DNA from: Sulfurimonas sp.
GTDB taxonomy: Bacteria > Campylobacterota > Campylobacteria > Campylobacterales > Sulfurimonadaceae
Assembly (NCBI GenBank): GCA_013791885.1
Contig: VMSZ01000015.1
Location: 1-35,113 of the forward strand
DNA length: 35,113 bases
Direction of reading: 5' to 3'
A program made the translations under genes and the position numbers. How positions within the stretch are numbered: the first letter of the stretch is position 1; each line of letters starts with the position of its first letter. The notes under the pieces were generated by a model. The model was not told where the DNA came from and did not search any database. It was given only the letters and a program-made list of their open reading frames with translations. Shown here piece by piece: positions 1 to 35,113 of this stretch.

Positions 1-881
1 TCACAAACGCAGTTTCAAAATTTCATGGTGAAGTTGCAAACAGAATGTGGAAAGATTGTGTGGGACGCTCAGAAATCACCTACATCACAAATGCGCAAAA
101 CAGACGTTTTTGGATGGATAAGGGGATGCGATCTGCTTTAGATGAACATGAAGATTACGCTTTGACTGCACGTAAAAAACATCTTAAACGTCTTTTGTTT
201 GATGAAGTGGCAGACCAGACCGGAAAAATGTTTGACCCTGATGTTCTCACTCTTGTATGGGCACGCCGTTTTGCAGAGTACAAACGTCCGGGACTCGTCA
301 AAAAAGATTTTGCGCGTTTTAAAAAGATGCTTGAAAATGAAGAACGTCCGGTTCAAATCATTTGGGCAGGCAAACCTTACCCGTTTGACACAAACGCAGT
401 CAACACTTTTAATGAACTCATTCATATCAGTCACAATATTAAAAATATGGCTGTACTCATAGGCTATGAACTCGAACTCTCCCGTACTTTAAAATACGGA
501 AGCGATGTTTGGCTCAACACTCCAAGAGTATCACGTGAAGCAAGTGGGACAAGCGGTATGAGCGCGAGTATGAACGGTTCTATTCATCTCTCAACAAATG
601 ACGGCTGGCACCCTGAGTTTGCAAAAGACACCTGCAACTCTTTTACAATTCCAGATATTGACCATACTCTTCCTATTGAAAAGCAGGATGAAGAAGATAA
701 CAAAAACATGATGAATATTCTTGAAAATCAAATCATACCTATGTATTATGATAAACCGGAGAATTGGACACAGATGATGAAAAGTGCTATGAACAATGTA
801 CTTCCTGCGTTTGATTCGGGACGTATGGCGCATGAGTATTATGTAAAAATGTACGACTTAGGAAGAGATAATGACAAGTAA
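1..881 (+). CDS. glgP: Alpha-glucan (glycogen) phosphorylase, C-terminal part, cut by window edge
   Basis: The frame is open from base 3, so the gene starts outside the window and about 290 C-terminal residues are visible. The first visible residues (AVSKFHGEVANRMW) and then WARRFAEYKRPG, DVWLNTPRVSREASGTSGM and NDGW match the nucleotide-sugar half of the short-form GT35 alpha-glucan phosphorylases, which release glucose-1-phosphate from glycogen or maltodextrin in the cytoplasm. Oddity: GT35 enzymes carry a PLP-binding lysine in GTSGMK; here the sequence reads GTSGMSAS, with AGC (Ser) at that place. Either the enzyme works differently, or it is a glucan-binding or inactive relative. The stop overlaps the start of pgk by 11 bases, so the two are translationally coupled. 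Family call is firm; catalytic activity is uncertain. Confidence 0.8.
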   Translation, partial: TNAVSKFHGEVANRMWKDCVGRSEITYITNAQNRRFWMDKGMRSALDEHEDYALTARKKHLKRLLFDEVADQTGKMFDPDVLTLVWARRFAEYKRPGLVKKDFARFKKMLENEERPVQIIWAGKPYPFDTNAVNTFNELIHISHNIKNMAVLIGYELELSRTLKYGSDVWLNTPRVSREASGTSGMSASMNGSIHLSTNDGWHPEFAKDTCNSFTIPDIDHTLPIEKQDEEDNKNMMNILENQIIPMYYDKPENWTQMMKSAMNNVLPAFDSGRMAHEYYVKMYDLGRDNDK

Positions 882-2076
882 TATTGAGTTTATGAGCGGA
901 GTTAAAGGTTTAAAAGATATTGATGTTACGGGTAAAAGAGTACTCATTCGAGTTGATTTCAATGTTCCTATGGATGCGCAATTCAACATAGCAGACGACA
1001 GACGCATCCGTGCGGCTTTGCCTACCATTAACTATTGTATTGACCACAACGCCTGCTCCATTACCCTTGTGAGCCATTTTGGAGACCCAAAAGGCGGTTA
1101 TGAAGAGCGTTTCAGTCTCAGACATATTCAAAAACGTCTTGAGAGGCTGTTACAAAAAAAAGTGGAGTTTATTGAAGATTTTGAAAATGCCCATGCTGAA
1201 ATAGCAAGCTGTTCTCTTGAGCGTGTTTTTTTACTTGAAAACATCCGCTTTCATTCAGGTGAGAAAAAAAATGACGCAGAACTTTCAAAAAAACTCGCCT
1301 CCATTTGTGATGTCTATGTGAACGATGCTTTTGGAACTTCTCACAGAAAACATGCTTCTACTTATGGCATTAGCGAATATGTATCTATCTCTGTTGCGGG
1401 GTTTTTAATGCTCAAAGAGATTGCTGCGTTTAGTAAAGCTTTAGAAAAACCGGTAAAACCGATTGCTTTAGTTATAGGCGGCGCAAAAATTTCTTCAAAA
1501 ATCACCCTTCTAAGCGCTGTTATGCCTAAAATAGACAAGCTTATTATTGGCGGAGCTATGAGCAATACCTTCCTTCACGCAATGGGCTGCGATATGCAAG
1601 CTTCACTGTTTGAGCCGGAGTATCTTGAGACTGCGTTAAAAGTCCTTGACGAAGCTAAACGCAACAAGGTAAAAGTTTATTTGCCTGTTGATGTTGTCAT
1701 AACGGATTCCGTAGAACACCCCATAGATATAAAAGTTGTCCCTGCCCAAGATGTTTTAGAAGGTTTTTCTGCTGTTGATATCGGTCCTGCAAGTGTCAAA
1801 CTCTTCCATGAAGCCATAGAACTCTCCAACACAATTATTTGGAACGGACCTGTCGGTATGTATGAAGTTGAAAAGTTTTCAAAAGGAACTTACAAACTTG
1901 CAAACGCAATCGCAGACTCTTATGCTTACACTATTGTCGGAGGCGGAGATACTGCTGACGCTGTAGAAAAAGCAGGAGAATCCCAAAACTTCAGCTTCAT
2001 CTCAACAGGCGGAGGAGCAAGTTTAGAGCTTCTTGAGGGTAAAATATTGCCTGGATTTGAATTACTAAATAGATAA
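871..2076 (+). CDS. pgk: Phosphoglycerate kinase
   Basis: A 401-residue cytoplasmic enzyme of usual length that interconverts 1,3-bisphosphoglycerate + ADP and 3-phosphoglycerate + ATP. Visible motifs: RVDFNVP (27-33), DDRRIRAALPTI (42-53), ENIRFHSGE (123-131), NDAFGTSHRKHAS (151-163), WNGPVGMYE, VGGGDTADAV and STGGGASLELLEGK near the C-terminus. The start at 871 is supported by GGAAGAG a few bases upstream; Met8 (892) is an alternative closer to the usual N-terminus. Oddity: the usual SHLGRP motif, whose Arg contacts the 3-phosphoglycerate phosphate, reads SHFGDP (Asp72). The gene sits among glucan-breakdown genes, so it may be a second, pathway-specific copy. Confidence 0.93.
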   Translation: MTSNIEFMSGVKGLKDIDVTGKRVLIRVDFNVPMDAQFNIADDRRIRAALPTINYCIDHNACSITLVSHFGDPKGGYEERFSLRHIQKRLERLLQKKVEFIEDFENAHAEIASCSLERVFLLENIRFHSGEKKNDAELSKKLASICDVYVNDAFGTSHRKHASTYGISEYVSISVAGFLMLKEIAAFSKALEKPVKPIALVIGGAKISSKITLLSAVMPKIDKLIIGGAMSNTFLHAMGCDMQASLFEPEYLETALKVLDEAKRNKVKVYLPVDVVITDSVEHPIDIKVVPAQDVLEGFSAVDIGPASVKLFHEAIELSNTIIWNGPVGMYEVEKFSKGTYKLANAIADSYAYTIVGGGDTADAVEKAGESQNFSFISTGGGASLELLEGKILPGFELLNR

Positions 2077-2091
2077 GAAAAGGTTACACAG

Positions 2092-5000
2092 ATGAACACC
2101 GAGACCGTACTTACTTCGCTTGAGAAACACTTTCAAGCCATAGATAAAATTATTCTCTCGCGTCAGGACGCCATCACAGGTCTACTTCCGGCAAGTACTG
2201 CCGTCAATGCTCACGGTGACTACACCGATGCCTGGGTACGAGATAATGTTTACAGCATTATGAGCGTTTGGGGACTTGGTTTATCTTATAAAAAATTCTA
2301 TCCTGAGCATCATAGAACATATCTGCTCTCTCAAAGTGTAGTCAAGCTTATGCGCGGTCTCTTAAACGCAATGATGCGCCAATCTGACCGTATTGAAGCC
2401 TACAAAAAAACAAATAATCCTACCGATGCACTTCATGCAAAATATGGAACATCAACGGGTTTGGCTGTTGTCGGCGATGATGAATGGGGACACCTGCAGC
2501 TCGATGCAACTTCCATTTTTATTTTAATGATTGCACAAATGACCGCTTCCGGATTACGACTTATCTACACCATGGACGAAGTCAACTTTGTACAGAATCT
2601 TGTACACTACATCAGCCGTACTTACTGTACTCCGGATTACGGGATTTGGGAACGAGGCAATAAGATAAATCACGGCACGACCGAGATAAACTGCAGTTCT
2701 GTTGGTATGGCAAAAGCGGCGCTCGAAGCTATCAACGGTTTCAACCTTTTTGGAAATGTCATTAGCAATGAAGCCGTCATACATGTCGTTGCGAATGATA
2801 TAGCACGCTCGCGTTTTACCCTGCACTCTCTTTTACCACGAGAATCCAATTCCAAAGAGACGGATGCTGCACTGCTGAGTATCATCGGCTATCCTGCCTA
2901 CGCTGTGGAAGATGAGACAATTCTCAAATGTACACGCGACAAAATAATCAAAAAACTTGCCGGGAACTACGGCTGTAAGCGTTTTTTACTCGATGGCCAT
3001 CAAAGCAGTATTGAAGATGAGAACAGACTGCATTATGAACCTTCTGAACTGCGTGAATTTGAGCACATAGAGTCTGAGTGGCCGCTCTTTTTTACCTACC
3101 TGCTTCTTGATGCGCTGATGCGTGAAGATAAAGAGGAAATTCAAAAATATAAAGAAAAACTAGAACCGCTTTTTGTAGAAGAAAATGGCATTAGACTCTT
3201 GCCTGAACTCTACATTGTTCCCAAAGAACTTATTGAAGCAGAAAAAGAAAACCCCGGTTCTCAAAAGCGCATAGCAAATGAAAACCTGCCTTTGGTTTGG
3301 GCACAAAGTCTTTATATGCTCTGTGACATGATTATGGAAGGCGTTTTAGATACTAGCGATATTGACCCGCTTCACAGACGTAAGCGCATAGGACACAAAC
3401 GCAGCACCTACCCTATGGTGGCAGTTTTAGCTGAAAACAAAACAGTGCAGGAAAAGCTTCTCTCTCTTGGTATTAACTCTCAAACGCTTGAAGATGTCAA
3501 GCCCATAAGAGTATCGCATGCTTGCGAACTCTCAGAGATACACACCTATCTTGGTAAAAATGAAAAACTTTCTCTCACCGGCAGACCGTTACTTGTCACA
3601 AGGACGATTACTACAGCACGCATGCACTTGCTTCAGGGACAAAAAACAGTTTTTCTTCCATACTATTTTAACCCGCAAGGTTTTTATTTTTCTTATGACA
3701 ATATTTTACTGGCAGAACATTTTCGTGCCTCTTTAACTTTTCTTACAAAACATTGGGACCAACCGGGACAACCGATTGTTCCTTTTCTTGTACGCGAAGG
3801 TATGCTCAGTCACAAAACCCAGGAATTTGTTTTAGAGCTTCTTCGTGATTTACAAAATGGTCAAAGCGATGGTGTAAAAGTCCTAACAGCTCCGCTTGAA
3901 CAACTTCTCTCGACCGCAGACATGGAAAGAATAGATAATTTATATGGCTACACACTTAAAGATATACAGCTTGATGCACTAAAGCAGAGAAGCTGCATTG
4001 CATCGGAAAGCGCAAATAACACTAGACCTTTAAGTCCGCAAGAGCTTTATGATATTGAAAATGAGAAAGAAGTTTTTTTAACAGATCTTCTCTTTTCAAG
4101 CGAGAACCGTTGTCAAAAAGCACATGCACTCAGTCTGTTATACAAACGTCACGGTGGCGATTATAAAATCTTTTGGCAAGAAGAAGAGTTTACTCTTGCT
4201 TTTATTGCAAAACAGCACTACGAAATGGCATCACAATGCCATGACTGGGCTGTTGCAAGACGTTTGGCAGATATAAGCGGTAAATTTGATGACCGATTGG
4301 AAGATGTTTTACTTGATATTATTATCTCCCAAAAACGCCTGGCTGTTGGACGTGCCTACAGTGAAAAGGCAACATTTTCCAAACCACACGATAGCCACTT
4401 GATAGTAAATACTATTAAAGAATTTTGTGGCAATAATGTTGCTGAAGGTGTTTTAACGCAGGAGATAATCCTGCATCTTGGTCATCTTATCCGTATTGAA
4501 CCAGAGCTTTTCAGCAATATTATAACTCTTCGTACATGGTACTTTGTTCAGCTGCTTGTTGGTCAAATTAGTAGAGAAAGAGAATTATCCATCGGCGATG
4601 CCTATGAAATTTTACTTGGTTTTGCACCGCATGATATCTATAATCGTTTGCGAGCTATTCTACAATCTTTCACCAAAGAGGTCAAAGAGTTACGACAACT
4701 GGAACATTTAAGTGGTTCAGGCATAGAAAATTTTGAGCAGATACAAGCCCAGCATAAAGAAACAAAAGATTTTCAAACAGATGATTGGGCACTTTGGAGA
4801 GAACATTCTGGGATGATAAGCGGACTCCCCCGAACTTTTTACAAAGGCATCTGGCATCTTCTGCATCAATGTAAAGGTTTAGTCATTGGAGATAAATATA
4901 ATATCCAAAGCCGTATAGGCTCTGAAACTACGTATGAGTCTACTGCGGGTGAACGAAATTTTGAGCTGCGTATTGATTCACTCTTGCAAAGTATTGATGC

Positions 5001-5271
5001 ACCTGATTACCGTCAATTAAATATAGAGCTCATTGAAGCTCTTGCAAAAATATTCAGACAGACGCCTGAGCTGAAAATTGATAACGACATTATTCTTGAT
5101 GTTTTGATTGGCTATGCCGTAAGAATTGCTTGGAATAGCCATAATGAAAGTGCTAACTATGATGAACAAAAAGCTCAGGCTTGGGAGAATTTTTACAAAC
5201 TTTCCCCGCAAGAGACAGAGAAAAATTTTGTAGATGCATTTGTTTATTTATTAACATCTCAAGAATCCTAA
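2092..5271 (+). CDS. Phosphorylase kinase alpha/beta-like protein (GH15-type domain)
   Basis: A 1059-residue protein resembling the regulatory alpha/beta subunits of eukaryotic phosphorylase b kinase over most of its length. The N-terminal GH15 (glucoamylase-like) (alpha/alpha)6 domain shows SRQDAITGLLPAST (23-36), HGDYTDAWVRDNVYSI (41-56), YGIWERGNK (183-191) and SSVGMAKAALEAI (202-214); the Glu of GIWE sits where GH15 has its general acid. SEWPLFFTYLLLDAL lies further on. The C-terminal part (roughly 900-1010) has LPRTFYKGIWHLLHQCKGL and PDYRQLNIELIEAL, like the eukaryotic C-terminal region. No protein kinase domain is visible. It starts 15 bases after pgk in the phosphorylase operon, so it could bind or trim glucan, or regulate the phosphorylase. 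Function is inferred; homology is clear. Confidence 0.82.
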   Translation: MNTETVLTSLEKHFQAIDKIILSRQDAITGLLPASTAVNAHGDYTDAWVRDNVYSIMSVWGLGLSYKKFYPEHHRTYLLSQSVVKLMRGLLNAMMRQSDRIEAYKKTNNPTDALHAKYGTSTGLAVVGDDEWGHLQLDATSIFILMIAQMTASGLRLIYTMDEVNFVQNLVHYISRTYCTPDYGIWERGNKINHGTTEINCSSVGMAKAALEAINGFNLFGNVISNEAVIHVVANDIARSRFTLHSLLPRESNSKETDAALLSIIGYPAYAVEDETILKCTRDKIIKKLAGNYGCKRFLLDGHQSSIEDENRLHYEPSELREFEHIESEWPLFFTYLLLDALMREDKEEIQKYKEKLEPLFVEENGIRLLPELYIVPKELIEAEKENPGSQKRIANENLPLVWAQSLYMLCDMIMEGVLDTSDIDPLHRRKRIGHKRSTYPMVAVLAENKTVQEKLLSLGINSQTLEDVKPIRVSHACELSEIHTYLGKNEKLSLTGRPLLVTRTITTARMHLLQGQKTVFLPYYFNPQGFYFSYDNILLAEHFRASLTFLTKHWDQPGQPIVPFLVREGMLSHKTQEFVLELLRDLQNGQSDGVKVLTAPLEQLLSTADMERIDNLYGYTLKDIQLDALKQRSCIASESANNTRPLSPQELYDIENEKEVFLTDLLFSSENRCQKAHALSLLYKRHGGDYKIFWQEEEFTLAFIAKQHYEMASQCHDWAVARRLADISGKFDDRLEDVLLDIIISQKRLAVGRAYSEKATFSKPHDSHLIVNTIKEFCGNNVAEGVLTQEIILHLGHLIRIEPELFSNIITLRTWYFVQLLVGQISRERELSIGDAYEILLGFAPHDIYNRLRAILQSFTKEVKELRQLEHLSGSGIENFEQIQAQHKETKDFQTDDWALWREHSGMISGLPRTFYKGIWHLLHQCKGLVIGDKYNIQSRIGSETTYESTAGERNFELRIDSLLQSIDAPDYRQLNIELIEALAKIFRQTPELKIDNDIILDVLIGYAVRIAWNSHNESANYDEQKAQAWENFYKLSPQETEKNFVDAFVYLLTSQES

Positions 5272-5396
5272 TTGATGTTACACTCTCAAGCGAACAAGTC
5301 CTCTTGAGAGGCAGGGACAAATGTCCCTTGCAACCCCCTAAAGCTACCCGCATCTGCCGGATACGGGAGAAAACAGATCTTAAAAAAAGGTGAAAC
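5272..5396. repeat. Structured intergenic region with three consecutive hairpins
   Basis: Between the kinase-like gene and glk. Seen: CTCTCAAG (5283-5290) pairs with CTTGAGAG (5303-5310); AGGGACA (5313-5319) pairs with TGTCCCT (5322-5328); CCCG (5347-5350) pairs with CGGG (5364-5367), extended by ATC/GAT with one mismatch. There is no long T tract after any stem. Possible roles are attenuation, mRNA stabilisation before glk, or a remnant of a mobile palindromic element. The glk ribosome-binding site AAGGTG follows. Confidence 0.5.
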
Positions 5397-6380
5397 ATGA
5401 TACTTGCAGGCGATATAGGCGGAACTAAAACGAATTTGGCGTTGTATGAAGTCATAAATGGCACTTTAGTTATTAAAACGCAGCAGCAATTTTCAAGTCA
5501 GGAGTTTGCAACATTCGGTGAGATTATTTCCAAATTTTTAGAACTCACTTCTCCTGAGGCCATAAACGCAGCCTGTTTTGGGATTGCAGGACCCATTATA
5601 GACGGGCATTGCCGTACGACAAATCTGCCGTGGAATATCAGTACAGCTGAGTTGCAAAAGCTCTTAAAAACTCCAAATGTGCGTTTGCTCAATGACCTTG
5701 AAGCCACGGCTTACGGGATGTTGTACCTGCCAAAAGAAGAGTTTGTTGAACTCAATCCAAACGCAGTCTTTAAAGATGCAAACCGGGCTGTAATTGCTGC
5801 TGGAACAGGTCTTGGCGAGGGAATGCTTTTTTATGATGGACAAAACTATCATCCAAGCGGTTCCGAGGGCGGTCACTGTGACTTTGCACCGCTAAACGCA
5901 GAGCAGGACAAACTTCTTGTGTGGCTCAGAGAGCGCTACCCTGCTCATGTGAGTTATGAGCGTATTCTCTCAGGTCCGGGAATTTATACCTTGTATGAAT
6001 TTTTAAAAGAGAGCGGTTTTGCTCCCGAGCCTTTGGCTATGCTAAATATTCCTGAGGGGAAAGACAAAAGTGCGCTTGTAAGTAAATGTGCTTTGGAGCT
6101 AAAAGACCCGCTTTGCTCTAAAACTCTAGAACTTTTTGCCGAAATTTATGGAGCAGAAGCAAGCAACCTTGCACTCAAGAGTCTCTCTTTGGGCGGTGTT
6201 TATATGGGTGGCGGGATAGCTCCGAAAATTTTACCAATTCTTACAAATGAGCACTTTATGCGAGGCTTTTTAGCTAAAGGACGTTTTGAAGAACTTCTGG
6301 GCACAATGCCCGTTAAAATATCTTTAAACGCAGAGACAGCCCTTTTGGGTGCGGCACATTTTGCACAAGATAAACTTTAA
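5397..6380 (+). CDS. glk: Glucokinase
   Basis: A 327-residue cytoplasmic enzyme of the bacterial Glk family (E. coli type) that phosphorylates glucose with ATP to glucose-6-phosphate. Motifs: GDIGGTKTNLAL (5-16, phosphate-binding loop), GIAGPIIDG (62-70), NDLEATAYG (99-107, catalytic Asp100), GTGLGEG (136-142), SEGGHCDFAP (156-165, sugar binding), SGPGIYTLYEFL and MGGGIAPKI. The start has AAGGTG upstream. It lies before pgm and on the same strand. In H. pylori, glk also sits beside zwf-pgl-edd-eda, as it nearly does here. Length and motifs are complete, with nothing missing. Confidence 0.95.
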   Translation: MILAGDIGGTKTNLALYEVINGTLVIKTQQQFSSQEFATFGEIISKFLELTSPEAINAACFGIAGPIIDGHCRTTNLPWNISTAELQKLLKTPNVRLLNDLEATAYGMLYLPKEEFVELNPNAVFKDANRAVIAAGTGLGEGMLFYDGQNYHPSGSEGGHCDFAPLNAEQDKLLVWLRERYPAHVSYERILSGPGIYTLYEFLKESGFAPEPLAMLNIPEGKDKSALVSKCALELKDPLCSKTLELFAEIYGAEASNLALKSLSLGGVYMGGGIAPKILPILTNEHFMRGFLAKGRFEELLGTMPVKISLNAETALLGAAHFAQDKL

Positions 6381-6388
6381 AAATTCGT

Positions 6389-6394
6389 TATAAT
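6389..6394 (+). promoter_or_regulatory. Putative -10 box for pgm
   Basis: TATAAT 25 bases before the pgm start codon in the 38-base gap after glk, with AGGAGA as ribosome-binding site after it. No clear -35 is seen, as is usual for sigma-70 promoters of Campylobacterota. pgm may thus be transcribed separately as well as by read-through. Confidence 0.45.
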
Positions 6395-6418
6395 TTAACA
6401 TAATATACAGGAGAAACA

Positions 6419-8044
6419 ATGGCACACGAAAACGCAGGAAAAATAGTAAAAAAAGAAGATTTGATAGACGTTGATGCTCTTTTAAAGGCATATTATAACG
6501 ATAAACCGGATGTACAAATTGTTGAACAAAAGGTTGCGTTTGGAACATCGGGACACCGTGGAACTTCTTTGAAAAAAAGTTTTAACGAAACGCATATTTT
6601 AGCCATTGCACAAGCTCTTTGTGACTACAGAAAAGCGCATGGTATTAAAGGAGAACTTTTAATTGCAAAAGATACGCATGCTCTCTCAACTCCGGCACAA
6701 GAAACAGCGCTGAGAGTCTTTGTAGCCAATGGAGTAAAATGTGTTATTGCCAAAGACGGAGGCTATACGCCAACGCCTGTTTTATCTTTTAGTGTCATTG
6801 AAGCCAACAAAACGAGTAAAGAACTTTGTGACGGTGTGGTTATCACGCCTTCACACAATCCTCCCCAAGACGGCGGTTTCAAATACAACCCATCCAATGG
6901 CGGTCCGGCAGATACAGACATCACTTCCGTCATTGAAGCAGAGGCAAATAAATACATTCAAAATGAGCTTGAAGGCGTAAAAACAGTAAGTTTAGAAGAA
7001 GCCTTGGCAAAAACTCTCGAGATGGATTTCATCACGCCTTACGTTAAAGCGCTTGACACAATCATCGACATGAAACTCCTCCAACAAAGCAAACTCAAAG
7101 TAGGCGTTGATCCACTTGGCGGCTCAGGTATTGCGGTCTACAAAAAAATCAATGAGATTTATGGCCTGAATCTAGAGATAGTCAATGACAAAGTTGACCC
7201 TACTTTTAGTTTTATGTCTTGTGACCATGACGGAAAAGTTCGTATGGACTGCTCGTCGCCGTATGCTATGGCTTCACTCGTAAGCCTCAAAGACAAGTTC
7301 GACCTTGCGTTTGCAAACGACCCTGACTTTGACCGTCACGGTATCGTCACACCAACAGGACTTATGAATCCAAACCATTATCTCTCCGTGGCCATCTGGT
7401 ACCTTTTTCAAAACCGTGAAGGCTGGAGCAAGGACCTCAAAATTGGAAAAACTTTAGTTTCGAGTTCTATGATTGACCGTGTGGCTGAGTCCATCGGCAA
7501 GCCTTTGGTCGAAGTACCTGTGGGCTTTAAATGGTTTGTGGACGGGCTTTGTGATGGAACTGTCGGTTTTGGCGGTGAAGAGAGTGCGGGTGCTTCGTTT
7601 TTACGTAAAGACGGAAGCGTCTGGTCGAGTGACAAAGATGGAATTATTTTAAATCTTTTAGCTTTTGAGATTACAGAAAAACTCAAAAAAGACCCTTCTG
7701 TGATTTACAGAGAACTTGAAAAACAATTTGGTGTCTCTTACTACGAGCGTGCCGATGCCGTAGCAAACGCAGAGCAAAAAGCAAAACTCAAAAAACTTTC
7801 ACCAAATGACATCACTTCAAAAACTCTTGCAGGCGAAGAGATTACGGGCATCTACACAAACGCAAGCGGAAACAACGCTCCAATCGGCGGACTAAAAGTT
7901 ACAACAAAAAACGGCTGGTTTGCCGCACGTCCATCAGGAACGGAAGATATTTACAAAATATATGCTGAGAGTTTTATCTCAAAAGAGCATTTAGCTCTTT
8001 TACAAGAAGAAGCGAAGGCCTTAGTTTTAAGCGTAATTGCTTAA
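6419..8044 (+). CDS. pgm: Phosphoglucomutase (alpha-D-glucose phosphate-specific)
   Basis: A 541-residue cytoplasmic enzyme, close to the 546 residues of E. coli Pgm. It interconverts glucose-1-phosphate and glucose-6-phosphate and so joins the phosphorylase product to the Entner-Doudoroff enzymes. Motifs: FGTSGHRGTS (41-50), active-site serine in TPSHNPPQDGG (Ser146 phosphorylated during catalysis), metal loop DPDFDRHG near residue 301, sugar loop GGEESAGASF near 384, and phosphate-binding ARPSGTEDIYKIY near 503. The start is fixed by AGGAGA eight bases upstream. It is the last plus-strand gene of this block; a hairpin made of two inverted AAACGCAG copies begins inside its stop codon. Confidence 0.96.
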   Translation: MAHENAGKIVKKEDLIDVDALLKAYYNDKPDVQIVEQKVAFGTSGHRGTSLKKSFNETHILAIAQALCDYRKAHGIKGELLIAKDTHALSTPAQETALRVFVANGVKCVIAKDGGYTPTPVLSFSVIEANKTSKELCDGVVITPSHNPPQDGGFKYNPSNGGPADTDITSVIEAEANKYIQNELEGVKTVSLEEALAKTLEMDFITPYVKALDTIIDMKLLQQSKLKVGVDPLGGSGIAVYKKINEIYGLNLEIVNDKVDPTFSFMSCDHDGKVRMDCSSPYAMASLVSLKDKFDLAFANDPDFDRHGIVTPTGLMNPNHYLSVAIWYLFQNREGWSKDLKIGKTLVSSSMIDRVAESIGKPLVEVPVGFKWFVDGLCDGTVGFGGEESAGASFLRKDGSVWSSDKDGIILNLLAFEITEKLKKDPSVIYRELEKQFGVSYYERADAVANAEQKAKLKKLSPNDITSKTLAGEEITGIYTNASGNNAPIGGLKVTTKNGWFAARPSGTEDIYKIYAESFISKEHLALLQEEAKALVLSVIA

Positions 8045-8067
8045 ACGCAGAGTTCTTATCTGCGTTT
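8043..8067. terminator. Hairpin of two inverted AAACGCAG motifs after pgm
   Basis: AAACGCAGA (8043-8051) pairs perfectly with TCTGCGTTT (8059-8067) around a 7-base loop and starts in the pgm stop codon. The position suggests a terminator, though only a short T-rich stretch follows. The arms are two complete copies of the octamer that is over-represented across the window. In Haemophilus and Neisseria, inverted pairs of uptake sequences commonly serve as terminators. Confidence 0.65.
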
Positions 8068-8097
8068 GACTCTTCACTCTTCACATGACTCAGCGTT

Positions 8098-8115
8098 CCA
8101 TCTGGGGAGAGATGG
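8098..8115. repeat. Small hairpin before the RhuM gene end
   Basis: CCATCT (8098-8103) pairs with AGATGG (8110-8115) around a 6-base loop. It overlaps the left copy of an 18-base direct repeat. Its role is unknown. Confidence 0.4.
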
Positions 8116-8124
8116 AGAGAGAAA
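8107..8124 (+). repeat. 18-base direct repeat, left copy
   Basis: This stretch, GAGAGATGGAGAGAGAAA, is repeated exactly at 9130-9147. The two copies flank the RhuM-like gene and may mark the ends of an inserted segment. Confidence 0.6.
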
Positions 8125-8152
8125 CCTCCTCACTCCAAATTTGATATAGAGT

Positions 8153-8190
8153 CTTGGAACTTTTATTTCAATCTCTCTAAAAGTTCCAAG
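8153..8190. terminator. 13-bp perfect inverted repeat at the end of the RhuM-like gene
   Basis: CTTGGAACTTTTA (8153-8165) pairs with TAAAAGTTCCAAG (8178-8190) around 12 bases. The stem includes the stop codon and last codons of the minus-strand gene. It is a probable terminator or mRNA-stabilising hairpin for that gene. A recombination site at the edge of the insert is the alternative. Confidence 0.5.
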
Positions 8191-9035
8191 GCACTCATCT
8201 CAAATTTAGAAAAAGCGAACCACTTTTTACCTAAATCTTTAATACTCGCCCCTATGTGGTATATCTCTGTGTTATCAATTATCATAAATCTATCGTGGGC
8301 ATTTTTGAATTCTTTTAGTTCTATGTTTTTATATTGTGATTTATATTTTTGATAATCAAGTTTGAGTTGCTTTGTGATGGTGTGGGAGTAGATTATTATT
8401 TTAAGATTTGGATATTTGCTAAAGAGTGTAAAAACACCCTCATCTATGTAGTTATCTATGAGAACAATTTCATTTTTTGCACTTTTGAGTAAATTATTTA
8501 CAAAAACATAAGCATCGTAAATCTCTCCATCGAAGAATATCCCTTTAGATGGTTTCATTGAATTATCTTTAATGAGGCTCGAAATATTTTCTACTTTTAA
8601 TTTTAAAAATGCTACGACATTTTCAAGCTCTTTAAATCTTTCATGTGTGATTTTTTCAGAGTTTATCACATAGCCGTCAGAAATATAGCCCTTAAGTACA
8701 GATGTCGCCCATTGTCTAAATCTCACACCCTTTTGAGATTTAACCCTATAACCGACGGAGATAATGACATCTAAGTTGTAATACTCAACATCTCTTCTAA
8801 CTTCTCTTCCACCTTCATTTTGAACTGTCGCAAATTTTGCGACAGTTGAATTTTTCTCCAACTCACCGTCACTAAACACATTGCTAACATGCTTCCCGAT
8901 GGTTTTAACATCTCGTCCAAATAGTTCAGAGATTTGATTTCTATTGAGCCAAACTGTTTCATCGTTTATAGATACATTCAGCTCCAACTCACCGTCATTG
9001 TAAAGAACTACATCAGATTTGTTTTGCTCATTCAT
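8163..9035 (-). CDS. RhuM-family protein with C-terminal PLD-like domain
   Basis: A 290-residue protein. Residues 1 to about 115 match the RhuM family named after a Salmonella pathogenicity-island gene: WLNRNQISELFGRDVKTIGKH, VQNEGGREVRRDVEYYNLDVIISVGYRVKS and RFRQWATSVLKGY. A helical linker follows. From about 165 there is a phospholipase-D-like domain with a single variant motif HxRx4D (His247, Arg249, Asp254) and then GASIKD, so it could be a nuclease acting as a dimer. The ribosome-binding site is AGGAAAC. It is a single gene lying between an 18-base direct repeat, without AAACGCAG motifs, next to other accessory DNA. A defence or toxin role is possible but not shown by the sequence. Confidence 0.8.
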   Translation of the reverse strand: MNEQNKSDVVLYNDGELELNVSINDETVWLNRNQISELFGRDVKTIGKHVSNVFSDGELEKNSTVAKFATVQNEGGREVRRDVEYYNLDVIISVGYRVKSQKGVRFRQWATSVLKGYISDGYVINSEKITHERFKELENVVAFLKLKVENISSLIKDNSMKPSKGIFFDGEIYDAYVFVNNLLKSAKNEIVLIDNYIDEGVFTLFSKYPNLKIIIYSHTITKQLKLDYQKYKSQYKNIELKEFKNAHDRFMIIDNTEIYHIGASIKDLGKKWFAFSKFEMSALELLERLK

Positions 9036-9046
9036 TTTGTTTCCTC

Positions 9047-9068
9047 AGATATATTTTTTACTATATCT
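9047..9068. promoter_or_regulatory. Inverted repeat upstream of the RhuM-like gene
   Basis: AGATATA (9047-9053) and TATATCT (9062-9068) lie just upstream of the start codon at 9035, overlapping the expected leader or promoter. This could be an autoregulatory operator, since the N-terminal domain looks DNA-binding; that is inference. Confidence 0.35.
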
Positions 9069-9129
9069 CAGAAGTAAAGTAAACATAAAAAGTATGTCAG
9101 TTTGTTATATTTTTCTAGTGCCCCCTCAA

Positions 9130-9147
9130 GAGAGATGGAGAGAGAAA
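9130..9147 (+). repeat. 18-base direct repeat, right copy
   Basis: Exact match to 8107-8124, 1023 bases away, on the upstream side of the RhuM-like gene. See the left copy. Confidence 0.6.
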
Positions 9148-9226
9148 AGATTTTCGTTGAAATTTAGAGTATATTATTTTTTATAAAAGTGGAGATTCAT
9201 TCTCTGGGGTGTATTTTAAGTGATAT

Positions 9227-9254
9227 GCATTCCCATCGAGGACGATGGGAACGA
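9227..9254. repeat. REP-like palindrome, left arm of a 28-base inverted repeat
   Basis: This 28-base sequence recurs in perfect reverse complement at 10529-10556, bracketing the alarmone synthetase gene. Each arm is itself a hairpin: TTCCCATCG, a 4-base loop, CGATGGGAA. Such self-complementary elements resemble REP sequences. No transposase or RAYT gene is visible here. Confidence 0.65.
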
Positions 9255-9317
9255 GAAATCGTGAGCAATAATTTTCCCGATAGGGTAAATTATTGGTCTC
9301 CTCGTACTTGTTATGTG
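9249..9317 (-). repeat. Possible degenerate attC site downstream of the alarmone synthetase
   Basis: Read on the minus strand it begins CACATAAC, two bases after the gene's stop codon. It holds a strong stem: CAATAATTT (9266-9274) pairs with AAATTATTG (9287-9295), with CCC/GGG inside. Flanking ACGAG/CTCGT are paired with uneven spacing. An imperfect palindrome of this kind at a gene's 3' end resembles an integron attC. Its far end runs into the REP-like palindrome, so the assignment is tentative. Confidence 0.35.
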
Positions 9318-9318
9318 T

Positions 9319-10284
9319 TTAATTTTTGAGAGTGTCTTTTACACTATAAATGATCTTCAACCTATCGTCTCCTGCATTAACTTTATAATCAGGTACAAAA
9401 ATCTCTAACCCATAGTTCATTAGGTTTGCCCTAGTTGTTTTTTCTTTTGATGAAACTTGTGCATCAATCATCTCTACATAGGGAACAAGTTGTTTGGCAT
9501 AAGAAGAAATATTTGTAATTGTAAAATTTTCTTCGATAATCTTGTCTAATAGTCGTTCCTCCATTCCTCTGTCTTCTTTATATTTTGGAAAATAAAATTT
9601 CAATAATGCTTGAAGAGTATCAATATTTAGTTCAGTACCTACAAATTCTCCAGCTTTCTTTGATTCTTGAATTGTAAGTTTTTGATAATTATCTGCTTGA
9701 TGTTTTACTTCTTGAAATTGTATGTCAGCATCTTCTAGTTTTGCACTTATTAAATAAAGTTTTCTTTTTAACTTTTTATCCAATTCTTGATTAGCTTTAT
9801 ATCCTAGTTGATGTTCTATCGCAGCCCATGTATGCATTAATGAAGTTCGTATCTGTATTTCAATTTTTATATCTTCAAGACCTTTATAATTAGGAGTAAC
9901 ACACCATGAGCTATCAATTTTAATAATTAAATGATTTGAACGATATCCAAATTCATTTAATTCTAGTTTATCAGATTTGTTTTCAGTTTCTTGTATGCTA
10001 AAATTATCTTCTATTATTTTTTGAACTTTTTCAATATCATCTAGATAATATAAAATAATTCTAATACCGCAAAAATCTTCATTATCTGCGAATGGATTTT
10101 CGTAGTCTTTCCTAGTTATTTTGTTATAAAATGAATCAAAATCTTTTATTCTACTTGACACGGTTAAAAAAGGTATATCATTATCATTAAGGAATTCATT
10201 TATAGCCCCCTTAATATTTCGTTCTGCTCGTTCATAATTAGGCAATTTATTTTTATATTCTTGATAAATACTTTCTTTGTTCAT
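9319..10284 (-). CDS. RelA/SpoT-domain small alarmone synthetase (possible toxin)
   Basis: A 321-residue protein with a synthetase domain but no HD hydrolase, TGS or ACT domain, so it is not a housekeeping Rel. Conserved elements are present: SRIKDFDSFYNKI (Arg45, Lys47), DFCGIRI (Asp70, metal), FGYRSNH (Tyr114), EIQIRTSLMHTWAAIEH (Glu142, Arg146, His151). These predict an active pyrophosphate transferase making (p)ppGpp-type products or modifying another acceptor. About 110-130 C-terminal residues, helical and unassigned, exceed the usual small synthetase and may regulate it in cis. The gene has weak codon similarity to its neighbours, no partner antitoxin, and is framed by attC-like and REP-like palindromes, so it is probably mobile. 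Toxin function is only one option. Confidence 0.8.
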   Translation of the reverse strand: MNKESIYQEYKNKLPNYERAERNIKGAINEFLNDNDIPFLTVSSRIKDFDSFYNKITRKDYENPFADNEDFCGIRIILYYLDDIEKVQKIIEDNFSIQETENKSDKLELNEFGYRSNHLIIKIDSSWCVTPNYKGLEDIKIEIQIRTSLMHTWAAIEHQLGYKANQELDKKLKRKLYLISAKLEDADIQFQEVKHQADNYQKLTIQESKKAGEFVGTELNIDTLQALLKFYFPKYKEDRGMEERLLDKIIEENFTITNISSYAKQLVPYVEMIDAQVSSKEKTTRANLMNYGLEIFVPDYKVNAGDDRLKIIYSVKDTLKN

Positions 10285-10313
10285 AATTAAGTTGTCCTTA
10301 GTAGTTGCTTTGT

Positions 10314-10399
10314 CACATAACGGGGGCGCGGGTCACCGACTCCCGAATAAAAAATTTTAATTTTTTGTTTGGGTGCTCGGTGCATCCGCTTGTTATCTG
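10314..10399 (-). repeat. attC-like imperfect palindrome upstream of the alarmone synthetase
   Basis: On the minus strand it runs from CAGATAAC to GTTATGTG. Its two arms share ATAAC, then ACCGA, then CCC, with different numbers of bases between (AAGCGGATGC in one arm, GGGGGCGCGGGTC in the other). Such asymmetric arms ending in AAC/GTT are typical of integron attC sites. GTTATGTG at 9310-9317 and CACATAAC at 10314-10321 bracket the gene. No integron integrase is in the window. Confidence 0.45.
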
Positions 10400-10472
10400 G
10401 CGCTGTGCGACAGATGACCAGTGGGCGTTCAGCCCGCGCCCCCGTTATCCGGTCGCGTAGCGAGCGGATAAC
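10317..10472. repeat. Nested GC-rich palindromes
   Basis: ATAACGGGGGCGCGGG (10317-10332) is perfectly complementary to 10433-10448, enclosing the attC-like site. Directly after it, GTTATCCG (10444-10451) pairs with CGGATAAC (10465-10472) around an inner TCGC/GCGA stem. The GC content is far above the surroundings. It is probably a mobile-element end or tandem recombination sites. Confidence 0.6.
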
Positions 10473-10528
10473 TATTTATTCAACCACATTATATAAAGAA
10501 CAACCTGAAATAACATAAACAACTTCCA

Positions 10529-10556
10529 TCGTTCCCATCGTCCTCGATGGGAATGC
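10529..10556. repeat. REP-like palindrome, right arm of the 28-base inverted repeat
   Basis: Exact reverse complement of 9227-9254. It lies between the GC-rich palindromes and the end of eda. Confidence 0.65.
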
Positions 10557-10601
10557 CTATCACTCAATAATGCAGAGAAGTAATTAAAAAAGATATCTAC
10601 A

Positions 10602-10649
10602 CTCCCACGCAGAGCGTGGGAGCGAGAAGACCCTGAATCGAGTTCAGGG
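10602..10649. terminator. Two hairpins after eda, probable terminator of the zwf operon
   Basis: CTCCCACGC (10602-10610) pairs with GCGTGGGAG (10614-10622), and CCCTGAA (10631-10637) with TTCAGGG (10643-10649). They lie 19 to 66 bases beyond the eda stop codon. Both look like widely dispersed bacterial palindromes; their position suggests they also end transcription. No T tract is evident. Confidence 0.45.
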
Positions 10650-10667
10650 TGACGATGAGAGGGGGTT

Positions 10668-11291
10668 TTAGGATTTTAGAGCCGCAAGTGCCTCTTTAGT
10701 TATTGTGGTAATCTCTTTAAAATTGCCCTCTTTTATGAGGTCATTTGGGACAATCCAGCTTCCGCCTATGCATAAAACATTTTCAAGGGCCAAGTACTCT
10801 CTTGCGTTTGCTGCGTTTATGCCGCCTGTTGGGCAAAAAACGACATCTTTAAAAGGTGCGCCGAACGCTTTAAGTGCGCCTATGCCACCGACTATATTTG
10901 CAGGGAAAAGTTTAAACGCATCATAACCGTACGCCAAACCCTGCATAATCTCACTCGCTGTTGCTACACCCGGCAAAAGTGGAATGGAGTTTTTATAGCT
11001 TGCTAATTCCTGCGTTAAACCCGGGCTTATGGCAAAAGTCGCTCCTGCGTTTTCTACCATCTTAAACTGCTCTGCGTTTAAGACCGTTCCTGCACCCGTC
11101 ACTGCGTTTGGAAACTCACGTGCCACTGCGTTTATGGCGTCAATTGCGCAAGCGGTTCTGAGGGTGATTTCAAAAATATTGACGCCTCCAAGAACTAAGG
11201 CTTCACACAAACGCAGTGACTCTTCTACGCTGTCAACACTAATGACAGGAATTATTTTTGAGACAAGCATGACCTCTCTGGCACTTAACAT
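10668..11291 (-). CDS. eda: KDPG aldolase
   Basis: A 207-residue 2-keto-3-deoxy-6-phosphogluconate aldolase (E. coli about 213) that splits KDPG into pyruvate and glyceraldehyde-3-phosphate, the last Entner-Doudoroff step. Motifs: IFEITLRT (Glu41 acid/base, Arg45), GAGTVLN (66-72), Schiff-base Lys127 in DAFKLFPAN, and CPTGGI. The ATG at 11291 lies just before the edd stop codon (11285-11287), with GGAGAAGAG as ribosome-binding site, so the two are coupled. Oddity: it carries six exact AAACGCAG octamers, four of them within 89 bases, mostly encoding Asn-Ala pairs. It is the last gene of zwf-pgl-edd-eda. Confidence 0.95.
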   Translation of the reverse strand: MLSAREVMLVSKIIPVISVDSVEESLRLCEALVLGGVNIFEITLRTACAIDAINAVAREFPNAVTGAGTVLNAEQFKMVENAGATFAISPGLTQELASYKNSIPLLPGVATASEIMQGLAYGYDAFKLFPANIVGGIGALKAFGAPFKDVVFCPTGGINAANAREYLALENVLCIGGSWIVPNDLIKEGNFKEITTITKEALAALKS

Positions 11292-13126
11292 AACTCTTCT
11301 CCAACAATACTAAATGTACAAGCACCCTCTTCTGCAGAATTTACACTATGGCGCATCATGCTAAAAAGTTCTCGTCCTACTCCGTGCATATTTGCACTCA
11401 AATTCGGTTGTTTTAGCACACGGTTACGAAGAACAATCTCGTCAATATCTACACTTAAAACGCCGCGTTCACAGTCAAGCGTTATCATGTCGCCGTCTTT
11501 AATTTTCCCAATCACACCGCCATCTTTGGCTTCTGGGCAGAGGTGAATGGCGGAAGCAACTTTTCCTGAAGCCCCCGACATTCTGCCGTCTGTAATGATG
11601 GCGACTTTAAAACCTTTGTCTTGCAACGCACCCATAGATGGAAGCAGACCGTGAAGTTCCGGCATACCGTTAGATTTTGGACCCTGATACGGAAGAACCG
11701 CCACAAAATCCATCTCTAATTCACCTCTTTTAAAGGCTTCTTTAAGTGCTTCTTGCGAGTGGAAAACTTTTGCAGGTGCGCTAATAATTCTGTTTTCCTC
11801 TTTAAGTGCTGACGTTTTAATGACACTGCGTCCAATGTTTCCATCAAGAACTCTCAGGCCGCCTTCTTTGTTAAAAGGCTCTGCTACTGTACTTATGACA
11901 GCAGAGTCACTGCTTCTTGAAGATGATGGTTTAAAACGCAGCTCTCCTGCGTCTAAGTAAGGCTCTTGAAGATAATTACTCAAACCTTTTCCCATAATGG
12001 TATTCACATCTTCATGCAAAAGTCCTGCGTTTAAAAGCTCGGCAATTACAACTGCCATGCCTCCGGCGCTGTGAAAGTGATTGACATCCGCACTTCCGTT
12101 TGGATACATTTTACATAACAGCGGTGTCATCTGCGAGAGTGCGTCAAAGTCATCCCATGTAAGCTGAATACCGCATGAACGTGCCATGGCTACAAGATGA
12201 AGCGTATGGTTTGTAGAACCGCCCGTTGCCAAAAGCCCAATCACTGCGTTTACTAAACTTTTTTCATCGATGAGCTTGCCTATTGGCATATAATTCTCAC
12301 CTAAAGGAGAAAACTCTAAAAGTTTGAGCGCTGCGGCTTCTGTCAACGCATCTCTAAGCGGGGTGTTTGTATTTACAAATGAACTCCCAGGAAGATGCAG
12401 TCCCATAATCTCCATCAACATTTGGTTCGAGTTTGCAGTTCCGTAAAATGTACAAGTTCCAGCGGAGTGGTACGAAGCGCTTTCCGCTTTTAAAAGTTCA
12501 TCTTCACCAACTTTTCCCTGTGCGTAATCTTGACGAATGGCGGCCTTTTCAGAGTTGCTGATACCTGATGGCATTGGTCCGGCTGGAGCAAAAACAACAG
12601 GCAAGTGTCCAAAATTCATAGCCCCTATAAACATTCCCGGTACTATTTTGTCGCAAACGCCGAGCATAATTGCTCCATCAAACATATTATGAGAAAGTGC
12701 CACAGCCGTACTCATAGCAATCGTGTCACGAGAAAAAAGACTCAGTTCCATTCCCGGCTGTGACTGCGTTACACCGTCACACATAGCAGGAACACCGCCT
12801 GCAAATTGGGCTGTTGCCCCTTGAAGACTCAAAGCTCGTTTAATCAATGAAGGATAAGTAACAAAAGGTTGATGCGCAGAGAGCATGTCATTATAGGCTG
12901 AGACTATGGCGATATTTTCTTTTTGCATTGACTCAAGCTGCTGTTTTTCATGTGCGGAACACGGTGCCATAGCATGTGCTAAGTTACTGCATCCAAGATG
13001 TGCGCGCTCAACTGTTTTATGGTGTGCTTCATCTATGCGTTTGAGATAAACTGCACGAGATTTTTGTGAGCGCTCTATAATATTTTGCGTCACTTCAACT
13101 AAGGTCGGATGTAATTTAATCTGCAT
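11285..13126 (-). CDS. edd: 6-phosphogluconate dehydratase
   Basis: A 613-residue member of the IlvD/Edd family (E. coli Edd 603). It dehydrates 6-phosphogluconate to KDPG and uses a 4Fe-4S cluster. Likely cluster cysteines are in AMCDGVTQSQPGM (Cys116), MLGVCDKIVPGM (Cys158) and GTCTFYGTANSNQ (Cys225). The C-terminal half shows DGRMSGASGKV and LPSMGALQDKGF. The N-terminal HLGCSNLAHAMAPCSA is typical of Edd rather than of dihydroxy-acid dehydratase, as is the position between pgl and eda. The start overlaps pgl by 11 bases. The oxygen-sensitive cluster fits a microaerobic or anaerobic life style. Confidence 0.95.
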   Translation of the reverse strand: MQIKLHPTLVEVTQNIIERSQKSRAVYLKRIDEAHHKTVERAHLGCSNLAHAMAPCSAHEKQQLESMQKENIAIVSAYNDMLSAHQPFVTYPSLIKRALSLQGATAQFAGGVPAMCDGVTQSQPGMELSLFSRDTIAMSTAVALSHNMFDGAIMLGVCDKIVPGMFIGAMNFGHLPVVFAPAGPMPSGISNSEKAAIRQDYAQGKVGEDELLKAESASYHSAGTCTFYGTANSNQMLMEIMGLHLPGSSFVNTNTPLRDALTEAAALKLLEFSPLGENYMPIGKLIDEKSLVNAVIGLLATGGSTNHTLHLVAMARSCGIQLTWDDFDALSQMTPLLCKMYPNGSADVNHFHSAGGMAVVIAELLNAGLLHEDVNTIMGKGLSNYLQEPYLDAGELRFKPSSSRSSDSAVISTVAEPFNKEGGLRVLDGNIGRSVIKTSALKEENRIISAPAKVFHSQEALKEAFKRGELEMDFVAVLPYQGPKSNGMPELHGLLPSMGALQDKGFKVAIITDGRMSGASGKVASAIHLCPEAKDGGVIGKIKDGDMITLDCERGVLSVDIDEIVLRNRVLKQPNLSANMHGVGRELFSMMRHSVNSAEEGACTFSIVGEELC

Positions 13127-13817
13127 AGTAAACCTCTAAGAGTGGAGTTTTTTGCTGCATCATGGCAACAATCGGCATATTGACAACATCATCTGATTTA
13201 ACAGCTTTTTGAAAAACTTCTTTTTTCGCTTGACCTTCAATATGTAAAATCAAGTTTTTTGAGCTCAGTAAAAAAGAGCGTGAAAGTGTTATGCGCTCTC
13301 TTGGTTCTAAAACAGCAGTTGTAGCACAACATAAATCATTTGTATTTAAAGCAAACGCAAGTTCGCTTGAATGAGGAAAAAACGATGCTGTGTGGGCATC
13401 TTCTCCCATTCCAAGAACGACAACATCAAGCTCGTGTGAGAGACCGTGTAAAGCAACTTCCAAACTTACCACGGCATCTTTCGCTCGGATTGCACTGTTT
13501 TTTAGAGGAATAAATCTCGCTTTTGTAGCGTGATTTTGAAGAAGATAATCTTGTACCATTTTTTGATTGGAGTTGGGGTTGCTTGGATCTACCCAGCGTT
13601 CATCCACTAAAGTAACACGTACTTTTTTCCAGTCAAATTTTATGTTCGAAAGCGCGTTTAAGAGATTTTTAGGAGTTGAGCCGCCTGAGAGAACCAAAGT
13701 CGCATACCCTTTGGTCTCGATGGCAAAAGCCAAATCATCAATTATTTTTTGTGACAAAGCTTCGACGAGTTTTTCTTTTGAGCTAAACTCGTTGAGTGTA
13801 TAGTAATTATTCGCCAT
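13116..13817 (-). CDS. pgl: 6-phosphogluconolactonase
   Basis: A DevB/SOL-type lactonase that hydrolyses 6-phosphogluconolactone made by Zwf. Motifs: LVLSGGSTPKNLL, VTLVDERWVDPSNPNSN and VLGMGEDAHTASFFPHS, all present. I place the start at 13817 (MANNYYTLNEF, 233 residues), because GGGAGAAG lies a few bases before this ATG. The longer 238-residue reading (from 13832) begins inside that ribosome-binding site. With the chosen start the overlap with zwf is 11 bases, like the other junctions of the operon. In H. pylori the same step is encoded next to zwf and edd. Confidence 0.93.
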   Translation of the reverse strand: MANNYYTLNEFSSKEKLVEALSQKIIDDLAFAIETKGYATLVLSGGSTPKNLLNALSNIKFDWKKVRVTLVDERWVDPSNPNSNQKMVQDYLLQNHATKARFIPLKNSAIRAKDAVVSLEVALHGLSHELDVVVLGMGEDAHTASFFPHSSELAFALNTNDLCCATTAVLEPRERITLSRSFLLSSKNLILHIEGQAKKEVFQKAVKSDDVVNMPIVAMMQQKTPLLEVYYAD

Positions 13818-15270
13818 ACCAACTTCTCCCATCTTTTTCTATCATTGCAATAGAAGCAGCCGGGCCGTTTGTTCCGGCAGGATAAGGTTTTGGTTTTATA
13901 TTATTCTCAGCCCAGCCGTCCAAAATAGTATCTGCCCAAATCCATGCAGCTTCTACTTCATCGCGACGCATAAACAGTGTCGGGTTATTTCGTACTACAT
14001 CAAGTAAAAGGTACTCATAGGCATCCGGAACTCTTGGCGCATTTTCCGCTACTTTAAGGTCAAGTTTTACTTTTTGAAGACGCATACCGTCTGTTAAACC
14101 TGGGGTTTTGTTCATAACAAACATAGAAATACTCTCATCCGGCTGCAAACGAATAACAAGCTTATTGCTGTCTATGCACGAGCCTTTGTTTGGAAAAATA
14201 GAGTGAGGAATCTCTTTAAAATCAACTACAATTTCACTGTAACGTTTACTCATGCGTTTGCCTGTTCTGAGGTAGATAGGAACATTATGCCAACGCCAGT
14301 TGTCAATGTCTACGCGAAGAGCCGCAAAAGTTTCCGTGTCACTGTTTGGACTTCCGCCCTCTTCTTCAAAAAAACCAGGAACTGCTTCTTTTTCAATTGC
14401 GCCTGCACTGTATTGACCACGTACGGTTTTTGTTTTTAAATCATCGCCTTCAATTGGACGAAGTGAGCGAATAACTTTAAGTTTTTCATCACGAACACTG
14501 TTTCCATCAAGTGAACAAGGCGGTTCCATTGTGACTAAACACAGAAGCTGCATAAGGTGATTTTGAATCATATCACGCATTGCCCCGTACTCATTGTAAT
14601 AATCCCATCGACCTTCAAGACCAACACTCTCAGCCACGGTTATCTGAATATGGTCAATGTACTGGGCATTCCAAATAGGCATAAAAAGCATATTTGAAAA
14701 ACGCAGTGCCATAATGTTTTGTACCGTGTCTTTTCCAAGATAGTGGTCTATTCTAAATATGGCAGACTCTTCAAAATGTTTGGCAACCTCTTCATTGATG
14801 ACTCTTGAAGATGCCAAATCTCGTCCAATCGGCTTTTCTAAAACCACACGGGAAACCGGAGTAATGAGATCATAGTCATGGAGATTTTTACAGATGGTTC
14901 CAAAGAGTACCGGCGACGTCGAGAGGTAATTGATTCTTTCTCGCTCAGGATACTCTCTCATAAGCTCAGCAAAGCCTTCGTATGAGCCGCTCTCTTTTAA
15001 ATCTGTTTGAACATAATGGAGATACTCTTTAAAAGATTCAAAATACTCTTCGTTATAGCAATCACCCTTGAGATTTAATTGTAATTTTTCTTTTGTGAGT
15101 GCTATGTGTTCTTCTTGTGAGTATCCATCACGAGATACTGAAATGATGCGGCTTTCCTTGGCTATATAACCATTACGACATAAATGATAAAGAGCCGGCA
15201 TAAGTTTTCGCAGTGCTAAATCACCATGTCCGCCGAAGATAATAATGTCACACACTATATTTTGAATCAT
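13807..15270 (-). CDS. zwf: Glucose-6-phosphate 1-dehydrogenase
   Basis: A 487-residue enzyme (E. coli Zwf 491) that oxidises glucose-6-phosphate to 6-phosphogluconolactone with NAD(P)+. Motifs: nucleotide-binding IFGGHGDLALRKLMPALYHL (11-30; the usual GASGDL reads GGHGDL), EKPIGRDL (145-152), and substrate-binding RIDHYLGKDTVQN (173-185; His176, Lys180). The C-terminus carries the usual NGPAAS segment (NGPAASIAMIEKDGRSW). It is the first gene of zwf-pgl-edd-eda; AAAGG precedes the start. The operon promoter must lie in the 77-base gap upstream or in the preceding polysaccharide operon. Confidence 0.96.
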   Translation of the reverse strand: MIQNIVCDIIIFGGHGDLALRKLMPALYHLCRNGYIAKESRIISVSRDGYSQEEHIALTKEKLQLNLKGDCYNEEYFESFKEYLHYVQTDLKESGSYEGFAELMREYPERERINYLSTSPVLFGTICKNLHDYDLITPVSRVVLEKPIGRDLASSRVINEEVAKHFEESAIFRIDHYLGKDTVQNIMALRFSNMLFMPIWNAQYIDHIQITVAESVGLEGRWDYYNEYGAMRDMIQNHLMQLLCLVTMEPPCSLDGNSVRDEKLKVIRSLRPIEGDDLKTKTVRGQYSAGAIEKEAVPGFFEEEGGSPNSDTETFAALRVDIDNWRWHNVPIYLRTGKRMSKRYSEIVVDFKEIPHSIFPNKGSCIDSNKLVIRLQPDESISMFVMNKTPGLTDGMRLQKVKLDLKVAENAPRVPDAYEYLLLDVVRNNPTLFMRRDEVEAAWIWADTILDGWAENNIKPKPYPAGTNGPAASIAMIEKDGRSWYGE

Positions 15271-15325
15271 GATACAACCTTTGTGCTATTGTGCCTGAAA
15301 TAATAGGCCTTTTTAATAAAATGGT

Positions 15326-15361
15326 GCTTAATATTTAAGCGAAATATTCAATTTTTTGAAT
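15326..15361. promoter_or_regulatory. Two short palindromes between the polysaccharide operon and zwf
   Basis: GCTTAA/TTAAGC (15326-15340, 3-base centre) and ATTCAA/TTGAAT (15346-15361, 4-base centre) lie at the end of the upstream gene, 55-90 bases before zwf. They could be a weak terminator for the long operon or an operator for zwf. I cannot place a confident promoter here. Confidence 0.3.
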
Positions 15362-17108
15362 TGAGTTGATGGTTAAACTCAGGAACTATGGATTTTAATT
15401 TGCCCAGTTTGTCCTCTATTTCAAGTAACTCTTTTATATCTTGGTTTAATTTTTCTCTATCATAATAGGTCGGTGCGGCAACCGTGATAGACTCATATTG
15501 CGTTTTGCAATCGCTCTCATCCGTTAAAAGTTCTTCATAGAGTTTCTCGCCGGGACGCAGACCTGTAAACTCTATTTTAATATTATTTCGACCGCTTAAA
15601 TCTATCATTTTTTGAGCTAAATCAACTATTTTAATCGGCTCACCCATATCTAAAATAAATATCTCCCCGCCGCTTCCGATTGCCCCTGCCTGAAGGACAA
15701 GTTCACAAGCTTCAGGGATAAGCATAAAGTATCTTGTAATCTCGGGATGTGTTACTGTGATGTTTTTTCCCTGCTCAATTTGAGACTTAAACTTAGGTAT
15801 TACACTGCCGCTGCTGCCAAGGACATTGCCAAACCTTACAGCTACGATGTCTGTACCCAGGCCGTTTGAGTTTTGTGCATACAACTCACAGATACGTTTC
15901 GTTGTTCCCATAACATTTGTAGGGCGAACTGCTTTGTCTGTGGAAATCATTACAAACTTTTGAACCTTGTACTTAATGGCCAAATCTATTACATTTTTTG
16001 TACCGACAACATTATTTAAAATTGCCTCATAAATATTTGCTTCCACGAGCGGCACATGCTTGTACGCGGCAGCATGGATGACAATGTCGGGCTGGTGTTC
16101 TTTAAATGTATTTTCCAAGAAAGAGATATCTACTACATTTTGCATAACACAAACGCTAGGGACATCTTTTATCTCTTCGCTGATGGCATAAAGATTATAT
16201 TCGCTGTTATCTAGAAGAATGAGTTTCTTTGCTCCGAATTTTTCACACTGTCTGCAAATCTCGCTGCCTATACTTCCGCCGGCCCCCGTTACTAAAACGG
16301 TTTTGCCTTTTATGAACTCTTCTATTTTTTCTTTATCTAAGTCTTTTGGTTTTCTTGCCAATAAATCCTCAACAGATATGTCTTTAATCTGCGTTCCGTA
16401 GTCCCCGTAATCACTGGCTATTTTGATATTTGCAATAGATAAATCATTTAATTTTTCATACACTGAACTCAGGTCAATAGACTCATCCACGATAGCAATC
16501 TCACATTGAATGTTTGACGCTATAAATTCATCAAGAGAATAAATATTTACTCCATTGAGCTTCATATTGCTATAATTCTCATCTATGACAGCAACAGGAA
16601 AATAGTCACTCTCTTCACCGTTAATACTTCTTAAAATTATATTTGCCTTATCTATACCGGCTATGATTATGGTGCTTTTCCCATCTGTGTTTATCTTGTA
16701 GCTTTCCAGATACAATCTCTTGCTAATGCGCAAGGCTAAAATCATAAAGAGTGAAATAAAAAACTCAATAGCAATAATAGACCTTGGAATAATATACTCA
16801 GTTCCTCTGAGCAAATACGTCGCCAGAAGCAAAATAAGTGTTGAAAAAACTGTTACATAAACCAAACTCGTCGTGTCTTTAAAACCAAAATGTCTCCAGC
16901 TGATGTCGTAGACTCTGTAGTAATAAAACAAGACTACTCTCGAGACAATCAGAATCAGCGCTGAGAGATACATGGCTTTTATATGTATTTCCGGTATGCT
17001 AAAATCAAAACGCAGATTAAACGCAACGAGAACAGATACCATAATGATGGAGATATCAAAAAGCGTAAAGAAGAGTTTTCTCTTGAGTTCAGACGGTTTA
17101 AATATCAA
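15348..17108 (-). CDS. Membrane-anchored nucleotide-sugar 4,6-dehydratase (PglF/WbpM/CapD family)
   Basis: A 586-residue protein, close to Campylobacter PglF (about 590). Residues 10 to 130 hold about four membrane segments. A first Rossmann-like region (about 140-240) follows, then the dehydratase with TVLVTGAGGSIGSEICRQ, VIHAAAYKHVPLVE, STDKAVRPTNVMGTTKR (the variant catalytic segment of this family) and RFGNVLGSSGSVIPKF. These enzymes convert UDP-GlcNAc to the 4-keto-6-deoxy sugar. It starts with TTG (17108), with AAGGA upstream, and overlaps the next gene by 11 bases. As the last gene of the operon it supplies the keto sugar probably reduced by the epimerase-like protein at 18063-18923. 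PglF and WbpM cannot be separated from sequence alone. Confidence 0.9.
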   Translation of the reverse strand: MIFKPSELKRKLFFTLFDISIIMVSVLVAFNLRFDFSIPEIHIKAMYLSALILIVSRVVLFYYYRVYDISWRHFGFKDTTSLVYVTVFSTLILLLATYLLRGTEYIIPRSIIAIEFFISLFMILALRISKRLYLESYKINTDGKSTIIIAGIDKANIILRSINGEESDYFPVAVIDENYSNMKLNGVNIYSLDEFIASNIQCEIAIVDESIDLSSVYEKLNDLSIANIKIASDYGDYGTQIKDISVEDLLARKPKDLDKEKIEEFIKGKTVLVTGAGGSIGSEICRQCEKFGAKKLILLDNSEYNLYAISEEIKDVPSVCVMQNVVDISFLENTFKEHQPDIVIHAAAYKHVPLVEANIYEAILNNVVGTKNVIDLAIKYKVQKFVMISTDKAVRPTNVMGTTKRICELYAQNSNGLGTDIVAVRFGNVLGSSGSVIPKFKSQIEQGKNITVTHPEITRYFMLIPEACELVLQAGAIGSGGEIFILDMGEPIKIVDLAQKMIDLSGRNNIKIEFTGLRPGEKLYEELLTDESDCKTQYESITVAAPTYYDREKLNQDIKELLEIEDKLGKLKSIVPEFNHQLNSKN

Positions 17109-18066
17109 AAAAATCCTTTTTTTTATCTACATATTTCATACAGAGGTAAAGCATACAAACAGCCACTGCAAACGCAACTGCAATAGACGAAATATAATAT
17201 ACAAGAGCAAACAGCGCAAGATTTACCAGCATCGAAAACACAACAACTTTGTCATGCGCCCAACCGCTCTGAACTAGCCTTTGATACGCATGTTTTTTAT
17301 GCGCCTGGCTCAATTTTTCTTTATTTTTAGCTCTTCTGTAAAGCGTCAATGTCGCATCAAACCAAAAAAGTCCAAAAAGAATTATCCAAATCCAAAGATT
17401 TGAACTCTGGGCATTTGCATAATAAATAGTAAAAACAGCCACATTATAGCCTAAAAGCGTACTTCCCACATCACCCATAAAGATTCTTGCCTTGTGCCAG
17501 TTCCACACTAAAAAACCAAGAACCGCTGTGGCTAAAACTAAAAAGTGCGCATCTCCAAAAAGTATAAACGCAGCCATACTTAAAAAAACAGCTTCACTTC
17601 CTGCATACCCATCAATCCCGTCCAAAAAATTATAGAGATTTATAAACCAGATTATCGTAAGAAATGCGAGCGTATTTGTAATGATTTGATTTTCAATAAC
17701 AAAAAATATAAAATCAATCTTCTCTAAACCGCCTAAAAAATACAAGCCAAAAAACGCAACAATAGCCTGAGTTATGAGTCGTATTTTTGGACTCAGCTCA
17801 AACAAATCGTCCAGATAGGAAACGCAGGAGAGTAAAACTCCAACCATAAGCGCAAAATACAAAGAAGCGTTTATGTCGTTGTTGTAGTATAAATACGATA
17901 GCCCCAAAAACCAAGTAAATGCAATAGCAAGCCCGCCTCCGTGAGGTGTTGGTGCGGTATGGCTACTTCTCTCATTCACCTCAGCAAGGAGTGATTTTTT
18001 GAGAGCGTAATTCTTTATAAAGTATGTCAAAGAGAATGAAATTAAAAATAAGACTACATATATCAC
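17098..18066 (-). CDS. Undecaprenyl-phosphate sugar-1-phosphate transferase (WecA/WbpL type)
   Basis: A 322-residue inner-membrane protein with about ten hydrophobic segments, of the MraY/WecA (GT4 phosphotransferase) superfamily. It moves an N-acetyl-hexosamine-1-phosphate from UDP onto undecaprenyl phosphate and so starts glycan synthesis. Motifs: HTAPTPHGGG (36-45), SYLDDLFELSPKIR (83-96; Asp86, Asp87), NFLDGIDGYAG (146-156), RIFMGDVGSTLLG (194-206) and KKHAYQRLVQSGW. It starts with GTG and has GGGGAGA upstream. It overlaps the upstream epimerase by 4 bases. Lying between a WbpM-like and a WbpV-like protein, it probably uses UDP-QuiNAc or UDP-FucNAc, as WbpL does. Confidence 0.88.
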   Translation of the reverse strand: MIYVVLFLISFSLTYFIKNYALKKSLLAEVNERSSHTAPTPHGGGLAIAFTWFLGLSYLYYNNDINASLYFALMVGVLLSCVSYLDDLFELSPKIRLITQAIVAFFGLYFLGGLEKIDFIFFVIENQIITNTLAFLTIIWFINLYNFLDGIDGYAGSEAVFLSMAAFILFGDAHFLVLATAVLGFLVWNWHKARIFMGDVGSTLLGYNVAVFTIYYANAQSSNLWIWIILFGLFWFDATLTLYRRAKNKEKLSQAHKKHAYQRLVQSGWAHDKVVVFSMLVNLALFALVYYISSIAVAFAVAVCMLYLCMKYVDKKKDFFDI

Positions 18067-18923
18067 TCTTTTTCTCCCCCAATCATGGCTTCAATTCCTT
18101 CTTTCGTGCTGTATGGGTTTGTTATCTCCAAACGCTCCATTGTTGCATAATTATCCACTTCCAAGTTTTTATATAATCTCTTGTGAAAAGAGGGTTTGAA
18201 GATTTTTAAAAAAGTTTCAAAAAATGGAACATAAAGAAGAACTGTTTTCTTATCAAGTGCTGCAGCTATAAGTGTGATGAGCTTTGTTGTACTTAGAGGT
18301 GCATCATCTGTGGCTAAAAAGATTCCCTCTTCTTTCTTTTGGATTACAACATCGAGGATATGACACAGATTGCCTATGTAGACCATACTGCGTCTGTTCT
18401 CTATCTTTGCAAAGGGTAAAAAAGAGGCGCGTTTTACAAGTTCGACCAAGTTTTTTATGTTTGCTTTTACCCCATAACCATAAACAATAGGTGTTCTGAT
18501 GATTGAGACTTTAAAGCTCTCATCCTCCATTTTTTGCAATTCCTTCTCTGCCCTGCGTTTGCTTTTTCCGTAATCATCTTGGGGTCTGCACTCTGTTGTT
18601 TCCATATAAACAACATCTGCCTCTTCCCCATATACTTTTACACTGCTCATAAAAATAAAATGCCCCACTCCGCTCTCTTTGGCCTTTTTTGCCAAACGCA
18701 GCGTTTGAGTAACATTAACCCTCTCATACTCATCAGCGCTTGCCCCGCCCATCTGATGCACAAGTGCAGAGAGATGAACTATGACATCTGTTCCTTGTAA
18801 CTCTAAACTTTCAAAATCATCATGTAAAAATGAAAACTTTTGAATGTCATACTTCTTGGCATATTTATTTGTAAAATAGGTTCCTATAAAGCCGTTTGAA
18901 CCGGTAAGAAGAATTCTATACAT
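18063..18923 (-). CDS. NAD-dependent epimerase/4-reductase (WbpV-like)
   Basis: A 286-residue short-chain epimerase/dehydratase. Visible are the N-terminal GSNGFIGTY (8-16, cofactor loop), IVHLSALVHQMGG (48-60), MSSVKVYGE (92-100) and the catalytic YGKSK (Tyr118, Lys122). The combination HLSALVHQM and SSVKVYGE is typical of the WbpV/WbpK/WreQ group, which reduce or epimerise the 4-keto sugar made by WbpM-type enzymes to QuiNAc or FucNAc. Its two downstream neighbours, a WecA/WbpL-type transferase and a WbpM-type dehydratase, complete that module. It overlaps its neighbours by 4 and 8 bases. A dTDP- or GDP-sugar reductase is the main alternative. Confidence 0.8.
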   Translation of the reverse strand: MYRILLTGSNGFIGTYFTNKYAKKYDIQKFSFLHDDFESLELQGTDVIVHLSALVHQMGGASADEYERVNVTQTLRLAKKAKESGVGHFIFMSSVKVYGEEADVVYMETTECRPQDDYGKSKRRAEKELQKMEDESFKVSIIRTPIVYGYGVKANIKNLVELVKRASFLPFAKIENRRSMVYIGNLCHILDVVIQKKEEGIFLATDDAPLSTTKLITLIAAALDKKTVLLYVPFFETFLKIFKPSFHKRLYKNLEVDNYATMERLEITNPYSTKEGIEAMIGGEKE

Positions 18924-19743
18924 AGTTTGTGTCTTTTAATATCTTGTTGTTCATATTTTTTCTTTCTTTATCAAAAAACCATCCCCATTTATTAAAATAC
19001 TTAATGGAACTCCCAATAGATATGAGAAGCAATTTAAAGTTTTTGTGTGAGCCTCTCTCATATTCATGAAAAATATGTGCCTCCGGATAATATACTGTTT
19101 TATACTTTGCGTGTATTCTCCTGTTTAAATCAACATCTTCCATATACATGAAAATATCTTCATCAAACAGCCCGACATCTTTGAGTGCTTTTGTTCTTAA
19201 AAACATAAAACATCCCGACAAAAAAGGAACATTCATTACCTCATCATACCCCGTATATCTCAACTCAAACTTTTCAGTTATGCTTTGCGTAAATCTAGCT
19301 GGTAAAAATCTTCGCAAAATCCAGTCAAGCGGTGTTGGCAACAACTTTGCCAAATACTGATTTTCTCCATTTGGATAGAGTATTTTTGGCATTAAATTTC
19401 CGACATCTTGATGGTTTTGCATATATTCATAAATAGAGTCTATAACACTGCTCTCAAAATTCAGGTCAGGATTCAGAACCACATGATACTCTATGCCCAT
19501 TTCTATAGACTTTCGTATAGCGACGTTATGCCCGGCTCCATAGCCGAGATTGGCATTATTAAAGATATATATTATTCTATTGTCCAATGCAGCTAAATCT
19601 TTCAAAGTATCATCTGCTGAATTATCAACTAAGTAAAGCAGCACATCCAATTGTGTGCCCAAAAAACTATCTATGACTTTTTTTAACTGTTCTCTCTTGT
19701 TGTGGTATAGAACAATCGAAGCATTAACTAAAATATTTGACAT
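18916..19743 (-). CDS. Family 2 glycosyltransferase, rhamnosyltransferase-like
   Basis: A 275-residue GT-A fold (GT2) enzyme: NASIVLYHNKREQLKKVIDS at the N-terminus, the donor-site VDNSADDT, NLGYGAGHNVAI, the metal motif VVLNPDLNFE and the acceptor-site FLSGCFMFLRTKALKDVGLFDEDIF region, then DVDLNRRIH. The pattern resembles WbbL-type rhamnosyl- and related deoxyhexosyltransferases of O-antigen clusters. It likely adds a sugar to the lipid-linked glycan at the inner face of the cytoplasmic membrane. It overlaps the next gene by 8 bases and the previous one by 20. Sugar and linkage cannot be read from sequence. Confidence 0.83.
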   Translation of the reverse strand: MSNILVNASIVLYHNKREQLKKVIDSFLGTQLDVLLYLVDNSADDTLKDLAALDNRIIYIFNNANLGYGAGHNVAIRKSIEMGIEYHVVLNPDLNFESSVIDSIYEYMQNHQDVGNLMPKILYPNGENQYLAKLLPTPLDWILRRFLPARFTQSITEKFELRYTGYDEVMNVPFLSGCFMFLRTKALKDVGLFDEDIFMYMEDVDLNRRIHAKYKTVYYPEAHIFHEYERGSHKNFKLLLISIGSSIKYFNKWGWFFDKERKNMNNKILKDTNYV

Positions 19744-20443
19744 ACAGATACCTTTTAATTAAATTCTTTATCAATACCACTCTCCACTTAATCTTCTGAA
19801 TCAAAGAGGTTTTTTTGCCTGTATAGTTATTCTCATGCAGTCTATAGTTAAAGACTTTTCTATTTACAAACTTGACATCTCCATAAATGTATGCAGATGT
19901 ACCAAGCCACATATCATGCATAGGAGTGTCACTGGGAAAAGGCAACACGACATTTAGCAAGTTTTTAGTAAACGCTATATTGCACCCTACGAAACTGTTT
20001 TTCATAATATTGGATATAAGACCCTGATGAATCCGAATATACTCAAATAGATTATTGTTCAAAACACTTCCATTTTCATCTATGCATCTTCCATTAAACA
20101 TCATTAAGACAATCTCATCTGAAAGATGTTTAAAACTCTCCCGCACAACATCCAGCTTGTCATTTTCCCATACGTCATCTTGATCTGACAAAACTATTAT
20201 ATCGCCAGAAGCATACTGCAATGCATTTTCAAAATTAAAAATTGGTGATCTGAACTTTTGCTTCTCATAAATCTTAATTCTTTTGTCATTATAGGCTTTA
20301 ACTATCTCTGTCGTTTTATCACTTGAGCTGTCATCAGATATTATGACTTCATCGTCGTTCTTTAATTGCATGAGTATTGAATCCAACTGCTCTTTTATAT
20401 ACTTTTCCCCGTTGTAGGTCGCCATACAGACCGATATTTTCAT
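19724..20443 (-). CDS. Family 2 glycosyltransferase
   Basis: A 239-residue GT2 enzyme. ISVCMATYNGEKYIKEQLDS starts the nucleotide-binding fold, IISDDSSSDKT gives the uridine-contact Asp residues, and VLSDQDDVWENDKL holds the DxD metal motif. MHDMWLG may carry the catalytic-base Asp. The C-terminus is short and basic, which suits peripheral membrane binding. The 5' end overlaps the previous gene by 4 bases (ATGA). It is one of four consecutive GT2 genes; since they differ strongly in sequence they probably make different linkages, not one duplicated activity. Donor and acceptor are unknown. Confidence 0.85.
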   Translation of the reverse strand: MKISVCMATYNGEKYIKEQLDSILMQLKNDDEVIISDDSSSDKTTEIVKAYNDKRIKIYEKQKFRSPIFNFENALQYASGDIIVLSDQDDVWENDKLDVVRESFKHLSDEIVLMMFNGRCIDENGSVLNNNLFEYIRIHQGLISNIMKNSFVGCNIAFTKNLLNVVLPFPSDTPMHDMWLGTSAYIYGDVKFVNRKVFNYRLHENNYTGKKTSLIQKIKWRVVLIKNLIKRYLYVKYFS

Positions 20444-21282
20444 ATTCTTTTATTTCCTATAAAATAGCCTGAAAAAATATTAATAGGCTTTAGACTTTTA
20501 TATTTTATTATCAATCTCAACATTCTTCTCAGAGCCGGAAGAAGCCTGAATTCATTCAACGCAATGTTGAAATATTTTGCACCATTACAATAATATTTAT
20601 ATCTCAACATCTCGGCAGAATAGTTTTTGCCCTCATCTCCGGACAAACTGTGCTGTACATACAAATCCAATAATATGACATCCGAATTTATTTTTTTATA
20701 TTTTTCAATAAAATAAAAATCACTAAAGTCCAATTTGATATTTTCATCAAAACCGCCTATAAGATCTATCAAACTTACCGGAATCATTAAGCCGCTGTTT
20801 ATGAGCGATTTTTTATCTAAACTATAAATTTCCTGATATGAAAAACTATCTAAATTTTGAACTTTTCCAATAAAACAGTTGACATACGCCGGAGAATAAA
20901 TCCTCTTTTCGCGATACACTATGGGAGTATAAAGATAGTTCTCACCGTACTTGTCTGCTAATAAAAGATATTTTTCTAAATCGGCAGCAACTATATTTGT
21001 ATCTTGGTCAAGTAAAAGCACATACTTTTTATTTAATTCTTTTGCTTTTTTGATACCTTCATTGTACGCTTTGCTGACTCCGGCATTACTTTTATCATGA
21101 ACATAATGAAAGTGAAATCCTTCTTTCTCTGGCATCTGTTGAGGTTTAACAGAATTATCATATACAAAAATATCAATATTCTGTCCGCTCATTAAATTGC
21201 TCTGTACAATCATGGATAAATCAGATATTTTCTTTTTATACAAAACAACAATGACCATTAAATCGTTCATGCTAATACTCAA
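20440..21282 (-). CDS. Family 2 glycosyltransferase
   Basis: A 280-residue GT2-like protein: MVIVVLYKKKISDLSMI, then VYDNSVKP, SNAGVSKAYNEGIKKA and the metal motif VLLLDQDTNI. The second half has GLMIPVSLIDLIGGFDENIKLDF and DFYFIEKYK, the acceptor-side pattern of rhamnosyltransferase-like enzymes. It overlaps both neighbours by 4 bases, so translation is coupled. The DNA is strongly AT-rich with many AAA and ATT codons, as across the centre of this cluster. Substrates cannot be assigned. Confidence 0.8.
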   Translation of the reverse strand: MSISMNDLMVIVVLYKKKISDLSMIVQSNLMSGQNIDIFVYDNSVKPQQMPEKEGFHFHYVHDKSNAGVSKAYNEGIKKAKELNKKYVLLLDQDTNIVAADLEKYLLLADKYGENYLYTPIVYREKRIYSPAYVNCFIGKVQNLDSFSYQEIYSLDKKSLINSGLMIPVSLIDLIGGFDENIKLDFSDFYFIEKYKKINSDVILLDLYVQHSLSGDEGKNYSAEMLRYKYYCNGAKYFNIALNEFRLLPALRRMLRLIIKYKSLKPINIFSGYFIGNKRI

Positions 21283-22037
21283 CTTTTTTCATCTTTTTTT
21301 ATTTTAAAAAACTCTACTATTTTTTTTAATCTATTTTTTAAGTACCTGTAAGATGGGTAAATAAGCAGCATTATGGTCGCGTTGGTTCTACTTATATTGT
21401 TAAAGATAAGGTCGGTTCCTATTTTTTGATTTAAGTGCAGAGAAAACTTTTCGCTAGACAAGCCTTCTGTATTGTAAATTGAAATAATTACATCACTTTT
21501 ATACCAACGTTTCTCTTTACAAAGCATAAAAAAGAGATAGTCTGAAATTAGCAAATTTTTATATACAAGATACAATCCCTTTTCTTGATGGAGACTTTTT
21601 CTATAAATAAGAGATTGATGAATAATTACATTGCTAGCAATATTGCACTCAAGCATTGTCTTGCCATCCAACAGAGTATTTGAGTAGATCAAGTCAAAAT
21701 CTTTGAGTATTTTCTCTTCAGGAAATACCTCATTTAGAACATTTTCATTGTAAAAAATATCCCCGGCATTCATAAAGTTTATCCATTCACCTGTTGCTAC
21801 TAAAACGCCTTTATTCATAGCATCATATATGCCTCTGTCTTTTTCACTTACCCAATACTTAATTTTATCTTCATATTTTTTTATTATATCAAGCGTTCCG
21901 TCGGTGCTGCCGCCATCAATTATAATATATTCAATATTTTTATAAGACTGATTAATGATACTCTGAATGGTTGCTTCGAGATACTCTTCACCGTTGTAGA
22001 CTACCGTTACGATTGATATTAAAGGTTTAGTTTGCAT
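21279..22037 (-). CDS. Family 2 glycosyltransferase (WcaA-like)
   Basis: A 252-residue GT2 enzyme with a very regular N-terminus: ISIVTVVYNGEEYLEATIQS, YIIIDGGSTDGTLDII, and WVSEKDRGIYDAMNKG, then GEWINFMNAGDIFYN, where the usual metal DxD is replaced by NAGD as in many colanic-acid and O-antigen GT2 proteins. HQSLIYRKSLH is on the acceptor side. The C-terminus is basic and lysine-rich (LKKIVEFFKIKKDEKS), which fits membrane association. It overlaps the neighbours by 4 and 11 bases. Substrates are unknown. Confidence 0.85.
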   Translation of the reverse strand: MQTKPLISIVTVVYNGEEYLEATIQSIINQSYKNIEYIIIDGGSTDGTLDIIKKYEDKIKYWVSEKDRGIYDAMNKGVLVATGEWINFMNAGDIFYNENVLNEVFPEEKILKDFDLIYSNTLLDGKTMLECNIASNVIIHQSLIYRKSLHQEKGLYLVYKNLLISDYLFFMLCKEKRWYKSDVIISIYNTEGLSSEKFSLHLNQKIGTDLIFNNISRTNATIMLLIYPSYRYLKNRLKKIVEFFKIKKDEKS

Positions 22038-22986
22038 TTTTTATTTCTTCATCTATTAAGAGATCTAATATCTTAAAAAAAGAATAGTCATAGTCCCAAT
22101 CTAAAATTTCTTTTGCTTTTGTATTATCCCCATAAATATCTTCTATCTCATTTGGTCGAAGCAGACTTTTATCTTCAATAATAAGGCTTTTTTCTATGCC
22201 TATTTTATTAAAAATATATTCGACAATATCTCTGAGTAAAATTGATTCTCCAGAACATATTATAAAATCATCCGGTTGATCTAATTGCATCATTTTCCAC
22301 ATTGCTTCCACATATTTTGGAGCATAACCAAAGTCTCTTTTTACATTTAAATTTCCAACTTTTAAATACTCTAACTTCTTATTTTTAATGGCAATGGAAT
22401 CTCTAATGACTTTTTTAACAAAAAAATTATTACTTCTCAAAAATGATTCATGATTAAATAATACTCCATTACACACAAACAAATCATACGATTCTCTATA
22501 AGTTGTCACCATAAAATAAGAAGCCATCTTGGAAACACCATAAGGACTTATTGGGTGCATTGGCGTTTCTAGAGATATTGGCATAGTTTTGACTCTACCG
22601 TACATCTCACTACTTGAAGCTTGATAAAGTTTAGTAGATGGGCTAAAAAGTCTAATACTCTCCAAAAGATTATTGACAGAAGTTGTATTGAAAGAAAATG
22701 TTCCCAAAGGCTGATCAAACGAAAGTCCTACAGAACTTTGAGCTGCAAGATTGTATATCTCATCTGGTTTGTATTTTTGGATGATTCTTATTACATTTGC
22801 CATATCTAAAAGATCAAGTTCTTCTAGTTTTACTTCTTTTTCAATGCCAAGATATTCAAAATTTTTATTGTTTGCACATCTATAACTTCTTACTGTTCCT
22901 ACGACTTTATACCCTTTCTCTAAAAGTAATTTTGCTAAATAAGGTCCATCTTGCCCACTTATTCCTGTAATAATTGCTGTCTTCAT
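22027..22986 (-). CDS. gmd: GDP-mannose 4,6-dehydratase-like enzyme
   Basis: A 319-residue short-chain dehydratase, slightly shorter than typical Gmd. It has the Gmd-type cofactor loop ITGISGQDGPYLAKLL (6-21), NLAAQSSVGLSFDQP (79-93), the catalytic SSSEMYG (124-130; Ser-Glu pair where E. coli Gmd has Thr-Glu) and YGVSKMASY (149-157; Tyr149, Lys153), GVLFNHESFLR and KRDFGYAPKYVEAMW. It would make GDP-4-keto-6-deoxy-mannose, the precursor of GDP-rhamnose, GDP-fucose or GDP-perosamine. The gene completing that pathway is not evident next to it. Only the 18063-18923 reductase could serve, or the gene lies elsewhere. It overlaps its neighbours by 11 and 4 bases. Confidence 0.82.
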   Translation of the reverse strand: MKTAIITGISGQDGPYLAKLLLEKGYKVVGTVRSYRCANNKNFEYLGIEKEVKLEELDLLDMANVIRIIQKYKPDEIYNLAAQSSVGLSFDQPLGTFSFNTTSVNNLLESIRLFSPSTKLYQASSSEMYGRVKTMPISLETPMHPISPYGVSKMASYFMVTTYRESYDLFVCNGVLFNHESFLRSNNFFVKKVIRDSIAIKNKKLEYLKVGNLNVKRDFGYAPKYVEAMWKMMQLDQPDDFIICSGESILLRDIVEYIFNKIGIEKSLIIEDKSLLRPNEIEDIYGDNTKAKEILDWDYDYSFFKILDLLIDEEIKNAN

Positions 22987-24086
22987 ATCAACACACTTTC
23001 ATATATTTTTTTCGTTTGTTCCGCTGTTTGCTTCCATGAGAATTTTTTCAGCTGCTCATACCCTTTGCTTATCAAATCTTTTCGTAAATTCATATCATCC
23101 AAAACTCTCAAAACTGCATCTCTTATAGACTCTTCACTATAAGGGTCAAAGTAACAAGCTGCTTCACCAGCAACTTCTGGTAACGAACTCACATCGCTAC
23201 AAAGAAGTGGACATCCACAAGCAAAAGACTCCAACACTGGGATGCCAAATCCCTCATAAAGCGATGGGAAAATAAAAGCCAAAGCATTTTTATAAAAATA
23301 AGCTAAACTGTCATCGTCTAAGTTGAATTGTAAAATTTGTTTTGAAATCCCTAATTCCTTAAATTGTTCTATTTCACTGTTACTAAACTTTCCACCACCT
23401 GTACATAAAACAAATAGTTCTTTATCTTGATTTAATAGTTCTGTAATACTATTAATAAATCGCTCAAAGTTTTTGTAAACACCACGACTTCCTACAAAAA
23501 GTAAATATTTTTTTGGTATCTCATATTCAAGAGTAATGTTTGACTTAGGAAACATAGAATTTCCAAGATAAACCACTTCGATTTTTGACTCATCTGTCCC
23601 AAAAAGCTCTATCAAATCTTTTTTTGTACTTTGTGAAATCGCTATGATTTTGGTCGCCTTTTCTACTAATAATCTTTTTTGCTCAGTTGTTTTATCAGTT
23701 GGAGAAAACATATCACTAAATTTCTCGTGAATCATGTCATAAACAGTCAAAACAAATGGCTTGTTACCTATATATTTTAAAAAATATGGGTCATAATAAG
23801 TAGGATGAAAAACATCAAACTTTTGTTGTTTCAGTTTCAAAATCGTGTTTGGTTTATTTAAATAATTAAAAATTCTTATTTTTCCACGAAACTGTTTATT
23901 TGGCAATAAATCTACATAGTTAACAAACTTTTTATCAGATATGTAATGATTATTTGATACTAGCAAAGGAATTTCACAATCTACCCCTTGACTATCACTA
24001 AATTCAAGAACAAGTTCATAAAAATATCTCGAAATTCCACCGTATTTTTGCGATGTAAATATTTGATGGTCATATAGAATTTTCAT
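22983..24086 (-). CDS. Family 4 glycosyltransferase (mannosyltransferase-like)
   Basis: A 367-residue GT-B fold enzyme. The N-terminal half opens with ILYDHQIFTSQKYGGISRYFYEL, where GGISRY is the acceptor-side glycine loop, followed by VFHPTYYDP and LTVYDMIHE. The C-terminal donor half has LLFVGSRGVYKNFERF, FIFPSLYEGFGIPVLESFACG (the EGFGIPVLE diphosphate-binding motif of GT4) and the usual SDVSSLPEVAGEAACYFDP tail. Similar enzymes transfer mannose from GDP-mannose or similar sugars in O-antigen clusters. It overlaps gmd and the methyltransferase by 4 bases each. The sugar is inferred only from the neighbouring gmd. Confidence 0.88.
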   Translation of the reverse strand: MKILYDHQIFTSQKYGGISRYFYELVLEFSDSQGVDCEIPLLVSNNHYISDKKFVNYVDLLPNKQFRGKIRIFNYLNKPNTILKLKQQKFDVFHPTYYDPYFLKYIGNKPFVLTVYDMIHEKFSDMFSPTDKTTEQKRLLVEKATKIIAISQSTKKDLIELFGTDESKIEVVYLGNSMFPKSNITLEYEIPKKYLLFVGSRGVYKNFERFINSITELLNQDKELFVLCTGGGKFSNSEIEQFKELGISKQILQFNLDDDSLAYFYKNALAFIFPSLYEGFGIPVLESFACGCPLLCSDVSSLPEVAGEAACYFDPYSEESIRDAVLRVLDDMNLRKDLISKGYEQLKKFSWKQTAEQTKKIYESVLI

Positions 24087-24850
24087 TTTTTCTCACTCAT
24101 TTTTAGATAGTCATCCCAAGTTTTACTTTTGAGTCTTTTTTGTAAAAGTTTATGCAATCCAAATTTACTCAACTTCAAAACTTTAAGTTGAAGATTTGAT
24201 ATTTTTTTCTCACTCAAAAGATGTAATCCGACTAAATTTACATAATTTAAATTAAATTTTTTCGCTATAAAATCAAATGTTTTTTCACTATAAAAAGAGA
24301 TATGTTGCCCATGGTCTAGTCCATAATACCACCAATCTTGAGGTTTTGGAATAGGGTTTGGCAAAAGTTCTGTGGAAAAAATGATATTTTTTGATATTTT
24401 TAGTAGTGATTCTATCTCATCCATTGGATTTACAAAATGCTCAAAACTTTCAAATGTAGTCACGGCTTCATATTTGTTTATACTTTGATGTTCAAAACCT
24501 CTAGCAAAAAAATTAGTGGTATATTTGTCATCCCAATAAAAATCAAAACCAATATCTCGCATCATCCGTACAAAGACACCATAACCACCTGCATAGTCCA
24601 AAAATTTTTCATTTTTATCAAAAAACAAAGCTAATAAAATTGTTAATTTTTTTGAAAGCATTAAATTTCTTTGCATATATCCAGTATCTGAAACATTTAT
24701 AGATTCGCTGTAAGCCTCATCTAGCCAATATGGTTCCTCTGTTTGTAAAAAACCACAATGTTCACAATGAAAATAGTTTATGTCATATTTATTTAATATT
24801 TTTGTTTGAAATATTTGTTTTGTTTGTTGGGTACATATTTTACAGGCCAT
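24083..24850 (-). CDS. SAM-dependent methyltransferase with N-terminal zinc site
   Basis: A 255-residue protein. Residues 3-6 (CKIC) and 29-32 (CEHC) form a probable zinc-binding knuckle. A class I methyltransferase core follows, with FLDYAGGYGVFVRMM (about 82-96) as SAM motif and VTTFESFEHFVNPMDEI in the motif II region. QDWWYYGLDHGQHISFYSEKT matches methyltransferases that modify sugars in glycan clusters. It probably methylates a sugar of the nascent chain, perhaps as a terminal cap. The C-terminus is lysine-rich. It overlaps its neighbours by 4 and 11 bases. The target atom is unknown. Confidence 0.8.
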   Translation of the reverse strand: MACKICTQQTKQIFQTKILNKYDINYFHCEHCGFLQTEEPYWLDEAYSESINVSDTGYMQRNLMLSKKLTILLALFFDKNEKFLDYAGGYGVFVRMMRDIGFDFYWDDKYTTNFFARGFEHQSINKYEAVTTFESFEHFVNPMDEIESLLKISKNIIFSTELLPNPIPKPQDWWYYGLDHGQHISFYSEKTFDFIAKKFNLNYVNLVGLHLLSEKKISNLQLKVLKLSKFGLHKLLQKRLKSKTWDDYLKMSEKK

Positions 24851-26018
24851 TGGTTATTCCTAAAATATTTTGGATGTTTTTTTTCAATTGCTCACAATAT
24901 ATCTCTCGAGTATGATTTGCTTTTACAAACTTTAGATTATTATAGTGTAACTCTTTAATCTCTTCAAATGAGAATGCTTGAGAATACTTGATTGCTTTGT
25001 CAATACTTTCATAATCAAATCCTTCAATCCAAATCTCATGTCCTGTTTCTATTGTTGTCTCTTTTGTAATAATTGGGATTAAACCACCATTACCGATAAC
25101 TGTTAAAGTTGATGGCGAACCTCCTTCGGAACATGAAGGAAAAATAATAAATGAACACATAGTCAAAATAGTTTCAAACTCTTTACTGTCTATATCAATA
25201 AATCCATGTAGCTCAACATTTGGTAAATCAAAGAGTTCTTTTTTATATACATCTATAAACTCTTTTTCATTTTCGATTGGTCCGCATATATGCAAAAAAA
25301 CATCTTGATTTCGTGAAAAATAATCCAAACACAAATCCAATCCCTTGTGTATCAACCCTGAACTCCCAAACCACAAATAGTGCTTTGTTGAAGAACGCTG
25401 TCGATTCCTTATGATGTTTTCACCATTTTGTGTTTCATAAAAAAGTGCAGGGAGTGAATAAACTTTCCCATCAAAATATTTTCTATAGCTATTTGCACAC
25501 ACCTCATTGCCAAGTGCTATAATTCCACCGACCAAAGATGTCTGATGAGTCCAAGTCTTTTCTACAAATCTAGCTGATTTTCCAAGCCAAACACCCTTTT
25601 TAATATAAACATCTTTTACTCGTTGCAAGGAAGTAGTATTTTGATGGCAAACATGCATTCCAGCCCCATAATATATAGTCTGAATGTTTTTATGATAACT
25701 CGATTCAAAAACCTGCTGAAAAACATCTCCAAATCCGCAAATCAAATCATATGTTGACAAATCAATTTTTTTACTATTTCTATAGTCAATAATATCCACA
25801 TTGTACCCAAGCTCATCAAGTATTTTTGCCCAAGCTTGTGCTTCAAAAAAATTTGTGTGAGACATAGAATCTTTTTTGAATGGTGCTAAAATGTATGATA
25901 ATAATGCATTTTTAGAATGACTTTTTTTAAAATAATTATTGATAGTTTTATTACCTATATATTCAATAATCAGATTCTTAATTTTTTCAGGAAGCAATTT
26001 TTTCAGTGTTTTTTTCAT
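24840..26018 (-). CDS. Glycosyltransferase-like protein (GT4-like, GT-B fold)
   Basis: A 392-residue protein. The N-terminal half is basic and poorly conserved, with LSYILAPFKKDSMSHTNFFEAQAWAKIL as a recognisable stretch. The C-terminal half has the GT-B donor domain: HYLWFGSSGLIHKGLDLCLD, LHICGPIENEKEF, VELHGFID and FIIFPSCSEGGSPSTLTVIGNGGLIPI, where the diphosphate-site motif is EGGSPS rather than the common EGFG. It probably adds a sugar to the lipid-linked glycan. It overlaps the neighbours by 11 and 4 bases. The DNA is AT-rich and lacks AAACGCAG motifs, in line with foreign origin. Confidence 0.72.
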   Translation of the reverse strand: MKKTLKKLLPEKIKNLIIEYIGNKTINNYFKKSHSKNALLSYILAPFKKDSMSHTNFFEAQAWAKILDELGYNVDIIDYRNSKKIDLSTYDLICGFGDVFQQVFESSYHKNIQTIYYGAGMHVCHQNTTSLQRVKDVYIKKGVWLGKSARFVEKTWTHQTSLVGGIIALGNEVCANSYRKYFDGKVYSLPALFYETQNGENIIRNRQRSSTKHYLWFGSSGLIHKGLDLCLDYFSRNQDVFLHICGPIENEKEFIDVYKKELFDLPNVELHGFIDIDSKEFETILTMCSFIIFPSCSEGGSPSTLTVIGNGGLIPIITKETTIETGHEIWIEGFDYESIDKAIKYSQAFSFEEIKELHYNNLKFVKANHTREIYCEQLKKNIQNILGITNGL

Positions 26019-26989
26019 TTAAAAAATCTATATGTACTTCTAGTAATCTCATAAATTCTTAATGTTTTGAGTAAACGCATGAAAAAATCTTTTCTATAAG
26101 CAGGTAGTGTTTTTTCTATGTGTAATCCTTCGTCATAGAATTGCTCAGGATATACAATAGAATTAAGCTTAATTCTATCAATGCTTTCAAAATTATAAGT
26201 TTTTAAGTAATGGCTATCAGTAACATTACCTGTAGTGTGTGTCCCATTTACACCTACATTGCTAATCATATTTATTGATGGCGTAAGACATAGTCCATAA
26301 TTAAATAAACAAGTATATACCCATTGAATATCCCAAGTATTCATTTTATTCTGATGAATTAGATCAAATGTATTTTCAAAGTGTTTTGTAATGTAGGCTT
26401 CATTGCTAATAAAATTGATATTAGCAGGTTGTATCTCAGTTCGCCAAGTTGGAATTTTTACATCATATAATTTCCAAGCTCTTTTCCATGTTGCCCATCC
26501 CCAAATCGTAAAATGTCTTGAAAAAAAATAGTCTTTTTTTATTTGATCTCTAATATCTAACATATAGTTTGTACCAGATATCATCATTACACGACTATCG
26601 TTTCTATATTCTTGCAACATTCGTTCACAAAACCAAAAAAAACTTTGTGTTGGGACTACATCATCTTCAAGTATAATTCCCATATCCTCGTGCTCAAAAA
26701 ACCAATCAATAGCACTACTAACAGCTACCTTACAGCCTAAATTTTCATCTCTTAAAAGAGTTTTTACTTCACACTCCCAATCAAGATTTTGTATAACATA
26801 ATCTCTAACCTCTTCAACTATTACTTCTTCACCCGTTTTAGCCTCTCTGGCTCCATCAGAAGCAATATATATTCTAGGTGGTTTTGCTTTTTTGATTTGG
26901 GCAAAAACTTGTTTTGTTGTGTCTAACCTATTAAATACTAAAAATAGTACCGCTGTACTTAATGGTTTTATTGGTATAAATTCTTTCAT
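26015..26989 (-). CDS. GT-A type nucleotide-diphospho-sugar transferase
   Basis: A 324-residue protein: STAVLFLVFNRLDTTKQVF at the start, RIYIASDGARE, LLRDENLGCKVAVSSAIDWFF, the metal site GIILEDDVVPTQSFFWFCERML, MMISGTNY, and SRHFTIWGWATWKRAWKLYD. This pattern belongs to a sugar-transferase family often found in bacterial polysaccharide loci, sometimes annotated as HlpA-like. The EDD triplet is the likely metal ligand. It ends by overlapping the next gene by 4 bases; the upstream epimerase remnant stops one base before its start region. Donor unknown. Confidence 0.78.
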   Translation of the reverse strand: MKEFIPIKPLSTAVLFLVFNRLDTTKQVFAQIKKAKPPRIYIASDGAREAKTGEEVIVEEVRDYVIQNLDWECEVKTLLRDENLGCKVAVSSAIDWFFEHEDMGIILEDDVVPTQSFFWFCERMLQEYRNDSRVMMISGTNYMLDIRDQIKKDYFFSRHFTIWGWATWKRAWKLYDVKIPTWRTEIQPANINFISNEAYITKHFENTFDLIHQNKMNTWDIQWVYTCLFNYGLCLTPSINMISNVGVNGTHTTGNVTDSHYLKTYNFESIDRIKLNSIVYPEQFYDEGLHIEKTLPAYRKDFFMRLLKTLRIYEITRSTYRFFK

Positions 26990-26990
26990 T

Positions 26991-27350
26991 TTATCTCCAT
27001 TTATTTTTACATTTATTTATATAATCTTCTAGCCTTCTTCTTAGACTCCATGCTAAAGCTTCTGTTTTAGCTGTCATCACAAGCTCCCTGTTTGTAGCTT
27101 TTATCCAAGCATATGGAGAGGCATTTCTTCCCATCCCTCCATCACAAAACTTTGTAGAACTTCCAGTATAAAGTATTTTACATCCAGTCTTTCTTATAAA
27201 TTCTAAAACTGCAAAAATTCCATCTTTATTATACTTCCAGACTTTTTCTATATTATCAAAGCTTTGTTCAACCCTACTATAATATTCACCAAGATGATAC
27301 ACTATATTAGGGGTAAATGTACCTGCTATTGCTATTTTATAACTCATCAT
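26991..27350 (-). pseudogene. Internally deleted NAD-dependent epimerase remnant
   Basis: A 119-residue frame. Residues 1-13 (MMSYKIAIAGTFT) look like the first strand of a Rossmann epimerase. The chain then jumps directly to IVYHLGEYYSRVEQSFDNIE and KILYTGSSTKFCDGGMG, which belong about 60-100 residues further on in GalE-like sugar epimerases. YAWIKATNREL holds the Tyr...Lys pair. After that the sequence turns into a short basic tail unrelated to the family, and the remaining substrate domain is missing. I read it as an epimerase with an internal deletion and a lost C-terminus. It still overlaps the flippase gene by 4 bases. A short functional protein cannot be excluded. Confidence 0.65.
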
Positions 27351-28669
27351 TTGTATTCTTTCAATATATGTATAGGGAAAAAACTCATCGTTTTCATTTT
27401 TAACTGCTGATGTAAATCTCGGTCAAAAAAATCATAAATATAATTTGCAATAATTTGACTCAGCAAAGTTGCTATCGCAGCACCATTAATGCCATATTTA
27501 GGAATTAAAACAAAATTTAGTCCAACATTTGTAGATGCTCCAAGTGCTGTTCTAAAAAAAGATTTTTTTGTTAAATTTTCACTCACCAGATAATTGCTAA
27601 AAGCAACACCCAAAAAAACAAACACTCCCGCCCAAATATGTATCATCAATACACTGCCCGCTTGATTGTATTGACTTCCATAAAGTAATGCAACAATCCA
27701 ATCACTCAAAAATGTCATGGGTAGCGCTATTGCTATCGCCATCCATACCATTAAATCATAAAGCTTTTGAAGCCTTGCATAGTAGAGTTCTTCACTTATT
27801 TTTTTAGCATTGATGATGGCAGGAAACAGTGAAGAGGCTATTACCATCGGTATAAAATACCATGCTTCGCTTAGTCGCACTGCTGCCGCGTATTGCCCTA
27901 CCGCTTCGGCGTTCATCATCTCTTTTATCATTACTTGGTCTATTTTCATATATATTGCTATTACCATTCCACTCAAAATGAGTGGCCAAGAGTCTCTCAA
28001 CAGAGCAAGTGCTGTTGCTCTGTTAAATTTGAAAATTTTAACTCTATTTGTCAAATGATTTTTGAAATAAAAATAAACAAACCCACATGCTAATATAAAG
28101 CTGTCAAATAGGATGACCCAGGCAAACGCTATAAGCGGTGCATTATAGAGTATAAGTACAATCTTCGCTATGCTTGAGAGAAAAAGAGTTATGATATTTG
28201 CAAACACGACATAGCGACTCAAAACCTTGCTTTGGAAGTAAAAATCTATGACATTAAAACTTTGAAATATAGTTGCACTTGCTATGATGAATACCAAAGT
28301 ATTTGTGTAGCTGTCATTCGAAGTGAAGTTTACGGCAAAGGCCAATACCATTAATACACCTAACGCCCCCATCAGTTTCAGCCAAAATGCAGTCCCTATG
28401 AGTTCATCTCTACGGCTTTCATCTTTGACAAGTTCACGTACAACTATGCCATCAAGTCCAAGAGTAGCAATGGCAGTAAAAAGCCCCACAAAACTTTGAG
28501 CATAAGAAAAAAGCCCAAACTGTTCAGGCCCTAAATATCTTGCCACCCAAATCCCGACAAAAAGTCCCACAACCATGCGAAGGATTTTTTCACCAAAAAG
28601 CCACGAAGTATTTTTAAAATACTTCATAAAACCTTCATGATTTTTGAGAGATTTTAGTTTTTTTATCAT
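27347..28669 (-). CDS. Wzx-type polysaccharide flippase
   Basis: A 440-residue inner-membrane protein with about twelve to fourteen hydrophobic segments, of the MOP/PST exporter superfamily. Recognisable are SWLFGEKILRMVVGLFVGIWVARYLGP, the typical N-terminal pattern, and WPLILSGMVIAIYMKIDQVMI (about 215-235) of Wzx flippases. It turns lipid-linked glycan units to the periplasmic face. A second ATG at 28627 has AAGG close upstream and would give 426 residues; the first start has only a distant GAGAGG, so the shorter form is possible. It is the first gene of the polysaccharide operon. No Wzy polymerase or WaaL ligase is visible in the window. Confidence 0.88.
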   Translation of the reverse strand: MIKKLKSLKNHEGFMKYFKNTSWLFGEKILRMVVGLFVGIWVARYLGPEQFGLFSYAQSFVGLFTAIATLGLDGIVVRELVKDESRRDELIGTAFWLKLMGALGVLMVLAFAVNFTSNDSYTNTLVFIIASATIFQSFNVIDFYFQSKVLSRYVVFANIITLFLSSIAKIVLILYNAPLIAFAWVILFDSFILACGFVYFYFKNHLTNRVKIFKFNRATALALLRDSWPLILSGMVIAIYMKIDQVMIKEMMNAEAVGQYAAAVRLSEAWYFIPMVIASSLFPAIINAKKISEELYYARLQKLYDLMVWMAIAIALPMTFLSDWIVALLYGSQYNQAGSVLMIHIWAGVFVFLGVAFSNYLVSENLTKKSFFRTALGASTNVGLNFVLIPKYGINGAAIATLLSQIIANYIYDFFDRDLHQQLKMKTMSFFPIHILKEYK

Positions 28670-28756
28670 AAGTTATTTAAGTACCTCTCGCAAACTCTAA
28701 AATTTCAACTTTAAAAATATCATAGTCTAAATTTATTACTAATCAAATATGTTTAT

Positions 28757-28765
28757 ATTATAGCA
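28757..28765 (-). promoter_or_regulatory. Extended -10 promoter of the polysaccharide operon
   Basis: On the minus strand TGCTATAAT lies 88 bases before the flippase start, in the 127-base gap after tamB. The same TTTGCTATAATATA context occurs before tamA (33274-33282). No good -35 is seen. It would drive the 13-kb minus-strand operon that follows. Confidence 0.6.
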
Positions 28766-28796
28766 AATTTTATGACTGAACTTAAAAGCAATAATC

Positions 28797-31547
28797 TCAA
28801 AAATCCTTCACATAAATAATACTCACGCCCTGTCCTGTTTCACGTACATCTACTTCTATTCTCACAGATTTACTGAGGCTATACTGGAGGATGAGGCTTG
28901 AAGCTGTGTCGTTTTTGTAGACGATGCGTATCTTCTCATTAAAACGCGAACCTATTTCGTAGCCGAGTGTGCCCTCTTTATTTGTCAAGACATTGAGTGT
29001 ATCTACATGAATAGGCGAGGTTTCATTTACAAGCTGTTTTAAACCGCTTGCAAGGAGCAGAGAGCTCTTTGAAGCGTCTGAAGTTGGGTCAAACATGGAG
29101 CTGGCAGACTCACCGAAAAGAATGTAAGACATAATGTCGTTCTGACTCAAAGCAGGTTTTGACGAGAAGATAATCACAGGGTCTTCCAGGGTATTTGTAA
29201 CATAAATCTCTATGTCAATATAATCTATTGTATGGTGATGAATATTGAGATTTAACTGCGGATTAATAGGTTTATGTCCATTAAAATAGATTTCACTTTT
29301 GTCAAACTCAAACTTTTTACCGCTAAAAGTCGCATCACCTTCATTAATTGTGAGTACTCCCAAGACTTGAAACGCAGAGCCTGCCTCTTGAAAAAGTGTA
29401 ATATCCGGTGTTACCATCAGGTTTACATCTTTTATTTTGTAGGCTATCGGCTTTATTGAATCTACTTGAATATTAATGAGCATATGAGACTCTTTACCCT
29501 GTTTGATGTCTTGTATAATTATAATGTCACTGTCTTCTATGGCATAGTCTGTGACAGGCTTGTAGCTTATTACTCCATCTAGAAGTGCAATTTTTCCTTC
29601 TACTTTTTGTAGTTTTGGGCTAAACGTGGCTACCAAGTCTATTTTTGCTCTGACGTTTGCATCTGCTCCTATGTACTCAAACTTCTCGCTTGTAAGCGTT
29701 ACATTACCCTCTAAGGTTTCTTTATTGACAAAACCTTTAATGAGAATGGTGTCATAGAGCCAGAGCTCTTCAAGCATCATATTGAAATCTTTGTCAAAGT
29801 TTATTGTTGAGGCTTTTTTAGAGTAAAAGTCATGTTTTTTATACTGAAAAAAGTAATTTTCTATGACAATATTTTCATCTTCATAAGAGGTTTCAAGAGC
29901 AATATTCTCCACAATATGATTTGTCTGGGTGTCTACTTCAACAACATAAAGCGGAATTTTAAGCTCGGTTTTTATTCTCAGCTTTTCATCAAATTTTACA
30001 TTCGCATGCAAGTCAACATGAGCATCATAAACATCATTTGCATCAAAGGAATCTTTAAAAATATTTGCAATTAATTTTTTGAGAGAAGGGATTTTTGATT
30101 CAATGTTTATCTCACTTGCGTCCAAGTTGCCAATGAGATGAAATTTTGTTCCGGCGAGCGTTCCTGAACCTTGAATACTTGCATCTTTTTTAAGAAAGTT
30201 TGCCTGAAGCGTATTGGCATTTATCTCTATTTTATGCGTTTTCATTCCATTTTTATATGTCATTTTAAATGGTAAAAAGTTCTCTAGATTATAACCTCTG
30301 TAAATTTCATGTTCTGCGTTTGGAAAAATCTGCACATCATACAAAACCTTGTTTTTTTCATACATAAACGCAGTCTCGAAAGAGCCGTAAACACTATTTG
30401 CGTTCACGTCACCGCTTATATGCAAAGGCGAAGTTTGTACTCTTGCGTTTGTACGGAATGTAATACTCTCATTTTGTAATTCTTGTGGTAAATTTGTCAA
30501 AAAAGAAAGTTTGAAATCCTTAGCCGAGCCTGTTACATCGTAGTTTTCATAGTCTGAACTTTTCACCAAAGCATCTATAGTCGTATTCTTAAGCTTTACT
30601 TCTATGCCCTCTGCATCTCCAGAGACCATTGCCTCTACATCATTGAATCCAAGACCAAAAGGCTCTTTGATATTATTTACTTTTAGCTCTGCTGTGTATT
30701 TTCCATCCGTGTTAACCCAAACTTTTGCTCTGTTTTTTGCCGCGTACTCTTTATAAAAAAAGTCGTGTTTGACATCAATATTAAAATCATTTGCACCCAA
30801 AACATATTTAAAATCTACCTCTGCGTTTTTAAAGGTAAAATCTTCCTCGGAGGAGAGTTGTAAGGTGTCAAAGCGAGTGAAAATTCTCAGTTTCTCCACC
30901 GTCGCTTCAAGTTTGAGTTTTTGTTTTTTCGGCACATCTTTTATAAACGCAAGATATTTTTTTGAGATTGAAGTATCTAATTCAAAAATTCCATCCCCAC
31001 TGAGTTTGTTCTCATCTATTGAACCTTTTAGAGTTGCGTTTGCATAGATTGAGCCGAGTTTCAGGTGGACATTTTGTGCATTCAAACTCTCATCAAAAGC
31101 CAATTCACTCGCCTCAGCATCGAGAAAAATTACCTCATTTTGCACCATAATCTTTGTTTTAGCCGCACTTAATGTTTCAACTTCAAACGCAGGAATAAAA
31201 AAATCACTTCCATTCTCATCATTAGCTGCAAATTTATCACTCTCTATATGCAAGCTTAGTAACTTAAAGGAGCTGAATTTTGGCATCGGTCGGAGTAAAT
31301 TCAAAATCTTATACTCAACTTCAACTCTTTTGGCAGAGATTTTATCTTCGTATTTAAAGTCGTAAATCACTACTCCGCTAAGCAGTGTTCCTTCTATGCT
31401 TGAGTACTCCACTCCAAAATCTTTGAGATATTTCTCTGCAAGAAAAGGAACAAAATTTTTATGAGAAACAATAAAAGCAAATCCGAAAATGAGCACCAAT
31501 GCAAAAATCAGAAGTGTTCTTAGAGGAAGATAAATCTCTTTTATCAA
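28797..31547 (-). CDS. tamB: Translocation and assembly module protein TamB-like
   Basis: A 916-residue protein (E. coli TamB about 1260). One N-terminal membrane anchor (about 12-30), then a long beta-rich AsmA/TamB-like region that would span the periplasm and carry lipids or assist outer-membrane proteins. The C-terminal DUF490 domain is clear: KPALSQNDIMSYILFGESAS, LLLASGLKQLVN, GYEIGSRFNEKIRIVYKND and SLSKSVRIEVDVRETGQG. It overlaps tamA by 4 bases in the usual tamA-tamB order. It carries four exact AAACGCAG octamers plus several one-off copies, unlike the glycosyltransferases beside it. Family call firm; the exact cargo is not known. Confidence 0.88.
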   Translation of the reverse strand: MIKEIYLPLRTLLIFALVLIFGFAFIVSHKNFVPFLAEKYLKDFGVEYSSIEGTLLSGVVIYDFKYEDKISAKRVEVEYKILNLLRPMPKFSSFKLLSLHIESDKFAANDENGSDFFIPAFEVETLSAAKTKIMVQNEVIFLDAEASELAFDESLNAQNVHLKLGSIYANATLKGSIDENKLSGDGIFELDTSISKKYLAFIKDVPKKQKLKLEATVEKLRIFTRFDTLQLSSEEDFTFKNAEVDFKYVLGANDFNIDVKHDFFYKEYAAKNRAKVWVNTDGKYTAELKVNNIKEPFGLGFNDVEAMVSGDAEGIEVKLKNTTIDALVKSSDYENYDVTGSAKDFKLSFLTNLPQELQNESITFRTNARVQTSPLHISGDVNANSVYGSFETAFMYEKNKVLYDVQIFPNAEHEIYRGYNLENFLPFKMTYKNGMKTHKIEINANTLQANFLKKDASIQGSGTLAGTKFHLIGNLDASEINIESKIPSLKKLIANIFKDSFDANDVYDAHVDLHANVKFDEKLRIKTELKIPLYVVEVDTQTNHIVENIALETSYEDENIVIENYFFQYKKHDFYSKKASTINFDKDFNMMLEELWLYDTILIKGFVNKETLEGNVTLTSEKFEYIGADANVRAKIDLVATFSPKLQKVEGKIALLDGVISYKPVTDYAIEDSDIIIIQDIKQGKESHMLINIQVDSIKPIAYKIKDVNLMVTPDITLFQEAGSAFQVLGVLTINEGDATFSGKKFEFDKSEIYFNGHKPINPQLNLNIHHHTIDYIDIEIYVTNTLEDPVIIFSSKPALSQNDIMSYILFGESASSMFDPTSDASKSSLLLASGLKQLVNETSPIHVDTLNVLTNKEGTLGYEIGSRFNEKIRIVYKNDTASSLILQYSLSKSVRIEVDVRETGQGVSIIYVKDF

Positions 31548-33238
31548 AAAAGCTCCCCTATGTGAAAATGAATCGCATACTGTTCAAGCGGATTTTTTGT
31601 GTCAAAACCAAAATCAAGAGCAATTGGCCCTATCGGTGTTACATAGCGCAAACCGGCACCTGCACTGAAGTATCCGTTTTCATAATTTGGCGTGTAGTTG
31701 TCGCCTAGAAAAGTGTTGTCATTAAAAACAACGCCTCTAAACTTGTCATAAATTTCAAATCTGTACTCTACCGTGGTTTCAAGGATTGACTCCGAACCTG
31801 TTGGGTCTCCCTGCTCATTTGTCGGACCGAGTCCTCTGTAGATATACCCGCGGTTAGAGTGCATACCTCCTGCATAAAAACGGTAAGAAGCCGGCAATTC
31901 TCCTTCAAAAGTCTCTAAAGAACCAAAAGTTCCTCTAAACGCAAGAGTTTCATCAAAGAGCGGCAGAATGTATCCGCCCATGAGTTTGAACTTATAGTAA
32001 GAAGCGTCGGAGAGAGCACTTTTGAGCGAGCCCATAACTTTTGCATTTAAAAAATAGCCATTTTTTGGATCAAGAAGTTTATCCCTCACATCATAATTCC
32101 AATCGAGTACTGGAGACAATATAAAAAGATTTCCCTCCGGAAAAAGCTCTAAATCACTGCTGCTGTAGGTTGTAATACTGTCAAAAAGTAAACTCTCTTT
32201 AAAGCTGTTTGGCATTGCTCTTTGTTTGAGATAAAGTTCGCTGTACAATCTGTTTTCAGTAAATCCTTCAAAAATTTCGTTATCAACTCCTATTTCTACA
32301 CCCGCTGAGTTGTTATTTACCAAAGGCATATCAAAAGTGGCTGTGAGACTCTGTTTTATCTCTGTCACTCTTGCTTCAATGCTTGCAGTTTTTAGATTTG
32401 TAAACATATTTCTGTGTTTGACGCCCATGCTTGCCATGAAGCCTTCATCACTGCTTACACCTAAACCGGTATGAAAACGGATGGGTTTTTCATTTTCAGT
32501 TACGGTAACGACCGTCCTTACGCTGTTATTTGAATCGACTTGCGTATCTATAACCGCTTTTGAGATTCCCTCATGCGCATAAAGATTCTCATAACTTTGC
32601 GTAATTTTTTTCAATGAAAAAGGCTCATCTTCTTCAAAATACAAGAGAGATTCAATAATCTCTTCATCTATATTTGCAGATGCGTTAATGCTTACTTCTC
32701 CAAAATAGCAAATATCGTTTGGAGTCACGATGTAGGAAAGATAGGCCTCATCTTTTTCAATATCTACCCATGCTTTAGCATCAAGTGAAACATTGCAATA
32801 GTTATCATTAGCATATACAAATTTGACATTTTTTTTACTTTGTGTAAATTTTGTTGCGTCAAAAATCTCACCTTGAGTAAACCCAAGCGCTTTTTGTATC
32901 TCCAAATCAGAGGTAATAGCAAGCTCTTTTATAACAACGGCTTCTCCTTCATCAATATGAACTATAATCTTTTTTGGATTTTTATCATATGAAATTTGCG
33001 TATGGTAAAAACCTTTTGTTTTGTAATAATTTTTTAAAATTTGAAGAGAAAAATTTAATGTTTTTTCATCTATTTGCGCCTCATCCTTATAAAATTCATA
33101 AAAATAAGGTTTATAGATATTAAGGGCTTCAAAAAGTTCTCTCTCACTTATATGCTTATTGCCATCAAACTCTAACTCTAATTTGTCTGCATAAAGGGAT
33201 GTAAAAAGGAAAAAAAACAAAACGACTACTCTTCTCAC
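31544..33238 (-). CDS. tamA: Outer-membrane assembly protein TamA-like (BamA/Omp85 family)
   Basis: A 564-residue protein (E. coli TamA 577). A signal peptide (RRVVVLFFFLFTSLYA, cleavage near residue 17) precedes about three POTRA-like repeats (to about 250), beginning LELEFDGNKHISERELFEAL. A 16-strand beta-barrel follows, with YAGGMHSNRGYIYRGLGP as the conserved RGY-type motif and GAGLRYVTPIGPIALDFGF near the end. The last residue is Phe after a beta-strand, the usual Bam signal. The start is GTG, with GGAGAAATAA as ribosome-binding site. It acts with TamB, whose gene overlaps its end. Confidence 0.9.
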   Translation of the reverse strand: MRRVVVLFFFLFTSLYADKLELEFDGNKHISERELFEALNIYKPYFYEFYKDEAQIDEKTLNFSLQILKNYYKTKGFYHTQISYDKNPKKIIVHIDEGEAVVIKELAITSDLEIQKALGFTQGEIFDATKFTQSKKNVKFVYANDNYCNVSLDAKAWVDIEKDEAYLSYIVTPNDICYFGEVSINASANIDEEIIESLLYFEEDEPFSLKKITQSYENLYAHEGISKAVIDTQVDSNNSVRTVVTVTENEKPIRFHTGLGVSSDEGFMASMGVKHRNMFTNLKTASIEARVTEIKQSLTATFDMPLVNNNSAGVEIGVDNEIFEGFTENRLYSELYLKQRAMPNSFKESLLFDSITTYSSSDLELFPEGNLFILSPVLDWNYDVRDKLLDPKNGYFLNAKVMGSLKSALSDASYYKFKLMGGYILPLFDETLAFRGTFGSLETFEGELPASYRFYAGGMHSNRGYIYRGLGPTNEQGDPTGSESILETTVEYRFEIYDKFRGVVFNDNTFLGDNYTPNYENGYFSAGAGLRYVTPIGPIALDFGFDTKNPLEQYAIHFHIGELF

Positions 33239-33273
33239 TTATTTCTCCAAAAATGTTTCATAATCATGGCTAT

Positions 33274-33282
33274 ATTATAGCA
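33274..33282 (-). promoter_or_regulatory. Extended -10 promoter of tamA-tamB
   Basis: Minus-strand TGCTATAAT lies 36 bases before the GTG start of tamA. It is identical to the promoter before the polysaccharide operon. Confidence 0.6.
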
Positions 33283-33362
33283 AATCTTAAGGGTTATATA
33301 AGGGTTTTTGTTTTAAAATTCCAGCCGATTTAAGGAAATGCATCTCGCATTTTACTTCGTTC

Positions 33363-33437
33363 TGGGGTGTCGCCAAGCGGTAAGGCACTGGTTTTTGGTA
33401 CCAGCATTCAGGGGTTCGAATCCCTTCACCCCATCCA
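33363..33437 (+). tRNA. tRNA-Gln (anticodon TTG)
   Basis: A full cloverleaf with encoded CCA: acceptor TGGGGTG (33363-33369) with CACCCCA (33427-33433), D-arm GCCAAGCGGTAAGGC, anticodon stem CTGGT/ACCAG around loop TTTTGGT giving anticodon TTG, and T-arm with GGTTCGAATCC. The discriminator base is T, where Gln tRNAs often have G. It is transcribed away from tamA. Confidence 0.96.
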
Positions 33438-33445
33438 CATTCAGA

Positions 33446-33451
33446 TATAAT
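33446..33451 (+). promoter_or_regulatory. Putative -10 box before a small membrane-peptide gene
   Basis: TATAAT lies 35 bases before the ATG at 33486, just after the tRNA. The small gene may have its own transcript, or may be read through from the tRNA. Confidence 0.35.
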
Positions 33452-33485
33452 TCCAAGATACTTAAAATTACGCAAAGGTAAGACT

Positions 33486-33596
33486 ATGGAAGACACTACA
33501 AATATATTAGATTTAACAATTAGAATGGCAGTTTTACTCGTTGTCGCAGGGATATTTTTCTTTGTTTTAAAGAGTAAAAAAGAAGATAAAAAGTAA
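33486..33596 (+). CDS. Small single-pass membrane peptide (36 residues)
   Basis: A 36-codon frame from ATG to TAA with AAAGGTAAG a few bases upstream. It has a short acidic N-terminus (MEDTTNILD), one hydrophobic segment (about residues 14-28, MAVLLVVAGIFFFVL) and a charged lysine-rich end (KSKKEDKK), so the C-terminus probably faces the cytoplasm. I do not recognise a family. Genes of this type are often subunits of membrane complexes. It stands alone between tRNA-Gln and a convergent gene. The reading-frame architecture and ribosome-binding site support it; no homologue is known to me. Confidence 0.6.
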   Translation: MEDTTNILDLTIRMAVLLVVAGIFFFVLKSKKEDKK

Positions 33597-33614
33597 ACCG
33601 CCTAGTTAGCGGTT
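33596..33614. terminator. Short hairpin between convergent genes
   Basis: AACCGC (33596-33601) pairs with GCGGTT (33609-33614) around 7 bases, overlapping the stop codons of the convergent genes at 33486-33596 and 33606-33932. Possibly a shared terminator; no clear T tract. Confidence 0.35.
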
Positions 33615-33932
33615 AACTTCTCTACCCAAAACTTTTTCGACAGATTCTATCTTTGATTTGAGTCGATTATCGCAATTTTTACGGATATCGAACTTTAATG
33701 AAGAATAAACTCTTTCGCACTCACTCAGTTGCTCGTACGCCAACTCAACAATTCCCAGAGCCTCTTTCATGCTCGAAGCTTCTATGATTGTTCCCATAGG
33801 CGTTAATTGGTAAGGTACACCGGATTTGTCAATAACATCAATGATTTTAGCCACCTGTTTTGAAACTGACGAACCTTCTCTGCAACTGTCTGATGTTGGA
33901 AACATCGCAAATTCTAAAAGTACACTCAACAT
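33606..33932 (-). CDS. MTH1187-family thiamine-binding protein (UPF0045)
   Basis: A 108-residue cytoplasmic protein of the MTH1187/YkoF-like family, which forms ferredoxin-like tetramers and has been linked to thiamine or its precursors. Visible pattern: LLEFAMFPTSDS at the first strand, SSVSKQVAKIIDVIDKSGVPYQLTPMGTIIEA, and a C-terminal helix to GREVNR. Length is typical. It lies 7 bases downstream of the Cys-rich lipoprotein and is probably co-transcribed with it. No riboswitch is visible upstream. The role in thiamine supply is known only from family members. Confidence 0.85.
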   Translation of the reverse strand: MLSVLLEFAMFPTSDSCREGSSVSKQVAKIIDVIDKSGVPYQLTPMGTIIEASSMKEALGIVELAYEQLSECERVYSSLKFDIRKNCDNRLKSKIESVEKVLGREVNR

Positions 33933-33939
33933 AAGTTAA

Positions 33940-34146
33940 TTACTTTGTACCGTTCAAGTCAGCAGTGTTTCCATTCATTCCACATCTGCAGCCTGCTCCA
34001 CATTGACACGGCTTTGGACATTGGCACTTAGGATTGTTACATCCGTTTCCATTGAGACCATCAAGCTGATTTTGAGCAGATGTGCTACAGCCCGAAAAAG
34101 AGAGTACCATACCCATAAACGCAACTATATATACCAGTTTTTTCAT
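33940..34146 (-). CDS. Small cysteine-rich lipoprotein
   Basis: A 68-residue precursor. The first 19 residues are a lipoprotein signal (KKLVYIVAFMGMVLSFSGC, lipid-bearing Cys20). The mature part is short and polar; its centre has seven further cysteines in C-x4-C-x-C-x3-C-x-C-x3-C-x-C spacing (GCNNPKCQCPKPCQCGAGC region), like a metal-binding metallothionein-type loop. It is probably bound to the membrane and exposed to the periplasm. AAAGGAG lies close before the ATG, and a TATAAT box is 65 bases upstream. I do not recognise the family; copper or other soft-metal binding is inference. Confidence 0.72.
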   Translation of the reverse strand: MKKLVYIVAFMGMVLSFSGCSTSAQNQLDGLNGNGCNNPKCQCPKPCQCGAGCRCGMNGNTADLNGTK

Positions 34147-34210
34147 ATCAAAACTCCTTTAATTTAAAGAGAAATAGTAACCAAAATTCATTAATCGTAT
34201 ATTAAAAAAT

Positions 34211-34216
34211 ATTATA
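34211..34216 (-). promoter_or_regulatory. Putative -10 box for the lipoprotein gene
   Basis: Minus-strand TATAAT just after the stop codon of the M23 gene, 65 bases before the lipoprotein start at 34146. No clear -35. Confidence 0.45.
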
Positions 34217-34217
34217 C

Positions 34218-35113
34218 CTATTTGGCCTGATAAAAGCTTCCGATTCTAGGGTCTTCTACAAGCCCTGCAGAGCTTATAAACTTCACAGGAAGTGTCTGCG
34301 TTTTTGTTCTGGAGTCTAAAGTGAAGACTGCAAAATGCAGGTGTGGACCGCTTGAATAGCCCGTATTTCCGGAGTACCCTAAAAAATCGCCTCTTTGAAC
34401 TACGTCACCTACCTTAACCGCTGCACCATGCTGTTTTAGATGGTAGTAGGTTGCAAAAGTTCCGTCGTTATGTTCTATGGTTACAAAATTCCCATATTTT
34501 GAGTACTCCCGTCCTATACCTCTCGTGTTAGAATCAGATTTTGTTTTTGCCACTTTTCCGTCTCTTGCAGCGTAAATTTTTGTGCCTATGTCCATAGCAA
34601 AATCTATGGCGTACTGACTATGTCCGAAGTGTGTTGTCTTTCCGTTAAAACCCTGAGACACCCTATATGCACTGCCCGTTGCAAAGGGGAGTCTGTATAC
34701 ATAACTCTCATCATGATTTGCGTTTTGCGAGCCTAAAATCCAGCTATATTTGAGAGTGTACGAATAGGGATTGGCATCGTTGGTGGAAAAACGGATGCAC
34801 TCTGCGTTTGAATGTGCGCCAAGAACCAGGGTTGAATATTTTCCCTTATCTGATTTTAAATTGCTGTACTCTGCATTCACACTCAGCGTAACACTGTAAG
34901 GGTTGTTGTTATGGGCAGAAATAACTATCTCATTGGCAGATTTTTTCGCTTCAAGGTAGACTTTTTGGCCTTTTTTTCCCTTTTTGGAAGAGTCAAAAGT
35001 ATCTGTAACACTTTCGTTTACAAATTCATTCTGGTACTCTTCTATAAGTCTCAGAGTTTCCGCTTTTTCGTCTAAAAAACTGCTCTTTTTTTTCTTTTTA
35101 TTTTTTTCATAAA
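34218..35113 (-). CDS. M23 (LytM-type) metallopeptidase, C-terminal part, cut by window edge
   Basis: The frame stays open from the stop at 34218 to the right edge, so the gene begins outside; a start near 34880 (GTG) would be internal. A lysine-rich stretch and a beta-rich region precede the peptidase domain. That domain shows THFGHSQYAIDFAMDIGTKI (zinc ligands His and Asp), YGNFVTIEHNDGTFATYYHL, VVQRGDFLGYSGNTGYSSGPH and the HLHF zinc motif, complete. Such enzymes cut peptidoglycan cross-links in the periplasm. The GHSQYAID form and the N-terminal beta-rich domain resemble cell-shape or cell-division M23 proteins of Campylobacterota. The full N-terminus is not visible. Confidence 0.88.
   Translation of the reverse strand, partial: YEKNKKKKKSSFLDEKAETLRLIEEYQNEFVNESVTDTFDSSKKGKKGQKVYLEAKKSANEIVISAHNNNPYSVTLSVNAEYSNLKSDKGKYSTLVLGAHSNAECIRFSTNDANPYSYTLKYSWILGSQNANHDESYVYRLPFATGSAYRVSQGFNGKTTHFGHSQYAIDFAMDIGTKIYAARDGKVAKTKSDSNTRGIGREYSKYGNFVTIEHNDGTFATYYHLKQHGAAVKVGDVVQRGDFLGYSGNTGYSSGPHLHFAVFTLDSRTKTQTLPVKFISSAGLVEDPRIGSFYQAK

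Follow-up and report, generated by a model that had tools for sequence, protein, structure and literature searches.

A bacterial homologue of phosphorylase kinase alpha/beta with a conserved GH15-type active site and a neighbouring glucokinase gene

The locus and the encoded protein

The window analysed here is the whole 35,113-nucleotide stretch of contig VMSZ01000015.1 from the genome of Sulfurimonas sp., a sulfur-oxidising bacterium (assembly GCA_013791885.1). Its plus strand carries the gene order glgP-pgk-PHKL-glk-pgm, in which PHKL is the label we use for the phosphorylase kinase (PhK) alpha/beta-like protein encoded at 2092-5271, and a block of Entner-Doudoroff genes lies on the minus strand.

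3-881, plus strand: C-terminal half of an alpha-glucan phosphorylase (glgP) of the TIGR02094 short type, cut by the contig start
871-2076, plus strand: phosphoglycerate kinase (pgk), from profile matches
2092-5271, plus strand: PHKL, 1059 aa, ATG start, from profile, sequence and model matches
2092-3381, plus strand: D1 of PHKL (residues 1-430), a GH15 (alpha/alpha)6 domain with the highest conservation in the protein
4573-5265, plus strand: KPBB_C (D4/D5-type) domain of PHKL, residues 828-1058, with a C-terminus lacking CaaX
5397-6380, plus strand: glucokinase (glk; PF02685; TIGR00749 above cut-off), the conserved partner of PHKL
6419-8044, plus strand: phosphoglucomutase (pgm; TIGR01132), from profile matches
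10668-15270, minus strand: the whole Entner-Doudoroff block (zwf, pgl, edd, eda)
10668-11291, minus strand: eda, named by sequence inspection
11285-13126, minus strand: edd, named by sequence inspection
13116-13832, minus strand: pgl, from profile matches
13807-15270, minus strand: zwf, from profile matches

The order phosphorylase, pgk, PHKL, all on the plus strand, agrees with an earlier note on this DNA, which placed the gene two genes after an alpha-glucan phosphorylase; the gene immediately downstream, which that note did not mention, encodes glucokinase. The N-terminal half of the phosphorylase forms the end of another contig of the same genome (C69), and comparison with a relative indicates that only a few codons are missing between the two halves; in the nearest relative the phosphorylase has 546 aa. 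Contig C69 carries, divergently, glgB, two glgA, a galT-like gene and a GH57 gene of the 4-alpha-glucanotransferase type, as well as a second GH57 gene and a nucleotidyltransferase/phosphomutase fusion. In a genome of the same genus (G009), the genes form a same-strand run, glgA-glgA-glgB-gap-pgi-glgP-pgk-PHKL-glk, with PHKL-glk at its end; PHKL in the genus Sulfurimonas sits in a glycogen locus. Between PHKL and glk, the window genome has a 121-bp repeat. A riboswitch at this position was rejected, there being no Rfam match above the gathering score and the sequence being a dispersed repeat. A mobile-element origin of PHKL was likewise rejected, as no phage record matches and the matches in plasmid collections are weak GH15 hits (24% identity) from two chromosome-sized records.

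PHKL is a full-length homologue of PhK alpha/beta, as the earlier note had recognized, and the match is far beyond chance. In Pfam, the protein matches Glyco_hydro_15 (PF00723; 268 bits, residues 14-815, cut-off 22) and KPBB_C (PF19292; 259 bits, residues 828-1058, cut-off 27), the latter being the C-terminal domain of phosphorylase b kinase regulatory subunits. The only relevant matches among PDB sequences are human PhK alpha (672.6 bits, E 7.5e-201, in three stretches over residues 11-985) and PhK beta (561.6 bits over 3-1012), and a 38-sequence profile scores 1067 bits to alpha and 882 to beta, with the match reaching profile position 1057. An AlphaFold2 model (pLDDT 81.7, pTM 0.76) has the colinear D1-D5 fold of PhK alpha and aligns with human chain 8jfk_A at Z 44 over 876 residues with 35% identity; the rmsd is 10 for this whole chain and 3.6 over 761 residues for 8jfl_A.

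The D1 model forms an (alpha/alpha)6 barrel in which two active-site loops, 181-196 (around E187) and 293-311, are modelled at low confidence (pLDDT <50). After PhK, its best structural matches are GH15 enzymes, namely isomaltose glucohydrolase (7c25/5z3a, Z 25.8) and bacterial glucoamylase (Z 22.3). The Kribbella isomaltose glucohydrolase (5Z3A), bacterial glucoamylase (1LF6) and Aspergillus glucoamylase (3EQA) share this fold with PHKL at Z 20-26 and have the same Tyr, Arg-Asp and general acid/base positions, but their identity to PHKL is 12-16% and they lack the D2-D5 region.

Distribution and gene neighbourhoods

A scan of GTDB genomes yielded at least 564 bacterial relatives of PHKL, and the best 80 of these, from Campylobacterota, Gammaproteobacteria (mostly methanotrophs) and Cyanobacteria, were used for a survey of loci. 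The family is already in databases, with GH15/KPBB_C proteins in public bacterial and cyanobacterial genomes such as that of Synechococcus elongatus, and the protein is thus not new in kind; we found no published function for these bacterial proteins in the literature searched. PHKL is sporadic in Campylobacterota (6/298 sampled genomes; 3/41 in the nearest-relative set) and common in the methanotroph order (64/151).

No other gene neighbours PHKL nearly as often as glk, which is present in 38 of the 80 loci. In 26/31 Campylobacterota-group loci and 11/16 gammaproteobacterial loci, glk is the next gene downstream in the same orientation, usually overlapping PHKL or at most 50 nt away; the 31 include one locus (L036) that is titled Thiotrichales and whose PHKL groups with the Campylobacterota sequences. 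Of the five Campylobacterota-group loci that lack glk, three stop no more than 365 nt from PHKL. None of the 33 cyanobacterial PHKL loci shows the linkage; the pairing is specific to Campylobacterota and Gammaproteobacteria among the PHKL members surveyed. A whole-genome search placed glk within the adjoining 1.5 kb in 29/30 further methanotroph loci, although about three of these genomes may repeat loci of the 80-locus set. Entner-Doudoroff genes accompany PHKL-glk in about 6-7 of the 80 loci, in Campylobacterota.

The association extends to gene content and to divergence. In the 298-genome Campylobacterota sample, full-strength glk outside two families (f11 and f14, with the Helicobacter-type gene order zwf-pgl-glk-pgi) occurs only in PHKL genomes, in 5/6 carriers (Fisher p 6e-10 for co-occurrence, not corrected for relatedness). 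The window glk shares 51-54% identity with the two methanotroph glk compared and 31% with Helicobacter-type Glk. PHKL and glk distances correlate at r 0.88 within groups, a value reached in 0/500 permutations (relatedness uncorrected). The pair is thus inherited together. As far as we could find, both this pairing and the difference between intact and decayed active sites described below are unreported.

The survey gives a different picture for phosphorylase, of which the earlier note suggested PHKL to be a partner, naming a lack of conserved linkage as something that would speak against this. Phosphorylase neighbours PHKL in 5 of the 80 loci, all in Campylobacterota, whereas glucokinase is a partner in two phyla; the linkage is not conserved, and on this survey we reject phosphorylase as the conserved partner. 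The two genes do share genomes, with phosphorylase present in 6/6 PHKL carriers against 38/292 non-carriers in the Campylobacterota sample (relatedness uncorrected) and in 17/18 other PHKL genomes tested, which argues that PHKL and phosphorylase act in the same pathway.

The contig carries no protein kinase gene, in line with the earlier observation that no kinase gamma subunit is encoded here. A whole-genome Pkinase search in seven Campylobacterota carriers found at least one Hanks-type kinase in each (7/7) and none adjoining PHKL. The kinases lying 10-15 kb from PHKL in two lineages are, on sequence inspection, phosphatase-kinase-type ORFs, one of them beside nitrite-assimilation genes, and we set aside the idea of a linked kinase gene.

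In an unrooted tree with long branches, human alpha and beta attach nearest to the cyanobacterial sequences with modest support. Over D1-D2, human alpha shares 48-55% identity with bacterial members, with means of 54% for cyanobacterial, 50% for gammaproteobacterial and 48% for Campylobacterota sequences, and 42% with human beta. Human alpha and beta are the only eukaryotic sequences in this tree and both are long branches, and a rooting of the eukaryotic branch was therefore not adopted; the ancestral position suggested in the earlier note does not follow from this tree. Two sequences from gammaproteobacterial MAGs (L043, L048) nest among the Campylobacterota PHKL, a placement that suggests transfer or misbinning.

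The active site and its human counterparts

The catalytic features assigned to D1 are as follows.

2221-2244, plus strand: Y44xxxW48xR50D51 motif, equivalent to Y48xxxW52xR54D55 of Aspergillus glucoamylase
2650-2652, plus strand: E187, predicted general acid, aligned with human alpha E185 (PMC10978961)
3205-3207, plus strand: E372, predicted general base, aligned with human alpha E371 and with Lys in beta (PMC10978961)
3277-3303, plus strand: NENxPLVWA loop adjoining the base, residues 396-404, from the alignment

The catalytic set Y44, W48, R50, D51, W186, E187, E372 and W403 is invariant in 82/82 bacterial members. The spacing Y-xxx-W-x-R-D is exactly that of Aspergillus glucoamylase 3EQA, the query sequence of that enzyme having been confirmed by its full-length match to 3EQA; its Arg54/Asp55, the counterparts of R50/D51, belong to the GH15 catalytic set. 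D1 is about 66% identical between phyla in the bacterial alignment, while D2-D5 are 30-39% identical. A Pro precedes the PHKL base, as in two inverting enzymes named in PMC12446779, although inverting and retaining GH15 mechanisms cannot be told apart from sequence alone (PMC12446779).

The human subunits bear directly on how these residues should be read. The two catalytic Glu of human PhK alpha are E185 and E371, and with maltose, isomaltose or glycogen as substrate the protein had no glucoamylase activity (PMC10978961). Human alpha (8jfk_A) thus keeps both Glu and the Arg-Asp pair without detected activity, so that conserved Glu alone prove nothing. The differences lie elsewhere. First, the position of Y44 is Gln in human alpha and Asp in human beta, and alpha has a deletion of about 6 residues just ahead of it; the loop Tyr (Tyr48 of the Kribbella enzyme) hydrogen-bonds to the base (PMC12446779). 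A Tyr does occur in alpha, offset from Y44 by two residues in the alignment, so that loss of the catalytic Tyr in alpha is likely rather than proven. Second, N396, N398, L401 and A404 in the loop beside the base are invariant in bacteria and altered in both human subunits. Third, human beta (8jfk_B), likewise a full-length homologue of PHKL (562 bits), lacks the equivalents of Tyr44, Arg50 and Glu372. Among the 153 D1 positions that are invariant in bacteria, 19 are changed in alpha and 51 in beta. The decay increases stepwise from the bacterial proteins through alpha to beta, in keeping with an enzyme that went out of use in eukaryotes, and may be the reason for the lack of activity in human PhK.

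Human alpha also differs from PHKL in having about 100 additional residues inserted after D2. Features of the kinase complex that set it apart are a CaaX farnesylation site and the residues K588 and Y593, which contact the kinase (PMC10978961). In the bacterial proteins, the K588 position is mostly Glu, Asp or Gln, the Y593 position is unconstrained, and a C-terminal CaaX motif was found in 0/79.

Possible functions of the bacterial protein

We consider it probable, from the conserved residues and the gene neighbourhoods, that PHKL acts inside the cell as a catalytically active GH15-type glucohydrolase, releasing glucose from glycogen or its dextrins for use by glucokinase. The homology, the architecture, the invariant catalytic residues and the glk linkage are established by the data, whereas the activity, the substrate, the role of D2-D5 and the direction of evolution are what we infer within this model. 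With the complete D1-D5 architecture of PhK alpha/beta, PHKL would cut terminal glucose from glycogen or, alternatively, from the short dextrins left by phosphorylase and 4-alpha-glucanotransferase; the freed glucose would be phosphorylated at once by the glucokinase encoded in the adjacent gene, and the glucose 6-phosphate would enter glycolysis and the Entner-Doudoroff pathway. D2-D5 probably form an oligomer or bind glucan. In eukaryotes, relatives of a PHKL-like protein would have been recruited as scaffolds of a kinase complex, with loss of activity. Counting against the model are the inactivity of human alpha despite its two Glu, the low confidence of two modelled active-site loops, the lack of glk linkage in Cyanobacteria and the 121-bp repeat between PHKL and glk in this genome. 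Of the proposal in the earlier note of a glucan-sensing or glucan-trimming partner of phosphorylase, the partnership falls away, and the prediction of glucan trimming is supported by the GH15 active site, invariant in all 82 members, and by the position of the gene within a glycogen locus in Sulfurimonas.

Work on methanotrophs is consistent with such a role. Published mutants without glucokinase and glucose dehydrogenase build up free glucose as their glycogen declines, and the passages of that paper cited here attribute the glucose to GlgP, GlgX and MalQ without establishing the releasing enzyme. The phenotype fits a glucohydrolase, provided that the mutant strain carries PHKL. The methanotroph ATP-glucokinase, which is of the same type as the glk adjacent to PHKL, has been proposed as a scavenger of free glucose from glycogen, and the passages cited do not mention the PHKL neighbour as a source of that glucose (PMC6406325, PMC8062543).

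It is possible, if rather unlikely, that PHKL is instead a catalytically silent sensor, whose pocket binds glycogen ends or glucose and which scaffolds or allosterically regulates glucokinase, or phosphorylase in some Sulfurimonas. Human alpha sets the precedent, being without detected activity despite its two Glu, and PhK activity rises when acarbose binds (PMC10978961); moreover, 1059 residues, with about 600 beyond the catalytic domain, are unusually large for a glucosidase, and the linkage to glk would fit a regulator as well. However, bacteria have kept the Tyr next to the base and the NEN-PLVWA loop without variation, whereas both differ in human alpha and beta, a pattern expected if only the bacterial proteins are under selection for catalysis, and it is D1, not D2-D5, that is conserved.

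A more speculative proposal, to which we give a low probability, is that PHKL represents a new type of glycogen enzyme, in which the GH15 domain acts on alpha-1,6 stubs or limit dextrins and, together with D2, achieves amylo-1,6-glucosidase-like debranching within one protein, the glucose again passing to glucokinase. PhK D2 has been described as resembling part of a glucanotransferase. Further hints, and they are hints only, are that the nearest solved GH15 enzyme is isomaltose-specific and that the ORFs of the inspected glycogen loci include no debranching gene of the GlgX/isoamylase type. If this were true, PhK alpha/beta would be a former debranching-type enzyme.

It appears improbable that the GH15 substrate of PHKL is not glycogen but a free disaccharide, for example trehalose or isomaltose. 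The GH15 family does include trehalases and isomaltose glucohydrolase (PMC12446779), the sole NCBIfam match of PHKL, far below its cut-off, is an archaeal trehalase, and the nearest solved GH15 enzyme by model is the Kribbella isomaltose glucohydrolase (Z 25.8 versus at most 22.3 for glucoamylases). Fold similarity says little about substrate, however, and in this genus the gene lies among genes for glycogen synthesis and phosphorolysis. OtsA-type trehalose synthase is absent from 11/13 PHKL genomes, including that of the window, in a test that covered OtsA and left TreYZ/TreS outside, which makes trehalose a less likely substrate. Finally, an ancestral kinase-regulating subunit that, like PhK alpha/beta, controls a bacterial Ser/Thr kinase acting on phosphorylase is very improbable. 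In its favour, each of the seven Campylobacterota carriers tested encodes a Hanks-type kinase; against it, none of these kinases adjoins PHKL, those 10-15 kb away in two lineages are of the phosphatase-kinase type, the K588/Y593 contacts and CaaX are not conserved, and the local phosphorylase is of the short type.

Why the two largest subunits of PhK carry glucoamylase folds is a question still listed as unresolved in the 2024 paper on the human structure. Bacterial PHKL is a simple counterpart that works without a kinase partner gene nearby and has its active site intact, and the gene beside it names the likely product, glucose. The conserved residues and the neighbouring glucokinase gene suggest that what is known as a regulator in PhK began as an enzyme that freed glucose from glycogen. 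If PHKL proves active, PhK alpha/beta would be kin to a functioning enzyme of glycogen breakdown, PHKL would be a candidate source of free glucose from glycogen in methanotrophs, and a function would be provided for a family of several hundred bacterial proteins.

The PHKL-glk junction and the genes beyond the operon

Window 5275-5395, dispersed, structured intergenic repeat at the junction of the PhK alpha/beta-like gene (PHKL) and the glucokinase gene (glk)

The repeat has 28 matches across the same genome and is found in 16 of 31 genus genomes, with a core of ~73 nt that carries a GGGACAAATGTCCC hairpin. Its fold z is -3.35, and Rfam gives nothing above the gathering score. In the nearest relatives, the PHKL-glk junction lacks this dispersed repeat.

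Elsewhere in the window, two genes separate the glycogen operon from the Entner-Doudoroff cluster.

Window 8163-9035 (-), RhuM-family gene (PF13310)
Window 9319-10284 (-), RelA/SpoT-domain gene (PF04607)

A divergent glk and other kinase-type genes

L048, a gammaproteobacterial MAG locus, has a divergent glk adjoining PHKL, with 31% identity to the usual partner type; this is perhaps an independent pairing. Further kinase or kinase-like genes were seen at other loci.

L122:725-1567, sugar-kinase-like gene, different from standard glk
L098:3752-5485, L099:5490-7223 and L103:449-2101, kinase ORFs whose N-terminus is phosphatase-like (sequence inspection)

The first adjoins glgA in the same-genus genome G159, which has a phosphorylase and lacks both PHKL and standard glk, and its product could be the alternative glucose kinase of that genome. 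The L098 ORF belongs to another Campylobacterota lineage and adjoins genes that look, by inspection, nirB-like and formate/nitrite-transporter-like.

A fusion gene in glycogen loci

L153:11179-13692, fused nucleotidyltransferase, hexapeptide and phosphomannomutase/phosphoglucomutase domains

Similar ORFs occur at three other loci (L154, L018 and L157), and these fusions adjoin GH57 and glgA in glycogen loci. Since NCBIfam holds no above-cut-off model for the fusion, it may be an unusual enzyme for NDP-glucose supply.
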